Source: Leeia oryzae DSM 17879
GTDB lineage: Bacteria > Pseudomonadota > Gammaproteobacteria > Burkholderiales > Leeiaceae
Direction: 5' to 3'
Assembly (NCBI RefSeq): GCF_000376945.1
Contig: NZ_AQXU01000012.1
Coordinates: 1-64,000 of the forward strand
DNA: 64,000 nucleotides
Positions 1-64,000 of the stretch are shown piece after piece. The position numbers and the translations under genes are program-made. The notes under the pieces are model-generated. The model was not told the DNA's origin. It made no database searches and saw nothing but the letters and a program-made list of their open reading frames with translations. Numbering within the stretch: position 1 is the first letter of the stretch; each line of letters starts with the position of its first letter.

Positions 1-834
1 CATCACCACGGTGTCCAGGCACGGGCGCATGGATTCGGACACAAACGCCTGCAGCGGGTGGCTTTCGATCGGCAGGCGGATGCCGGCCATCTTGGCCATC
101 ACCGAAGAGTGGCCGGCGGTGACACAGCCGACGCGGTTGGTGCGCACGTAACCCTGAGAGGTTTCCACGCCCTTGATGCGGCCGTCTTCAATGTCCATGC
201 CCAGTACTTCGCATTGCTGGATGATGTCGACCCCCAGCGCGCTGGCGGCACGGGCAAAGCCCCAGGCCACCGCATCGTGACGGGCGACGCCGGCGCGTGG
301 CTGGTACGTGGCGCCCAGTACCGGGTAGCGGGAACGGCTGCTGCAATCCAGCAGCGGAATGTGGGCCTTGACTTCGGCGGTGGTCAGCAGCTGGGCGTCG
401 ATGCCGTTCAGTGCGTTGGCGTTGACGCGGCGTTCGCCGTCGCGCATGTCCTGTAGCGTATGGCACAGGTTGAACACGCCGCGCTGGCTGAACATCACGT
501 TGTAGTTGATGTCTTCGGACAAGCCTTCCCACAGCTTCATGCTGTGCTCGTACAGCTGCGAGGCTTCATCCCACAGGTAGTTGGAACGCACGATGGTGGT
601 GTTACGGGCGGTGTTGCCGCCCCCCAGATAACCGCGCTCGAGCACGGCGATGTTCTTCACCCCGTGGTTCTTGGCCAGGTAGTAGGCCGTCGCCAGACCG
701 TGGCCGCCGCCGCCGATGATCACCACATCATACGATGGCTTGAGCTGCGGGCTGGTCCAGGCAGGTTCCCAGCCTTTGTTATGCTTGAGTCCTTGCTTGA
801 ACAGGCTCCAGAGGGAGTAGCGGTTTGATGACAT
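1..834 (-). CDS. soxB: Sarcosine oxidase beta subunit (5' part, runs off the window)
   Basis: The first 278 codons are present; the 3' part lies beyond the left edge. The product begins [15 protein letters not shown] and carries an FAD/NAD-binding Rossmann motif, [18 protein letters not shown], at about residues 37-54. This is followed by a [18 protein letters not shown] block typical of the beta subunit of heterotetrameric sarcosine oxidase. That enzyme oxidatively demethylates sarcosine to glycine in the cytoplasm and transfers the one-carbon unit to tetrahydrofolate. The ATG at 834 is preceded by a GGGA element 7 bases upstream. The gene diverges from a GlxA/AraC-type regulator, which fits control by sarcosine or glycine betaine catabolism. 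Three 60-base rows counted by hand here and in cysTWA gave 60-68 percent G+C, above most of the window. The subunit genes soxD, soxA and soxG would be expected further left. Confidence 0.9.
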
Positions 835-916
835 GGTTCATCCCACATGAGTCATACACGAAACACAAAACCCGACGCTTACGGCATTCAGGGTTTTTAA
901 CTTAAGCGTATTGTGT

Positions 917-955
917 GGACAACCGACATTTACTAACCGGACAAATCTGACATTT
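917..955. promoter_or_regulatory. Paired direct repeats in the soxB/regulator divergent promoter
   Basis: GGACAA occurs at 917-922 and 939-944, exactly 22 bases apart. Each copy is followed by GACATTT (925-931 and 949-955). Two same-orientation half-sites about two helical turns apart are what AraC-family dimers usually bind. The adjacent gene encodes such a regulator, so this is a candidate operator for soxB, for the regulator, or for both. Binding is inferred from layout only. Confidence 0.4.
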
Positions 956-998
956 GATACACTAAAACCGACAATCATCCGCCAGTGAGCCAAATCCA

Positions 999-1985
999 GT
1001 GGAAAATACTGCCTCAACCCAAAAACCGCTCAATATCGGTTTTCTGCTTTCCCCCAATTTTACCCTGGGGCCTTTTGGCAATTTTATTGATGCCCTCCGG
1101 CTGGCTGCTGACGATAATGACCTGAGCCGGCAAATCCGCATCAAGTGGAAGGTCATGAATCACAACTGGATTCCGGTCAAGGCCAGTTGCGGCGTGGAAG
1201 TCAGCCCGACGTCCCTATTGGTTGACCCAAGTGAGTTTGACTATATCGTGATTGTGGGCGGACTGATCCACAGCGGCAAACGCATCCCGACAGAACTGAC
1301 CCAATATCTGAAACGGGCTGCACAAGCCAGAATTCCCCTGATCGGCATCTGTACCGGCAGCTTTATTCTAGCCAGAACCGGGCTGATGGAAGGCAAGCGT
1401 TGCTGTGTGTCCTGGTTCCATCACAAGCAGTTTGTGGAAGAGTTTCCGCATCTGGACACGCATTCGGAAGAGGTCTATATCGCAGACCGGGACCGGATTA
1501 CCTGTGCCGGCGGCACCGGGGTCATCCACATGGCCGCCTATCTGATCGAACGTCATTTAAGCAGGTTTGAAGCCGCCAAATCGCTGCGAATCATGCTGGA
1601 AGACAGCAGTCTGTCCCTGCAGAGCCAGCAATTGCAGCCACAGCCGATCAATACCCAGACTACCAAGAATCTGCATGTGAAACGCGCCATGCTGTATATC
1701 GAGCAGCAAATGGCAGAGCCACTCACCAGCCAGCAACTGGCCGAAAAGGTGAATCTGTCTACCCGGCATCTGGAGCGTCTGTTCCTGCTGGAAACCGGCA
1801 TGACACCGGCCAATTTCAGCAAACATTTACGCCTGCACCGGGCCCACGAGATGCTGGCACTTAGCCAGCAGTCAATTGGCACCATTGCCCAAGACTGCGG
1901 CTTTAGTGACGGCTCCCACTTTGCCAGGGCATTTAAAAGCGCATTCGGTTACACCCCGCGTGAGCTTAGGGCCAAACAGGGCTAA
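999..1985 (+). CDS. GlxA-family transcriptional regulator (DJ-1/PfpI-like domain plus AraC HTH)
   Basis: The 328-residue protein has two domains. Residues 11-195 form a DJ-1/PfpI class I amidotransferase-like sensor domain with a GICTGSF nucleophile-elbow Cys near 118. Residues about 225-325 form an AraC-type DNA-binding domain with two helix-turn-helix units, the second being the conserved GFSDGSHFARAFKSAFGYTP region. The start is a GTG at 999, with only a weak GAG upstream. It is divergent from soxB, so by analogy with GbdR and SouR of Pseudomonas it probably activates sarcosine or glycine betaine catabolism; the ligand is not visible in the sequence. Sampled rows of this gene are near 47-55 percent G+C, lower than soxB and cysTWA on either side. 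Confidence 0.82.
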   Translation: MENTASTQKPLNIGFLLSPNFTLGPFGNFIDALRLAADDNDLSRQIRIKWKVMNHNWIPVKASCGVEVSPTSLLVDPSEFDYIVIVGGLIHSGKRIPTELTQYLKRAAQARIPLIGICTGSFILARTGLMEGKRCCVSWFHHKQFVEEFPHLDTHSEEVYIADRDRITCAGGTGVIHMAAYLIERHLSRFEAAKSLRIMLEDSSLSLQSQQLQPQPINTQTTKNLHVKRAMLYIEQQMAEPLTSQQLAEKVNLSTRHLERLFLLETGMTPANFSKHLRLHRAHEMLALSQQSIGTIAQDCGFSDGSHFARAFKSAFGYTPRELRAKQG

Positions 1986-2007
1986 GTTAGTCCTGCTTGG
2001 CCCTAAG
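1965..2007. terminator. Long inverted repeat between convergent genes
   Basis: The arms at 1965-1980 and 1992-2007 form a 16-base stem with one mismatch around an 11-base loop. The left arm includes the last codons of the regulator gene and the loop contains its stop codon. It lies between convergent genes (the regulator and cysA), so it probably acts in both directions. Neither side has a clear T tract, so factor-independent termination is uncertain. Confidence 0.5.
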
Positions 2008-2016
2008 CCCGGCAGG

Positions 2017-3057
2017 CTAAATCACAAAGTCCTGCACATCCTCAAACACCTGCACCTGCCGGGGACGGAAATACGTCACCTCCCCCACCCGCAGGTCCAG
2101 CTGCTGTTGCCGTTCGCGGGATAGTTCTACCTCAATGGTTTCGCTCTGGTGCGCCAGCTCCACCCGCACCACCGGTCCGATCGGATGCACAAAGCGCACC
2201 GTCCCTTGCAACGCCCCCTGCCCCGCGTCCCGGGTGATCTCGATATCGTGCGGCCGCACAAAGGCCACCGCCTCGCCCTGATGTTCCTGCTTGGCAATCT
2301 CGGCCCAGCTGCCGTGGATGCGGCTGTGGAATACATTCACATTCCCCAGGAACTGGTACACGAACGGCGTGGCCGGGTGGCTGTACACCTCGTCCGGGGT
2401 ACCGATCTGTTCGATCTTGCCCTTGTTGAGCACCACCACCCGGTCGGCCACTTCCAGCGCTTCTTCCTGATCGTGGGTCACAAACACGCTGGTAATGTGC
2501 ACTTCGTCGTGCAGGTGACGCAGCCAGCGGCGCAGTTCCTTGCGTACCTTGGTATCCAGCGCACCAAACGGTTCATCCAGCAACAGGACTTTCGGTTCGA
2601 CAGCCAGCGCCCGGGCCAGGGCGATCCGCTGCCGTTGTCCGCCAGACAGTTGCGACGGGTAGCGGTCGGCCAGCCAGTCCAGTTGTACCAGTTGCAGCAG
2701 ATGGGTGACTTTCTGGCGGATCTCGGCGTCGGACGGCCGTTCCTTGCGCGGTTTGACCCGCAGGCCAAAGGCGACGTTCTCGAACACGGTCATGTGACGG
2801 AACAGCGCGTAGTGCTGGAATACGAAGCCCACCTGCCGGTCACGGGTGTGCAGGTGGGTGGCGTCGTTGCCGGAGAACAGTACCTGCCCCTGATCGGCGC
2901 TTTCCATGCCGGCGATAATGCGCAGCAAGGTGGTCTTGCCGCAGCCGGAGGGGCCGAGCAAGGCGGTCAGCTCGCCGGTCGGCAGGCTGAGATTGATGTT
3001 ATCCAGCGCCACGAACGGGCCAAAGCGTTTGGAGATGTTCTGAATGTCGATACTCAT
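2017..3057 (-). CDS. cysA: Sulfate/thiosulfate ABC transporter ATP-binding protein
   Basis: CysA powers uptake of sulfate and thiosulfate with the CysT and CysW permeases. The 346-residue product starts [13 protein letters not shown] at 3057, with an AAGGA ribosome site upstream; longer in-frame extensions run into cysW and are not needed. Walker A (GPSGCGKTT) is at 35-43, the Q-loop Gln at 81, the LSGGQ signature at 137-141, Walker B (VLLLDEP) at 157-163 and the switch His at 195. A C-terminal beta-rich regulatory region follows. It is the last gene of cysT-cysW-cysA, 32 bases after cysW. Sampled rows reach 60-68 percent G+C. Confidence 0.95.
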
Positions 3058-3089
3058 GGGGTCATCCTTGATTCGGTAAGCACGCGGGG

Positions 3090-3986
3090 TCAGGCGTGAG
3101 CGGTACGCGGGGTGGCCGGCAGCCCATCGGGGGGCAGCTCGTCCTGGGCCGCCAGCTCCTTGCGCAGGCGCCATTCGACCACGCTCTTGAGCACCAGTGT
3201 CACCAGCGCCAGCAGGGCCAATAGCGAGGCCACCGCAAAGGCGGCCGCCTGCTGATATTCGTTGTAGAGAATCTCGATATGCAGCGGCATGGTATTGGTT
3301 TCGCCGCGGATATGTCCGGAGACCACCGAGACGGCTCCAAACTCGCCCATGGCGCGGGCATTGCACAGGATCACCCCGTAGATCAGCCCCCATTTGACGT
3401 TGGGCAGCGTCACCCGCCAGAAGGTCTGGAAACCACTGGCGCCCAGCGAGATGGCCGCTTCTTCTTCATCCTTGCCCTGGGCTTGCATCAGCGGGATCAG
3501 TTCTCTGGCCACAAACGGGAAGGTGACGAACACGGTGGCCAGCACGATGCCGGGGATGGCGAACACGATCTTGATATCGTGGTCTTGCAGCCAGGGGCCG
3601 ATCCAGCCATGGCTGCCGAACAGCAGGATATAGATCAGGCCGCAAATGACCGGGCTGACGGCAAACGGCAGATCGATCAGTGACACCAGAAAGGCTTTGC
3701 CCTTAAACTCGAACCGGGCGATGGCCCAGGAGGCGGCGACGCCGAATACCAGATTGAACGGCACGGCAATGGCGGCGGTGATCAGGGTCAGCCGGATGGC
3801 CGACCAGGCGTCGGGCTCTTTCAGCGCGTCCAGGTAGGTATCTACCCCTTTGGCCAGTGCCTGTACAAACACAAACACCAGCGGCAGGAACAGGAACGAC
3901 AGCAAAAAGGCCAGGGCAATGCCGATCAGGCTATAGCGCAGCCAGCGTGGTTCCTGGGTGCTACGGGCAGATTTCTTGGGTTGCAT
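3090..3986 (-). CDS. cysW: Sulfate ABC transporter permease CysW
   Basis: This 298-residue inner-membrane protein has about six hydrophobic segments, the first at roughly residues 17-42. The EAA loop is present ([26 protein letters not shown]), which docks onto CysA. It forms the translocation channel with CysT for sulfate and thiosulfate. The ATG at 3986 has a strong GAGGGAGA ribosome site and lies 12 bases after the cysT stop, consistent with one transcript. Confidence 0.94.
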
Positions 3987-3998
3987 GCGGATTCTCCC

Positions 3999-4829
3999 TC
4001 AGGCGCCGCGCTGACCGCGGCGGCTGGCCCACCATTGCAGGCCGTTGATGGTAAACAGCAGCACGAACGAGAACACCAGCATCACCAGTGCCAGCGCGGT
4101 GGCGCCGCTGTAGTCGTACTGTTCCAGTTTGGCGACGATCAGCAAGGGGGTGATCTCGGAGATCATCGGCATGTTGCCGGCAATGAAGATCACCGAGCCG
4201 TATTCGCCAATGGCCCGGGCAAACGCCAGCGTAAAGCCGGTCAGCAGCGCCGGTAAAATGGCCGGGAAGATCACCCGGCGGAAAGTCTGCCAGCGGGTGG
4301 CACCCAGGCAAGCGGCAGCTTCTTCGACCTCGGCTTCCAGGTCCTCCAGCACCGGTTGCAGGGTACGCACCACAAACGGCAGGCCGATAAAGGTCAGTGC
4401 CACCACGATGCCGGTCGGGGTATACGCCACTTTGATGCCGTGCGGTTCCAGGTACTGCCCCACCCAGCCGTTGACCGAATACAGCGACGACAGCGTGATG
4501 CCGGCCACGGCGGTTGGCAGCGCAAACGGCAGGTCGACCAGCGCATCAAAGAAGCGCTTGCCGACAAACTGGTAACGGGTCAGCGACCACGCCACCACCA
4601 GACCGAACAGGCAGTTGATTAGCGCCGCCACCAGTGAAGTACCGAAGGTGACCTTGTAGCTGGCCACTACCCGTGGCGAAGTCACCAGTGCCCAGAAGTC
4701 GGGCCACGACATCAGGGCGGTCTTGAAGAAGATGGCAGAGAGCGGGATGAGCACGATCAGCGACAGGTAGAGGATCGTGTACCCCAGAGACAGCCGGAAT
4801 CCCGGCAAGATACTGTGCGGCTTGGACAT
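3999..4829 (-). CDS. cysT: Sulfate ABC transporter permease CysT (CysU)
   Basis: This 276-residue inner-membrane permease, partner of CysW, has six predicted membrane spans and an EAA loop (EEAAACLGATRWQTFRRVIFP). I prefer the ATG at 4829 (MSKPHSILPGF), with GAGAA seven bases upstream. Alternative in-frame starts are an ATG at 4850 and a TTG at 4853. It is the first gene of cysT-cysW-cysA. No periplasmic sulfate-binding protein gene (sbp or cysP) lies next to it, so the binding protein must be encoded elsewhere. Confidence 0.92.
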   Translation of the reverse strand: MSKPHSILPGFRLSLGYTILYLSLIVLIPLSAIFFKTALMSWPDFWALVTSPRVVASYKVTFGTSLVAALINCLFGLVVAWSLTRYQFVGKRFFDALVDLPFALPTAVAGITLSSLYSVNGWVGQYLEPHGIKVAYTPTGIVVALTFIGLPFVVRTLQPVLEDLEAEVEEAAACLGATRWQTFRRVIFPAILPALLTGFTLAFARAIGEYGSVIFIAGNMPMISEITPLLIVAKLEQYDYSGATALALVMLVFSFVLLFTINGLQWWASRRGQRGA

Positions 4830-4905
4830 CGGTTTTCTCGTATGAGTCATCAATACGCATACACAGAAATGCCAGATGTTCCAACCATCGCCCTGTATGC
4901 AGATC

Positions 4906-5010
4906 GCCAGAGATCAAACGGCAATCTCTGGCACAGGACGCAAGTCTAGCGAAAACAGTTTAGAACAATAAATACTATATATTTATTTATATATAACCAA
5001 AAGCATTAAC
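4906..5010 (-). promoter_or_regulatory. cysT leader: hairpin plus A+T-rich promoter block
   Basis: GCCAGAGAT (4906-4914) and ATCTCTGGC (4924-4932) form a perfect 9-base inverted repeat with a 9-base loop, in what would be the untranslated leader of cysT. Upstream of it on the minus strand, 4961-5000 is nearly all A and T (about 5 G/C in 40), with overlapping TATA-like hexamers. This is a plausible promoter and CysB-type activator region. No specific site can be assigned by eye. Confidence 0.4.
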
Positions 5011-5031
5011 CTGTCGGGCAAACCGCCCATG

Positions 5032-6183
5032 TCATCGCAAGACGGACAGCTTGTCGATTGCCTGTTGCAACGTGGCATCCTGCTTCGCAAAGCAGAAACG
5101 CACCACATGATCATCTTGCCCATTGGCATAAAAGGCAGACACAGGAATGCACGCCACCCCCACTTCCATGGTCAGCCAGCGTGCAAAACTGACGTCATCC
5201 AGACCGGGCTTGATGGCATCGTAGCGAACCAGCTGGAAATACGTGCCCTGGCTCGGCAATAGCTCAAACCCCGCTTTTTCCAGACCTTTTGCCAGCATAT
5301 CCCGCTTGGGTTCAAAAAATGCAGGCAAGCCCTGCCAGTGGGCAGGTGTTTGTAAATGGTGGGCCAACGCATGCTGGGTCGGTGTATGCACCGAAAACAC
5401 CAGAAACTGGTGCAGTTTGCGGAATTCACTGGTCAGCATGGCAGGCGCCACACAGTACCCAACCTTCCAGCCGGTTGCATGGAAGGTTTTGCCAAACGAA
5501 TAGACGGCAAAACTTCTGCTGCGCAGTGCAGGATGAGACAACACACTATGCTGCCGATTCTCACCATAGACCAGATGCTCGTACACTTCGTCAGCCAGTA
5601 CCAGCAAGTCATGCTTGTCGGCAATATTGGCCAGCGCGTCCAGATCAGCCGACGAAAAGACGCTGGTAGCCGGGTTATTGGGGTTGTTGACAATGATGAG
5701 GCGAGTTTTGCCGGTTACCGCAGCCTGCACTTGCGACCAGTCCACCTGGTAATCCGGGGCAGACAATCCAATACGCACCACCTTGGCACCTTGGGCTTCA
5801 ATCGCGGGTGCATAACTGTCGTAAGCAGGCTCCAGGATAATCGCCTCGTCACCTGCATGCAAAACAGTCGCTATCACCGTATAAATGGCCTGTGTCGCCC
5901 CGGCGGTCACCGTGATTTCTGTATCCGGATCAAATGCCGCGCCATGCTGCAAGGCAAGTTTTGCTGCAATGGCCTGCCGCAAGGCAGGAATGCCCGGCAT
6001 GGGGGCATACTGGTTGTGCCCGGCAGCCACCGCATCCATCAGGGCCTGGGTCACATCCGGGTGACACGGGTAATCCGGAAAACCTTGAGACAAGTTGATG
6101 GCCTTGTGCTCTGCGGCCAACTGGCTCATAACGGTAAAAATGGTAGTGCCTACATTGGGCAACTTCGATACAAATGACTTCAT
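5032..6183 (-). CDS. PLP-dependent aminotransferase, probably methionine aminotransferase (YbdL-like)
   Basis: This 383-residue class I/II aminotransferase starts MKSFVSKLPNVGTTIF at 6183. Fold-type I features include the NLSQGFPDYP substrate-side block near residue 31, VNNPNNPATS, the LADEVYEHLVY aspartate region, and the PLP-binding Lys in YSFGKTFHATGWKVGY. The overall pattern matches the YbdL/kynurenine aminotransferase group, which prefers methionine and aromatic amino acids. It follows the molybdopterin oxidoreductase gene by 17 bases, so the two are probably co-transcribed. Substrate preference is inferred from family resemblance only. Confidence 0.82.
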   Translation of the reverse strand: MKSFVSKLPNVGTTIFTVMSQLAAEHKAINLSQGFPDYPCHPDVTQALMDAVAAGHNQYAPMPGIPALRQAIAAKLALQHGAAFDPDTEITVTAGATQAIYTVIATVLHAGDEAIILEPAYDSYAPAIEAQGAKVVRIGLSAPDYQVDWSQVQAAVTGKTRLIIVNNPNNPATSVFSSADLDALANIADKHDLLVLADEVYEHLVYGENRQHSVLSHPALRSRSFAVYSFGKTFHATGWKVGYCVAPAMLTSEFRKLHQFLVFSVHTPTQHALAHHLQTPAHWQGLPAFFEPKRDMLAKGLEKAGFELLPSQGTYFQLVRYDAIKPGLDDVSFARWLTMEVGVACIPVSAFYANGQDDHVVRFCFAKQDATLQQAIDKLSVLR

Positions 6184-6200
6184 CTGCAATATCCGGCTGG

Positions 6201-8303
6201 TTAATTCAATACACTGGCAGTCACAGGCTTTACCTCTACCAGACAATCATAAAACACAGGCGCTTCCCCCATGTCGGTCAGTAGTTGGCTGGTCAGCTCG
6301 TTCGCATTCTTGCCATCTTTGGCTTTCTTTTTCCACCAGACCGACGGAATGGACACCACACCTTCCCTGATGCGATTCGTGACCACGGCCGTCAACTGCA
6401 GGCTACCCCGGTCGTTCTGTACCAGCACCTGATCACCATGGCGAATGGTGCGCCGTTCGGCATCCACCGGATGGATTTCCACCACAGGCTCACCTTCCTT
6501 CGGCAACAGGCTCTCGATATTGGCAAAGGTGGTATTCATGAAATTGCGAGAAGGCGGACTGATCATGGCCAACGGGTATTTCTGGGCCAACATCGGGTTG
6601 CTTTGCACACTTTCATACGGTGGTACAAATGCCGGGACAGGGCTCAAATCGGTACCTTCCAGTGCTTCACTATAAAAGTGACACTTGCCATCTGCCGTCA
6701 AAAATCCACCCGTTGCAAACGGTGCATCTGGCAAGTTCAGTCTCGCCCAGCCTTTTTCCTTTAGTAGCGTCCAGCTAATGCCTTTGGCCAATGGAGACGA
6801 CGTCTGGATGGCTTGATCGGCAATCTGTTCATCCGTATCGCCAAAGCAGGCATCGGTAAACCCCAGTCGTTTGGCAAGGCGACGGAAAATCTCTGCGTTA
6901 GGCAGACATTCGCCCATGGGGCTCACCGCAGGCTGATTCCCGACAAACCAGGTATGCCCATACGACTTGTGGATATCTACATGTTCCACCTGCATGGTGG
7001 CCGGCAGGATAATATCGGCATAGTCACAGGTATCCGTGACAAAATGCTCCAGCACCACCGTAAACAAATCTTCGCGTGCAAATCCGGCCGCAACTTTGCC
7101 AGACTCGGGCGCCACCGCCACCGGGTTGGAGTTGTACACCACCAATGCCTCGATTGGCGGCCCAAAATGCGCGTCACCTGTGTGCAGCAACGCATTCCCA
7201 ATCGTACTCATGTTAATGGTTCTTGGCGGATGGGCCGGGTCCGGCAATAGGTCCGGACGCTGCAAAGCTGCCATGTCGACCGGGAAATATCCCGAACTGG
7301 ATAACAGCAGCCCCCCGGCACGATGCCGCCAGGCGCCCACCAGTGCAGGAAGACAAGCAACCGCCCTCACACCCTGACCGCCACCATGTCCCCGTTGCAT
7401 GCCATAGTTCAAGCGAATCGCCACTGGCTGCTTCTCCAGCACCGCCAAGCGTCCGTACAACAGCGCCAGCGACTCTACCACGCCCGCTTCGATGCCACAC
7501 AGCTTCGCCACATGATCTGGCGTGTACTTGCCAGCCTGTTCCGCCAGTTCGGCAAAACCAACGGTATAGTGGTCAATATATTCACGGTCCAGCAAGCCTT
7601 CCCGCAGCAAGACATGCATCATGCCCAAAGCCAGTGCCGCATCAGTCCCAGGCAAGATGGCAATATGCTGGTCACACTTGTCAGCGGTCTGCGTCCGGTA
7701 CGGATCAATTGCAATGATTTTGGCACCACGTCGTTTCGCTTCCTGAATCTTGGTCCACAAATGCAGGTTGGAGGTAATCGTGTTCGTTCCCCATAGCAGA
7801 ATCAGCCGGGCCTCTTCAAAAAACTCCATATGCATGCCAACGCCACCACCATAGGTATGCTTTAGTGCTGTGCTACCAGCGCTGGCACAAATGGTCTTGC
7901 CCAACAGACTGGCACCGAGTTTGTGGAACACCCTGGCAGACATGCTATCGCCCTGCACCAATCCCATGGTACCGGCATAGTTATAAGGCAATATCCGCTC
8001 GCCACCTTTGGCGGCAACCGCCTGCAGACGGCTGGCAATTTCATCTAACGCCTCATCCCAACTGATGCGCTCAAACTTTCCCTCACCCTTTTTACCAACC
8101 CGCCGCATCGGGTGCAGCAAGCGGTCCGGATGATATATCCGCTCCGGATACCGGGCTACCTTGGTGCACAATGCACCATGTGTCGGCGGATGCGCCGGAT
8201 CACCCGCCACTTTGGTGACACGCCCCTCTTCTACGGTCACCAGCATGGCACAGGTATCCGGGCAGTCGTGCGGGCAAGCAGCTTTTACGGTAAGTTTTGT
8301 CAT
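6201..8303 (-). CDS. Molybdopterin-dependent oxidoreductase with N-terminal 4Fe-4S site
   Basis: This 700-residue member of the BisC/formate dehydrogenase-alpha superfamily has Cys10, Cys14, Cys18 and Cys46, a CX3CX3CX27C pattern fitting a 4Fe-4S cluster. Molybdopterin-binding regions follow (LLWGTNTITSNLHLWTKIQEAK; IAIDPYRTQTADKCD; ILPGTDAALALGMM), and a molydopterin dinucleotide-binding C-terminal domain covers about 570-690. There is no twin-arginine signal or membrane anchor, so it is probably cytoplasmic. The substrate cannot be read from sequence. No partner electron-transfer subunit lies nearby, and its only operon neighbour is the downstream aminotransferase. Confidence 0.85.
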   Translation of the reverse strand: MTKLTVKAACPHDCPDTCAMLVTVEEGRVTKVAGDPAHPPTHGALCTKVARYPERIYHPDRLLHPMRRVGKKGEGKFERISWDEALDEIASRLQAVAAKGGERILPYNYAGTMGLVQGDSMSARVFHKLGASLLGKTICASAGSTALKHTYGGGVGMHMEFFEEARLILLWGTNTITSNLHLWTKIQEAKRRGAKIIAIDPYRTQTADKCDQHIAILPGTDAALALGMMHVLLREGLLDREYIDHYTVGFAELAEQAGKYTPDHVAKLCGIEAGVVESLALLYGRLAVLEKQPVAIRLNYGMQRGHGGGQGVRAVACLPALVGAWRHRAGGLLLSSSGYFPVDMAALQRPDLLPDPAHPPRTINMSTIGNALLHTGDAHFGPPIEALVVYNSNPVAVAPESGKVAAGFAREDLFTVVLEHFVTDTCDYADIILPATMQVEHVDIHKSYGHTWFVGNQPAVSPMGECLPNAEIFRRLAKRLGFTDACFGDTDEQIADQAIQTSSPLAKGISWTLLKEKGWARLNLPDAPFATGGFLTADGKCHFYSEALEGTDLSPVPAFVPPYESVQSNPMLAQKYPLAMISPPSRNFMNTTFANIESLLPKEGEPVVEIHPVDAERRTIRHGDQVLVQNDRGSLQLTAVVTNRIREGVVSIPSVWWKKKAKDGKNANELTSQLLTDMGEAPVFYDCLVEVKPVTASVLN

Positions 8304-8410
8304 TTAAGCACTACCATCAGGAGTTAACTTTTACAGATACTATTTTCAGCACATTCTGTCCCATTTCACAATGCCCATTCCAGACATTGACGACCTTTTT
8401 GGTACCTAAC

Positions 8411-8441
8411 AAATAAAAAAGCGTGCCACGCAGGCACGCTT
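8411..8441 (-). terminator. Intrinsic terminator after the nucleotidyltransferase gene
   Basis: On the minus strand a 9-base stem (AAGCGTGCC with GGCACGCTT, loop of 5) ends in a T-rich tract (complement of 8411-8420). It lies 25 bases beyond the stop of the nucleotidyltransferase gene and ends the ugd-side transcript. Confidence 0.85.
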
Positions 8442-8465
8442 GAAAATCACAAGAACCACTTTGCC

Positions 8466-9593
8466 TTAACTGGCACGGGCATCGCCCCATCTCAGTTGGC
8501 AATCCTCGTCACTATGGTAAATCGTCTCGCCATGGCGATTAACACAATAGTTCGGGGACAAAATCACCTCATGGCAACGCTGTCCGGCATCTACCCGTGT
8601 GTACTCAAACAGAATGCTCTGGGACACGGTACTGTTCTTGCGCAGAATGCTACCGTGGCCAATCCAGCTAGGGCCATTGATGATGACACCAGGTTCAATT
8701 TTAACGTTCGCCCCGATATACACCGGCCCATTGACGGTAATCTCATCCCAGGCCACCGACGTATTCAAGCCAACCCAGACGCCCGGTTTCACTTCTTTAC
8801 CCGGCATACGCATTTCTGCCACTTCGCCACGCAGCACACGTTGCAGGACAGACCAGTAATCACTCACGCGACCGATATCAATCCAGTGAAACGGACGGCT
8901 CTGCACAAAGAACGGTAACGCTTTCTCCACCAGTGTCGGGAACAACTGGCTACCGATGTCATATTCCTGTGCAGAAGGCACATAATCCAGTACCTGCGGC
9001 TCGAAAATATAAATGCCGGTACTGGCAAGCGTAGATCGCGCCTCGACAGGCTTGGGTTTTTCCTGAAAACTCTTTACCCGGCCAGCCTCATCAGCCACCA
9101 CGATACCGTAATTCTGCACCTGCTCCAGCGGCACATCCAGCGCAATCACACTCGCAATCGCCCCTTTGGCCTTATGTTCTTCAATGGCGGCAGAAATATC
9201 CAGGTCAATCAGAGCATCCCCGCAAATAACCAGCGTAGTATCGTCAAAAAAACCGCCAAATTCCTGAATGCTTTTCATGCCACCCGCAGAGCCAAATGGC
9301 TTAGGCAGGATTTCACCATGCTGACGAGTCCCCTCATAAGCATAGCCAATCTCCACCCCCCAGCGACTGCCATCCCCAAAGTAGTTTTCGATACTAGTGT
9401 GGTTATAGGCCACATTCACCATGATCTCGGTGATGCCATGCCGCGCAAGGTGCTCAATCAGGTATTCCATCACCGGTTTTCCCAGAATCGGAATCATCGG
9501 TTTTGGCGTGTTTTTCGTCAGCGGTCTGACACGCGTCCCCTGACCTGCCGCCAAAATCATCCCTTTTGCCACACTATGCTCCTTATCGCTCAT
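8466..9593 (-). CDS. Sugar-phosphate nucleotidyltransferase (NDP-sugar pyrophosphorylase)
   Basis: This 375-residue protein has an N-terminal nucleotidyltransferase domain with the signature GMILAAGQGTRVRPLTKNTPKPM at 11-33 and an NDP-sugar region GDALIDLD near 125. A C-terminal left-handed beta-helix of hexapeptide repeats spans about 265-345 (WVGLNTSVAWDEITVNGPVYIGANVKIEPG). Such enzymes make GDP-mannose or dTDP/UDP-sugars from sugar 1-phosphate and NTP. It is the next gene after ugd (43-base gap), which suggests a role in making precursors for surface polysaccharide. The exact sugar and nucleotide are not determinable here. Confidence 0.85.
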   Translation of the reverse strand: MSDKEHSVAKGMILAAGQGTRVRPLTKNTPKPMIPILGKPVMEYLIEHLARHGITEIMVNVAYNHTSIENYFGDGSRWGVEIGYAYEGTRQHGEILPKPFGSAGGMKSIQEFGGFFDDTTLVICGDALIDLDISAAIEEHKAKGAIASVIALDVPLEQVQNYGIVVADEAGRVKSFQEKPKPVEARSTLASTGIYIFEPQVLDYVPSAQEYDIGSQLFPTLVEKALPFFVQSRPFHWIDIGRVSDYWSVLQRVLRGEVAEMRMPGKEVKPGVWVGLNTSVAWDEITVNGPVYIGANVKIEPGVIINGPSWIGHGSILRKNSTVSQSILFEYTRVDAGQRCHEVILSPNYCVNRHGETIYHSDEDCQLRWGDARAS

Positions 9594-9636
9594 CTCACCG
9601 TGTTTACAACTGTTCCAGTGACATTTTCGTCAGAAT

Positions 9637-10965
9637 TCAGTTAACTTTACGACCAATCGGCTGATAATCAATGCCAGCCCGCACCAACGCCTTTGGATCA
9701 TACAAGTTTCTGCCATCCAGCACGATGGCATTTTTCAGGCGCTGCTTCATGTCCTCGAAGTCAGGGCTACGGAATTCTTTCCATTCTGTCACGATCAGCA
9801 AGGCATCCGCATCATTCAGCGCGGCCATCGGGGATTCTGCATACGCCAGGCGCTTGTCCTCTCCAAAGATGCGTTTTGCTTCTTCCATCGCTACCGGATC
9901 ATAAGCAGTGACCGTTGCACCCCGTTCAAACAAGGCTTCAATCAGCACACGGCTTGGCGCCTCACGCATATCATCCGTGTTAGGCTTGAATGCAAGTCCC
10001 CATACTGCAAAGTGCTTGCCAGACAGATCACTGCCAAACTGTTTAACCAGTTTATTGACCAGCACCATCTTTTGCGCATCATTGGCCGCTTCAACGGCAT
10101 TCAGCACTTTCAGATCCTGGCCGGTTTCTTCACCGGTACGAATCAATGCTTTTACGTCCTTCGGGAAGCAGGAACCACCATAACCGCAGCCAGAGTACAG
10201 GAAGTGATAGCCAATCCGTGTATCAGACCCGATACCAATCCGTACCTGCTCAATATCTGCACCAACTTTTTCAGCCAGCAAGGCCAGTTCGTTCATGAAG
10301 CTGATGCGGGTTGCCAGCATGGCATTGGCAGCATATTTGGTCAGCTCGGCACTGCGAACATCCATCACCATCAGCTTGTCATGGTTGCGCTGGAACGGCG
10401 CATACAGGTCGCGCATCAACTCGACGGCCCGCGCATCTTCAGCCCCCACCACAATCCGGTCAGGTTTCATGAAGTCTTCAACCGCCGCCCCTTCTTTCAA
10501 AAACTCGGGGTTGGATACGACAGAAAACTCGATCTTGCTCTGGCGCTTGGCCAACTCATCGGCAATCGCGGCTTTTACCTTGTCTGCCGTCCCTACCGGT
10601 ACGGTACTTTTGTCGACTACAACCTTGTAGTCCGTCATATAACGACCGATATTCCGGGCTGCAGCCAGCACATACTGCAAGTCGGCGGAGCCATCCTCAT
10701 CCGGTGGCGTCCCTACGGCAATAAATTGCAACGTCCCGAACGCAACCGCCTGTTCAATATCTGTGGTAAACCGTAAGCGCCCCGCAGCAACGTTGCGTGC
10801 AACCACGCTGTCTAACCCAGGCTCATGAATGGGTATGCCCCCATTTTCCAGAATTTCGATCTTTCGCGGATCAACATCCAGGCAAAGTACGTTATTACCC
10901 ATCTCTGCCAGGCAGGCTCCGGAAACCAGGCCGACATATCCAGTACCAACTACGGTAATTTTCAT
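9637..10965 (-). CDS. ugd: UDP-glucose 6-dehydrogenase
   Basis: It oxidises UDP-glucose to UDP-glucuronate with two NAD+, in the cytoplasm. The 442-residue product starts with the GTGYVG nucleotide-binding motif at 7-12. It carries [24 protein letters not shown] and the nucleophile Cys266 in GGSCFPKD. The length is normal for the family. It probably forms a transcription unit with the downstream nucleotidyltransferase for polysaccharide precursors. Confidence 0.96.
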
Positions 10966-11013
10966 TGTTTATGGCTCACAAAAAAACGGCTCATATTCAT
11001 TTGATGTAGGTCA

Positions 11014-11445
11014 TCAAGACTGCAGCTTGCCTTCAAGGCAAGCCAGATAAATGGAAGGGTCCGGTTCAGTATGGTAGCGCTGCGCATGCCAGATCATTTC
11101 ACCCAGGCAATCCATTAACGCATGCTCTGCATCATGCACACCACCCAGACGCAACGTCAGCCGCTGATGGTAGCTCTTCACCCCCATCGGCTGGTCAATC
11201 GATATCTGCTCACGAATCGACAAATGCATCATCAAATGCAGAAAAGGGTTGGCATCCCCTGCTTCGGGCGAAAAATCCTTGTCCATGTATTTGTCAGGCT
11301 GATCCAGCATCTGGTGGTACTCAGGGTGCAACCCCATCACATCCACCGCCATGATCTCAAGATCCGTCATCAGCATGCCATCACGAAACTTCTGCCAACT
11401 CTCAAATAAAAACTGTCTGGCCTGCTCTCTGGTCGGATTAAACAT
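11014..11445 (-). CDS. DUF1841 family protein
   Basis: This 143-residue soluble protein begins MFNPTREQARQFLFESW and has the HPEYHQML and NPFLHLMMHLSIREQI segments typical of DUF1841 proteins of beta- and gammaproteobacteria. No function is known to me. It follows nth by a single base on the same strand, so the two are likely co-transcribed. No signal peptide or membrane segment is visible. Confidence 0.85.
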   Translation of the reverse strand: MFNPTREQARQFLFESWQKFRDGMLMTDLEIMAVDVMGLHPEYHQMLDQPDKYMDKDFSPEAGDANPFLHLMMHLSIREQISIDQPMGVKSYHQRLTLRLGGVHDAEHALMDCLGEMIWHAQRYHTEPDPSIYLACLEGKLQS

Positions 11446-11446
11446 T

Positions 11447-12091
11447 CTATTTTTGTTCCTGTATTACTTTGGCCGGGTATTCGCACAAATCGGCAATGAT
11501 GCACTTTTCACACAACGGTTTGCGTGCCATGCAGGTATAGCGGCCATGCAGAATCAGCCAATGATGGGCATCCAGAATAAACTGCTTGGGTATCACCTTG
11601 ATGAGCTTGTCTTCTACTTCGCGGACAGTCTTGCCCGGCGCAATCCGGGTCCGGTTGGACAAACGGAAAATATGTGTATCCACAGCCATTGCCGGCTGCC
11701 TGAATATCGTATTCAGAATGACATTGGCGGTTTTTCGTCCGACACCAGGTAATTTTTCCAATGCTTCCCGATTGTCAGGAACGACGGAATCGTGCTGGTC
11801 CATCAATATCCTGCATGTCTCGATCACATGCTTGGCCTTGCTGCGATACAACCCGATACGGTTGATGTAGCCTTCCAGCTGTTCCTGACCCAGCGCATGG
11901 ATCGCAGCCGGTGTATTCGCCACTGGAAACAGTTTCCGGGTGCAAACATTCACGCTCTTGTCCGTAGCCTGGGCAGACAACATGACCGCAATCAGCAATT
12001 CAAATGGCGAGGAATATTCCAGCTCTGTTGTCGGATTCGGGTTGGCTTCCGCCAGCCGGGCAAAAATCTGAAAGCGCTTTTCAGCATTCAT
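11447..12091 (-). CDS. nth: Endonuclease III (DNA glycosylase/AP lyase)
   Basis: It removes oxidised pyrimidines in base excision repair and cleaves the abasic site. The 214-residue product has the helix-hairpin-helix LPGVGRKTANVI with catalytic Lys120 and the catalytic Asp138 in VDTHIFRL. A C-terminal 4Fe-4S site is formed by Cys187, Cys194, Cys197 and Cys203 (CX6CX2CX5C). The length and all key residues match the E. coli enzyme. Confidence 0.97.
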   Translation of the reverse strand: MNAEKRFQIFARLAEANPNPTTELEYSSPFELLIAVMLSAQATDKSVNVCTRKLFPVANTPAAIHALGQEQLEGYINRIGLYRSKAKHVIETCRILMDQHDSVVPDNREALEKLPGVGRKTANVILNTIFRQPAMAVDTHIFRLSNRTRIAPGKTVREVEDKLIKVIPKQFILDAHHWLILHGRYTCMARKPLCEKCIIADLCEYPAKVIQEQK

Positions 12092-12180
12092 GAAGTCGTC
12101 ACATGGATATTATCCGGTCATTATAACGGTTTCATCTCCGGGATAGAAACCTGACCTTATCAAAACGGACTGTAAAAATG

Positions 12181-12214
12181 ATAAAAGCCTACTGCAAATG
12201 CAGTAGGCTTTTAT
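12181..12214 (-). terminator. Terminator after tRNA-Glu
   Basis: ATAAAAGCCTACTGC pairs perfectly with GCAGTAGGCTTTTAT around a 4-base loop. The stem starts two bases beyond the tRNA-Glu CCA end, and its 3' arm on the minus strand ends in a T-rich run. It should end the two-tRNA transcript. Confidence 0.85.
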
Positions 12215-12215
12215 C

Positions 12216-12291
12216 TGGCGTCCCCACGGGGATTCGAACCCCGGTTATCGCCGTGAAAGGGCGGTGTCCTAGGCCTCTAGACGATGGGGAC
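12216..12291 (-). tRNA. tRNA-Glu (anticodon TTC)
   Basis: This 76-base cloverleaf has an encoded CCA end. The acceptor stem GTCCCCA pairs with TGGGGAC, the anticodon loop reads TTTCA with TTC at the centre, and the T loop is GGTTCGAATCC. It lies downstream of tRNA-Ala on the same strand. Confidence 0.96.
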
Positions 12292-12344
12292 AGAAACCTG
12301 TCTACAAGAAACCAAACCGAGGCTGTTTGAATTTCAGGTTCACT

Positions 12345-12420
<76 letters not shown>

Positions 12421-12468
12421 AGAACAAGAGCTGCGCATTCTACAGAGTAGATTCAGCCTTGTAAACCC

Positions 12469-13500
12469 CTATTCCCAATTTAATATGACTTTCCCGCTAT
12501 TGCCGGATCTCATGATCTCAAATCCTGCGGTGAAATCATCGACCTGGAAGTGATGAGTAATAATGGGGGACAAATCCAGTCCGCTCTGCAACATGGAGAC
12601 CATCTTGTACCAGGTCTCGAACATTTCGCGCCCGTAAATCCCCTTGATCTCCAGACCTTTGAAAATGACCTGTGTCCAGTCGATCTTGCTATCCGCAGGC
12701 TGAATGCCCAGCATGGCGATCTTCCCGCCATGGTTCATGTTTTCCAGCATGCTGGCAAAGGCTTGTGGCACGCCAGACATTTCCAGTCCCACATCAAACC
12801 CTTCCGTCATGCCCAGCTCCCGCATCACGTCCGATAGTGACTCCTGCCCCACATGCACGGCTCTGGTTACCCCCATCTTGCGTGCCAATTCAAGGCGGTA
12901 ATCATTCACGTCGGTAATCACGACATTGCGTGCCCCCACGTGCTTGGCAATGGCCGCCGCCATGATCCCGATCGGCCCGGCACCGGTGATCAACACATCC
13001 TCCCCAACCAGATCAAAGCTGAGCGCTGTATGCGTTGCATTGCCAAACGGGTCAAAAATGGCAGCCAGATCATCCGGAATATCATCCGGAATCTTGAACG
13101 CGTTAAACGCCGGAATCACCAGATACTCGGCAAATGCCCCTTCCCGGTTGACCCCGACACCGACCGTATTACGACACAAATGACGTCGCCCAGCACGGCA
13201 ATTACGACAAAAACCACAGGTAATATGCCCTTCACCAGATACCCTGTCACCAATCTTGAAGCCGCGTACTTCCTGGCCAATTTCGACAATCTCGCCAACA
13301 TATTCATGCCCTACCTGAATCGGCCAAGGAATGGTTTTCTGTGCCCATTCGTCCCAATTCCAGATATGAATATCCGTCCCGCAAATCGCCGTCTTGCGAA
13401 TCCGGATCATCACATCGTTATGCCCGACTTCAGGTCGTTTGACCCGGGTCATGGTCAAGCCGGGTGCATTTTCAGTTTTTACCAATGCTTTCATGCTCAT
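12469..13500 (-). CDS. tdh: L-threonine 3-dehydrogenase
   Basis: It is a zinc-dependent, NAD+-linked enzyme that converts L-threonine to 2-amino-3-ketobutyrate. The 343-residue product has catalytic-zinc ligands Cys40, His65 and Glu66 ([17 protein letters not shown]). Structural-zinc cysteines lie in [15 protein letters not shown], and the Rossmann motif GAGPIG near 170. Its ATG overlaps the kbl stop in an ATGA junction, so translation is coupled to the next enzyme of the pathway. Confidence 0.97.
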
Positions 13501-14708
13501 GCTCCCCCTGAAATCACGCCCAGTTTACGGCCAACCTTGGCAAACGCAGCGACCACCGCATCAATCTGCGCAAAAGTATGCGCCGCGCTCATTTGTGTAC
13601 GGATACGTGCCAGCCCTTTAGGCACAACCGGGTAAGAGAATCCAATGACATACACGCCCTCTTCCAGCAAGGCATCCGCCATTTCACGTGCAAGATTGGC
13701 ATCCCCCAGCATGACAGGAATAATCGGATGCTCACCCGGGAGCAATGTAAAGCCCAACTCGGTCATGCCTGCGCGGAAACGCTCGGCATTCGCCGTTAGC
13801 TGCTTGCGCAACGCATCACCTTCGGCGCTTTTTACCAACTCAAGTGCAGTCAGCGATGCAGCCGCAATGGCTGGTGTCAGGGTGTTAGAGAACAGATATG
13901 GGCGGGCACGCTGACGCAGCAGCGCAATCAACGGCGCATAACCGGACAAATACCCCCCTGCCGCCCCACCCAATGCTTTGCCGAGCGTGCCAGAGTAAAT
14001 GGCAATACGGTCTTCCACGCCATGCATAGCAGGTGTCCCGCGACCTTCAGGGCCGATAAACCCGACCGCATGTGAATCATCCACCATCACCAGCGCGCCA
14101 AATTTCTCTGCCACATCGCACAAAGAAGCCAGGTCCGCAATGGCCCCATCCATCGAAAACACGCCATCCGTAACCACCAGCATGAAGCGCGCGCCGGCAT
14201 CCTTCGCCGCTTGCAGCTGCGCCTCAAGATCTACCATATCGTTATTCTTGTAACGATACCGGGCGGCTTTGCAAAGTCTTACGCCATCGATGATGGAGGC
14301 GTGATTCAATGCGTCACTGATCACGGCATCTGCTTCAGAGAGCAACACTTCAAAGACGGCCGCATTGGCATCAAAACAGCTGGAAAACAAAATGGTGTCT
14401 TCTGTTTTCAGATAGTCAGAGATGGCGGCTTCCAATGCTTTATGCACACTTTGCGTACCACAAATAAACCGGACAGAGGCCATGCCAAAGCCATCGCTGT
14501 CGAGCGCCTGTTTGGCACTGGCAATCAGACGCGCATCATTGGCAAGACCCAGATAATTGTTGGCACACATGTTGATGACATGTGGCTGATTTTGAAGGGC
14601 AACATCAGTACCTTGAGGAGAGGTAATGACCCGCTCGGACTTGTAGAAACCATCCTGGCGAATTTCTTCCAGGGTTCGATTGATATGTTCCAGATAGCGC
14701 GGGTTCAT
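13497..14708 (-). CDS. kbl: 2-amino-3-ketobutyrate CoA ligase (glycine C-acetyltransferase)
   Basis: It splits 2-amino-3-ketobutyrate with CoA into glycine and acetyl-CoA, completing threonine catabolism started by Tdh. The 403-residue product starts [13 protein letters not shown] at 14708, behind an AAGGAG ribosome site. It has the [16 protein letters not shown] aspartate/histidine block and the PLP-binding Lys in [15 protein letters not shown]. It is the first gene of kbl-tdh and divergent from an XRE-cupin regulator. Confidence 0.96.
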
Positions 14709-14761
14709 TGTGTCTCCTTTGTTTGATTCGCCCCCGCATGCATTGGTAAGCAAGGGGATTG

Positions 14762-14786
14762 GTTTGACTGGTATAATGGATCAAAC
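14762..14786 (+). promoter_or_regulatory. Extended -10 element flanked by an inverted repeat
   Basis: TGGTATAAT (14769-14777) is an extended -10 sequence pointing at the regulator gene that starts at 14854. It is bracketed by GTTTGA (14762-14767) and TCAAAC (14781-14786), a 6-base inverted repeat. A repressor bound there would block this promoter and, in the 145-base divergent region, could also affect kbl-tdh. Operator function is an inference. Confidence 0.35.
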
Positions 14787-14853
14787 GGGCGATAATTGCA
14801 TTATAAAGAACCAAATTCCAACATATCGAACAGTGTAAACGAGGATATCCACC

Positions 14854-15435
14854 ATGGCAAGCACACTCCCCTCACCGGATAGCCCACCGCGCATTGGACA
14901 ACTGATCCAGTCTTTACGCACAGAACGCGGGATGACACTGGAAGACCTGTCACGCATTGCAGGTGTCTCCAAATCCATGTTGTCCGAAATCGAACGAGAT
15001 AAAGCCAATCCTACCATCGCCGTAACCTGGCGACTAGCCAATGCGTTTGGAATGGGGCTGGATCAACTGTTTGCCAGTACACTGGACACCGAGCCCGCCA
15101 TTCAGGTCATGAATATTCATGAGACTCCCACGCTAAATGGGCCTCAATCCAATTACCAGCTCAAAATCCTGGGCCCCATGCACCTTGCAGGAAAATTTGA
15201 GTGGTATGGACTGGATCTCGCCGTTGCCGGGGCATTATGTTCCAACGCCCACGATCCGGGCACAGAAGAACACCTGACGGTCTATGAAGGCGAAGTCACC
15301 ATAGAGCAAGGGACGCATCAAAAAACAGTAAAGGCAGGCGAAACGGCACGCTATCGCGCCGATATTGACCACGCCATCCGGAATGCAGGGGAGACACCAG
15401 TACGTGCCCTGCTCGTCGTGATCCATGGCGGATAA
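14854..15435 (+). CDS. XRE-family regulator with C-terminal cupin domain
   Basis: This 193-residue protein has a helix-turn-helix XRE domain at about 12-70 (GMTLEDLSRIAGVSKSMLSEIERDKANPTI), then a small-molecule-binding cupin domain at about 115-190 with the EEHLTVYEGEVTI motif. An AGGATATCC ribosome site precedes the ATG. It is divergent from kbl-tdh, so control of threonine or glycine metabolism is likely. It could act more widely, and the ligand is unknown. Confidence 0.85.
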   Translation: MASTLPSPDSPPRIGQLIQSLRTERGMTLEDLSRIAGVSKSMLSEIERDKANPTIAVTWRLANAFGMGLDQLFASTLDTEPAIQVMNIHETPTLNGPQSNYQLKILGPMHLAGKFEWYGLDLAVAGALCSNAHDPGTEEHLTVYEGEVTIEQGTHQKTVKAGETARYRADIDHAIRNAGETPVRALLVVIHGG

Positions 15436-15527
15436 TTATTAAACCACGACTCGCCATTGAACCAACATGACAGAAAGATTGTCACAAGGCACAGACACTA
15501 ACCCACGAAGGCATAGCCGCACACACA

Positions 15528-16556
15528 ATGAAAACACGCACAATAAGCCACAAAGCGCTGACGGGTCTCCTGCTGACACTTGGCCTTGTCTCACACCATG
15601 AAGCGATCGCCAGCGATCTGGCCGCACGCCCAGAAGTAACCCAGTTCATCAATGACATGGTCAGCAAGCATCAGTTTGATAAAAGCGAACTCTTTCGCAT
15701 TTTCGATGATGTCGTGGAAAAACCCAAGATTATCGAAGCCCTGGACAAACCTTCTACGTCACGTCCCTGGTATTTGTATCATCCCAACTTCATCAATGTC
15801 ACACGTATCAGTCATGGCTTGGCATTCATGAAACAATATGCCCCCGAACTGGCCGCTGCCGAAAAACAGTATGGGGTACCCGCCGAAGTGATCGCCGCCA
15901 TTCTGGGCGTAGAGACAGATTACGGCCGTAACGCAGGCAGCTTCAGGGCCATTGATGCCTTATCTACCATTGCATTTGACTACCCAAGACGAGCAGATTA
16001 TTACAAAGGGGAACTGGAAGCTTTCCTGATTCTGGCCAGAGACGAAAAACTTGACCCAGCCAGCTTTAAAAGCTCTTATGCAGGCGCACTAGGGCTACCC
16101 CAGTTCATGCCCTCTTCGTTCCATCAATATGCCGTTGATGCCACCAATGATCAGCACAAAGACATCTGGAACACCCCGGCGGATGCCATTGCCAGTGTCG
16201 CAAACTATCTGCATTCGTTTGGCTGGCAAAAAGACCAGAATGCCATCGTAAAAGCGACCGTTACCGGGGAAACCTACCCGACTCTGGTTGCTGATAAATT
16301 CAATCTGCACTACACCATTGCTGACATGGCCAAATTTGGCGTTACACCAGCTGAAAGAGTAGATGCACAGGAAAAAGCGGTGCTTTTCCCGATAGAAACC
16401 GCTCCCGATAAAATCGAATACCTATTGGGCCTGAACAACTTCTATGTCATCACCCGCTACAATAAAAGCACGCTATATGCACTTAGCGTGATCAACCTCG
16501 CGAATACACTGAAAACAGGGATGGCCTCTTTACAAGAAACCGCCGCCTCGTCATAA
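15528..16556 (+). CDS. mltB: Lytic murein transglycosylase B family
   Basis: It cleaves the MurNAc-GlcNAc bond of peptidoglycan with formation of 1,6-anhydro-MurNAc, in the periplasm. The 342-residue product has a signal peptide (cleavage plausible after residue 29, EAIAS) and the catalytic Glu129 in LGVETDYGRN. It also has the ALGLPQFMPSSFHQYAVD and IASVANYLHSFGW blocks of MltB. There is no lipobox cysteine, so unlike the E. coli lipoprotein it should be soluble in the periplasm. It is transcribed alone and followed by a strong terminator. Confidence 0.93.
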   Translation: MKTRTISHKALTGLLLTLGLVSHHEAIASDLAARPEVTQFINDMVSKHQFDKSELFRIFDDVVEKPKIIEALDKPSTSRPWYLYHPNFINVTRISHGLAFMKQYAPELAAAEKQYGVPAEVIAAILGVETDYGRNAGSFRAIDALSTIAFDYPRRADYYKGELEAFLILARDEKLDPASFKSSYAGALGLPQFMPSSFHQYAVDATNDQHKDIWNTPADAIASVANYLHSFGWQKDQNAIVKATVTGETYPTLVADKFNLHYTIADMAKFGVTPAERVDAQEKAVLFPIETAPDKIEYLLGLNNFYVITRYNKSTLYALSVINLANTLKTGMASLQETAASS

Positions 16557-16579
16557 GTGATGTCGTCATCACCCACAAA

Positions 16580-16618
16580 AACAAAAAGCCCCATCCTTTC
16601 GGAATGGGGCTTTTTGTT
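16580..16618. terminator. Bidirectional terminator between mltB and purA
   Basis: The arms AACAAAAAGCCCCAT (16580-16594) and ATGGGGCTTTTTGTT (16604-16618) pair perfectly around a 9-base loop. Each arm gives a T-rich 3' end on its own strand. It lies between the convergent mltB and purA genes. Confidence 0.9.
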
Positions 16619-16648
16619 TGGGCACGAACCCGAAGTAGAACGATTTGC

Positions 16649-18022
<1,374 letters not shown>

Positions 18023-18039
18023 TTAACTCAAAGCAGGCA

Positions 18040-19194
18040 TTAGCCTAAAGCTTTCACAACCCAGCGGCCATCTTCAGCGACAAGCTCTCTGTCGCATCCT
18101 GACTCACTGCTGCGCAGCCCCTTGAAGTCAACCTTGACCATTTCACCCTGGTCTCTCAGGGCATCAATCGCCTGGCGAAGAGCCGCATCGCGCAAATCAG
18201 GCGCAAGGATGCCCTTGCCAAGATCAGGCTTCGGCAAACCCCGTAGTATATCGCGTAAGTCCAGACTAAAGCCAGTTGCGGCACGCCCACGACCAAATTG
18301 CTGTCCAATATTGTCGTATCTACCACCACGAGCAACCGGGTTTGGCCAGCCATCTGCAAAAGCCGTGAACACAAGGCCATTATGGTAATGACCGGTACGC
18401 AATTCAGCGAGTTCGATAGCGCTCTCGATACCCACGTCTTTCAGGTAAGCACACACGTTGGTCAATGTATCCAGGGCATCCACAATTGCCGGCAACGCTG
18501 GCAGAACCTGCTTGGCTTTCTCAAGAATGTCAGCTGGCCCGAACAAACCTGGCAACGCCAGCATCCCCGCACGCAGTGCTTCCGGCCAAACCGCCGTAAT
18601 TTCATTCACAGCAGGCACGTCTTTGGTTTGCAATGCAGAGAACAGATCAGCCCTTACCTCCGGACCAACCTTGGCTTCTTCGCACAGCGCCCTGAAAATC
18701 CCCACATGACCTATATCCACGTGCAATTGCGGCAAGCCAGCCACTTTCAATGCCTGCACCATCAACTCGATAATTTCAAGATCGGCAGAAATACTCTTGC
18801 TACCATACAGTTCGGCACCTACCTGCAAAGGCTCGCGTGTCGAGAAATGCCCAGCAGGCAAGGTATGAACAACATGCCCGGCATAGCACAGGCGCGCCAC
18901 ATCATCACGATTCAGCAAGTGGGCATCAATACGCGCCACCTGGGGGGTCATATCGGCACGCAAGCCCAATTGCCGTCCAGACAACTGATCAACAAGCTTG
19001 AAGGTTTTTAAATCGAGGTCATCACCATCAACACCCGTCAGGGATTCAATATATTCAATATGGGGTGGAATCACCAACTCATAGCCATAACGCTTGAACA
19101 GGGATAACAGGTTTGCACGTGCCTCTTCAATCTGCCATGCAGCAGCAGGTAACACGTCTTCGATATACTCGGGTAACAACCAACGGTTTTTCAT
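18040..19194 (-). CDS. hisZ: ATP phosphoribosyltransferase regulatory subunit
   Basis: This 384-residue HisRS-like protein works with the short form of HisG in the first step of histidine synthesis. It has class II synthetase motif remnants (LGLRADMTPQVARIDAH, GGRYDNIGQQFGRGRAATGFSLDLR). It lacks the anticodon-binding domain, so it is distinct from the true HisS encoded at 26.4-27.6 kb. It sits between the DUF2065 gene, which ends directly at its start, and purA, a common betaproteobacterial order. Confidence 0.95.
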   Translation of the reverse strand: MKNRWLLPEYIEDVLPAAAWQIEEARANLLSLFKRYGYELVIPPHIEYIESLTGVDGDDLDLKTFKLVDQLSGRQLGLRADMTPQVARIDAHLLNRDDVARLCYAGHVVHTLPAGHFSTREPLQVGAELYGSKSISADLEIIELMVQALKVAGLPQLHVDIGHVGIFRALCEEAKVGPEVRADLFSALQTKDVPAVNEITAVWPEALRAGMLALPGLFGPADILEKAKQVLPALPAIVDALDTLTNVCAYLKDVGIESAIELAELRTGHYHNGLVFTAFADGWPNPVARGGRYDNIGQQFGRGRAATGFSLDLRDILRGLPKPDLGKGILAPDLRDAALRQAIDALRDQGEMVKVDFKGLRSSESGCDRELVAEDGRWVVKALG

Positions 19195-19377
19195 CTAGAT
19201 TACCAACAATATGATTCCAGCCAACAGACTGCTTAGTCCAATAAAACGTAACTGACCATCTTTTAACAGTACCAACCTTGAAAAGGTATCCCGCCAGGCC
19301 TTCGGCAAACACAATGGCAGAATACCCTCACATATCAGTAAGAACGCAAATGCTTCTTTCCATGGAAAACTATCCAC
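19195..19377 (-). CDS. DUF2065 (YjeT-like) small membrane protein
   Basis: This 60-residue protein has two hydrophobic segments (about 8-25 and 44-60) separated by a short basic stretch (PKAWRDTFSRL), the pattern of YjeT/DUF2065 proteins. The start is a GTG. It lies between hflC and hisZ, ending directly before the hisZ start. This family is commonly found next to hflKC, but its function is not established. Confidence 0.85.
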   Translation of the reverse strand: MDSFPWKEAFAFLLICEGILPLCLPKAWRDTFSRLVLLKDGQLRFIGLSSLLAGIILLVI

Positions 19378-19389
19378 AAATCAGCCTTC

Positions 19390-20277
19390 TTACTTTGTCG
19401 CTTTGCCAGCGGTCCCATTCGGGTTTTTCAGGTACTTGAAGAAATCAGATGACGGATCCAATACCATTACGTCCGACTTGTTCTTGAAGGTACGCTGGTA
19501 CGATTCCATGCTCTTGTAAAAACTGTAGAACTCTGGATTCTGGCTAAATGCATCTGCATAAACCTTGGCAGCCTGTGCATCACCTGCACCCTTGATTTCC
19601 TGTGCCTGCTTGTAGGCCTCTGCAATAATCACTTCGCGCTGACGATCCGCATCCGCCTTGATCCTTTCGGCCTCTGCTGCGCCTTCGGAACGCAACTCAT
19701 TGGCCACCCGCTTGCGCTCTGCATTCATGCGCTCATACACCGCGCCACTGATATTCTGCGGAAAGTCGACACGCTTCAAACGCACATCCAGCACTTCCAC
19801 ACCCAGCTTCACCGCTTCACGGTTCACCTTGCGGCGCACCTCCGCCATGATGCGATCACGCTTGCCAGTAATCACTTCATAAACGGTCACATTACCGATT
19901 TCATCACGCAAACCGCTATTCACGATCTGCCGAATCCGCATTTCAGCCGTACGCAATTCACCGCTGGTGGATTTGTAAAACTGTACGACATCCGATACGC
20001 GCCACTTGACGAAGCTGTCGACCAGTACGTTCTTCTTCTCACGGGTGTTAAAAGGGTCCGGCGCCTCGGCATCAATTGTCTGGACGCGACGCTCAAAAAA
20101 GCGAACCGACTGGGTAAACGGAATCTTGAACTGGATGCCAGGTTCCTTGATCACCCGGACAATTTCGCCAAACTGGAAGACAATGGCAAATTGCGTTTGC
20201 TTGACTGTAAACAGGCTGATAGAAACCACAAACAGGAGCAATGCACCAATGATAATTGCTGAAATAACACGCTGCAT
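19390..20277 (-). CDS. hflC: HflC, FtsH protease modulator
   Basis: This 295-residue SPFH/band 7 protein has an N-terminal membrane anchor (residues 4-24). It forms a periplasm-facing complex with HflK that controls the FtsH protease. The chosen start is MQRVISAIIIG at 20277. It has the RIRQIVNSGLRDEIGNVTVYEV band 7 core and a charged Ala-rich helix (ANELRSEGAAEAERIKADADRQ). It lies 4 bases after hflK. Confidence 0.95.
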   Translation of the reverse strand: MQRVISAIIIGALLLFVVSISLFTVKQTQFAIVFQFGEIVRVIKEPGIQFKIPFTQSVRFFERRVQTIDAEAPDPFNTREKKNVLVDSFVKWRVSDVVQFYKSTSGELRTAEMRIRQIVNSGLRDEIGNVTVYEVITGKRDRIMAEVRRKVNREAVKLGVEVLDVRLKRVDFPQNISGAVYERMNAERKRVANELRSEGAAEAERIKADADRQREVIIAEAYKQAQEIKGAGDAQAAKVYADAFSQNPEFYSFYKSMESYQRTFKNKSDVMVLDPSSDFFKYLKNPNGTAGKATK

Positions 20278-20281
20278 GGAA

Positions 20282-21436
20282 TTAACGCCCTTCTCTGTTC
20301 GGAGATATGGAGATATCACGGTTACTATCTGCACTCGCTGCCGGAGGCGTCACAACCGCCGGTTTCTGAGTCTCTTGAGAAGATGGCGTTCCTGATTGCT
20401 GAATCAGTTTGTCCAATGGCAGATACAGCAAGTTGTTGCCGCCCTTTTGATCGACATAGACCTTGCTGCTGTTGGCAAATATTTTTTGCATCGTATCAAA
20501 ATACATACGCTGCCTTGTCACGCCAGGCGCCTGATTGTAGGCGACCAGTACCTGCTTGAAGCGACTTGCCTCGCCTTCTGCATTGGCAAGAATACTCTGG
20601 CGATAACCTTCGGCTTCTGCCAGCAAACGAGATGCCAGACCCTTGGCTTGAGGCACCTTGTCGTTAAAGTAAGCTTCACCTTCACTTTTGGACTTGTCTT
20701 TGTCCTGCACCGCACGTGACGCATCATCAAAAGCGGCCTGTACGGCCTCAGGTGGTTGCACCTGATTAATGCTCACCTGGCTGACACGAATACCCGTGCC
20801 GTATGAATCCAGAATGGATTGCACGGTAGCCTTGACGTCAACCGATATTTTGGCACGACCTTCGTTCAGCACCGCATCAATCTTGTTGCGGCCTACCACT
20901 TCACGAATGGCCGCTTCACCCGCCTGTTTGACAATGTCTTCGGCATCATCGCTTAATGCCACATTGTTAAACACGAAGGCTTTAGGGTCCGTGATGTCAT
21001 ATTGAATGGCAAGCTGTACATCCACGATATTCTGGTCTTCTGTCACCATCAGTGCCTCTTCTGGCACTTTATTCTTGGAATTGTCCCGATAGCCGATCTC
21101 GACACTGCGCACTTGCGTCAGGTTGATGATATCGACTTCTTCAAACGGATAAGGCAGATGCCAGTTCAAACCTTCCGAGGTGATTTCCTTGAACTTGCCG
21201 AAGCGTACAACCACGCCTCGCTCCTTGGCATCTACCACATAGAAACCGGTCGCGCCCCACAGGAGCACCAAAATTGCAGCGATGATGCCAGCACCACCAA
21301 CCCAGCTAGCGGGTCCCTGCGGCTTACCTGAGCCACCACCAAACAACCCGACCAAACGGGCATTCAGCTTGCGAAAAATTTCGTCCAGATCTGGCGGGCC
21401 ATCATTACCCCGCTTACCCCATTGTGGATCACTCAT
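20282..21436 (-). CDS. hflK: HflK, FtsH protease modulator
   Basis: This 384-residue partner of HflC has a Gly/Pro-rich cytoplasmic N terminus (WGKRGNDGPPDLDEIFRKLNARL), one membrane span at about 48-70 and a band 7 domain. A Q- and P-rich C-terminal tail holds the residues that extend beyond HflC. It belongs to the leftward hfq-hflX-hflK-hflC unit; the gap after hflX is 45 bases. Confidence 0.96.
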   Translation of the reverse strand: MSDPQWGKRGNDGPPDLDEIFRKLNARLVGLFGGGSGKPQGPASWVGGAGIIAAILVLLWGATGFYVVDAKERGVVVRFGKFKEITSEGLNWHLPYPFEEVDIINLTQVRSVEIGYRDNSKNKVPEEALMVTEDQNIVDVQLAIQYDITDPKAFVFNNVALSDDAEDIVKQAGEAAIREVVGRNKIDAVLNEGRAKISVDVKATVQSILDSYGTGIRVSQVSINQVQPPEAVQAAFDDASRAVQDKDKSKSEGEAYFNDKVPQAKGLASRLLAEAEGYRQSILANAEGEASRFKQVLVAYNQAPGVTRQRMYFDTMQKIFANSSKVYVDQKGGNNLLYLPLDKLIQQSGTPSSQETQKPAVVTPPAASADSNRDISISPNREGR

Positions 21437-21481
21437 TCACTCTTCACCTAATCAGAATAATTGTTCGTGTTTAACGCCAGA

Positions 21482-22630
21482 TCAACCCAGAGGGGTCCAG
21501 TCTGCATTAACCTGTTCAACAGGTATTGCTACGACATTGCCTTTTAACGCCTGTTCCCGTAAAACTTCACGCAGCACATCAAAACCATTGCCATTTAATG
21601 CACTCACTTTGACCGCCGTTATTTTACCATACTCATCGTATTCGGCCCCTGCCTCCAGACCCGGTTTCAGATCCAGCTTGTTCCACACAAGTATTTGCGG
21701 GATATCGGACGCCCCAATTTCCTTCAACACCTTGTTGACCTCAATAATATGCTGCTCCCGCATGGGGTGACTGACATCAACAACGTGGAGAAGCAAATCG
21801 GCATGGATGGTCTCTTCCAGCGTGGCACGAAAAGCAGCAACTAGGCTGTGCGGTAATTGCCGGATAAAACCTACCGTATCAGACAAAACCATTGACTCGC
21901 CTTCGGCAAGAAAAACCTTGCGGCTTGTCGTATCCAGGGTAGCAAATAGCTGGTCGGCCGCATAAGCTTGCGCCTTGGTCATCCGATTAAACAAGGTCGA
22001 CTTGCCCGCGTTGGTATAACCGACAATGGACACAGAGAACACGTTACCCCGTTGCCTGGCGCCACGCTGTACATGACGTTGCATTTTCGCCTTGGCAAGA
22101 CGGTCTTTCAGCAGCTTGACTCTTTTGCCGATCAGGCGCCTGTCCGTCTCCAGCTGGGTTTCGCCCGGACCTCTCAAGCCAATACCACCTTTCTGGCGTT
22201 CAAGGTGGGTCCACCCCCTGACCAGACGGGTAGACAAATGGTCCAGCTGCGCCAATTCGACCTGCAGCTTGCCTTCGTGGCTTTTAGCCCGCTGTGCAAA
22301 AATATCCAGAATCAGACTGGTTCTGTCAATGACCCTGCATTCCAGGGTTTTCTCGAGGTTTCTTTCCTGAGCAGGAGATAACTGATGATTAAAGATCACC
22401 AGCGATGCATCCGTTCCCTTGACCATCATCCCGATTTCTTCAGCTTTACCTGAACCGGCAAACAGCTTGGAATCCGGTCTGTCGCGCCGCCCGGTGATTT
22501 CACCAACGACCGTTAAGCCAGCGCTGCTGGCAAGCTCTCTTAACTCTGCCAGACTTTCCAGAAAATCCGGGTCGCCAAAATCCAGCGCGACAAGTACCGC
22601 GGTATCACCAACATCAGGACGATCAAACAC
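21482..22630 (-). CDS. hflX: Ribosome-splitting GTPase HflX
   Basis: This 382-residue GTPase has an N-terminal nucleotide-binding domain (GRRDRPDSKLFAGSGKAEEI), a coiled GRGPGE-type linker (GIGLRGPGETQLETDRR) and a TRAFAC G domain. The G motifs are GYTNAGKSTLFN, DTVGFI and NKLD. It dissociates stalled or 100S ribosomes under stress. The start is a GTG at 22630. It follows hfq with an intervening hairpin. Confidence 0.96.
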   Translation of the reverse strand: MFDRPDVGDTAVLVALDFGDPDFLESLAELRELASSAGLTVVGEITGRRDRPDSKLFAGSGKAEEIGMMVKGTDASLVIFNHQLSPAQERNLEKTLECRVIDRTSLILDIFAQRAKSHEGKLQVELAQLDHLSTRLVRGWTHLERQKGGIGLRGPGETQLETDRRLIGKRVKLLKDRLAKAKMQRHVQRGARQRGNVFSVSIVGYTNAGKSTLFNRMTKAQAYAADQLFATLDTTSRKVFLAEGESMVLSDTVGFIRQLPHSLVAAFRATLEETIHADLLLHVVDVSHPMREQHIIEVNKVLKEIGASDIPQILVWNKLDLKPGLEAGAEYDEYGKITAVKVSALNGNGFDVLREVLREQALKGNVVAIPVEQVNADWTPLG

Positions 22631-22662
22631 GCACGAATCTCAATCTTAAAATATCAAAAGAA

Positions 22663-22693
22663 ATACCCAAGTACACAGTATGTACTTGGGTAT
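22663..22693 (-). terminator. Perfect hairpin between hfq and hflX
   Basis: ATACCCAAGTACA (22663-22675) and TGTACTTGGGTAT (22681-22693) form a perfect 13-base stem with a 5-base loop. On the minus strand a moderately T-rich stretch follows. It could end part of the hfq transcripts before hflX, making hfq the more abundant message, or it could protect the hfq 3' end. Confidence 0.65.
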
Positions 22694-22713
22694 GAAAGAT
22701 GTGTCGAAATAGA

Positions 22714-22956
22714 TCAGCCTTCTGAAGCTGGCTGATCAAATGGAATCGATACAGAACGCGCTGGCACTACGGTTGAAATGGCATGCTTGTAAACCATTTG
22801 TGTCACCGTATTACGCAACAACACAACATATTGATCAAACGACTCGATTTGCCCCTGCAATTTGATGCCGTTTACCAGATAAATCGAAACTGGTACGTGC
22901 TCTTTACGCAAGATGTTTAAAAACGGGTCTTGTAAAATTTGCCCTTTGCCGCTCAT
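22714..22956 (-). CDS. hfq: RNA chaperone Hfq
   Basis: This 80-residue Sm-like protein forms a hexameric ring that pairs small RNAs with their targets. I place the start at 22956 ([19 protein letters not shown]) because GGAG lies 9 bases upstream of that ATG. The in-frame ATG five codons earlier has no ribosome site. The Sm1 segment ([19 protein letters not shown]) and the Sm2 [10 protein letters not shown] motif are intact. The C-terminal tail is short, as in many betaproteobacteria. Confidence 0.97.
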
Positions 22957-23076
22957 GTTGGTTGACTCCATGTCAATATGTGAAAAATCTTTTATTCTTT
23001 GGCAAGCGTGATCTAAGTAATTCTTACTGTAATCTATTTATCAGGAAATACAAAGCTTATTATCGTAGATAAACCA

Positions 23077-23109
23077 CAACGCAACAGCATGGAATATGCT
23101 ATTGCGTTG
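23077..23109 (-). terminator. Hairpin between der and hfq
   Basis: The arms at 23077-23090 and 23096-23109 form a 14-base stem with one mismatch and a 5-base loop, 15 bases beyond the der stop. No long T tract follows, so it may be a weak terminator or a processing site upstream of hfq. Confidence 0.5.
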
Positions 23110-23123
23110 ATCCCCGGTTTGGC

Positions 23124-24539
23124 TTATGGCTTTGTTCGACCCTTGAATTTCGCTTTAGTTTCAGGTTTTGGCTTTCTTCTAGCACCCGGCTTGCTGGATG
23201 CCTTGCCTGGCACAACAGGTACTTTCGGTGCAAACGGATTATCAGAACGCTTGAACTGCACTTTAAGCGGTGTACCTTCTAGCTGGAACATCTTCACAAA
23301 GGTATGTTCCAGATAACGCCAATAACTGTCCGGAATATGTTCCAGCGATGTGCCGTGAACAATGACGACAGGCGGATTAGTACCGCCCTGGTGAGCATAA
23401 CGCAGCTTTGGCCTGAACATCCCGGCCCGAGGCGGTTGCTGCTTTTCAACAGCAAGCTGCAGTGCACGTATCAGTTTTGGCGTAGCCAGTTTGGCCATGG
23501 CGGATGTGTAAGCCTTGTCGATGGACTTGAACAAGCCGGCAATACCGTTACCTTGCAAGGCTGAAATAAAGTGCAACTTTGCAAACGCCAGGAAACTTAG
23601 CTTGCGCTCCAGCTCATATTTGATTCTTTCGCGCTGTTCTTCCGGCAGGTTATCCCATTTGTTGACGGCAATCACCAAAGCACGACCCGTTTCAAGGATA
23701 AACCCGGCCAGGGACGCATCCTGATCAGACACCTCCAGACGAGCATCCAGAACCAGAACCGCCACATTGGCATCTTCTACCGCTTGCAGCGTTTTGATAA
23801 CGGAGAATTTTTCAATGGCTTCCGTGACCTTGCCACGACGTCTCACACCGGCTGTATCGATAATGGTATAAGGATTGCCTTCGCGCTCGAAATCGATATA
23901 GATACTGTCTCGAGTTGTACCTGGCGCATCAAAGGCGATCACCCTTTCCTCGCCAAGAATGCGGTTCACCAGCGTCGATTTGCCAACGTTTGGGCGACCA
24001 ATAATGGCAATTTTCGGATGATCTGGCTCTTCTTCTTCTGCCTCGTCCGGAAAATCAGCCAGCACCAGATCGACCAGTTCACGCAGGCCATCCCCATGGG
24101 CGGCAGAAATGGCCAATGGATCACCCATACCCAGTTCATAGAACTCGGCCGTCACCACATTGCGCGCCATGCCTTCCGCCTTATTGACGGCCAGCCAGGC
24201 TTTTCTGCCAGACTTTCTCAACTGGTCTGCAATCTGTTTGTCTTGCGGTGTCAGGCCCTGACGAGCGTCCACCAGAAACAGGACAACATCTGCCTCATCG
24301 ACGGCCTGCAGGGTTTGACGCGCCATTTCATGCATGATGCCATCTTTGGCAACCGGCTCAAAACCACCGGTATCCACAACCAGATAGGATTTGCTGCCTA
24401 CCTTGCCTTGACCGTAGTGACGGTCACGGGTAAGGCCTGGCAAGTCCGCGACCAAGGCATCTCTAGACTTGGTCAAACGGTTAAACAATGTAGATTTGCC
24501 TACGTTCGGCCTACCTACTAAAACTAATGTCGGTTTCAT
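23124..24539 (-). CDS. der: Ribosome biogenesis GTPase Der (EngA)
   Basis: This 471-residue GTPase with two tandem G domains assists 50S subunit assembly. G1 motifs GRPNVGKST occur near residue 8 and again near 182. DLPGLTRDR and DAPGTTRDS are the G2/G3 regions, and NKAEG and NKWDN the two G4 motifs. A KH-like domain (about 355-440) and a Lys-rich tail end the protein. It lies directly downstream of bamB (17-base gap). Confidence 0.97.
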
Positions 24540-24556
24540 TCGTTGTTCCGGTTCTC

Positions 24557-25681
24557 TTAACGAATACCGAATCCATAAACATTGCCATTGCGTGTCTGAA
24601 TAACAATGGTTTCATCTTTAACTAACGGTTGAACATCAACCGCACTTCCATCTAGCTGTCGTCGCGCAACGATTTGTCCATTATCTCTGGAAAGTACATG
24701 CGCAAAACCTTCTGCATCTGCAACAACAACAAAACGCCCCAAGGCTGCCGGCGCAGAAACACCACGATATTTCAACCTGTCCTGACGCCATACACTGGCA
24801 CCATTGTCTTTATCAAATGCATAAATGCTGCCATTTGAGTCTGTGACATAAACATTATGAAAATCAGCGGCCAAACCACGCTCGCTCGCCACTTCTCTGG
24901 TCCATTTCAATTGACCCGTTCTCGAGTCAAAACAAGACATTTTACCTTGATAAGCAACAGCACACACGGTCTGGTCAATGACCGCCGGAGAGCTAGCAAT
25001 ATCGGTAATACGTTCAAGATCTGTCACCCCACGCGGCTGAGCAACGGTTGCTTCCCATAAGACCACCCCACGTGCCATGTCCACTGCCAGCAGTTTACCA
25101 GCGGTCGCACCAATATACGCCACATTCTGGTCTACAACCGCAGGTGCAGACGAACGCAATGAAAGCGATGGCTGAGATCTGGAGACCTGCCACTTCTTGG
25201 CACCAGACAACAAATCGTATCCGGTCAGATTACCGTCACCCGATTTGACCAAAACGGTGTTGGCTGCAATTGTTGGTGCTGCCAATACCTGGCTACCCAC
25301 GGTAGAACGCCAGGCAAGCTTGCCATCCAGATTATAGGCAAGCAGTTCACCCTTTGTATTGACGACAGCTACTTTGCCCGCGCCGCCCCCCACACCAGCA
25401 GACAATGGCTCGCCGGTCGCAACCGAGAACCCGCCATCAACTTGCCTGATCTGGCCATCTGCACCTGCTGCATAAACATGATTATCGACAACTGCGGGCG
25501 AAAATCCGTAAACGCCAGCGGCACCAACAGATGCTTGCCAGACAGGCTCCAGTGAGGCTTGAGCAACAAAGTCGGTTAATTCAGTTGGGGGATTAATACG
25601 CTCACCCGATGTCCACATGGCGCATCCAGCCAGAATAGACGTCGCAGATAGAATTGTCAGGCCTCGAAGATATGCGTTCAT
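24557..25681 (-). CDS. bamB: Outer membrane assembly lipoprotein BamB
   Basis: This 374-residue lipoprotein of the BAM complex inserts beta-barrel proteins in the outer membrane. It has a signal peptide with the lipobox LAGC (Cys20), then repeated PQQ-type beta-propeller blades (for example [34 protein letters not shown] and [16 protein letters not shown]). Its ATG overlaps the stop of the preceding TPR gene by one base (TAATG). Confidence 0.96.
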
Positions 25682-26319
25682 TATTTGCCCCCGCCTAAAG
25701 CATCCAGCTTCATTTCAACCACCGATTGCAGTGGATCACCCTTTTCCAGCTGTTCAATGGCAACCTGATACATGGATTTGGCACCCGATGCATCCCCTTT
25801 AGCCCAAAGAATGTCGCCCTTCAGATTGCTTACCTGGCCTTTCAGCGGATCAACCGTAATCAGGGCCAGTTCGGACAAGGCCTTATCATACTGCTTGCCA
25901 TCCAGCAGAACGGTAGCCAGACGTAAATGGGCCAAATCCTTCAGCGGAGCCTCGGTCGCATTGCTCACCACCCATTCAAGGTCTTTAACCACATCGGCCG
26001 TTTGGCCTTTTTCCCATTCATAATGAGCCGCCAGAATAGCGCCACGGCTGGCATAAGCCGTACCGGCATAATCAGAAACCAGTTTCTGTTTGGTCGCTGT
26101 AACTACCGAATCTTTTTTTGCAGAAATGGCGGTTTGCAATACTTCATACTGTTGCGCTGCTTCTGCAGATTGCTTGTTCTTCCAGTATTTCCAGCCTTGT
26201 ACGCCACCAAAAACCACCAATGCACTCAAGGAGAGGCCAATGACAAATTTTCCATTGTCTTGCCACCAGGCTTTCAGCGCGTCCAGCTGCTCTTGTTCTT
26301 GCAAATCATATACCGCCAT
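25681..26319 (-). CDS. YfgM-like TPR membrane protein
   Basis: This 212-residue protein starts MAVYDLQEQEQLDALKAWW. It has a single membrane span at about 24-42 and a periplasmic tetratricopeptide domain. This architecture and the hisS-yfgM-bamB gene order match YfgM, an ancillary factor of the Sec translocon that passes proteins to periplasmic chaperones. Translation is coupled to bamB through a TAATG overlap. Confidence 0.88.
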   Translation of the reverse strand: MAVYDLQEQEQLDALKAWWQDNGKFVIGLSLSALVVFGGVQGWKYWKNKQSAEAAQQYEVLQTAISAKKDSVVTATKQKLVSDYAGTAYASRGAILAAHYEWEKGQTADVVKDLEWVVSNATEAPLKDLAHLRLATVLLDGKQYDKALSELALITVDPLKGQVSNLKGDILWAKGDASGAKSMYQVAIEQLEKGDPLQSVVEMKLDALGGGK

Positions 26320-26354
26320 AACAACCTCTTATCGTTAGAAAGTATTGCCGGGTT

Positions 26355-27611
26355 TTACTTGATTGTCGTGATCACATCACTGACAGATAGTCTTTGCTGC
26401 TCGCCAGCCTGACGCAATGGTTTTAACGTCACTTGCTGGGCACTTGCCTCATCGTCGCCAATAATAACAGCAAACCGGGCACCAGACTGATCTGCCTTCT
26501 TCATTTGGGATTTGAAACTGGCCTCACCCATGTGCTGTTGAACACTGAATCCAGCCTGGCGAAGCTGGCTGGCCACCTGCCAGGCAAAAGCTGCCGCTTG
26601 CTCGCCCTGCTGCGCCAGATAAATATCCAGCGTCTGTAGCGGCAACGCAATTTCCTGAGCCTCAAGCAACAACAAAATACGCTCGATTCCCATGCCGAAA
26701 CCACAGGCAGGTGCTGGCTTGCCGCCCATTTGCTCAATCAGACCATCATAGCGGCCACCGCCACAAATCGTACCCTGAGAGCCAAGCTGGGTCGTTGTCC
26801 ATTCAAACACTGTCCGGTTATAGTAATCCAGCCCTCTGACCAGACGAGAGTTAATCTGATAATCAATCCCGGCTTGACGGATATAAGACTGAAACTTCTC
26901 GAAATGCTTGAGAGAATCTTCACTGACAAAATCAATCAGCTTGGGTGCTGCATCCACCATGGCCTGCATGGATGGGTTCTTGGTATCAAGAATCCTCAGC
27001 GGGTTGGTGTGCAGACGACGTTTAGCCTCTTCATCCAGCAACTCGGCATGTGATTCAAGATAGCTGATCAGACTAGCCCTGTGAGCGGCACGGCTTTCGG
27101 TATCACCCAGCGTGTTGATTTCCAGCGCTACATTTGTCAGCCCCAGTTTCTTCCAGAGATCGGACAGCATCACCAGTTGTTCAGCGTCAACATCCGGGCC
27201 AGCCAGCCCCAGTGCCTCGACACCAAACTGGTGAAATTGGCGATAACGTCCTTTTTGCGGACGCTCGTGCCGGAACATCGGACCGCTATACCATACGCGT
27301 TGCGGGCCATCGTACAACAAATTATGCTCAAGTACGGCACGCAGGCAAGATGCCGTGCCTTCCGGTCTCAGGGTAAGGCTGTCGCCGTTCAGGCGGTCGA
27401 TAAAGGTATACATCTCCTTTTCGACAATATCTGTTACCTCACCAATGGAGCGGACAAACAAATCCGTCTGTTCAACAATCGGCATGCGGATGTTGCGATA
27501 ACCATACGCAGCGAATACTTCCCTGACGATTGCTTCAAAAGACTCCCAGCGCGCACTCTCACCAGGAAGGATATCGTTCATCCCTTTAATTGCTTGAATT
27601 GTTTTTGCCAT
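26355..27611 (-). CDS. hisS: Histidyl-tRNA synthetase
   Basis: This 418-residue class II synthetase charges tRNA-His. It has motif 2 ([21 protein letters not shown] near 112), the two histidine-specific blocks ([15 protein letters not shown] and [14 protein letters not shown]), motif 3 ([13 protein letters not shown]) and a C-terminal anticodon-binding domain. It is the first gene of hisS-yfgM-bamB-der, after a terminator following ispG. Confidence 0.97.
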
Positions 27612-27651
27612 AAAATATCTATATGAGATCTGTTTGTCTTAAAAATTGTCG

Positions 27652-27672
27652 CAGCCTTCATCAGGAAGGCTG
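27652..27672 (-). terminator. Intrinsic terminator after ispG
   Basis: CAGCCTTC and GAAGGCTG form an 8-base stem with a 5-base loop directly after the ispG stop. On the minus strand it is followed by CGACAATTTTTAAG, a usable T tract. It separates ispG from hisS. Confidence 0.75.
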
Positions 27673-27673
27673 A

Positions 27674-28939
27674 TCAGATAGCTTTCACCGGAATGACCTT
27701 GGGCGTATTGTTTTGCCGTTTGACACCACCAGGGCCGTAATGCTGGGTAACATAGTCAGCGACGATAGCCTGGAATTCCTCGGCAATATTGTCACCTTTC
27801 AACGTTACCGTCTTTTCGCCGTTCACATATACAGGGCAGACAGGCACTTCTCCCGTGCCGGGCAATGAAATACCGATGTCAGCCAAACGTGATTCACCAG
27901 GGCCATTGACGACACACCCCATTACGGCCACATTCAGGTCTGCCACACCGGGATACTGCAAACGCCATACCGGCATTTGCTCTCTCAGATAAGTCTGGAT
28001 ACGGTCAGCTAGTTCCTGGAAGAAGGTACTAGTGGTTCTGCCGCATCCAGGGCACGCAGTGACCAGTGGAGTGAAAGAACGTATCCCCATGGTCTGCAAA
28101 ATTTCCTGTGCAACAATCACTTCACGCGTCCGGTCACCACCAGGTTCTGGTGTCAACGAAACACGAATCGTGTCGCCAATCCCTTCTTGCAACAACACAC
28201 TTAACGCTGCTGTAGACGCAACAATACCCTTGCTACCCATCCCCGCCTCGGTCAAACCTAAATGCAACGCATATTGGCAGCGACCGGCCAGATCACGGTA
28301 GACGGCAATCAAGTCCTGCACATGACTGACTTTGCACGACAGAATGATTTTTTCCGGCGCAAGCCCCAACTCAACGGCCTTATCAGCAGACTCAAGTGCA
28401 GAGACAATCAATGCTTCGCGCATGACGGCATCCGGTGTTAGGGGTTGCGCCCGCTTGGCATTTTCATCCATCAGGCGACTAGCCAAAGCCTGATCCAGGC
28501 TGCCCCAGTTAACCCCGATACGTACCGGCTTGTCGTACTCGATTGCCGTTTGAATCATGAAAGCAAATTGCTCGTCTTTTTTACTGCCCCGACCAACATT
28601 ACCTGGATTGATACGAAACTTTGCCAAGGCAGCAGCACAGTCCGGATAGTCTTTGAGCAAGCGATGACCGTTGAAATGAAAGTCGCCAACCAATGGCACA
28701 AAACATCCCAAATCATCCAGCTGCTTACGGATTTCGGAGACAGCTGCTGCTGCCTCTGCTGAATTCACCGTAATCCGGACGATTTCTGAACCGGCGCGAG
28801 CCAATTCTGCAATCTGTGCCACCGTCGCAGGGATATCCGCTGTATCGGTATTGGTCATGGATTGCACAACAACGGGCGCATCGCCACCTACCAATACATT
28901 ACCAATACGAACTTGCAGGGATTGTCTACGAGCCAACAT
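27674..28939 (-). CDS. ispG: 4-hydroxy-3-methylbut-2-enyl diphosphate synthase
   Basis: This 421-residue iron-sulfur enzyme of the MEP pathway makes the isoprenoid precursor HMBPP. I chose the ATG at 28939 ([13 protein letters not shown]); a GTG three codons earlier is also possible. [17 protein letters not shown] and the 4Fe-4S ligands in [10 protein letters not shown] and GCVVNGPGE are present. Its products feed the farnesyl diphosphate used by the hpn operon in this window. It lies downstream of rodZ. Confidence 0.95.
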
Positions 28940-28989
28940 GTTAACCACACTTAATACACAATATTGATTGGATCACTCAGCGAATGACG

Positions 28990-29835
28990 TTACTGGACTT
29001 CCAGCCGGGCAATTTCTCCGCGAATGGACGAAGAAATATCCACTGGCTTGCCAGCATAATTCACAGTGACGTGAGAAGCTTTGCCCAGCTTCAGCTTGAG
29101 GGGTGGTTGACCATCCACTTCCAGCTTGGTATTTGCTTTTAGCATTTGGGACGCCAGTTTTTTGCCGCTGGCATCTTTGACCTCTACCCAGGCATCCTCG
29201 TCTGCAGATAGCACCAAATGCCCTGCCCCCCCCTGCACCTCAACAGCAGAGGCCAGTTGTTCCTGACTTTGTGCAGTCTGGAGTGCCAGATCATCTGATG
29301 ATGCATTGGCTTCAGGAGCAACAATGGCTTCTGAAGCGGGCATGGCGACTGAAGTCGGCTGCTCAGAACGGCTTAGCAGCCCATGAAGCAAACCGGGTTT
29401 TCCAAATGACAGCAGGCCCGTCAGTGAAAACACGATGACGGCCAACACACCCAACACAGCAATACTGCCTATCAGCCATTTCCAGCCGGTAAAACTTCTG
29501 GACACTTCAAATTTTTGCTGTGTATATGGCAACGCAATCACAGGAGACTCATCCGCCGGCAAGACCAAGGCCAACGCGTCTTTCAAGATTTGCGGATCAA
29601 GCTCCAGGAATTTCCCGTAATTTTTTGCAATTCCCTGAAGAAACACTCGATTAGGGAATACAGAGAAATCCCCCTGCTCCAAGGCTGACAGTTGGGTAAC
29701 AGAAAATCTCAAGTGCCTGCTGACATCTTCAAGCGTCAACCCTTTTTCAAGACGAGCCTGCGAAAGCAACTGGGGTAGCGCTACAGTCGATGATTGAGGC
29801 AAAGACTCTTCTGCCTGACTGGACTGATCAATCAT
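28990..29835 (-). CDS. rodZ: RodZ-like HTH membrane protein (DUF4115)
   Basis: This 281-residue protein links MreB to the cell-wall elongation machinery in characterised relatives. It has a cytoplasmic helix-turn-helix domain at about 20-90, a single membrane span at about 120-142, an Ala/Gln-rich linker, and a periplasmic DUF4115 beta domain at about 205-281. The ATG at 29835 lies inside the end of pilW (8-base overlap). A GTG four codons earlier is a weaker alternative. Confidence 0.88.
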   Translation of the reverse strand: MIDQSSQAEESLPQSSTVALPQLLSQARLEKGLTLEDVSRHLRFSVTQLSALEQGDFSVFPNRVFLQGIAKNYGKFLELDPQILKDALALVLPADESPVIALPYTQQKFEVSRSFTGWKWLIGSIAVLGVLAVIVFSLTGLLSFGKPGLLHGLLSRSEQPTSVAMPASEAIVAPEANASSDDLALQTAQSQEQLASAVEVQGGAGHLVLSADEDAWVEVKDASGKKLASQMLKANTKLEVDGQPPLKLKLGKASHVTVNYAGKPVDISSSIRGEIARLEVQ

Positions 29836-30583
29836 CCTGCACCCCACGCTGATACATGTCAGCCTCTCTCGATTTTGGAAATAACTTCAATAATCTTGTT
29901 GCAGCACTTTGCAATGCGTCTTGCTTGTCCAGCTTGCGATAGACTTTGACAGACAGCCAGTAAACCTCTGGCGAATCAATATTCAACTCGGCCAGCTGTT
30001 GCAGATACTGGCTTGCCATGATGTAATCTTTTGCCTTGTACCGCATTTCTGCCAAACCATATAACGGCAATGGCATCTGCGGACTACGGCGATTTGCTCG
30101 CAGGAAATAACTCTCTGCGGCTGCAAAATCATTGATTTTCTTCGCACAAAGGCCTGCATAGGTGTATGCCACTTCTGGCGTTTTATACAGTGGATCGTGC
30201 GCTGCCAGGGTAAAGTACTGGAACGACGCTGCCGGATTGGTTCTGCATACAAACCAGCCGTAATTGGTGTTGTAATCCGGATTCTTTGGTTCGATTTTTA
30301 GGGCCTGGCTGAAATTCTGCTGGGCAAGTTCGTTTTCTTCCAGCTGCGCGTAAACCAAGCCAAGCGCGTTGTAGCCTACCGCAAGGTCGGGACGAGCCTC
30401 TCTCGATGTCATTGCCTCATCCAGCGCATCTTTATTCTTGCCGACGCTAAGATAAAAGGCTGACAGTTGTGCATGAACATTTGCACGCTGTTCTTGCAAG
30501 GCCTTTTCGTCATCGGCCATTGCGTTGAGCATGACAAAACACATCAAACCCGTTGAGAGGAATTTCGCCCATCGAAGCGTCAT
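29828..30583 (-). CDS. pilW: Type IV pilus biogenesis/stability protein PilW (PilF)
   Basis: This 251-residue protein has an N-terminal signal sequence (residues 1-23) and five or six tetratricopeptide repeats. These include YNALGLVYAQLEENELAQQNFSQAL and PDYNTNYGWFVCRT. In Neisseria and Pseudomonas this protein stabilises the outer-membrane secretin PilQ. The Cys15 in TGLMC does not form a clean lipobox, so lipid modification is uncertain. It lies between rlmN (3-base gap) and rodZ (overlap), the usual order. Confidence 0.9.
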   Translation of the reverse strand: MTLRWAKFLSTGLMCFVMLNAMADDEKALQEQRANVHAQLSAFYLSVGKNKDALDEAMTSREARPDLAVGYNALGLVYAQLEENELAQQNFSQALKIEPKNPDYNTNYGWFVCRTNPAASFQYFTLAAHDPLYKTPEVAYTYAGLCAKKINDFAAAESYFLRANRRSPQMPLPLYGLAEMRYKAKDYIMASQYLQQLAELNIDSPEVYWLSVKVYRKLDKQDALQSAATRLLKLFPKSREADMYQRGVQDD

Positions 30584-30586
30584 GAT

Positions 30587-31672
30587 TTACTCATCCTTTT
30601 GCAGTTGCTGCCACTTTATCTGCCGTTGAGTTTTATCCATTACCTGACCTGCAAGCTGACCACAGGCGGCATCAATATCATCACCCCGTGTCCTGCGTAC
30701 CGTAACAACAAAACCTGCATCAATCAAGCGCTGCCTGAAGCGTTTCAATTGCTCAGGCTTGGATCGCGCATAACCCGAGTTAGGGAACGGGTTGAATGGA
30801 ATCAGGTTGAACTTGCAAGGTACATCTTTCACCAGGGCGATCAACTGTCTTGCATGCTCGTCCGTATCGTTAACCCCGTCGAGCATGACATATTCAAACG
30901 TGATGAAATCTCTTGGTGCTTTTTCAAGATACCGGCGGCACGCCTCCATCAGCTGGGCCAGCGGATACTTTTTGTTAATCGGGACGATTTCGTCCCGCAG
31001 TGCATCGTTTGGTGCATGCAAACTGACGGCCAATGCAACCGGACAATCTTCACGCAACCGATCCATCGCCGGCACAATGCCGGATGTAGACAGGGTAACA
31101 CGCCGGCGGGACAGGCCATAGGCATGATCATCCAGCATAAGCCGCATAGCGGTCACTACATTATCATAATTCGCGAGCGGTTCACCCATCCCCATCATGA
31201 CAACGTTAGAAATAATACGTTCCCCCTTTGGGTCTCTTCCAAGCGACTTGTTTGCCCACCAGACCTGGCCAATGATTTCAGCCACTGTCAGGTTGCGGTT
31301 AAAACCTTGTCGCCCGGTGGAGCAAAAGGTGCACTCTAGCGCACAACCAACTTGCGACGACACACACAAGGTGCCACGATCGTCTTCCGGAATAAACACG
31401 GTTTCGATAGCACCGGCCTGCCCTACGTTCAGGGCCCATTTGCGAGTACCATCTTCAGAAGCCTGCTCGGCCACCAGTGCTGGCGGCGTAATGCACGTTA
31501 CCTTGCCCAGCTTTTCTCGGGTGACTTTGGCAATGTCGGTCATGTTCGCAAAATCAGACTCACCAAAATGATGAATCCAGCGAAGCAATTGCTTGGCACG
31601 AAATGGCTTCTCACCCTGGCTAACCAGGTACTCCGTCATACCGGCAAGATCAAAATCTAACAAATTGGTCAT
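30587..31672 (-). CDS. rlmN: Dual-specificity 23S rRNA/tRNA adenine-C2 methyltransferase RlmN
   Basis: This 361-residue radical SAM enzyme methylates A2503 of 23S rRNA and A37 of some tRNAs. It has the CX3CX2C cluster ([15 protein letters not shown], about 109-123), a [15 protein letters not shown]-binding block and the catalytic Cys in [10 protein letters not shown] near the C terminus. It heads rlmN-pilW-rodZ-ispG, following the ndk terminator. Confidence 0.96.
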
Positions 31673-31681
31673 ACAAACCCC

Positions 31682-31705
31682 AAAAAGGCCAGCAAAGCTG
31701 GCCTT
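31682..31705 (-). terminator. Intrinsic terminator after ndk
   Basis: AAGGCCAGC and GCTGGCCTT form a 9-base stem with a 3-base loop. On the minus strand the 3' arm runs into a short T tract. It lies about 50 bases beyond the ndk stop and just before rlmN. Confidence 0.75.
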
Positions 31706-31757
31706 GTGGATACGGCGACAAGGCCGTAATTTTCAACTACATCTTCCGAACTGAAGA

Positions 31758-32183
31758 TTAACGTGCGTAAACTTCGGCTTGCGGGAAGAAGAAAGCAATT
31801 TCAACTGCTGCGGTTTCAGCAGCATCAGAACCATGTACTGCGTTTGCATCGATGCTATCAGCAAAATCAGCACGGATGGTACCAGCTTCTGCTTTCTTAG
31901 GATCAGTAGCGCCCATCAGGTCGCGGTTTTTCAGAACGGCGCCTTCACCTTCCAGTACCTGGATCATCACTGGGCCAGAGATCATGAAATCAACCAGATC
32001 TTTGAAGAATGGACGGGCAGCGTGAACAGCGTAAAAGCCTTCAGCTTCTGCACGTGACAGTTGTTTCATTTTAGAAGCAACAATCTTCAGGCCAGCGTTT
32101 TCAAAACGGCTGTAGATTTGACCGATGACATTTTTTGCAACTGCATCAGGCTTGATGATAGATAGGGTACGTTCGATTGCCAT
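31758..32183 (-). CDS. ndk: Nucleoside diphosphate kinase
   Basis: This 141-residue enzyme exchanges the gamma phosphate between nucleoside triphosphates and diphosphates. It has the catalytic His in NAVHGSDA near the C terminus, the [10 protein letters not shown] start and the RADFADS segment. The length is normal. It is monocistronic, with a TATAAT promoter element upstream and a terminator downstream. Confidence 0.97.
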
Positions 32184-32240
32184 GCTATATTTACTCCAAC
32201 TTAGCGTTTTTAGTGATTCTTTTTGCAGATTACATGCAAA

Positions 32241-32276
32241 CTGTTAATCAAATATTATAACAGAAGTTATTAACAG
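32241..32276 (-). promoter_or_regulatory. ndk promoter -10 element inside an inverted repeat
   Basis: A perfect TATAAT lies on the minus strand at 32254-32259, 71 bases before the ndk start. It sits between CTGTTAAT (32241-32248) and ATTAACAG (32269-32276), a perfect 8-base inverted repeat. The -35 match is weak. The repeat may be an operator for control of ndk. Confidence 0.4.
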
Positions 32277-32291
32277 ATTCACCTACCACAC

Positions 32292-33038
32292 TTAGCCTTC
32301 GTGAACAACAATGCGCTGACCTCTGGTTTGTTTGCCATCTGGCCCCAATAAAAACAGATAATCCGACACCAGGGATTCTGGCTTTGGCAGATTGTCCTTG
32401 AATTCACCAGGATGGGTACGGCTTCTGAACGGGGAATTAATCACGCCCGGCACCAGAATGTTGACTCGCAGATTATCAAACCGGGACCACTCGTCCGACC
32501 AGCCCAATGCGGCATGCTCCATGGCGGCCCTGGTGGAAGAAAGCCCGTTCCAATAAGCAGCAGGATGTGCCGCATGACTTTCGGATGTCACAACGATTGA
32601 AGCATCTTCGGCGGCTTTCAGCAATGGCAAGCAGGCCTTGGTCAGACCAAATGGTGCAACTACATTGACGCGAAGGCGTTTGGTGTAGTTATCGACCGTA
32701 TCAACTTCCATCGGGCTTAAAGAATCATCCAGTGCGGCACAATGGACAATCCCATCCAGCCGCTTCAGTTGTCGCTCAATCACAGAGGCAGCATGATTGA
32801 ACTCCTGTTCACCCGCTGTCGCCAGATCCATGGGCATGATAGCCGGTTCCGGGTTACCCGCGGCAACAATACGGTCATACACTTTCTCTAGCCACTTGAC
32901 CCGTCTTGCCAGCAAGATCACGGTCGCGCCATGGCTTGCACACGCTTCTGCAACCGCAGCACCAACACCTGTACTTGCCCCGGTTACCAGAATAACGCGG
33001 TCCTTCAAGAGGTCTGCAGGGGCTTCATAATGTCTCAT
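32292..33038 (-). CDS. YciK-like SDR family protein with degenerate active site
   Basis: This 248-residue Rossmann-fold protein of the short-chain dehydrogenase family has the NAD(P)-binding VTGASTGVGAAVAEA near 17-31 and NVVAPFGL. Aligned without gaps to E. coli YciK as I recall it, the catalytic YxxxK becomes LxxxR (within WNGLSSTRAAMEH), so oxidoreductase activity is doubtful. The ATG at 33038 has GGAG upstream; a GTG one codon earlier is possible. It is the last gene of hpnC-hpnD-hpnE, 16 bases after hpnE. Confidence 0.75.
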   Translation of the reverse strand: MRHYEAPADLLKDRVILVTGASTGVGAAVAEACASHGATVILLARRVKWLEKVYDRIVAAGNPEPAIMPMDLATAGEQEFNHAASVIERQLKRLDGIVHCAALDDSLSPMEVDTVDNYTKRLRVNVVAPFGLTKACLPLLKAAEDASIVVTSESHAAHPAAYWNGLSSTRAAMEHAALGWSDEWSRFDNLRVNILVPGVINSPFRSRTHPGEFKDNLPKPESLVSDYLFLLGPDGKQTRGQRIVVHEG

Positions 33039-33054
33039 CACGAGATAACTCCAT

Positions 33055-34377
33055 TTATATTTTAAAATGTTCGGGCACGTTCAAACCCAGAGTGGTTGCC
33101 AGTCTGTTTGCTGCCACTACCCCACTTCTTGCTGCAGACTCCAGCGTGGCCGGATACGGACTTTCAATATAATCCCCGGCAAATGCAAAACGGGCATTGG
33201 ACGTTTTTCCATCAGGACGTGGCAAGGCCACATCTGCCTGAAATGTTGCCCTGGTCTCAAGAATGGATTTTGCCCATAGTGGCGTTGGCAACTCAGGGAA
33301 AAATGCTTTTAACTCCTGAATCACCTTCGATTCAAGTTCTTCTTTAGGTGAAGCATGCTGACGATGCTCTGCGCTAATCACCACCGCAAGCAAACCATGC
33401 TCACCAGTCAACTGCCCACGGTCAAACACCCAATGGCAAATGCCGTTCTCTATGCAGTGATGCAATCCATGCACGGGCTTTGGCAAACTCGCCGTTTCTG
33501 CATATTGTACATACACTGTCCGGATTGGCTGATAGGCAAATGCAGATACATGATCAACTGCTGATGAAAGTTCATGTGGCAAGTCCAGATCCGCCAACTG
33601 ATGCGGGCCAACCGCACAGACTACGGCATCGGCGGATAGTGCTTGCTTGCTGGTAATCAGGGTAAATCCGTCAGCATCACACTGGAGATGTTTCACTTTC
33701 TCTGCGAGAAACATCTTTCCGTCATGCTTGGCCACAAATACAGCGGCCTTTTCCGGCCATAATGCAGACAAGTTCACCTTGGGCAGCAGCATGCGAGACG
33801 CGTTTGCCCCTGCTAGCAGGCCATCCAGAATGACGCTTTTGAAAATACGCGATGATGCCAGATGGATCGGTGTGTTTAAGGCTGCCAGGCAAAGCGGCTC
33901 CCAGAAATAGCAGATCGAATTGTCTGTCTGCCCCCGTAACCAGTCTGAAACGGGTCCATCAGGCGCGGACCGAGAGGAGAATCTGGTCTGCACGAGCTTG
34001 GACAGAATGCCCATCTTGTCGCGCAGGTTGAATCCTTTGGCAGTCAGCAGCGCAAGCAAAGTCCCCGCACGCCCGAGTAATGGATTCGCGCTCAGATTGA
34101 CTTTGCCGTGCATATCCCAGGTGAGTGGCAGGGCCTTGAGCGCCAAATGTTCATCTGGATCAACAAATGCCATCAGACCCAGCAGCGTCGTGTAAGCACC
34201 TAGCAAAATATGCTGTCCATTGTCCAGATGGTGTCCGTGCCAAGTCACCTGTCGCGCCCGTCCGCCAAGGCGTTTCCCGGCTTCAAAAACATTGACCTGG
34301 CAACCAGAGGCAGACAACACAACCGCAGCCGCCATACCAGCGTAGCCGCCGCCCATGACGACAACCTTTGGCTTCAT
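33055..34377 (-). CDS. hpnE: Hydroxysqualene dehydroxylase HpnE
   Basis: This 440-residue FAD-dependent amine oxidase/desaturase-type enzyme reduces hydroxysqualene to squalene. It has the FAD motif VMGGGYAGMAAAVVL at about 7-21, the RLGGRARQVTWHGHHLDNGQH block and a C-terminal FAGDYIESPYPATLESAARSG motif. The start at 34377 (MKPKVVVMGGG) overlaps the hpnD stop in an ATGA junction, so translation is coupled. Confidence 0.92.
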   Translation of the reverse strand: MKPKVVVMGGGYAGMAAAVVLSASGCQVNVFEAGKRLGGRARQVTWHGHHLDNGQHILLGAYTTLLGLMAFVDPDEHLALKALPLTWDMHGKVNLSANPLLGRAGTLLALLTAKGFNLRDKMGILSKLVQTRFSSRSAPDGPVSDWLRGQTDNSICYFWEPLCLAALNTPIHLASSRIFKSVILDGLLAGANASRMLLPKVNLSALWPEKAAVFVAKHDGKMFLAEKVKHLQCDADGFTLITSKQALSADAVVCAVGPHQLADLDLPHELSSAVDHVSAFAYQPIRTVYVQYAETASLPKPVHGLHHCIENGICHWVFDRGQLTGEHGLLAVVISAEHRQHASPKEELESKVIQELKAFFPELPTPLWAKSILETRATFQADVALPRPDGKTSNARFAFAGDYIESPYPATLESAARSGVVAANRLATTLGLNVPEHFKI

Positions 34378-35219
34378 AAGGTTAAGCCAAAACACCAGGT
34401 TTTGAAGGCCAGCCACAGTTTCCGGCCACCAGGGATACTCAGTCGCTGGTTGAGCACTTTACCTGCGCCATCGAGAACGATTTCTTCCAGTGTGGCATGA
34501 TAGATAGCCGCCATCATCAACCCGGGGCGCTGAGTTTTTCGGTCAACTGCCGGCAATAGTGACAGCGCCTTCTTGTATGATGCACGCGCACGCTCGACTT
34601 CAAACAGCATGAGCGCCGTGAAACGATCGGACTCTTGGTATCTGGTCAGCTCAGAGGCTGGTACCTGAAAGGATTGCAGGTCTTCAACCGGCAGATAAAT
34701 CCGCCCACGCCGAACATCTTCACCCACATCCCGGATGATATTGGTCAACTGGAAGGCGATACCAAGCTCATGTGCGTAAGCAAGCGTACTCTCGTCCTTA
34801 AACCCGAATATCCTCGCAGATAGCTGCCCCACGACACCCGCCACCCGATGGCAATACAGCAATAAATCCTGATACGTGGCATAGCGCACCATATTCAGGT
34901 CCATCTCCATGCCGTCCAGAATCTCTTCAAACTCGCTCATTGGCAAGGCAAATGTCTTGATGGCTGGCACCAGGGCTTTTGTCACAGGGTGTTGCGGCTG
35001 GCCAGAGAACGCATTCGCCAGTTCAGTACGCCACCAGTTCAGCTTTGCCCTGGCAACCTGTTCATCACTGACCTCATCGACAACGTCATCCACTTCCCGG
35101 CAAAAGGCATAGAGCGCCATCATGGCTTGACGACGTTCCATGGGAAGAAAGCGAAATGCGTAGTAGAAACTGGAGCCGCTTTTTGCTGCTTTATCAGCGC
35201 AATATTGATCTGGAGTCAC
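34374..35219 (-). CDS. hpnD: Presqualene diphosphate synthase HpnD
   Basis: This 281-residue squalene/phytoene synthase-fold enzyme condenses two farnesyl diphosphates to presqualene diphosphate. It has the first aspartate-rich motif DDVVD at 44-48 and the second, TNIIRDVGED, near 160. The start is a GTG at 35219 with GAGAA upstream, 7 bases after hpnC. The paired hpnC identity and the hpnE partner support this assignment over phytoene synthase. Confidence 0.9.
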   Translation of the reverse strand: MTPDQYCADKAAKSGSSFYYAFRFLPMERRQAMMALYAFCREVDDVVDEVSDEQVARAKLNWWRTELANAFSGQPQHPVTKALVPAIKTFALPMSEFEEILDGMEMDLNMVRYATYQDLLLYCHRVAGVVGQLSARIFGFKDESTLAYAHELGIAFQLTNIIRDVGEDVRRGRIYLPVEDLQSFQVPASELTRYQESDRFTALMLFEVERARASYKKALSLLPAVDRKTQRPGLMMAAIYHATLEEIVLDGAGKVLNQRLSIPGGRKLWLAFKTWCFGLTL

Positions 35220-35226
35220 CGATTTC

Positions 35227-36051
35227 TCACACCTTGAATGAGCGAGGAAACAATGCCCGCCCTAACATATAAAACCAGTCTGCCATTTTCAGCTGTGGTC
35301 GATGCTCAAAAACATCACCCTGGTTATCCCAAAGCTTTTTCAGGATACGTTCCCCCCCCAGAATGATCATGCGCAATTCCAGTCCCATACGACCGGGCAA
35401 CATTAAGCCAAGCGGCGCCCCTGCTTGCAGCATTTTCCTGGTGCGTTCTATTTCGAAACGCATCAGGTTTTGCCACTGGGGCGTCATGACGCCCGCTGCA
35501 ATTTGCGACTCATTGACGTTAAAGCGCACCAAATCTTCCTGTGGGAGATAAACCCGGCCTTTTGACCAATCAATGGCCACATCCTGCCAGAAATTGATCA
35601 ATTGCAAGGCGGTACAAATGCCGTCACTCATGGCCAGCGCTTGCGGTGTGGTCAATCCAAATAAATGGAGCATCAATCGCCCAACAGGGTTTGCAGAGCG
35701 GCGACAGTATTGAACCAGCTCGCCAAAATCCTGATAGCGGACCTTGACCACATCCTGACTGAATGCATCCAGCAGATCGTTAAATGGTTGCAATGGCAAC
35801 TGGTGGTCAGCAATGACCTTTTTCAGGGCCTGAAACAGTGGAATATCAGATGTCTGCCCTTGAGAGATTTTTTTTAGCTCTTCACGATAGGCATCCAGCG
35901 CAGCCAATCTTACCTCCGGCAAAGCATCCCCTTCATCTGCAATGTCATCCGCAGAACGGGCAAATGCATAAATGACTTCAACGGGATGGCGAAGACGCCG
36001 GGGTAACAATAATGAGGCTACAGGGAAGTTTTCGTAATGATCGACCGGCAT
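35227..36051 (-). CDS. hpnC: Hydroxysqualene synthase HpnC
   Basis: This 274-residue squalene/phytoene synthase-fold enzyme turns presqualene diphosphate into hydroxysqualene. The start at 36051 (MPVDHYENFPVASLLLP) is typical of HpnC; an upstream TTG start is less likely. The first aspartate motif DDIAD is at 35-39, and the second (LINFWQDVAIDW) has the HpnC-type variation. It heads the hpnC-hpnD-hpnE-SDR operon. Confidence 0.91.
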   Translation of the reverse strand: MPVDHYENFPVASLLLPRRLRHPVEVIYAFARSADDIADEGDALPEVRLAALDAYREELKKISQGQTSDIPLFQALKKVIADHQLPLQPFNDLLDAFSQDVVKVRYQDFGELVQYCRRSANPVGRLMLHLFGLTTPQALAMSDGICTALQLINFWQDVAIDWSKGRVYLPQEDLVRFNVNESQIAAGVMTPQWQNLMRFEIERTRKMLQAGAPLGLMLPGRMGLELRMIILGGERILKKLWDNQGDVFEHRPQLKMADWFYMLGRALFPRSFKV

Positions 36052-36242
36052 CGGGTCCGTCGCCTTTGATACCAAGCTAAGATGGCCGTATTATGCCTTA
36101 AACACTTGGCCTAGCCTATCCGCATCACGTAATACCCGGTATTTCCACATGGTCTGTGGCAGAATAAAACAAACAACACTGTCATCATGGCTTGTGTTAT
36201 CATGCGCCCGCAGCCGTTATTGTTGATTTTACGGCGCGCTGA

Positions 36243-36317
36243 CTCTCTGTAGTTCAATGGATAGAACGGCCCCCTCCTAAGGGGCAGATACAGGTTCGAT
36301 TCCTGTCGGGGAGGCCA
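36243..36317 (+). tRNA. tRNA-Arg (anticodon CCT)
   Basis: This 75-base cloverleaf has an encoded CCA. The acceptor CTCTCTG pairs with CGGGGAG using three G-U pairs, the anticodon loop is CTCCTAA with CCT, and the T loop is GGTTCGATTCC. It stands alone between hpnC and pyrF. A 7-base hairpin (36313-36329) overlaps its 3' end without a T tract. Confidence 0.95.
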
Positions 36318-36343
36318 GTTTAACTGGCCCTCACCTCAAGCGC

Positions 36344-37048
36344 TCACACTTCCCCAAGCGATTTACGAATATTATCCAGTGCCAGCACCGGGTCTGCCGC
36401 TTTGGTGATTGGCCGGCCAATCACCAGATAATCCGAACCATTGGCCACAGCGGCTTCTGGTGTCATGATTCTGGCCTGGTCGTCAGCACTGGCATCGGCA
36501 GGACGAATACCGGGGGTCACGGTCAAAAACGCACTGCCCAAATCCTGCTTGATTTTGCCGGCTTCAAGGGCAGAGCAAACCACACCATCAAAACCGGATA
36601 CTTGGGTCAAACGAGCCAAACGATCCACCATCTCGGCTGGGCTACCCTGCAAGCCGATTTCCTGAAGATCCGAAGCTTCCATACTGGTCAGGATGGTGAC
36701 CGCAATCAGCTTTGGTCTGTATGACAAACCTTCTACTCTTTCACGAACGGTCTCCATCATCCGGCGACCACCCAGGGCATGTACGTTCACCATCCACACC
36801 CCGAGCTCAGCTGCTGTTTTAACAGCCTGGGCGACAGTATTCGGGATATCGTGAAATTTCATGTCCAGAAAAACGTCAAATCCTTGGGCATGAAATTTCT
36901 CGAGTAAACCAGGGCCACAGCGCGTAAATAATTCCTTACCCACCTTCAGACGGCACGTTGACGGGTTCAGTCGGGATACAAATGCAATCGCTTCCTGCTC
37001 GATGGCAAAATCCAGTGCAATGATGATTCTTTTATCAATACGGTTCAT
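36344..37048 (-). CDS. pyrF: Orotidine 5'-phosphate decarboxylase
   Basis: It performs the last step of UMP synthesis. The 234-residue TIM-barrel protein has the catalytic DxKxxD motif (FLDMKFHDIPNT, about 59-70) and the phosphate-binding TPGIRPAD and YLVIGRPIT segments near the C terminus. It follows lapB on the same strand (30-base gap). Confidence 0.96.
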   Translation of the reverse strand: MNRIDKRIIIALDFAIEQEAIAFVSRLNPSTCRLKVGKELFTRCGPGLLEKFHAQGFDVFLDMKFHDIPNTVAQAVKTAAELGVWMVNVHALGGRRMMETVRERVEGLSYRPKLIAVTILTSMEASDLQEIGLQGSPAEMVDRLARLTQVSGFDGVVCSALEAGKIKQDLGSAFLTVTPGIRPADASADDQARIMTPEAAVANGSDYLVIGRPITKAADPVLALDNIRKSLGEV

Positions 37049-37078
37049 TTTTGATACTTTAGAAGTAAAGATTAAACA

Positions 37079-38242
37079 CTATGCCAGCGCGCGATAACGT
37101 TGCGGCGAGTACGATTCCCAGGTCGCACACCCCGGACAATGCCAAAAATACTGCCGGGCCTTAAATCCGCAATGCTTGCATGAATACATGTTCAAACGAT
37201 CGGCGTGCTGATGCACAAGCTGCCTGACTTGCTCAAGATCTGCTCTGCGCTCAACTGGCACAACCTGCAATTGAACCTGTAAAAGCTGATCCAGCCCCGC
37301 CAGTGTCGGCTGACGGCGAAGTTCATCTTTCAGGAGCACATAAGCATCATTAAGCCTGCCCTGCTGAAGTTCACCATGAATGATATGTTCCAGCAGATCT
37401 AGGGACGGGTGCGACAGATACAGGCCTTTCAGAAGTGCCAGCCCTTCATCAAGACGAGATTGCTGCTCGTAGGTTCGTAATAAACGCTCGGCTACCATCG
37501 GCAAAAACTCTGCATCCTGACTCTCGACACGACGCCAGATTTTGATCGCCTCTTCCGGCAATTTCTGCGCCAATGCCAGATCACCCAACATGATCGTCGC
37601 TCTGACACATTTGCGATGAACATTTAATGCCGCTTCAAGATTGAGGGTTGCAGTTGGCCAATCAAGTTCAGACATTGCACGATGCGCAAGTTCACAGTGA
37701 AACTGAGCCACCTCTGCCTGCCATGCATGCGGGGTATCCGACAATTGCCGTGCCATATCAATGGCTTTGGGCCATTCTCTTTCCTGCTGGTAGATGCCAA
37801 GCAAAGCTTCTTTGGCTGCTGTTGATCTGTTAGTGGATAACAAACGGGTAAATGCATCCTCAGCCCGGTCAAACAAACCGGCTTTGAGAAAGTCATGCCC
37901 CAATGCTTCTAATGCATCCGAGCGAATCTCTTCCGTTACATCCTGCCTGGCAACAATCGACTGGTGAAGGGTAATGGCCTTGTCGATTTCCCCTTTGCGG
38001 CGAAACAGGCTCCCCAAGGCAAACTGCAACTCGACCGTATCGGGATGATTGTGTGCCACACTGACCAGCGATTCGAGCGCTTTGTCATGCTGCTCGGACA
38101 ACAAGAAATTCAGGCCTTTGAAATAGGCCTGAGGAACACGACGAGACTCCCGCAATAATTGCCTTAAATCAATCCGTGCAGCCAGCCAGCCCAGCCCGAA
38201 GAAAACCGGCAGGGACAACAACCATAAGAAATTAAATTCCAC
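37079..38242 (-). CDS. lapB: Lipopolysaccharide assembly protein LapB (YciM)
   Basis: This 387-residue protein has one N-terminal membrane span (residues 3-21), about eight tetratricopeptide repeats facing the cytoplasm, and a C-terminal rubredoxin-type metal site (CKHC and CPGC). In E. coli LapB directs FtsH to degrade LpxC and so limits lipopolysaccharide synthesis. The start is a GTG at 38242. It is downstream of lapA and upstream of pyrF, the conserved order. Confidence 0.94.
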   Translation of the reverse strand: MEFNFLWLLSLPVFFGLGWLAARIDLRQLLRESRRVPQAYFKGLNFLLSEQHDKALESLVSVAHNHPDTVELQFALGSLFRRKGEIDKAITLHQSIVARQDVTEEIRSDALEALGHDFLKAGLFDRAEDAFTRLLSTNRSTAAKEALLGIYQQEREWPKAIDMARQLSDTPHAWQAEVAQFHCELAHRAMSELDWPTATLNLEAALNVHRKCVRATIMLGDLALAQKLPEEAIKIWRRVESQDAEFLPMVAERLLRTYEQQSRLDEGLALLKGLYLSHPSLDLLEHIIHGELQQGRLNDAYVLLKDELRRQPTLAGLDQLLQVQLQVVPVERRADLEQVRQLVHQHADRLNMYSCKHCGFKARQYFWHCPGCATWESYSPQRYRALA

Positions 38243-38276
38243 GCTAATTTTTTCCGGAGCTAAACGTTAGCAACGC

Positions 38277-38588
38277 TTAGATAGGTAAATCTGATGAAGT
38301 CACAACACCGTCTAACGGCTGAACAGGCTCTGGCGCATGTGACGATTTATGTCGCAACTCTCGCTTGAGAGCCAGCAACTCGCGACGCACCCTCATGACA
38401 AAAACCAGGCTTGCGAGCAACCCGAACAAGGCACCTGCTACAAAAAAAACCAGTACCAAGACAATCAGGGGCGTATTCCAGGCGTAACCAAGAAAGAGAT
38501 TCATGGTGACAGTCTGGCTGTTATGCATGGCAAAACCAAACAGCAGCAAGAATACGACGACCTTCAAGGCCAGCAACGCATATTTCAT
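38277..38588 (-). CDS. lapA: LapA-domain membrane protein (DUF1049)
   Basis: This 103-residue protein has two membrane spans (about 5-22 and 41-64) followed by a basic cytoplasmic segment (RVRRELLALKRELRHK). This is the LapA/DUF1049 architecture, and it directly precedes lapB. It is thought to assist lipopolysaccharide assembly. Confidence 0.88.
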   Translation of the reverse strand: MKYALLALKVVVFLLLFGFAMHNSQTVTMNLFLGYAWNTPLIVLVLVFFVAGALFGLLASLVFVMRVRRELLALKRELRHKSSHAPEPVQPLDGVVTSSDLPI

Positions 38589-38606
38589 GGCACTACCTTT
38601 TCACTA

Positions 38607-39812
38607 TCAGCGTAAACACAAATCCAGACCGGTACTCAAATCCTGGCGGATATCCTCCAGTGACTCCAGGCCAACCGATACACGCAACAGCCCTTCAACC
38701 ACGCCTGCAGCCTCTCTGGCTTCCGGACTGATCCGGAAATGCGTTGTACTGGCAGGGTGTGTAATCGTTGTTTTAGCGTCACCAAGATTACCTGTAATGG
38801 AAATCATCCGTGTTGCATCTATCACCTGCCAGGCTGCTTCTCGCCCACCTTTCACGATAAACGAGAGTACGCCCCCACCCATGGTCTGCTGCTGTTTTGC
38901 AAGCGCATGCTGAGGATGAGAGGCCAGCCCGGGGTGATAAACCCGTTCTACCGCAGGATGCTGCTCCAGCCATTCGGCCAATGCCAACGCGGTCTGACAG
39001 TGGCGCTCCATCCTCAATGGCAAGGTTTCCAGAGACTTGAGCAGCGTCCATGCATTAAAAGCTGACAAGGTTGGTCCGGCTGTTCGCAAGAACAGAAAGA
39101 CTTGCTGCATCAAATCCTTGTTACCCAGTACAGCCCCCCCCAGTACCCTGCCCTGGCCATCAATGTATTTAGTGGCAGAGTGCACGACAATGTCAGCCCC
39201 CATCGTCAGGGGCTTTTGCAAAATGGGCGTGGCAAAACAGTTATCCACCGCCAAAATCACGCCACGCGCTTTTGTCACGGCGGCAATGGCAGAGATATCG
39301 GCCAACTCCATCAGGGGGTTGGAAGGCGTTTCCAGATAGAACAGTTTGGTATTCGGCTGAATGGCCGCTTCCCAGGCACTGACATCATCCAGTGGCACGT
39401 AAGTCGTGGTGATACCAAAACGGGACAAGATGTTGTTGAATAAGCCGATGGTTGACCCAAACAGACTCAGTGAAGCAACAATATGATCACCGCTCTTCAG
39501 AAGCCCCATGCAGACAGACAGAATGGCAGACATGCCACTAGCCGTTGCGACACAACGCTCGGCATGCTCCATCGCCGCCAAGCGTTCTTCAAACATGGTG
39601 ACGGTCGGATTTGTAAAGCGCGAATAAGTGTAACCAGGTTCAGATTCGCTAAACCGGGCTGCTGCTTCTGCTGCAGATGCAAACACGTAGCTGGAAGTAA
39701 GGAACAGGCCTTCACTGTGCTCGCCAAAAGCACTACGCATGGTGCCAGCCCTGACTGCCAGCGTGGCATCATCAAAGTTACTATCCAGCAGTTCAGAGCG
39801 GTCGTGATCCAT
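38607..39812 (-). CDS. metZ: O-succinylhomoserine sulfhydrylase
   Basis: This 401-residue Cys/Met-metabolism PLP enzyme makes homocysteine from O-succinylhomoserine and sulfide. It has the PLP Lys215 in HSATKYIDGQGR and the YSRFTNPT and ATASGMSAI motifs. Placement directly after purF (1-base gap) is the classical metZ position in beta- and gammaproteobacteria and favours MetZ over MetB or MetC. Confidence 0.93.
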   Translation of the reverse strand: MDHDRSELLDSNFDDATLAVRAGTMRSAFGEHSEGLFLTSSYVFASAAEAAARFSESEPGYTYSRFTNPTVTMFEERLAAMEHAERCVATASGMSAILSVCMGLLKSGDHIVASLSLFGSTIGLFNNILSRFGITTTYVPLDDVSAWEAAIQPNTKLFYLETPSNPLMELADISAIAAVTKARGVILAVDNCFATPILQKPLTMGADIVVHSATKYIDGQGRVLGGAVLGNKDLMQQVFLFLRTAGPTLSAFNAWTLLKSLETLPLRMERHCQTALALAEWLEQHPAVERVYHPGLASHPQHALAKQQQTMGGGVLSFIVKGGREAAWQVIDATRMISITGNLGDAKTTITHPASTTHFRISPEAREAAGVVEGLLRVSVGLESLEDIRQDLSTGLDLCLR

Positions 39813-39813
39813 G

Positions 39814-41355
39814 TTATTCCTCGTAACGCAATGCTTGTTCAGCTACACCCAGATTAAAATCCAGATTCCGGGTCTGACCATCATCTGCACTATCCTGCTT
39901 GCCATCCGAGCGGCTATTTTCAATCTGGGCCAGGTACTCTTCCGAGATGTCACCAGTCGTATAAATACCATCAAAACAGGAAGCGTCAAACGAAACATTG
40001 GCCGGATTTGCCGCTTTCACTGCTTCTTTCAATGATTCCAGATCCTGATAAATCACGGCATCAGCCCCGATTTCCTCTGCAATCTGCTCATCGGTTCTGC
40101 CATTAGCCAACAATTCGTGCCTGCTTGGCATATCAATACCGTAAACATATGGGAACCGTACAGGAGGCGCCGCAGAAGCGAAGAACACTTTATTCGCCCC
40201 TGCTTCTCTCGCCATCAGTACGATTTCATGGCTGGTTGTTCCACGCACAATAGAATCATCTACCAGCAATACATTCTTGCCTTTGAACTCGATGCCGATG
40301 GCATTGAGCTTCTGTCTGACAGACTTCTTGCGCATAGCCTGCCCTGGCATGATAAAGGTACGGCCGATATAACGGTTTTTGATAAAACCGTCACGGTAAG
40401 GCAAGTTCAAGCTATTGGCCAATTGCAAGGCACTTGGACGACTGGTATCCGGAATTGGAATCACCACATCAATGCGTTCATCACCCAGGACTTCTTTTAC
40501 TTTACGGGCAAGACCTTCACCCATGTTCAAACGGGCTTCGTGGACAGATGCACCATCAATCACCGAGTCAGGTCGGGCAAGATAGACATATTCGAAGATA
40601 CAGGTGTTCAGGCTTGGATTTTCAGCACATTGGCGGCTATGGAACGTGCCATCAAATTCGATGAACAAGGCCTCACCCGGTGCAATGTCACGAACCAGCT
40701 TAAAGCCAAGCGAATCCAGTGCGACCGATTCCGATGCCACCAGATATTCTTTACCGGCAGCTGTATTCGCCTCGCCGTATACCAGCGGACGAATACCGTA
40801 AGGGTCACGGAACGCCACCAGACCATACCCGGCAATCATCGCAACCACACCGTATGCACCGCGGCAACGCTTGTGGACACCCGCAATGGCACCAAAGACG
40901 GCATCAGCATCAATACGGCTATTTTTGGTCAGGCGTTGCAACTCGTGCGCAAATACATTCAACAGAACCTCTGAGTCAGAGTTCGTGTTGATGTGACGCA
41001 GATCCAGCTGATACATCTCGCGTTTCAACTGCTCGGCATTGGTCAGGTTGCCGTTATGCGCCAGCACAATACCAAACGGTGAGTTCACATAGAACGGCTG
41101 AGACTCGGCAACCGAAGATGAGCCCGCAGTAGGATAGCGGACATGTGCAATCCCGCTTGCCCCCATCAGAGAACGCATATTCCGGGTACGGAAAACATCC
41201 CGAACGAGGCCATTACCTTTGTGCATATGAAAAGAGTTGCCATTAGCAGTTACAATGCCGGCGGCATCCTGACCCCTGTGCTGTAAAATCAGCAGGCCAT
41301 CGTAAAGTAACTGGTTAACAGGCTGTTTGCCTACAACACCCAAAATACCACACAT
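39814..41355 (-). CDS. purF: Amidophosphoribosyltransferase
   Basis: This 513-residue first enzyme of purine synthesis transfers glutamine amide nitrogen to PRPP. It starts MCGILGVVG, so Cys2 is the glutaminase nucleophile with no propeptide. The PRPP-binding motif VLLVDDSIVRGTTS is near 370. It is downstream of cvpA and upstream of metZ, as in many proteobacteria. Confidence 0.97.
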   Translation of the reverse strand: MCGILGVVGKQPVNQLLYDGLLILQHRGQDAAGIVTANGNSFHMHKGNGLVRDVFRTRNMRSLMGASGIAHVRYPTAGSSSVAESQPFYVNSPFGIVLAHNGNLTNAEQLKREMYQLDLRHINTNSDSEVLLNVFAHELQRLTKNSRIDADAVFGAIAGVHKRCRGAYGVVAMIAGYGLVAFRDPYGIRPLVYGEANTAAGKEYLVASESVALDSLGFKLVRDIAPGEALFIEFDGTFHSRQCAENPSLNTCIFEYVYLARPDSVIDGASVHEARLNMGEGLARKVKEVLGDERIDVVIPIPDTSRPSALQLANSLNLPYRDGFIKNRYIGRTFIMPGQAMRKKSVRQKLNAIGIEFKGKNVLLVDDSIVRGTTSHEIVLMAREAGANKVFFASAAPPVRFPYVYGIDMPSRHELLANGRTDEQIAEEIGADAVIYQDLESLKEAVKAANPANVSFDASCFDGIYTTGDISEEYLAQIENSRSDGKQDSADDGQTRNLDFNLGVAEQALRYEE

Positions 41356-41450
41356 GTTTGCGTTCTCTAGTTCAAGTCAAAAACAAACTTTGAATGCCAT
41401 GTTAAATGACACCACAAAGCAAAATTCCGTGAGCACTGCTAACTGCCCGT

Positions 41451-41939
41451 TCAATATTTTACCAATGCACCCAAATGTGCAGGCAACCATGGCTTAATGT
41501 CTGCAACAATTACCTCTAGCGGCGCACTGAATGCCGCTTCTCGCCAGAAGCTGGATTGAGGCAACTTGGTCAGGCCAGCCATGATGACCAGCAAGCACAG
41601 GATCAGCACACCACGAATCAGGCCGAACAATATCCCGAGTGCTCGATCCACTACGCCCAGTCCGGATAATTTCACCAACTCGCCAATCGCTATCGTGACA
41701 AAAGACATCAACAACCAGCCTGCCAGCATAAGCAACACAAATGCAACCAGTACTTTTAACGGTTGGCCCGGAATTTCCGCAGGCAACCAGGGTATAACAT
41801 CCAGATAAAAGGCTTGTGCCAATGCGTAAGCAGCTACCCAAGTGAGTAGTGACAAAACCTCTTTGACCAACCCTCTGATGACACCAAGCACAACGGATAC
41901 ACTAACAATGCCCAAAGCCAGGTAATCAAAACCTGTCAT
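41451..41939 (-). CDS. cvpA: CvpA family membrane protein
   Basis: This 162-residue protein has four membrane spans (about 1-22, 28-46, 62-86, 100-120). It is the CvpA family protein normally found upstream of purF and is linked to envelope homeostasis. It lies between the SPOR-domain gene and purF. Confidence 0.92.
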   Translation of the reverse strand: MTGFDYLALGIVSVSVVLGVIRGLVKEVLSLLTWVAAYALAQAFYLDVIPWLPAEIPGQPLKVLVAFVLLMLAGWLLMSFVTIAIGELVKLSGLGVVDRALGILFGLIRGVLILCLLVIMAGLTKLPQSSFWREAAFSAPLEVIVADIKPWLPAHLGALVKY

Positions 41940-41973
41940 GCAAATAACCCCGCAAATATGCTCAAGTCAAACC

Positions 41974-42768
41974 TCAATTGGTCACAATAATTGCTGGCAA
42001 GCCAGCGGCTTCTGCCTTCTTGCGGACGTAATCTGCTTCGTCTTTGGATGCATAGGGGCCTGCTCTCACCTTGCTAAACTCACCTTTATCGGTATGGACC
42101 GTCACAACAAATGCACGGATGCCATGGCCAGACAGTTTTTGCAATAAATCCTTGGCCTTGGAGCCATCATTCAAAGCGGCAAACTGGACCACATAAGGCT
42201 TTTTCTGCTGCTCACTCTTAGCCGCATCTGCTTTAGCAGGAGGTGTCTGCTGTTTATCTGCCAATGCATTCAATGCCTCTTGCTGCTTTTTAAGCTCGGC
42301 AGCTTTTTTGGCATCATCCTGCTGCTTTTGCTTGTCTTGAGCCAGCTTTAGCTGACGCTGCTTCTCGGCATCCAGTTGGGCCTGTTTGTCTGCAGCTTCT
42401 TTCAAGCCTTTGGTGGCCGCCTTGTCGGCAGGCACAGAGGCCGTGCTATCCTGGGTCTCTTTCGGAATTTCTGCCGTCACCGATTGTGTAGGTGCAGAAA
42501 CCGCCGCCACCGTTGAAACATCATCACTACTTGCAGGTGCTTCATTTGCAGGGGTGGCCAGCGCAGGCAGTGAATTTGCATTTTGATCAGGGATTTCAAT
42601 CTTGACGTCCTGATTGTTGGCTTTAGGCTGAGTATCCAGCACCATCGGCAGTACAATCACCATCAGCAGAACCAATGCGATGGCACCAACTAAACGCCTT
42701 CTTGCACGCCGCTTTAATAACTGCTGCTCTTCATTCAAGCTCTGAATCTTTGAAACCTTATCATTCAT
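41974..42768 (-). CDS. SPOR-domain membrane protein (DedD-like)
   Basis: This 264-residue protein has a short cytoplasmic N terminus, one membrane span at about 27-46, a long Ala/Gln/Lys-rich periplasmic linker, and a C-terminal SPOR domain at about 188-264 (YVVQFAALNDGSKAKDLLQKL). SPOR domains bind denuded glycan strands at the division septum. It sits between folC and cvpA, the position of dedD in other proteobacteria. Confidence 0.9.
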   Translation of the reverse strand: MNDKVSKIQSLNEEQQLLKRRARRRLVGAIALVLLMVIVLPMVLDTQPKANNQDVKIEIPDQNANSLPALATPANEAPASSDDVSTVAAVSAPTQSVTAEIPKETQDSTASVPADKAATKGLKEAADKQAQLDAEKQRQLKLAQDKQKQQDDAKKAAELKKQQEALNALADKQQTPPAKADAAKSEQQKKPYVVQFAALNDGSKAKDLLQKLSGHGIRAFVVTVHTDKGEFSKVRAGPYASKDEADYVRKKAEAAGLPAIIVTN

Positions 42769-42800
42769 AGACGATATTTCCTGAACACCTCATGTGAGAA

Positions 42801-44099
42801 TTAATGAGATGCATGTCGTTTCTGGGCCAGTGGCAACACTTCGCCAACAGTGATAAAAGAACCGAACACCAGTATCCTGTCTCGCTCTCCGGCTTGCTTA
42901 AATGCTGCATTCCAGGCTAGTTCCGGTGTGTCATAACTATGGGCTACCCCACCTCTGGCAATTATTTTTTCTGCAAGTTCAATGGCATTGGCGCCACGGG
43001 GCGGCGGCAGGCTGGCCAGCATCCAGACATCAATGTGTCCATCTAACAGTGCAATGACAGAATCCACATCCTTGTCGGCCATCATGCCACACACGGCAAA
43101 CGTGCGTTCTGCATAACCCAGTTGCGACAAATTACTTGCCAATGCTTTGGCTGCATGAGGGTTATGTCCGACATCCAGAATAACTTGCGGCTGCCCGGGC
43201 AATACCTGAAAACGTCCAGGCAGTTCAACTTCCAAGAGTCCTCTGCGTATCGCCCCCATGCTCACAGGCAAAGTTGTTTGCAAGCAGGCAATAGCCGCCA
43301 ATGCAGCAGCAGCATTATTCAGTTGGTAACTGCCCCTCAAGGCCGGTATTGGCAGAGATCGGTAATGCTTTTGCCCGCACCATGCATTCCATTGGTTTTC
43401 GACTCTGCGATACCCGAAGCCATGTTCATCCTGCGCCAGCGGCAACCAGTGCGCCCCGATTGCCCGGGCATGCGCCTCTACCGTTGCAGGTGGTAACGGA
43501 TCGGCGCAAATGGCAGGAATGTCTTTGCGGAAGATGCCAGCCTTTTCAAACCCGATCGCCTCTCTTGTATTACCAAGAAACGCCTGATGATCAAGATCAA
43601 TGCTGGTAATAACGGTGCATGAAGGCTCGAATGCATTGACGGCATCAAGACGCCCACCCAGACCAACTTCAAGAATGATGACATCCACCTTGGCTTGCAT
43701 AAAAGCAGCCATAGCCGCCAGCGTACCGAATTCGAAGTACGTTAAGGCAACCTCACCTCTACCGGCTTCGACGGCCTGGAACGATTGGCACAAGGCCAGA
43801 TCAGTAATCGGAGCCAAGTTGATCCGCACTCGCTCATGATAGCGGATCAGATGAGGAGAACTGTAAACACCAACGCTAAATCCGGCAGCGCTGTATATAC
43901 GTTCCATCATGGCACAAACGGATCCTTTACCGTTCGTACCTGCAACCGTAATCACGGGTACTGACGGGGTTAGACCCATTTGGCTGATCACTGCATGCAC
44001 ACGGTCCAGACCAAGCTCAATCACATGAGCATGCAATGCTTCCAAATGATGAAGCCAGTCATCTACCGAATAACTGGCTAATTCCTTGGTATCCGGCAT
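42801..44099 (-). CDS. folC: Bifunctional dihydrofolate/folylpolyglutamate synthase
   Basis: This 432-residue Mur-ligase-like enzyme makes dihydrofolate and adds glutamate tails to folates. It has the P-loop VAGTNGKGSVCAMMERI near 55, the ILEVGLGGRLDAVNAF block and ITSIDLDHQAFLG. Its ATG overlaps the accD stop by one base (TGATG). Confidence 0.96.
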   Translation of the reverse strand: MPDTKELASYSVDDWLHHLEALHAHVIELGLDRVHAVISQMGLTPSVPVITVAGTNGKGSVCAMMERIYSAAGFSVGVYSSPHLIRYHERVRINLAPITDLALCQSFQAVEAGRGEVALTYFEFGTLAAMAAFMQAKVDVIILEVGLGGRLDAVNAFEPSCTVITSIDLDHQAFLGNTREAIGFEKAGIFRKDIPAICADPLPPATVEAHARAIGAHWLPLAQDEHGFGYRRVENQWNAWCGQKHYRSLPIPALRGSYQLNNAAAALAAIACLQTTLPVSMGAIRRGLLEVELPGRFQVLPGQPQVILDVGHNPHAAKALASNLSQLGYAERTFAVCGMMADKDVDSVIALLDGHIDVWMLASLPPPRGANAIELAEKIIARGGVAHSYDTPELAWNAAFKQAGERDRILVFGSFITVGEVLPLAQKRHASH

Positions 44100-44968
44100 C
44101 AGGCATCCAGAACCGGATTGCGTTGCAACAAGGCAACCAGCTCGGCAACCTGTCTACGCAGATCACGACGATCCACGATCATGTCAATGGCACCATGTTC
44201 CAGCAGAAACTCTGATCGCTGGAAACCTTCAGGCAAGGTTTCACGAACCGTCTGCTCAATCACGCGCGGGCCGGCAAAACCGATCAAGGCACCAGGCTCG
44301 GCAATGACAACATCACCCAAAAAGGCAAAACTGGCCGATACACCACCCATGGTCGGGTCGGTCAACAAGGAGATAAATGGCAAACCTTTAGCAGACAATC
44401 TTGTCAGCGCAGCGCTGGTCTTTGACATCTGCATCAATGAGGAAAGGCCTTCCTGCATACGCGCACCACCAGATGCGGAGACACACATGAAGGGCACGCC
44501 TTGTTCAACAGCGGCATTCACGCCACGTACAAACCGCTCGCCCACCACGGACCCCATGGAGCCACCAATGAACTTGAATTCAAAAGCTGCAATCACGATT
44601 GGCTGACGCAGCACTGCACCTTGCATGACCACCAGCGCATCAGTCTCACCAGTGTCATTTTGGGCTGCAGACAAACGATCCGGATATTTACGACTATCCT
44701 TGAACTTTAGACTGTCGACTGGAGCCACTTCCGCACCAATCTCGAAGCGTCCTTCCGTGTCCAGCAACAAATCCAGACGTTGTCTGGCTGACAACGGATT
44801 GTGATGGTTACACTTCGGGCATACGTGGTGATTATTTTCCAGGTCCGTACGGTAAAGCACCGCCTCACAAGCAGAACACTTGCTCCACAGACCTTCCGGC
44901 ACAACCGTTTTGCTCCCCGCTGGCTTGCTTTTGATCTTTGGGGGTAACAATTTTTGTAACCAGCTCAT
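44099..44968 (-). CDS. accD: Acetyl-CoA carboxylase carboxyltransferase beta subunit
   Basis: This 289-residue subunit pairs with AccA to make malonyl-CoA for fatty acid synthesis. It has the N-terminal zinc finger Cys31, Cys34, Cys50, Cys53, and the crotonase-fold [17 protein letters not shown] and [11 protein letters not shown] segments. It is directly upstream of folC and downstream of trpA in the conserved trp-accD-folC order. Confidence 0.97.
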
Positions 44969-45000
44969 CCGGTATTCCTCACTTCAAAATTTCTAATATT

Positions 45001-45813
45001 TCAGCCAACAACCGTGGCTTCATCCATGGCCGTACGCAATGAACGCACCAAAGACTCCAGATTGGTCGCCATTGCATCTGCCGGGCTGTTTTCAATTTCT
45101 TTCACTAGCCGTGAACCGACAATCACAGCATCTGCGACTTTTGCGACCGCCGCTGCACCTGCGCCATCACTGATGCCAAAACCCACACCGATAGGTACTT
45201 GCAAATTCTCGCGCAAACCAGGCAAACGCTGGCCTACCGCACTGTAATCAACGTGTGCGGCGCCTGTGACCCCCTTGAGGGAGACATAGTAAACATAACC
45301 TCTGGCGCGCTCGGAAATTGCTTTGACACGAAAATCCGGGGTAGTAGGTGCAAGCAGATAGATCGGCGCCAGGTCTTTTTTCACCAACGCAGAAACCAGT
45401 CCATCACTTTCTTCAGGTGGCAAATCTACAATCAAGACACCATCCACACCCGAAGCCGCCGCATTCTCGGCAAATGCCTCATACCCCATCCGCTCAATCG
45501 GATTGGCATACCCCATCAGTACCACAGGGGTTGACGGGTTGGTTTCACGGAATTGCCGGACCATACCCAAAACGTCTTTCAGACCAACGCCATGCTTCAA
45601 GGCACGTTCACTAGCCCGCTGAATCACAGGGCCATCGGCCATCGGGTCAGAAAACGGGATGCCCAGTTCGATTAGATCAGCACCACCAGCAACCAGTGCA
45701 TGCATAAGCGAAACAGTATGTGCAGGTGACGGATCCCCAGCAGTAATGAATGGGATCAACACCTTCTTGCGCTGGCTTAGCTGACTTTTGAATACATTAT
45801 CAATTCGAGACAT
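45001..45813 (-). CDS. trpA: Tryptophan synthase alpha chain
   Basis: This 270-residue TIM barrel cleaves indole-3-glycerol phosphate. It has the catalytic Glu/Asp in LIELGIPFSDPMADGPVIQ, the loop-2 region PPEESDG and the phosphate-binding GVGFGISDG. It is 21 bases downstream of trpB. Confidence 0.97.
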   Translation of the reverse strand: MSRIDNVFKSQLSQRKKVLIPFITAGDPSPAHTVSLMHALVAGGADLIELGIPFSDPMADGPVIQRASERALKHGVGLKDVLGMVRQFRETNPSTPVVLMGYANPIERMGYEAFAENAAASGVDGVLIVDLPPEESDGLVSALVKKDLAPIYLLAPTTPDFRVKAISERARGYVYYVSLKGVTGAAHVDYSAVGQRLPGLRENLQVPIGVGFGISDGAGAAAVAKVADAVIVGSRLVKEIENSPADAMATNLESLVRSLRTAMDEATVVG

Positions 45814-45834
45814 ATGAGTATGGGCTTTTTCTAA

Positions 45835-47043
45835 TCACAAAGTAATGCCGTCAATCCGCGCAACCGTATTAATATCCTTATCACCACGGCCAGACAGGTT
45901 CACCAGAATCCGTTGATCCTTCGCCAGCGTCGGCGCCAGTTTCTTGGCATAGGCTAACGCATGACTAGACTCCAAAGCTGGGATTATACCCTCAAAACGG
46001 CAAAGATCATGGAAAGCATCCATTGCTTCATCATCCGTCACCGCCGTGTACTGTGCACGCCCCATGTCTTTGAGCCAGCTGTGCTCAGGTCCGACCCCCG
46101 GATAATCAAGGCCTGCAGAGATTGAATGGGTTTCAATGATCTGCCCGTTTTCATCTTGCATCAGATAAGAGCGTGCGCCATGCAGGACCCCGGGAATCCC
46201 CGCTGACAACGGTGCAGCATGCTTGCCGCTTTCAAGTCCCAAGCCACCCGCTTCAACGCCCACCAGCTTGACAGACTCATCCTTAAGAAAATCATGGAAC
46301 ATGCCGATTGCGTTAGACCCGCCACCCACACATGCCACCACATAATCCGGCAAATGACCTGTCAGCTCCCGCATCTGGGCTTTGGCTTCACGACCAATCA
46401 CGGACAGGAAGTCTCTGACCATCATCGGATAAGGATGCGGACCCGCGGCAGTACCCAGAATGTAGAAGGTATTATCCACATTGGTGACCCAATCCCTCAT
46501 GGCTTCATTCAAGGCATCTTTCAGGGTCTTGGAGCCGCTGGATACCGGCACGACAGTTGCGCCCAGTAATTTCATGCGAAATACATTGGGTGCCTGACGT
46601 TGCACGTCCTCTTCACCCATATAAACAACGCACTCCATGCCATAGCGAGCTGCAACGGTCGCTGTTGCGACACCGTGCTGACCAGCGCCTGTCTCTGCAA
46701 TTACACGCTTTTTCCCCATGCGCTTGGCCAGCAAAGCCTGACCCAATGCATTCGTAATCTTGTGTGCACCTGTGTGGTTCAGGTCTTCGCGCTTAAGAAA
46801 AATCTGTGCGCCACCAATTTGCTCTGACCAGCGCGCCGCATGGTAAACAGGGTTTGGGCGACCGACAAAATGCTTGAGCTCATATTCGAATTCACGCACG
46901 AACTCGGCATCATTCTTAAAAAAAGCATAACGTTCACGCAATTCGTCCAACGCGGACATCAAGGTTTCAGCGACGTAAATACCGCCATACGTACCGAAAT
47001 GACCACGCGCATCAGGAACACTGTAGTAATCTGGCTGACTCAT
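45835..47043 (-). CDS. trpB: Tryptophan synthase beta chain
   Basis: This 402-residue PLP enzyme joins indole with serine. It has the PLP Lys in [15 protein letters not shown], the GGGSNAIG phosphate-binding loop and the [12 protein letters not shown] motif. The start overlaps the trpF stop by 4 bases, so trpF-trpB-trpA is a coupled operon. Confidence 0.97.
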
Positions 47044-47690
47044 GCTTGCTCCGTTAATTCACTTTTCATGACTGCATTAATAAATGCACTGATTTTGAGA
47101 TCGTCCTTGACGCCTTTTGAGGCCTCAACCCCGCCAGACACATCGACTGCCCATGGTCTGACCCGTGCTATTGCACGGCCAACATTTCCAGCGTCCAGCC
47201 CACCGGCCAAAATCACGGGCAGGGCCAATCGCTCGGGAATAAGCTGCCAATCAAACTGCTCACCCGTACCACCCGGCACACCGGGCACATAAGCATCCAG
47301 CAGCAAACCGGCAGCATCAGAATACATTTCTGCGTATTGTACCAAATCCAGCCCCGGTTTGACCCTAACTGCTTTGATATATGGTCGCTTAAATTGCCTG
47401 CAGTAAGCAGGCGACTCATCACCATGAAACTGTAACAGGTCCAGACCGGTCTCTTCCATGGTGTGGTAGACATCGGCATCATCCGCATCTACAAACAGGC
47501 CAACGCGGGTTACAAACGCAGGGACAAGCCTTACAAGGTCGCACGCCTTATCCACGGATACCGCACGCGGGCTTGGCGAATAAAACACAAAGCCGAGCGC
47601 ATCAGCGCCGGCATTGACCGCTGACTGAACATCCTGAGCTCTGGTTAACCCGCAGATTTTTACCCGAACCCTAGCCTGTTTAAGAGACAT
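47040..47690 (-). CDS. trpF: Phosphoribosylanthranilate isomerase
   Basis: This 216-residue stand-alone TIM-barrel enzyme performs the third committed step of tryptophan synthesis. It has the catalytic Cys in [11 protein letters not shown] and the general-acid Asp in VDVSGGVE. It starts 12 bases after truA and overlaps trpB. No tryptophan leader peptide can fit in the gap. Confidence 0.96.
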
Positions 47691-47702
47691 ATGTTTCCTT
47701 CG

Positions 47703-48503
47703 CTACCACGCCAGCCTGCCTGTTGTATTCCAGGTTGGCAGGGCATACTCATCCGGATAAAGCACCCCGGCAAGATACAGGCCTTCGGCTGCAAACATAG
47801 GCGCTGCCTTGTGGCGATCTTTGCCGTCGAGCACCTCTTTCACCCAGCCTGGTTGTACTTTCTGCGTGCCCACATGGATCAATGCGCCCACCAGATTTCT
47901 GACCATATGATGAAGAAATGCATTTGCGGTTGCCTGCACTTCTACTAAGACGCCATTCGAAGGCTGCGTACTAGCCAAAGCCACATTTAATAATTCAAGA
48001 TTTTTAACGGGGGACTTCGCCTGACACTCGCTAGACCGGAATGCGCTGAAATCATGCTCACCCAAAAGCAAACCAGCGGCCTCCTGCATGAGAGACAAAT
48101 CCAGTTTTTGATGTAACCAGCCAACCTGCCCTGCCAGCAGCGTTGGGCGAACAGGATGAGAGTAGATGAAATAACGATAATGCCGTTTGATAGCGGAGAA
48201 ACGGGCATGAAAACGTTCATCAACAGGGCGAGCCCACATGACAGCCACATCGTCCGACATAAAACTGTTAACCCCGCGGACCCAAGCCATTTCAGGTCGA
48301 TGCACCTCAACATCCACATGCACAACCTGCATGGATGCGTGCACACCCCGATCTGTTCTACCCGCTGCATGCACAGCCACCGGATGGCCAGCAATAGCTT
48401 CAATCGCCTTTTCAAGATGCGACTGAACTGTCTGGCAATCGGGCTGTCGTTGCCAACCGGCAAAACGATTCCCTCTGTATTCTACCCCAAGAGCCCAACG
48501 CAT
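47703..48503 (-). CDS. truA: tRNA pseudouridine(38-40) synthase
   Basis: This 266-residue enzyme isomerises uridines of the anticodon arm. It has the catalytic Asp in HAAGRTDRGVHA. The start MRWALGVEYRGN at 48503 has GGA upstream. A longer in-frame extension would run through the fimV terminator hairpin and is rejected. It lies between fimV and trpF. Confidence 0.95.
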   Translation of the reverse strand: MRWALGVEYRGNRFAGWQRQPDCQTVQSHLEKAIEAIAGHPVAVHAAGRTDRGVHASMQVVHVDVEVHRPEMAWVRGVNSFMSDDVAVMWARPVDERFHARFSAIKRHYRYFIYSHPVRPTLLAGQVGWLHQKLDLSLMQEAAGLLLGEHDFSAFRSSECQAKSPVKNLELLNVALASTQPSNGVLVEVQATANAFLHHMVRNLVGALIHVGTQKVQPGWVKEVLDGKDRHKAAPMFAAEGLYLAGVLYPDEYALPTWNTTGRLAW

Positions 48504-48549
48504 TGAATGTCCGTCGTCTTTCAAACCTGAAGCCAATCTGTTCGTACAC

Positions 48550-48590
48550 AAAAAAACACAGCAATTGGTAAACAATTGCTGTGTTTTTTT
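48550..48590 (-). terminator. Strong intrinsic terminator after fimV
   Basis: The arms at 48550-48567 and 48573-48590 form a perfect 18-base stem with a 5-base loop. On the minus strand the 3' arm ends in seven T residues. It ends fimV transcription before truA, which implies a separate promoter for truA-trpF-trpB-trpA. Confidence 0.92.
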
Positions 48591-48634
48591 GTTATCCAGC
48601 AAAGACTGGATTGTAACGTCTTGTTACCGAATCG

Positions 48635-51406
48635 TCAGCTTAAAGTATTCAGTAGCCTGTTAGCTTCCGCTTGCTGCTGAGCAGAGCCCTCAGTCAATAC
48701 TTCCTCCAGAATCTCTTTGGCACCCTCATTATCCCCCATCTCGATATAAGCCTTTGCAAGGTCAAGCTTGGTCGCAGCAGGATCATCTGCATTAGTTGCG
48801 TCAAGACTTGGTTCCTCCATATCAGGCACATCTCCCAGATCGAGACTCAAACTATCCAAGTCCAGAGAGAAGTCATCACCGGAAGGGGTCGCTGGTTCTT
48901 CAACCGCTAATGACGGTGGTGCTTCTTGCACTGCCACAGCTTCAGAAGAAGGTACTTCTGGTTTTGATGGCTCGCCAAAATCACTACCCAAGTCAAAGTC
49001 AAAGTCGAGCAAATTGGCATCAGCTGGTGAAGCAGACAATTCTTCAGCAGCTTCACCTGGCGCGTCATCCGTATTCAACTCAATCCCGCCGAGATCTTCT
49101 AGTGGCTCATCCTCAACTTCTGATAACGCCAGAGAATCTTCTTCGGTCGTCAATTCTGGTACTGGCTCAAGCGTCGGTGCAGCAGTATGCTCTTCAACCG
49201 TATCAAACCCGAGATCACCGATATCAAAATCCAGCATGCCGCTACTGTCAGATGCAGGCACCTCAGGCGCCACTGCAGGTTCTTCCTGAGTAAGTTCAGG
49301 CACATCTTCATTTACAGAAGGTACTTGCGTCTCGACAGGAAGATCAAATACAGGCAAACCGCCAAAATCCAGGGAGTTATCATCCGCTACGGGCTTCTCT
49401 TCTTCTTGCGCAGCTGATGCTAGAGGCGAAATTTCTTCCGCAACACCCAGCACATCCTCAGCCTGGTGCTGACTTCCCTCAAGACCAGAAGAAGGTTGTT
49501 CAGCCTCGGCTCCGGCATCGGTTCCATACATCACATTACCGGGATCCAGGATGCGTCCCATTTCTGCAGCCTTAGCCCAATGTACGCCTTGCGCCTTGGT
49601 CTGATCATGCAATTCGTTGGCATGGGTTTCAAAGTTGCCAACGTCTTTGCGATTGAAATAAATTTCCATCAATTTCAAGCGCACTTCCTGCCTTGTCGCA
49701 TCTTTTGCCAATGCATCTTTCAGAATCTCTTCTGCCTGTGGATCTCTGCCGTAAGCGAGATACACCTCTGCCTCGGCGATTGGATCCACTTCATCTGTAT
49801 CAATCGCGCCAAGGCCTTCCCGACTAAAGTCCGTCAGGAACGAATTTTCAGTCACACCGGTATTGATAATTGCACCACCAGTGCTGCCAATATTGGTATT
49901 AGCGCGCAAATCGCTACCCGTGATGATGCTGTCAGAAAAAGCAACATTACGCCGTCTGCGCCATATCAGCAGGCCACCAAGCAATGCAATTACCCCTGCA
50001 CCACCACCTACCAATGGCAAATTCTGCATCACTTGATCCATGAGCGTAGGCTCTGGTTCTTCCGGCATGAAGACAACTTTTGGCTTTTTGTTTTTCTTGG
50101 CCGGCTGAGAAGCCACCACTTCCACAGGCACCGATGCAACTACTTCAGCGGGCTTGGATGCAATCTGTTCTACAGGTTTGGATGCAACACCTTCAGGCTT
50201 GGAAGCAGCAGCCTCTTTCACAGCCTGTTGTTCAACTTTTGCACCGGTACTACTTTTCAACTCCAGCAATTGCTTGAGCTTTTTGTTCATGCTTTCAAGT
50301 TCAGCAAGCCGCGCAGCAGTTTCTTTGACTGTCCGGTCTTTGGCGACGGCCTCATCCTGCAACGCATTAATTTTATCTTGCAGGGATTTGATCTGCTGCC
50401 CGTCTTTTGTCGCTTTGCCCAATTCAGCCTGAGACAGTTTGACAATGTCTTTGCTGGCAGCTTGTGCAGGAGCAGATTTGTCTTCTACTTTTGCCGTTAC
50501 CTTGCCCGATGCAACGTTACTGCTAGCGGCGGCAGGTTGCGTATTAGCAGCAACAGCGCCTGCAAGCTTCTGTTTGTACGCTTGCCAGTTTTCAGCCTGA
50601 ACCTTGATTTCCTTGTGTGCATCTTCCGCGCTTAGAGATTTCACTTCATTCGCGTCAGGCATCTTGATGATGCTACCCACTTTGAGCAAGTTCATGTTCT
50701 GGCGATCAAATGCTGTCGGATTGGCCTTGTATAGTCCAACCAGCATCTGGTCAAGGGTCACGTCCGTTGCTTTATTCCGGGCAGCAATCGCCGCAAGCGT
50801 ATCACCACGTTTTACTTTGTAGTCGGATGTTTGCGATGACTGACTGTCAGCCGGATTTTCTTCAGGCTTTGGCTGTGCTTCTGAGGAGATTTTGGCCGGC
50901 TTGCTAACCACTTTGGTTTTGCGTTTGGCTGTTGATTTGCTGGTAGTCTTTGGCAAATCAACCATAACAGGTTGCTGTGCCTGACTTGTTGCAGTGTTAG
51001 CCGTATAGTCAGCAGGATCAAGAAGTGCGGTGAATTCTTTTACCATTTTCCCGGAAGGCCAGGAAAGCTCCACCAGCATGTCAATAAAAGGTTCGTTGAT
51101 TGGCTGGTTGGTTGTGACCCGGATATAAGAGCGATTCGCACGCTTCTCGATCGCAAATCGAGCGGCCGCCAAGTGCGACGGAAACTCAATCTTTGCATCT
51201 TTGAAAGCTTCTGCCGAAGCCAGCCTGATCATGAAACTTGTCGGATCTTCATTCGGGGCCGTGGCCAGTTCAATTTCCGCACTCAGCGGTTGACCAAGTC
51301 CGGAAAGCACCGTCAACTTACCCAAACCTGCAGCATTTACTGAATAGGGCAGTACGATGAATGCGGCAGCCATTAATCCGGCTTTTGTTTTAGCGTTCAC
51401 GGGCAC
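48635..51406 (-). CDS. fimV: FimV, polar LysM/TPR protein for type IV pili
   Basis: This 923-residue inner-membrane protein binds peptidoglycan and organises type IV pilus and polar assembly. The start is a GTG with AAGGAG seven bases upstream. It has a signal peptide (1-25), a periplasmic FimV N-terminal domain (about 26-135), a LysM motif at 196-250 and a coiled coil at about 340-385. An ASKP-type repeat lies at 401-436, and a membrane span at about 466-482 is followed by RRRR. A long acidic cytoplasmic region ends in the TPR-like FimV C-terminal domain (about 875-923). The 187-base upstream region is A+T-rich and shows nothing else. Confidence 0.93.
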   Translation of the reverse strand: MPVNAKTKAGLMAAAFIVLPYSVNAAGLGKLTVLSGLGQPLSAEIELATAPNEDPTSFMIRLASAEAFKDAKIEFPSHLAAARFAIEKRANRSYIRVTTNQPINEPFIDMLVELSWPSGKMVKEFTALLDPADYTANTATSQAQQPVMVDLPKTTSKSTAKRKTKVVSKPAKISSEAQPKPEENPADSQSSQTSDYKVKRGDTLAAIAARNKATDVTLDQMLVGLYKANPTAFDRQNMNLLKVGSIIKMPDANEVKSLSAEDAHKEIKVQAENWQAYKQKLAGAVAANTQPAAASSNVASGKVTAKVEDKSAPAQAASKDIVKLSQAELGKATKDGQQIKSLQDKINALQDEAVAKDRTVKETAARLAELESMNKKLKQLLELKSSTGAKVEQQAVKEAAASKPEGVASKPVEQIASKPAEVVASVPVEVVASQPAKKNKKPKVVFMPEEPEPTLMDQVMQNLPLVGGGAGVIALLGGLLIWRRRRNVAFSDSIITGSDLRANTNIGSTGGAIINTGVTENSFLTDFSREGLGAIDTDEVDPIAEAEVYLAYGRDPQAEEILKDALAKDATRQEVRLKLMEIYFNRKDVGNFETHANELHDQTKAQGVHWAKAAEMGRILDPGNVMYGTDAGAEAEQPSSGLEGSQHQAEDVLGVAEEISPLASAAQEEEKPVADDNSLDFGGLPVFDLPVETQVPSVNEDVPELTQEEPAVAPEVPASDSSGMLDFDIGDLGFDTVEEHTAAPTLEPVPELTTEEDSLALSEVEDEPLEDLGGIELNTDDAPGEAAEELSASPADANLLDFDFDLGSDFGEPSKPEVPSSEAVAVQEAPPSLAVEEPATPSGDDFSLDLDSLSLDLGDVPDMEEPSLDATNADDPAATKLDLAKAYIEMGDNEGAKEILEEVLTEGSAQQQAEANRLLNTLS
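50099..50206 (-). repeat. Degenerate ASKP repeat inside fimV
   Basis: This encodes residues 401-436, four to five imperfect copies of an A-S-x-P unit spaced 7-9 residues apart (ASKPEGV, ASKPVEQI, ASKPAEVV, ASVPVEVV, ASQPAKK). Proline-rich and of low complexity, it bridges the coiled coil and the membrane span. Its length may vary between strains. Confidence 0.7.
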
Positions 51407-51593
51407 GATGCCTCTCCTTGGCCAAGCAAAAATGTTTTTAGACGTTATATTTTAAAATAACATCATGATGTTAGCGCTGCAAGTTTATCATTAACATGAG
51501 TTATATCACGCAGAAAGCTATTTTTAATCATTATTTCATTAAAAATCAGCGCTCAAGCTTAGCACCGAGAAAAAATGACGTATAAATTTAATC

Positions 51594-52571
51594 TCAATCT
51601 TTGATTGAATCTAGCAAATTAACAACACTTTTTGCGGTTAGCGCAATCGAATCAGCTGTCAGCCAGCAGGTAAAACGCGTTGCGGATACTTGTTTCAGCC
51701 TGCTGACATAAATACTGGATTTGCCAATCACATCAATTGGCGTCATATAACCGCCGGCTTTGGCTTCATCAATTCGTTTCAATGACGCATGAGCATCAAT
51801 CAGGTCCGTCAGCTTGGTATTGGCATCAACAGGATAACAAAGATCAATCACTAACTTGATTGCCGTTCCATAAAATACCGGTACTTGAACGGCTGTAGCT
51901 GAAAGCGCCATTTCGCTACCATCAGAATGTTGCTGAATATCTGCCAGCAAGCCAGCCTCAAGCTGCGTATCACCTTCATCATTAAACAACCCGACCTGGG
52001 GAATGGCATTAAACGCAGCACGCACAGGAAATGCAGCAATTTCTATGTCCTGGTTATTAAACAAGCCAATGGTTTGCTGCGCCAGTTCTTCCACCCCAGC
52101 TCGCCCCCTGGCAGCTGCAGGTTGCAGTAAAGTTGCATCCACGGCAGCAATACCATGTTCTTCTTCAAACACTTGCAACAACGGTTTAAGAATTGCAAAC
52201 GCGGGTGTCACAAACCTGACCTCTTGGGCATCTTCCGGCCACTCACATCCTGGCATCATGGAGTCGCCATTAGACAGCTGTGATACACGTACAATCTTGT
52301 TGCCTTTGGCGACGGCACGAGGGATAAACCGATCTGCAACAATATCCGGCACAGCAAAAATCGAAATATCCACTTGCGAGAAGTCAAAATCATCCAGCGT
52401 TCTGACTGATAAGTCCCGCCCCTGAAAGTGCAAAGTTTCTCCAAACGACTCAGCGGATGCAACTGCAAATACCTCATCAAACTCAAGAGTCGAGTCTGCC
52501 AGCGCATCCAGCACAGACTCACCGACCACACCAGTTGCACCAACTACCGCAAGAGAAGCTTTTTTATTCAT
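51594..52571 (-). CDS. usg: USG-1 family protein (aspartate semialdehyde dehydrogenase paralogue)
   Basis: This 325-residue protein has the aspartate semialdehyde dehydrogenase fold and an N-terminal VVGATGVVGESVLDAL nucleotide motif. The catalytic Cys position reads VDATLLQPAAARGRAG with no Cys, so it should not be a dehydrogenase. Usg proteins have this defect and unknown function. It lies between asd and fimV, as in other proteobacteria. Confidence 0.9.
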   Translation of the reverse strand: MNKKASLAVVGATGVVGESVLDALADSTLEFDEVFAVASAESFGETLHFQGRDLSVRTLDDFDFSQVDISIFAVPDIVADRFIPRAVAKGNKIVRVSQLSNGDSMMPGCEWPEDAQEVRFVTPAFAILKPLLQVFEEEHGIAAVDATLLQPAAARGRAGVEELAQQTIGLFNNQDIEIAAFPVRAAFNAIPQVGLFNDEGDTQLEAGLLADIQQHSDGSEMALSATAVQVPVFYGTAIKLVIDLCYPVDANTKLTDLIDAHASLKRIDEAKAGGYMTPIDVIGKSSIYVSRLKQVSATRFTCWLTADSIALTAKSVVNLLDSIKD

Positions 52572-52657
52572 TAACCAACCACCTTTAATTCAATCATCAA
52601 AAAAACGTATTTACCGGCAAAAACCGGCATGCGTCTCTTAAAGCCCGTTTACAAGCA

Positions 52658-52685
52658 CAAAGGGCGCCTCAAGTTGCGCCCTTTG
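52658..52685 (-). terminator. Hairpin between asd and usg
   Basis: CAAAGGGCGC and GCGCCCTTTG form a perfect 10-base stem with an 8-base loop, about 40 bases after the asd stop. Only a short T-poor stretch follows on the minus strand, so termination is probable but not strong. Confidence 0.6.
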
Positions 52686-52722
52686 CATGTTACTTAGCTA
52701 TCAGCATAGCCAGATTTGCATC

Positions 52723-53826
52723 TTATTTATCCAGCAGAATTCTCAGCATCCGGCGCAGTGGTTCTGCTGCGCCCCACAGCAGCTGATCACCAATCACAAA
52801 TGCAGACAAATACTCTGGCCCCATGTTCAATTTACGAACACGGCCAACCCCTACTTGCAATCCACCTGTAATGGAAGCTGGGGTCAGTTCTTGCTCTGTA
52901 ATACTGCGATCATTTGGAACCCACTTCACCCATTGATTACCGGATTTGATAATGGATTCAATCTCGCTCAGTGGCAAATCCTTCTTCAGCTTGATCGTCA
53001 GTGCCAAGCTATGGCAGCGCATTGCACCAATACGCACACACAAACCGTCCACTGGGACAATTTGCTCATTACCCAGAATCTTGTTAACTTCCGCCTGACC
53101 TTTCCATTCTTCCTTGGACTGACCATTATCAAGCTGTTTGTCGATCCATGGAATCAGGCCGCCGGCCAGTGGGGCAGGGAAAAATTCGCGAGGTACATCT
53201 TCACGAATGGTTTTAGCAACTTTGCGATCAATTTCCAGAATGGCAGATGATGGGGTTGCCAGTTCTTCAGCAACTGCAGAATGGATAACGCCCATCCCTT
53301 TCAGCAGTTCACGCATGTGGTTTGCACCGCCACCTGAGGCTGCTTGATAAGTCATGGAACTGACCCAGTCAACCAGACCTTCACGGAACAAAGCCCCAAC
53401 GCCCATCAACATGATGGAATTTGTACAGTTGCCACCGATAAAGTTTTTGATGCCTTTTGTCAGGCCATCCTTGATTACGTTCAGGTTGACCGGGTCAAGA
53501 ATAATCAGGCTATCTTCATCCATCCGCAACGTAGATGCCGCATCAATCCAGTAGCCTGTCCAGCCTGCAGCACGCAACTGTGGAAAAATCTCGGTGGTAT
53601 AGTCACCACCCTGGCAGGAAATGATGGCGTCCATACCTTTCAAGGCATCGATCGAACGTGCATCCTGCAAGACTGGTACAGTCTTGCCCACATCTGGAGC
53701 CTGCCCGCCAACATTACTGGTCGTGAAGAAAACCGGATCAATCAAGGCAAAATCCTGTTCTTCGCGCATGCGCTGCATCAGAACAGAACCAACCATACCA
53801 CGCCAACCTACAAAACCAACTCGCAT
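52723..53826 (-). CDS. asd: Aspartate-semialdehyde dehydrogenase
   Basis: This 367-residue NADPH-dependent enzyme makes aspartate semialdehyde, the branch point to lysine/diaminopimelate, threonine, isoleucine and methionine. It has the nucleotide motif [10 protein letters not shown], the catalytic Cys134 in [10 protein letters not shown] and the Gram-negative-type insert. The ATG at 53826 has AGGGGAAAGCA upstream. It is preceded by a structured leader that may control it. Confidence 0.97.
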
Positions 53827-53851
53827 TGCTTTCCCCTACATTGTCAGTGTC

Positions 53852-53887
53852 GCCCCGCTTTTCTGGCCCCTACCGCTTGCGGGGCCA
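53852..53887 (-). promoter_or_regulatory. Competing hairpins just upstream of asd
   Basis: On the minus strand, segment A (53879-53887) can pair with B (53864-53870, TGGCCCC with GGGGCCA). It can pair instead with C (53852-53858, GCCCCGC with GCGGGGC), which lies 26 bases before the asd start. The two pairings exclude each other. GTAGGGG, the asd ribosome site, is also present as a second copy inside B. This is the layout of a conformational switch, but regulation is inferred. Confidence 0.35.
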
Positions 53888-53906
53888 AGACGGAAGGTGC
53901 ATGACT

Positions 53907-54047
53907 TTAAACCAAGACGGTGGTCTTGGTTTTCTTGGTAATAATGGTGGTGGAAAGCACTGTCACGGCGACTACAGACGCAACAATGCCTGCCTTGTGG
54001 GCATGCTTGCGTAGCAGTTTGGCCAATGTGACAGGTAGTCGGTTCAT
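53907..54047 (-). CDS. Candidate leader peptide or small membrane protein upstream of asd (46 aa)
   Basis: A 46-codon ORF in the leuB-asd gap starts MNRLPVTLAKLL. It has a hydrophobic stretch at 20-36 flanked by basic residues, and it ends TTIITKKTKTTVLV. Thr and Lys make up 14 of 46 residues, mostly in the last 14 codons. Such a terminal run resembles the leader peptides of threonine and other amino-acid operons, and asd feeds Thr, Lys and Ile. Against this, only a weak GGAAA lies 16 bases upstream, and 46 codons is long for a leader. A hairpin (53909-53918 with 53923-53932, 10 base pairs) overlaps the last codons and the stop. The other reading is a small membrane protein. Confidence 0.35.
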   Translation of the reverse strand: MNRLPVTLAKLLRKHAHKAGIVASVVAVTVLSTTIITKKTKTTVLV

Positions 54048-54125
54048 CGCGTTAATCGTGCTTTCCGTATTTGATGGGATCAAGAGGATAAATCTATGAT
54101 TTTCCTGATAATAACCTAAAACTTC

Positions 54126-55187
54126 TTAGAGTGCAGCCAAAACTGCATCCCCCATTTGGGTTGTAGATACCTTATTGGTGCCCGGCTCGAAAATATCTCC
54201 GGTACGATACCCTTGTGCCAATACTTTCTTGACTGCGTTTTCAATCCGGAGCGCATGCTCTTCCAGACCAAAGCTGTAACGAAGCATCATGGCCGCAGAC
54301 AGGATGGTCGCCAGCGGGTTGGCCATGTCTTTACCGGCAATATCCGGTGCAGAGCCATGGCAAGGCTCATACAAACCCTTGTTGTTTTCGTCCAGAGAAG
54401 CAGACGGCAGCATACCGATAGATCCGGTCAGCATGGAAGCCTCATCCGACAAAATGTCACCAAACATGTTGCCCGTCACCATCACATCAAACTGCTTCGG
54501 ATTACGTACCAATTGCATGGCGGCGTTATCCACCAGCATATGGCTCAATTCGATGTCCTGATAGTCTTTATGAACCTCAGTGACCACGTCACGCCATAGC
54601 TGGGTAGACTCCAGTACGTTCATCTTGTCGACTGAACATACTTTGCGATTGCGACGACGCGCTGTTTCGAAAGCCACTTTGGCAATACGGCGAATTTCTG
54701 ACTCACTGTAAACCATGGTGTTGTAACCAACACGTTCACCACCACGCATCTCGATACCACGAGGCTCACCGAAGTAAATGTCACCCACCAGCTCGCGGAT
54801 GATAATGATATCCAGACCTGAAACCACTTCTGGTTTCAGGGTGGATGCATTGGCCAGTTCAGGGTAAAGAATGGCCGGTCGCAAGTTTGCAAAGACACCC
54901 AGTTGCTTGCGAATACCCAACAGGCCGCGCTCCGGACGTTGCTCGCGCGGCAGTGAGTCCCATTTTGGGCCACCTACTGCGCCAAGCAAAATTGCATCAG
55001 CAGCTTGCGCCAGCTTTTGTGTTGCTTCCGGATAAGGCGTCCCGGTTTCATCCACTGCACCACCGCCCAGCAGAGCGTATTCAAACTCCATCTTTAAACC
55101 ATCTGCGCGCAATACTTCCAGCACCCGCATGGCCTGTGCAATGATTTCCGGACCGATGCCATCACCTGGCAATACACAAATCTTCAT
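54126..55187 (-). CDS. leuB: 3-isopropylmalate dehydrogenase
   Basis: This 353-residue enzyme oxidises and decarboxylates 3-isopropylmalate in leucine synthesis. It has GDGIGPEI at the N terminus, the catalytic region YFGEPRG and [12 protein letters not shown], and [27 protein letters not shown]. It is the last leu gene, 44 bases after leuD. Confidence 0.97.
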
Positions 55188-55231
55188 TCTTTATGACCCA
55201 TCAAAATGCGTAATTAATAAACTTGAATCGT

Positions 55232-55870
55232 TCAGGCAAACAACCAAGGCTGCTGTTGGCGGCGCTGATCTTCAAATGCCTTGATCTTGTCTGCATGTGC
55301 CAGTGTCAGGCCGATTTCATCCAGCCCATTAAGCATGCAATGCTTGCGATGCTCTGTAATGTCAAAAGCGTACGATTGACCATCTGGTGTTGAAACCGTC
55401 TGAGCCGCCAGATCAATCATCAGCTTATAGCCCTCGTTACCCGCAGTTGCTGCAAACAGTTTGTCCACTACTTCGGCTGGCAACACGATTGGCAACACGC
55501 CATTTTTGTAACAGTTGTTGAAGAAAATGTCTGCAAAGCTTGGTGCAATCACCGCCCTGAAACCGTAATCCTCCAGCGCCCAAGGTGCATGCTCCCTGCT
55601 GGAGCCGCAGCCAAAGTTCTCCCGTGCCAACAGAACCTGTGCACCTTTGTAACGAGGGAAATTCAGAACAAACTCAGGATTCAACGGACGAACTGAGTTG
55701 TCCATTCCGGGCTCGCCATGATCCAGATAACGCCACTCATCAAACAGGTTCGGGCCAAAACCGGAACGCTTGATTGATTTCAGAAACTGCTTAGGAATAA
55801 TGGCGTCTGTATCTACGTTTGCACGATCCAGCGGGCAAACCAAACCATTCAGTGTCGTAAACGCTTGCAT
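55232..55870 (-). CDS. leuD: 3-isopropylmalate dehydratase small subunit
   Basis: This 212-residue partner of LeuC interconverts 2- and 3-isopropylmalate. It has [17 protein letters not shown] near the start and [13 protein letters not shown] near 80. The ATG overlaps the entericidin-like gene's stop by one base (TAATG), so it is probably translated by re-initiation. Confidence 0.97.
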
Positions 55871-55998
55871 TAACTTGCTGCTTTCTGGATGGCCTCGCCA
55901 CCCTTCTGAATATCCTTACCAACACCTTTGACGGTATTACAAGCAGAAAGGGTGAAACCCAAAGCCAATACCATCAGGCATTTCAATACTGTGCTCAT
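55870..55998 (-). CDS. Entericidin A/B family lipoprotein
   Basis: This 42-residue lipoprotein starts [15 protein letters not shown] and has a lipobox LSAC with Cys20 as first mature residue. The mature peptide is about 23 residues ([22 protein letters not shown]), matching entericidins. An excellent AAAGGAG ribosome site precedes the ATG. It lies between leuC and leuD, with its stop overlapping leuD by one base. Entericidins can act as a toxin/antidote-like pair in enteric bacteria. Here there is a single gene, probably with an envelope role. Confidence 0.88.
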
Positions 55999-56026
55999 CA
56001 GAGATCTCCTTTAGCTCGCTTGTCTG

Positions 56027-57445
56027 TCAGGCATTGAATTGCCAGTCACGGACATCAACAAAATGGCCCTTGATCGCTGCGGCAGCCGCCATTGCCGGAC
56101 TCACCAGATGCGTACGGCCACCCTGCCCCTGACGACCTTCAAAGTTACGGTTACTGGTTGACGCACAGCGCTCACCCGGATTGAGGCGGTCAGCATTCAT
56201 GGCCAGACACATTGAACATCCTGGCTCGCGCCATTCAAACCCGGCTTCAATAAAGACTTTATGCAGCCCTTCTGACTCAGCCTGCGCCTTGACGAGGCCA
56301 GAGCCAGGCACCACCAGCACGGCTTTAACGCTATTGGCCTTCTTGTAACCTTTGGCAATGGCAGCCGCTTCGCGCAAGTCTTCAATTCGGGAATTGGTAC
56401 AGGAGCCGATAAACACGATATCCAGTGGAATATCGGATATGGGCGTATCAGCGGCCAAGCCCATATAGCTCAAGGCACGTTCGATGGAACCACGCTTGAC
56501 GCTGTTTGACTCTGCAGCAGGGTTTGGTACGGCAGCATCAATACCGACGACCATTTCTGGCGAGGTACCCCAGGTAACTTGCGGAACAATCGCGGCGGCA
56601 TCCAGCTCAACAACCTCATCAAACACGGCGCCTTCGTCAGACACCAGTGTGCGCCAGTAGGCGGCAGCGGCTTCAAACTGGTCGGCCTTTGGTGCAAACG
56701 GGCGGCCTTTGACATAGTCGATGGTTTTTTCATCCACCGCCACCATACCGGCACGTGCGCCAGCTTCAATCGCCATGTTGCAAAGCGTCATGCGCCCTTC
56801 CATGGAGAGTGACCGGATGGCTGAACCACCGAATTCGATGGCATAACCGGTACCGCCAGCAGTACCAATCTTGCCGATCACGGCCAAAGCAATATCTTTT
56901 GCGGTCACGCCAACAGGCAGCTCACCCTCGACCTTGACCAGCATCGCTTTGGATTTTTTGGCAACCAGGGTTTGTGTTGCAAGGACATGCTCGACTTCTG
57001 ACGTACCGATACCATGCGCGAGACAGGCAAAGGCACCATGCGTTGATGTATGACTGTCACCGCATACCACGGTCATGCCTGGCAATGTTGCACCCTGCTC
57101 CGGACCAACGACATGGACAATGCCCTGGCCTTTATCTTTGAATGGAAAATAGGCAAGTGAGCCGACTTCACGGATGTTGGCATCCAGCGTGTCTACTTGC
57201 TGTTTGGATACAGGGTCAAGAATGCCCTTGTCCCAATCTGTTGTCGGCGTATTGTGGTCAGCGGTAGCCACAATGGAACTGATTCGCCAAGGTTTGCGAC
57301 CAGCCAGTTTCAGGCCTTCAAATGCCTGCGGGCTTGTGACCTCATGAATAAGGTGGCGATCGATGTAAAGCAAAGCGGTACCATCAGATTCCTGATGAAC
57401 AACGTGGCTTTGCCAGAGTTTGTCGTACAACGTCTGCGCGGTCAT
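56027..57445 (-). CDS. leuC: 3-isopropylmalate dehydratase large subunit
   Basis: This 472-residue aconitase-family subunit carries the 4Fe-4S cluster, with cysteines in [12 protein letters not shown] (about 345) and [11 protein letters not shown] (about 405-416). It has the HVVGPEQG and [16 protein letters not shown]-type blocks near 110-135. It is first in the leuC-entericidin-leuD-leuB unit. The 141 bases before it show no clear promoter to me. Confidence 0.97.
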
Positions 57446-57586
57446 AATCGTATGCTTCTTCTGCTGAATTTAACATCGGGAGCTTTCGATTATTACATAC
57501 GCAGCGCAGCAAAAACAGGGGAAAAAACGTCAATCGCCAGCTTCAGATTGAAAAAAATGCGCATCCCGAGTGGATTGTGCAATCTG

Positions 57587-58642
57587 TTACACAAAAGTAT
57601 CTACAGCCAGACCATCCAATGACTTGCCATGTCGAGCCACCACAACATTAGACACGTCACTGGCACCAATGCCTTCTGTAACCCGTCCATTAGCTCCCAT
57701 GCCAGCCACAATACCCACTTTGCGACCGTTGGACTTTTCCTGTTGCTGCGATGCCTGCTGGCGGTCCGACCCTACATTCACATTGGTTAATGAAAGGCCA
57801 CTACCAGCAAACATTTCAATGAGTCTTGGTGCGGCAGACTGGATAGCCTCACGGACTGCAATATGTGGCGATGTAAAACTGATGGATGCTTCCTGGTTTT
57901 GAATGTTCAATTTGACAGAAACAGGTCCGAGATTAGGCGGATTGAGCTGAAGCTCTGCATTCTGGATATCCTTGCCGGCCATGAGCACCACCCGTTGAGA
58001 CATGGCATCTGCCCAGCCCTTTTCATGAACCGGTACATCGACAGAATCATGATAAGAGACCTTGGCATTGACCATGATCTTCTGAGCTTCTGGCTGGTTG
58101 GGCGTATCAATCATCTTCTCATGCATATGGAACATGAGCTGGGTACGGAAACTTTCATCATTCGCAGCAGGATCATCACCGGCAGCGCCGGTGCCGTCCT
58201 GATCGGCAACATCTGCCGCCGAAGCCAATACAGCGGCATCATTTGCCGGCACTGCGGTGGTCACATCCAGTGCCGGTGGTGTGTCAGTACCTGATGTCGT
58301 CTCGTCAGCCGGTACTGTCGCTTGTGGCGTTAGATGCATGGATGCCAGCAGAGCCGCAGCCAATTGCTGAAAGCTGGCATCGGCATTAAGCGCCTGATCG
58401 TCTTTCGTGGCCGCAGAATCCGTCGTGACCTTTAACTTGATCATCGCGTCTGCCTTTGCCCCACCTAAAAGACCGGCAGCATTCAGAAACTGGGATAATG
58501 ATTGGTCATCTGCCCCTTTAGGCAGCGCACCTTTTAGCAACTGAGAGAAACCTGAAGCAGTCTGGCTTGACGCTGCGCTAGCAGCATTTGCCGCTGGAGC
58601 AGGCGCTTTAAGGTTAACGTGCGTAGCAGTAATGACAAACAT
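57587..58642 (-). CDS. fliK: Flagellar hook-length control protein
   Basis: This 351-residue protein has an Ala/Gln-rich disordered N-terminal region (1-200) and a conserved FliK C-terminal domain at about 225-310 (LQLNPPNLGPVSVKLNIQNQ). FliK measures hook length and switches export specificity of the flagellar type III apparatus. The ATG at 58642 has GGGAG upstream; a TTG six codons earlier is unlikely. It follows fliJ. Confidence 0.88.
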   Translation of the reverse strand: MFVITATHVNLKAPAPAANAASAASSQTASGFSQLLKGALPKGADDQSLSQFLNAAGLLGGAKADAMIKLKVTTDSAATKDDQALNADASFQQLAAALLASMHLTPQATVPADETTSGTDTPPALDVTTAVPANDAAVLASAADVADQDGTGAAGDDPAANDESFRTQLMFHMHEKMIDTPNQPEAQKIMVNAKVSYHDSVDVPVHEKGWADAMSQRVVLMAGKDIQNAELQLNPPNLGPVSVKLNIQNQEASISFTSPHIAVREAIQSAAPRLIEMFAGSGLSLTNVNVGSDRQQASQQQEKSNGRKVGIVAGMGANGRVTEGIGASDVSNVVVARHGKSLDGLAVDTFV

Positions 58643-58705
58643 GGAGGACTCCCGTGGCAATTCTGCAATGTAATAAGCAGATTTCGTGCCAGAAGCCGGT
58701 CGGAA

Positions 58706-59152
58706 CTATTCTTTCGGGATTTTGTGATGAGAAACACGTCCTGCAAACTCGTCTATCAGCTTTTGCTCCTGCTTGGACTCTTTCTTGAGTTCTGCTTGCT
58801 GATGACGGACTTGCAAGGTGTCAAAAGCCTGGACCTTTTGACGCTTTTGCATCCAGGCTTGTTGTGATGCCGTGACCAGTTGCTGGCAACGGGCAATATC
58901 GTTTTGCTGCTGTTCAATTGCCACATCCAGCTTGGACATGAACAATTGATAATCCCGCCATTGATTGACGCTCATGCCCTGCTGCTGGGTATTGTGCAGC
59001 CGGTCTTGATAGTCTTGTCTGTATTGTTGCAGCATGGCCAATTGTTGCTCACTTTGCGTCAGCCTTTGCCGCGCCTCCTGCATGGCGCGAGCCGCTTTTT
59101 CTTCATCGTCCTTTGCCATATCCAGCAGGCGAGAAAAAGGAAAGCGGCTCAT
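58706..59152 (-). CDS. fliJ: Flagellar export chaperone FliJ
   Basis: This 148-residue, highly charged, Gln-rich coiled-coil protein acts in the FliH-FliI ATPase complex of the flagellar exporter. It starts MSRFPFSRLLDMAKDDEEKAARA, matching FliJ, and it is directly upstream of fliK. It starts 17 bases after the aroC stop. No fliH or fliI gene is present here. Confidence 0.86.
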   Translation of the reverse strand: MSRFPFSRLLDMAKDDEEKAARAMQEARQRLTQSEQQLAMLQQYRQDYQDRLHNTQQQGMSVNQWRDYQLFMSKLDVAIEQQQNDIARCQQLVTASQQAWMQKRQKVQAFDTLQVRHQQAELKKESKQEQKLIDEFAGRVSHHKIPKE

Positions 59153-59169
59153 GATAATTTAACAGTCAA

Positions 59170-60273
59170 TTAGCGGCTACGACGTGCTGCGATACGCGGC
59201 GTTGAAACGCGAACATCCGCATTCTGGCCACGGTGGCGCAATGCGTGATCAATCAGGACCAGTGCCAGCATGGCTTCCGCGATCGGTGTCGCACGAATAC
59301 CCACGCACGGATCATGACGCCCGGTTGTCTGCATCAATACAGATTCACCTTGTTTATTGATGGAATGACGGTCTTGCGGGATGCTGGATGTCGGTTTGAT
59401 AGCAATACTGACCGTAACATCCTGCCCTGTTGAGACACCACCCAGTACACCACCCGCATGATTGGAGGCAAAGCCTTCTGGCGTCAGTTCATCGCAGTGT
59501 TCAGAACCACGTTGAGCAATGGATTTAAAACCTGCCCCAATTTCAACGCCCTTAACGGCATTAATGCCCATCATGGCATAGGCAATATCAGCATCCAGGC
59601 GGTCAAATACTGGCTCCCCCCAACCGACAGGCACACCTTCTGCGACCACTTCAATTCTTGCACCAATCGAATCCCGTGCGGCGCGAATCTCGTCCATGTA
59701 GGACTCAAGTTGCGGCACGATGGCTTCATTAGGAGCAAAAAACGGATTCTGTTGTACAAAGTCCCATGACACGAACGGGATATCGACCTCGCCAAGCTGA
59801 CTCATATAACCACGAATCTGAATTCCGAAATGCTCTTTCAGCCATTTTTTGGCAATCGCTCCAGCGGCTACACGTACCGCGGTTTCTCTGGCACTGGAAC
59901 GCCCGCCACCCCGATAGTCACGAATACCGTATTTGTGCCACCAGGAATAATCCGCATGTCCCGGACGAAACGTATCCATGATTTTGGAGTAGTCTTGACT
60001 GCGCTGGTCGGTATTCCGGATTAACAGTGCAATCGGAGCCCCGGTCGTTTTGCCTTCAAAAACGCCAGAGAGAATTTCGACGGCATCCGGCTCTTTGCGT
60101 TGCGTCACGTGCCGGGAAGTACCAGGTTTGCGACGGTCCAGCTCCAATTGAATGTCCGCTTCCGTAATCTCTAATCCTGGAGGACAACCATCCACCACAC
60201 AGCCGATACCAGGGCCATGACTTTCACCAAAAGACGTTACTGTAAACAAGAGACCAAACGTATTGCCAGACAT
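59170..60273 (-). CDS. aroC: Chorismate synthase
   Basis: This 367-residue FMN-dependent enzyme makes chorismate from EPSP. It starts [20 protein letters not shown] at 60273, with AAGG nine bases upstream. A GESHG block, the [17 protein letters not shown] segment and [24 protein letters not shown] are present. A longer in-frame extension exists but is not family-like. Confidence 0.96.
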
Positions 60274-60449
60274 GCGAATCAGCCTTAAATCAGGATTTGT
60301 ACGATAGCTGATTCTAACATAACTCCTATTCATGGCTTTAAAAAGCTCATTCTCTTCGTCGAACAAATACACCATCAAGCATGCTATATTGCATCACCTG
60401 ATGCTATAAACATATAACCACAAGGTCTTTAAACTTTTGCTTTATTGAT

Positions 60450-60468
60450 CTAATCTGATTGCGATTAG
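60450..60468. promoter_or_regulatory. Inverted repeat upstream of cysK
   Basis: CTAATC (60450-60455) and GATTAG (60463-60468) form a 6-base inverted repeat with a 7-base spacer, 64 bases before the cysK ATG. A CCCGGC/GCCGGG hairpin (60496-60509) lies nearer the start. The A+T-rich 258-base aroC-cysK gap otherwise shows nothing recognisable. Possible activator site, unassigned. Confidence 0.3.
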
Positions 60469-60531
60469 CGAACATCCCGTTCATTGTTTATATCTCCCGG
60501 CTTGCCGGGCATTAAACCGATAGGCTATACC

Positions 60532-61464
60532 ATGAAAATTGCTTCTTCCGTGACGGATCTTATTGGCAATACACCGCTGGTCCGTATCAATCGCCTCAAT
60601 AGCGGCAACGGCGCCACCGTTGTTGCCAAGCTGGAATTTTTTAATCCCGCCCACAGTGTGAAAGACCGTATTGGTGCCTCCATGATAGATGCCGCCGAAG
60701 CGGCAGGAAAAATCAAGCCGGACACCATCATTGTCGAACCAACATCCGGCAACACGGGCATTGCCATTGCCATGGTCTGCGCTGCACGCGGTTACAAATG
60801 CGTACTGACCATGCCTGAAAGCATGAGCAAGGAACGCCGCATGTTACTGCGCGCCTATGGTGCAGAACTGATCTTGACACCCGCTGCAGAAGGCATGGGT
60901 GGTGCAATCAAGAAGGCGGAAGACCTGGCTGCCAACGACAGCCGTTATCTGATGCTGCAGCAGTTTGCCAACCCGGCCAACCCTGACATTCACCGTAAAA
61001 CCACGGCAGAAGAAATCTGGCGCGATACCGATGGACAAGTAGATATTGTCGTGGCAGGCGTGGGCACAGGCGGCACCGTGACCGGTATTGGTGAAGTACT
61101 GAAAGCCCGTAAACCCGGGCTACAGGTTTACGCCGTTGAGCCAGAGGCTTCTCCTGTACTGTCTGGTGGCACCAAAGGACCGCACCCGATTCAGGGCATC
61201 GGTGCCGGTTTCATCCCAGAGAACCTGAATACTGAAATCTACGATGCCGTTATCAAGGTCAAGAACGAAGATGCCTTTGCGACAGCCCGCAATATGGCAA
61301 CGCAAGAGGGCTTGCTCGTTGGCATTTCCAGTGGTGCAGCAACATGGGCAGCGCTGGAACTTGCAAAACGCCCAGAAAATGCAGGCAAACTGATCGTTGC
61401 CATCATTCCATCCTTTGGGGAGCGTTATTTAAGTACCGCGCTGTATGAGCACCTAGGTAACTAA
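60532..61464 (+). CDS. cysK: Cysteine synthase A (O-acetylserine sulfhydrylase)
   Basis: This 310-residue PLP enzyme joins O-acetylserine with sulfide to form cysteine. It starts [19 protein letters not shown] at 60532. The PLP Lys44 is in [11 protein letters not shown], and TSGNTGIA and [11 protein letters not shown] bind substrate and phosphate. A 20-base bidirectional terminator follows. It is divergent from aroC. Confidence 0.95.
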
Positions 61465-61478
61465 AAACGTAGTCACAA

Positions 61479-61521
61479 ATGCAAAAAGCCCATGTCACAT
61501 AGTGACATGGGCTTTTTGCAT
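61479..61521. terminator. Bidirectional terminator between cysK and pheA
   Basis: A perfect 20-base stem (61479-61498 with 61502-61521, 3-base loop) contains AAAAAGCCC and GGGCTTTTT. T-rich tails on each strand serve the convergent cysK and pheA. Confidence 0.92.
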
Positions 61522-61532
61522 ACTGCCTTAGA

Positions 61533-62603
61533 TCAGATCACTGCAACGGGATACGCACCCAGCACTTTTACAAATGCGGCCTTTTCCCTTAGCGCCTCAA
61601 TCGCATCAATGACTTTTTCATCCGTACGGTGCCCTTCAACATCCACGAAGAACACATACTCCCACAGCCCCATCTTGGATGGGCGTGACTCGAACTTGGT
61701 CATAGACACGCCACGCTCTGCCAAAGGTGCCAGTAACTGATGTACCGCACCAGGCTGATTCTTGGCAGACATCACCAGTGAGGTCTTGTCACGACCACTG
61801 GCTGCTGCGTCATGCGGGCCAAGGACCAGAAAACGTGTCGTGTTGTTGGGTTCGTCTTCGATATTGCTGGCCAATGGCGTCAAGCTGAACTTCTCGGCGG
61901 CGGCATCCCCTGCAATGGCGGCAAAACGGGCATCCGCGGCAGCCAGGCGAGCAGCCTCCGCATTGCTGGCGACCGATACACGCTCTACATCCGGTAAATG
62001 CGTATTCAGCCACTCATGGCACTGCCCCAAAGACTGGGCATGCGAATATACCTTCTCGATACCTTCCAGAGATGGCGTTTGACGAAGCAAATGCTGGTGA
62101 ATACGCAGCACTACCTCACCACAAATCTGCAATGGTGTCTGGGTAAGCAAATCCAGCGTCCGCCCAACTGCGCCTTCCGTCGAATTCTCAACCGGTACGA
62201 CGGCATAGTCCACTTCACCAGACTCTGCCGTACGGAAAACCTCATCAATGGAAACGCAAGGCTGCAGTTTGGCAGCATGGCCAAAATGTTTCACACTGGC
62301 CGATTCGCTAAATGTCCCGCTTGGCCCCAGATGGGCAATCGTCAAAGGTTTTTCCAGTGACAGGCAAGCAGACATGATTTCACGGAACAAACGGGCAACG
62401 GTTTCGCCAGACAATGGTCCCGGGTTGACCTCCTTGATCCGGCGCAAAACCTGTGCCTCACGCTCGGGACGGTAGATAATGCCACCGCCCTTGATTTCTC
62501 CGATCTTGCGCGCATGTTCTGCACGCTCGTTCAGACATTGCAGCACTTTCATATCCAGTGCATCAATGGCATCCCGGTGTTGTTTTAGCAAATCATCAGA
62601 CAT
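61533..62603 (-). CDS. pheA: Chorismate mutase/prephenate dehydratase
   Basis: This 356-residue bifunctional enzyme makes phenylpyruvate from chorismate. It has an AroQ chorismate mutase at about 1-90, a prephenate dehydratase domain at about 92-275 with NTTRFLVLG, and a regulatory ACT domain at about 280-356 with the phenylalanine-binding FESRPSKMGLWEYVFFVD. It is 23 bases after serC. Confidence 0.96.
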   Translation of the reverse strand: MSDDLLKQHRDAIDALDMKVLQCLNERAEHARKIGEIKGGGIIYRPEREAQVLRRIKEVNPGPLSGETVARLFREIMSACLSLEKPLTIAHLGPSGTFSESASVKHFGHAAKLQPCVSIDEVFRTAESGEVDYAVVPVENSTEGAVGRTLDLLTQTPLQICGEVVLRIHQHLLRQTPSLEGIEKVYSHAQSLGQCHEWLNTHLPDVERVSVASNAEAARLAAADARFAAIAGDAAAEKFSLTPLASNIEDEPNNTTRFLVLGPHDAAASGRDKTSLVMSAKNQPGAVHQLLAPLAERGVSMTKFESRPSKMGLWEYVFFVDVEGHRTDEKVIDAIEALREKAAFVKVLGAYPVAVI

Positions 62604-62626
62604 GAAACTCTCCAGCCCGTCTCTGG

Positions 62627-63709
62627 TTAACCGTTACGCTTAGCAAAGTCTTTCATAAAAGACAGCAAGGCCTGCACGCCTTCAACAGGCATGGCATTGT
62701 AAATTGATGCACGCATACCCCCAGCAATTTTATGACCTTTCAGCTGCAGCAGGCCAGCTGCTTTGGACTCTTTCAGAAAAGCCGCATCCAAAGCCTCGTC
62801 TTTCAGACGAAACACCACATTCATCCGTGAACGATCTGCACTGGCAATCGGGCTATAGTAGAAGCCACCACAATCATCCAGATAGTGGTAAAGCAAATTG
62901 GACTTGGCAATATTCTGCTGTTCCATGGCAGCAATCCCGCCATTCTGCTTCAGCCATTTGAACACCAGCCCTGCCAGGTAAATACCGTAGGTGGATGGCG
63001 TGTTGTACATGGAGCCCGCGTCAGCATACTTCTTGTAGTCATAGGTCACTGGGGTGACAGGCAAAGCGTGACCAATCAGATCGTCACGCACGATGACCAG
63101 GGTCAAACCGCTTGGGCCGATATTCTTTTGGGCCCCCGCATAAATCAGGCCGAATTTTGACACGTCAATTTCGCGCGACAGGATATTGGAAGACATGTCA
63201 GCTACCAGAGGGACATTACCCACCTCTGGCACCCACTGAAACTCAAGCCCGCCAACCGTCTCGTTCGGGGTGTAATGCACATAGGATGCATCAGGAGTGA
63301 GCTTCCATTCTGCAAAGGCAGGAATGTGGTCAAACCGGCTGTCGGCACTAGAGCAAACCTCATTCACGGTGCCGTAGCGAGCAGCCTCTTTCATGGCCAA
63401 TGTAGACCAATGCCCAGTATTGACATAATCGGCTTTGCCGGTTTTGCCAATCAGGTTTAATGGCACCGCTGAAAACTGGCCTTGTGCGCCACCCTGCAAA
63501 AACAGAATCTGATAATTGGCAGGAATATTCATCAACTCACGCAGATCCGCCAATGCCTCATCAATGATGGATTGAAACTCCGGACCGCGGTGACTCATTT
63601 CCATCACGCTCATTCCGGAGCCATGCCAATCCAGCAATTCTGCCTGAGCTTGTTCCAATACCGGCTTAGGGAGAACGGCCGGACCTGCAGAGAAGTTAAA
63701 TATCGTCAT
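62627..63709 (-). CDS. serC: Phosphoserine aminotransferase
   Basis: This 360-residue PLP enzyme of serine synthesis has the PLP Lys in FGLIYAGAQKNIGPSG and the start FNFSAGPAVLPKPVLEQAQAE. Gene order gyrA-serC-pheA is common in betaproteobacteria and gammaproteobacteria. Confidence 0.97.
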   Translation of the reverse strand: MTIFNFSAGPAVLPKPVLEQAQAELLDWHGSGMSVMEMSHRGPEFQSIIDEALADLRELMNIPANYQILFLQGGAQGQFSAVPLNLIGKTGKADYVNTGHWSTLAMKEAARYGTVNEVCSSADSRFDHIPAFAEWKLTPDASYVHYTPNETVGGLEFQWVPEVGNVPLVADMSSNILSREIDVSKFGLIYAGAQKNIGPSGLTLVIVRDDLIGHALPVTPVTYDYKKYADAGSMYNTPSTYGIYLAGLVFKWLKQNGGIAAMEQQNIAKSNLLYHYLDDCGGFYYSPIASADRSRMNVVFRLKDEALDAAFLKESKAAGLLQLKGHKIAGGMRASIYNAMPVEGVQALLSFMKDFAKRNG

Positions 63710-63772
63710 GCTTCTATACCAGTAGATAAATACATATAACGTACCCCCGAATGATCAGGGGCACTTACCCGA

Positions 63773-64000
63773 TTAGTCGGCTACCACTTCTGCGGATGCG
63801 TCCTCGTCACCTGGCAAATCCTCGCCATCGGTTTCGATGACTTTTGCCAGACCAGTCAAGACTTCACCTTCATCCAGATTGATCAAGGTCACACCTTGCG
63901 TTGCACGACCCATCTCACGAATTTCAGCCACACGCGTCCGGATCAGCACACCACCGGTCGTGATCAGCATGATTTCATCCGTTTCCTGCACCAGTGCAGC
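63773..64000 (-). CDS. gyrA: DNA gyrase subunit A, C-terminal end (runs off the window)
   Basis: The last 75 codons are present and begin before the right edge. They include the C-terminal beta-pinwheel segment (IMLITTGGVLIRTRVAEIREMGRATQGVTLINL) and an acidic tail. The tail ends DGEDLPGDEDASAEVVAD. Most of the gene lies beyond the right edge. Confidence 0.9.
   Translation of the reverse strand, partial: AALVQETDEIMLITTGGVLIRTRVAEIREMGRATQGVTLINLDEGEVLTGLAKVIETDGEDLPGDEDASAEVVAD

Follow-up and report, generated by a model that had tools for sequence, protein, structure and literature searches.

A putative Thr/Ile/Lys leader peptide upstream of asd in Leeia oryzae and similar leader tails in two further Burkholderiales families

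The window, by which we mean the whole analysed stretch of 64,000 nucleotides of Leeia oryzae DSM 17879 (contig NZ_AQXU01000012.1, positions 1 to 64,000), carries the gene for aspartate-semialdehyde dehydrogenase, asd, on the minus strand at 52723-53826 (TIGR01745, E 1.6e-206). asd is a branch-point gene for lysine, cell-wall diaminopimelate, threonine, methionine and isoleucine, and it is the presumed controlled gene in what follows. Its ribosome-binding site and ATG (GTAGGGGAAAGCAATG; 53824-53839, minus) were recognized from the sequence. The upstream neighbour on the same strand (54126-55187) matches PF00180 (Iso_dh) and was named leuB from gene order and sequence. A gap of about 300 bases had been described between the two genes; measured between leuB stop and asd ATG, it is 299 nt. 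This gap houses the ORF of 46 codons and a TAA stop that the original prediction placed here, running on the minus strand from 54047 to 53907 (translation MNRLPVTLAKLLRKHAHKAGIVASVVAVTVLSTTIITKKTKTTVLV). An alternative in-frame TTG at 54083 would give an ORF of 58 aa. Two further features were observed on the minus strand in the neighbourhood. A second ORF at 51594-52571, between asd and a FimV-like gene, resembles, by eye, an Asd-family paralogue (MNKKASLAVVGATGVVGESVLDAL...), and a 42-aa entericidin-like lipoprotein (PF08085, E 3.1e-10) is encoded at 55870-55998, between leuD and leuC.

The ORF tail reads TTIITKKTKTTVLV, and its putative control codon run, TTIITKKTKTT (53919-53951, minus), consists of Thr, Ile and Lys codons only. 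For scoring, we took the 12 codons preceding any stop at 40-180 nt upstream of asd and added their Thr count to their Thr/Ile/Lys count. This score was designed post hoc, after the finding had been seen. The window tail scores 13. Dinucleotide shuffling of the leuB-asd gap never reached this value in 5000 rounds, so that the claimed run at the ORF end is above chance; a score of 9 was reached by 144 of 5000 such shuffles.

Conservation in close relatives had been proposed as a check, and the ORF and its Thr/Ile/Lys run were indeed kept in both other genomes of the genus, G002 and G001, the only two that were available to this comparison besides the window. G002 has an ORF of equal length (MNYSFVAITASRKHAHKAGIVASAGRATVLSITTIITKKTKTIILV), and G001 a shorter one (MSSVRLINSKQQPGKLTPAGRIASIKRTTTIITKTVMKG). 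Relative to the window, G002 carries four synonymous changes across its last 15 codons including the stop, among them TAA to TGA, along with two replacements, T to I and V to I; its leader N-terminus is unlike that of the window. The G001 leader has an unrelated N-terminus and its own Shine-Dalgarno-like AGGA, yet RTTTIITKTVMKG stands ahead of its stop. A protein search with the window ORF matched G002 (E 3.2e-9) and did not recover G001. As a separate observation, a block of 33 nt within the ORF (53979-54011, minus; the RKHAHKAGIVA region) is identical in the window and G002 and is flanked by diverged leader sequence. The codon run gives no explanation for this block, which is predicted to fold into a hairpin. 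We considered a mobile or repeated element and rejected it, as the block is present in a single copy in its own genome with up to three mismatches allowed.

To place the run in a wider context, 190 loci of the order were scored upstream of asd, plus 80 named loci (the best 80 of a longer list). A locus was tallied as positive at a score of 9 or more, a criterion that was shifted several times during sequence inspection. Thr/Ile/Lys leader tails were found in 3/3 scored loci of the window's family (f1), in 42 of the 53 from a Comamonadaceae-like family (f49) and in 15 of the 36 from a Burkholderiaceae-like family (f31). These two labels rest on the match, by eye, of some of their sequences to Comamonas and Ralstonia loci. 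By the same criterion the run is missing in 11/53 and 21/36 loci of these two families, respectively, and it was found in none of 98 loci from 30 other families. The leader stops of positive loci lie 69-163 nt upstream of asd. Among the best 80 named loci, 24 passed, including three Ralstonia loci (two in one genome), records deposited as Comamonas, Paenacidovorax, Acidovorax, Giesbergeria, Macromonas, Malikia, Melaminivora, Tepidicella, Tepidimonas and Xylophilus, and bins with broad or doubtful names; the leader tail is missing in Macromonas bipunctata (L086).

Several decisions enter these tallies. One of the 24 named loci that passed, a Chromobacterium locus (L061, score 10), is isolated, was taken as chance and was dropped by judgement, as were L040 and L080, which pass a lower threshold only. 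L192 (f22) was flagged under a looser rule only and was taken for a leuB end. L116-L119 share genomes with L229, L232, L239 and L243 and were counted once, and seven loci could not be scored (L137, L171, L194, L197, L268, L275, L279). The asd starts in the 581-base stretches were located by a loose motif and some may be wrong; in L222 the start is misplaced and the locus was counted as negative, and L199 is also doubtful.

The 720 tail codons comprise 251 Thr, 126 Ile and 124 Lys codons; in the Asd proteins of the same loci Thr, Ile and Lys account for 4.7, 5.7 and 5.3%. The order of residues varies from tail to tail and the composition stays (TTTKIITKKTIS, TKTITTKTIIKR, RAITTKTTTIKG, IITKKTKTTVLV), as expected if the supply of codons is sensed. 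The final residues are rather constant inside a family (IKG, IKR, ITG), which would suit a nascent-chain arrest peptide with a tail ...IKG-stop that senses a ligand and not codon supply. However, such a peptide would not be expected to keep its composition and lose its order, and the final Gly-stop (GGCTGA) of the Comamonadaceae-like leaders may, we infer, also be fixed by an RNA hairpin. We regard an arrest peptide as very improbable.

How the leader is translated appears to differ among the families. A -10-like box lies 5-10 nt before an in-frame ATG in 52 of 59 distinct free-standing leaders, that is in 52/56 from the Burkholderiaceae-like and Comamonadaceae-like families (e.g., TACAAT, TAGAAT, TATATT, TAGACT) and in none of the three from the window's genus. 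Wherever an in-frame ATG had a box, we assigned the leader start to it, a choice that favours the box, and the other ATGs served as control: none of the 43 remaining in-frame ATGs has a box, and among upstream ATGs in all frames 77/1297 do, the 52 leaders included. Transcripts of these two families probably start at or very near the leader ATG and would then be leaderless, an inference drawn from the box alone. Leaderless mRNAs have been reported, as far as the accessible parts of these papers go, from Burkholderia cenocepacia (PMC4603805) and Cupriavidus metallidurans (PMC7563307), and a leaderless leader ORF, trpL, from S. meliloti (PMC7298713). In 18 distinct Comamonadaceae-like loci there is no free-standing leader and the run forms the C-terminal tail of LeuB, as judged by a LeuB-like motif before it (e.g., ...MGDAVVAAITGKTITKS-stop); here the structural gene itself would be the leader. 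L214 was tallied as free-standing, though by eye it is fused to LeuB. No such fusion occurs in the window's genus. Two more loci of the Comamonadaceae-like family, L277 and L278, keep a sequence like the post-stop hairpin, and their LeuB tail lacks most of the Thr/Ile/Lys run; they are perhaps decaying elements.

The main alternative in the original prediction was a small, basic-flanked membrane protein, and we weighed it as a basic, hydrophobic protein with no part in the control of asd. By eye, the ORFs of the window and G002 do have a hydrophobic middle, and so do the Ralstonia leaders. However, G001 and most leaders of the two larger families have, again by eye, neither this N-terminus nor a hydrophobic stretch, and the run is part of LeuB in the fused loci. 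Searches with six leaders (window, G002, G001, L085, L225, L050) revealed no Pfam or NCBIfam family at cut-off: NCBIfam gave nothing at E up to 1, and Pfam gave three matches far below cut-off, all with G002, the best being P-loop_SecA (E 0.071). Leader N-termini differ among the groups while the codon run and its place recur, which makes a membrane protein unlikely. With its N-terminal part not conserved, this alternative is disfavoured, and we give it the least credence of all explanations considered, hardly any. Conservation of the run and its position together with divergence of the remainder is a general trait of amino-acid leaders, as is a short ORF with a run of end-product codons upstream of a biosynthetic gene, and both are met here.

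We then turned to RNA structure. The RNA of the window's leuB-asd gap is strongly structured (z -4.2; 0 of 100 shuffles equally stable). At the leader end, a hairpin on the minus strand at 53909-53932 (AAACCAAGAC-CACC-GTCTTGGTTT) covers the last Lys/Thr codons and touches the stop. It is a perfect 10-bp inverted repeat (53909-53918 / 53923-53932), and TKTTVLV is encoded within it, so that these codons may be doubly constrained. The stem is kept in G002 with an altered loop and is absent in G001. Between leader and asd (53852-53887, minus) two mutually exclusive hairpins, TGGCCCC/GGGGCCA and GCCCCGC/GCGGGGC, are predicted, with counterparts in both relatives. A segment inside the leader, CAGTGCTTTCCACCAC (53947-53962, minus), is complementary to both the ribosome site and the start codon of asd (I2, 81%) and is a candidate sequestrator. 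Its part GTGCTTTCC (53952-53960) has two alternative partners, the asd ribosome site and, before the leader ATG, GGAAAGCAC (54058-54066, minus; within I1). The counterpart in G002, AGAAAGCAC / GTGCTTTCT, contains one compensatory pair by eye. Pairing of the leader with the asd ribosome site gave p 0.038 in the window, 0.58 in G002 and 0.40 in G001. In-leader sequestration is unsupported as a feature of the window's family, the best pairing in the two relatives lying elsewhere and not being significant, and binding of the post-stop segment to the asd start was no better than shuffles in this family. The competitor for the asd ribosome site in the window's genus may lie in the leader (GTGCTTTCC); the mechanism there remains unresolved.

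In the Comamonadaceae-like loci, the post-stop segment GGTTCGTCGTGCGCCC can pair with the downstream GACGAGCC. In an alignment of 41 sequences, the arm CCGGTTCGTC/GACGAGCCGG is paired in 97.3% of cells versus 22-49% when slid. This alignment (A4) was made without ten loci that have an extra A in the arm (L083, L085, L087, L088, L089, L103, L110, L202, L220, L263), nine with no standard arm or a longer spacer (L082, L199, L210, L216, L217, L256, L258, L261, L274), two duplicates and nine rows lacking a lead. Counting the arm with a bulge allowed gave 40 distinct rows. One arm pair is compensated (CG 28, UG 8, UA 4, other 1); in shuffles, the four doubly changed cells were reached in 1/500 and a single compensated pair in 383/500. 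Alternatively, TTCGTC of the same arm can form pairs with ATGAGC at the asd start (90.7% of cells versus 22-53% when slid). None of these pairs is compensated, and three of the six are invariant because they involve the ATG itself. A second pairing with the asd start is possible (GCGCCC with AGGGCG). The predicted duplex of post-stop segment and asd start has a mean of -17.2 kcal/mol over 40 loci versus -13.4 when shuffled, with 15/40 loci in the lowest 5% of their own shuffles; with partners swapped in from other loci it is nearly as strong (-16.5). The arm GACGAGCCGGG also has a second local partner, CCCGGC, in 89.0% of cells, and RNAalifold on 34 of these sequences returned this local CCCGGC hairpin and another helix, and neither the proposed arm pairing nor the sequestrator.

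For the Burkholderiaceae-like family, RNAalifold on 15 sequences predicted, unprompted, pairing of CGTCGTGCCC with both the ribosome site and the ATG of asd. This sequestrator is paired in 93.3% of cells versus 22-47% when slid, and no significant covariation was detected for it in the 15 sequences; the covariation term of the whole consensus is slightly unfavourable (+0.43). The hairpins of this family contain four compensated pairs (0/500 shuffles), three of which stem from one divergent sequence, L253. The simple duplex test was not above shuffles here. Overall, mutually exclusive downstream partners are conserved in both larger families with slight compensation, and the window's family offers three sequences only. 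These comparative data, with their little covariation, suggest translational control in the two larger families and say nothing about the window's genus.

These structures also bear on two other routes from leader to asd. In transcriptional attenuation of the E. coli thr type, stalling would settle whether an antiterminator or an intrinsic terminator forms ahead of asd, and some Comamonadaceae-like loci (e.g., L090, L094, L103, L257) do have a hairpin and U-run before the asd ribosome site. However, this combination occurs in only 13 of 58 distinct loci of that family (22%) versus 144/1160 shuffles (12%), which argues against classical termination as a general device, and scanning 53700-54300 for patterns gave no terminator-like site for the minus strand. 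We hold this route to be unlikely, without dismissing it. Slightly less probable again, in our judgement, is a Rho-dependent or mRNA-stability effect, in which leader translation would protect the RNA and the hairpins would be barriers to degradation or Rho. The stable hairpins without U-tracts in the window's family and the Burkholderiaceae-like family are compatible with it; on its own, however, it does not predict that sequences able to pair with the asd start codon are conserved in the two larger families.

In our preferred reading the ORF specifies a leader peptide: its translation would register how much Thr, Ile and Lys, end products of the asd pathway, is available and would thereby control asd. 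We put the probability of this reading at roughly three in four, with expression and regulation being inferred. The run is kept in the genus, and runs of the same kind stand at the same place in two further families, so the original prediction of a leader peptide gains support; expression and a starvation response remain inferences. A working model can be put forward from the pairings of the Comamonadaceae-like loci. Under replete conditions charged tRNA would be ample, and the ribosome would clear the run and sit at the leader stop, where it would mask the first arm's outer portion and block the local post-stop hairpin. Without this hairpin the post-stop RNA would be free to bind the ribosome site and start codon of asd at a later point, and asd expression would be low. 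When Thr, Ile or Lys is scarce, the ribosome would stall in the run, the local hairpin would form first and the asd start would stay open. Expression, stalling, the direction of control and the same logic in the window's genus are all inferred.

The history of the leader was compared with that of Asd on a tree of 88 Asd proteins (midpoint-rooted for drawing only). Leader-bearing loci fall into far-apart clades within each of the two larger families, and G001 is separate from the window and G002. The leader label needs 11 changes on this tree versus 29.6 for shuffled labels. By eye, leader types track family and not Asd type. This suggests that the leader remained in place and the Asd behind it was exchanged. 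Alternatives are an ancient duplication followed by loss, or leaders that were gained and lost repeatedly. Within a single family, leaders of one kind precede Asd proteins from very different clades in L205, L206, L025, L033, L224, L229, L007 and L005. A covariance model of the Burkholderiaceae-like leaders reached G002 only at E 0.16, beside the leader-less L034 at 0.33, and at E up to 10 it did not match the window, G001 or any of 11 Comamonadaceae-like loci. Homology between these leaders and those of the window's family could not be established in this way, and common descent of the leaders of all three families is consequently not shown.

Taken at its widest, the reading becomes a translational attenuator for asd that is widespread in Burkholderiales and senses three end products (Thr, Ile, Lys) through a single run, usually in a leaderless leader. 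In many Comamonadaceae-like genomes the run would be built onto the LeuB C-terminus, making the last codons of a structural enzyme the sensor, and the element would be stable at its locus while distant versions of Asd took over behind it. This composite claim is tentative, and we see its chances as almost evenly balanced, leaning marginally against. If true, a single tiny ORF that senses several end products would set the asd branch point across a large bacterial group. The LeuB-fused form would illustrate how an upstream gene can absorb a leader or give rise to one, and a leader retained in front of different Asd proteins would be a natural test of which part is selected.

Known RNA families did not account for the element. 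Rfam searches of the window region 53000-55300 at E up to 1 gave only a sub-threshold match, snoZ40, which lies inside leuB, is below gathering and was taken as chance; 14 asd loci searched at gathering gave no family. Threonine operon leader families of Rfam and Pfam did not match the window region, the 14 loci or the six leaders. The term 'asd' is absent from the main text of PMC2965389, PMC4603805 and PMC7563307, as far as the accessible portions of these papers extend. The original remark that no asd leader peptide is known in this group agrees with the open literature, in which none appeared among the matches listed; subscription papers, including a proteobacterial attenuator survey of 2004, are outside this scope. 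On our best reading, the Thr/Ile/Lys leader of asd is widespread and apparently undescribed.

Among known systems, thrL of E. coli is a Thr/Ile attenuator with a short ORF before thrABC and overlapping alternative hairpins. The asd leader resembles it in its short ORF, its run with Thr and Ile codons, its aspartate-pathway gene and its overlapping alternative hairpins. Unlike thrL, it precedes asd and not thrABC, adds Lys codons, has no consistent intrinsic terminator, has an asd start codon that can be paired in two families and finds no match in Rfam. The Rfam asd RNA motif of streptococci lies upstream of asd, and we know of no leader ORF in it; it shares the place before asd with our element and matched neither the window region nor the 14 asd loci. 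In rph-pyrE attenuation of E. coli, the end of the upstream structural gene is the leader and nucleotide supply is sensed. The LeuB-fused loci likewise use the end of an upstream structural gene as leader, with the difference that an amino-acid codon run is appended to LeuB. Finally, judged from the accessible part of the report on S. meliloti trpL (PMC7298713), that leader serves Trp and transcription attenuation, in contrast to the Thr/Ile/Lys run of the asd leader; the two are alike in a leader-ORF RNA that begins at the ATG, which for asd is inferred from the -10-like box in the Burkholderiaceae-like and Comamonadaceae-like families and does not extend to the genus of the window.
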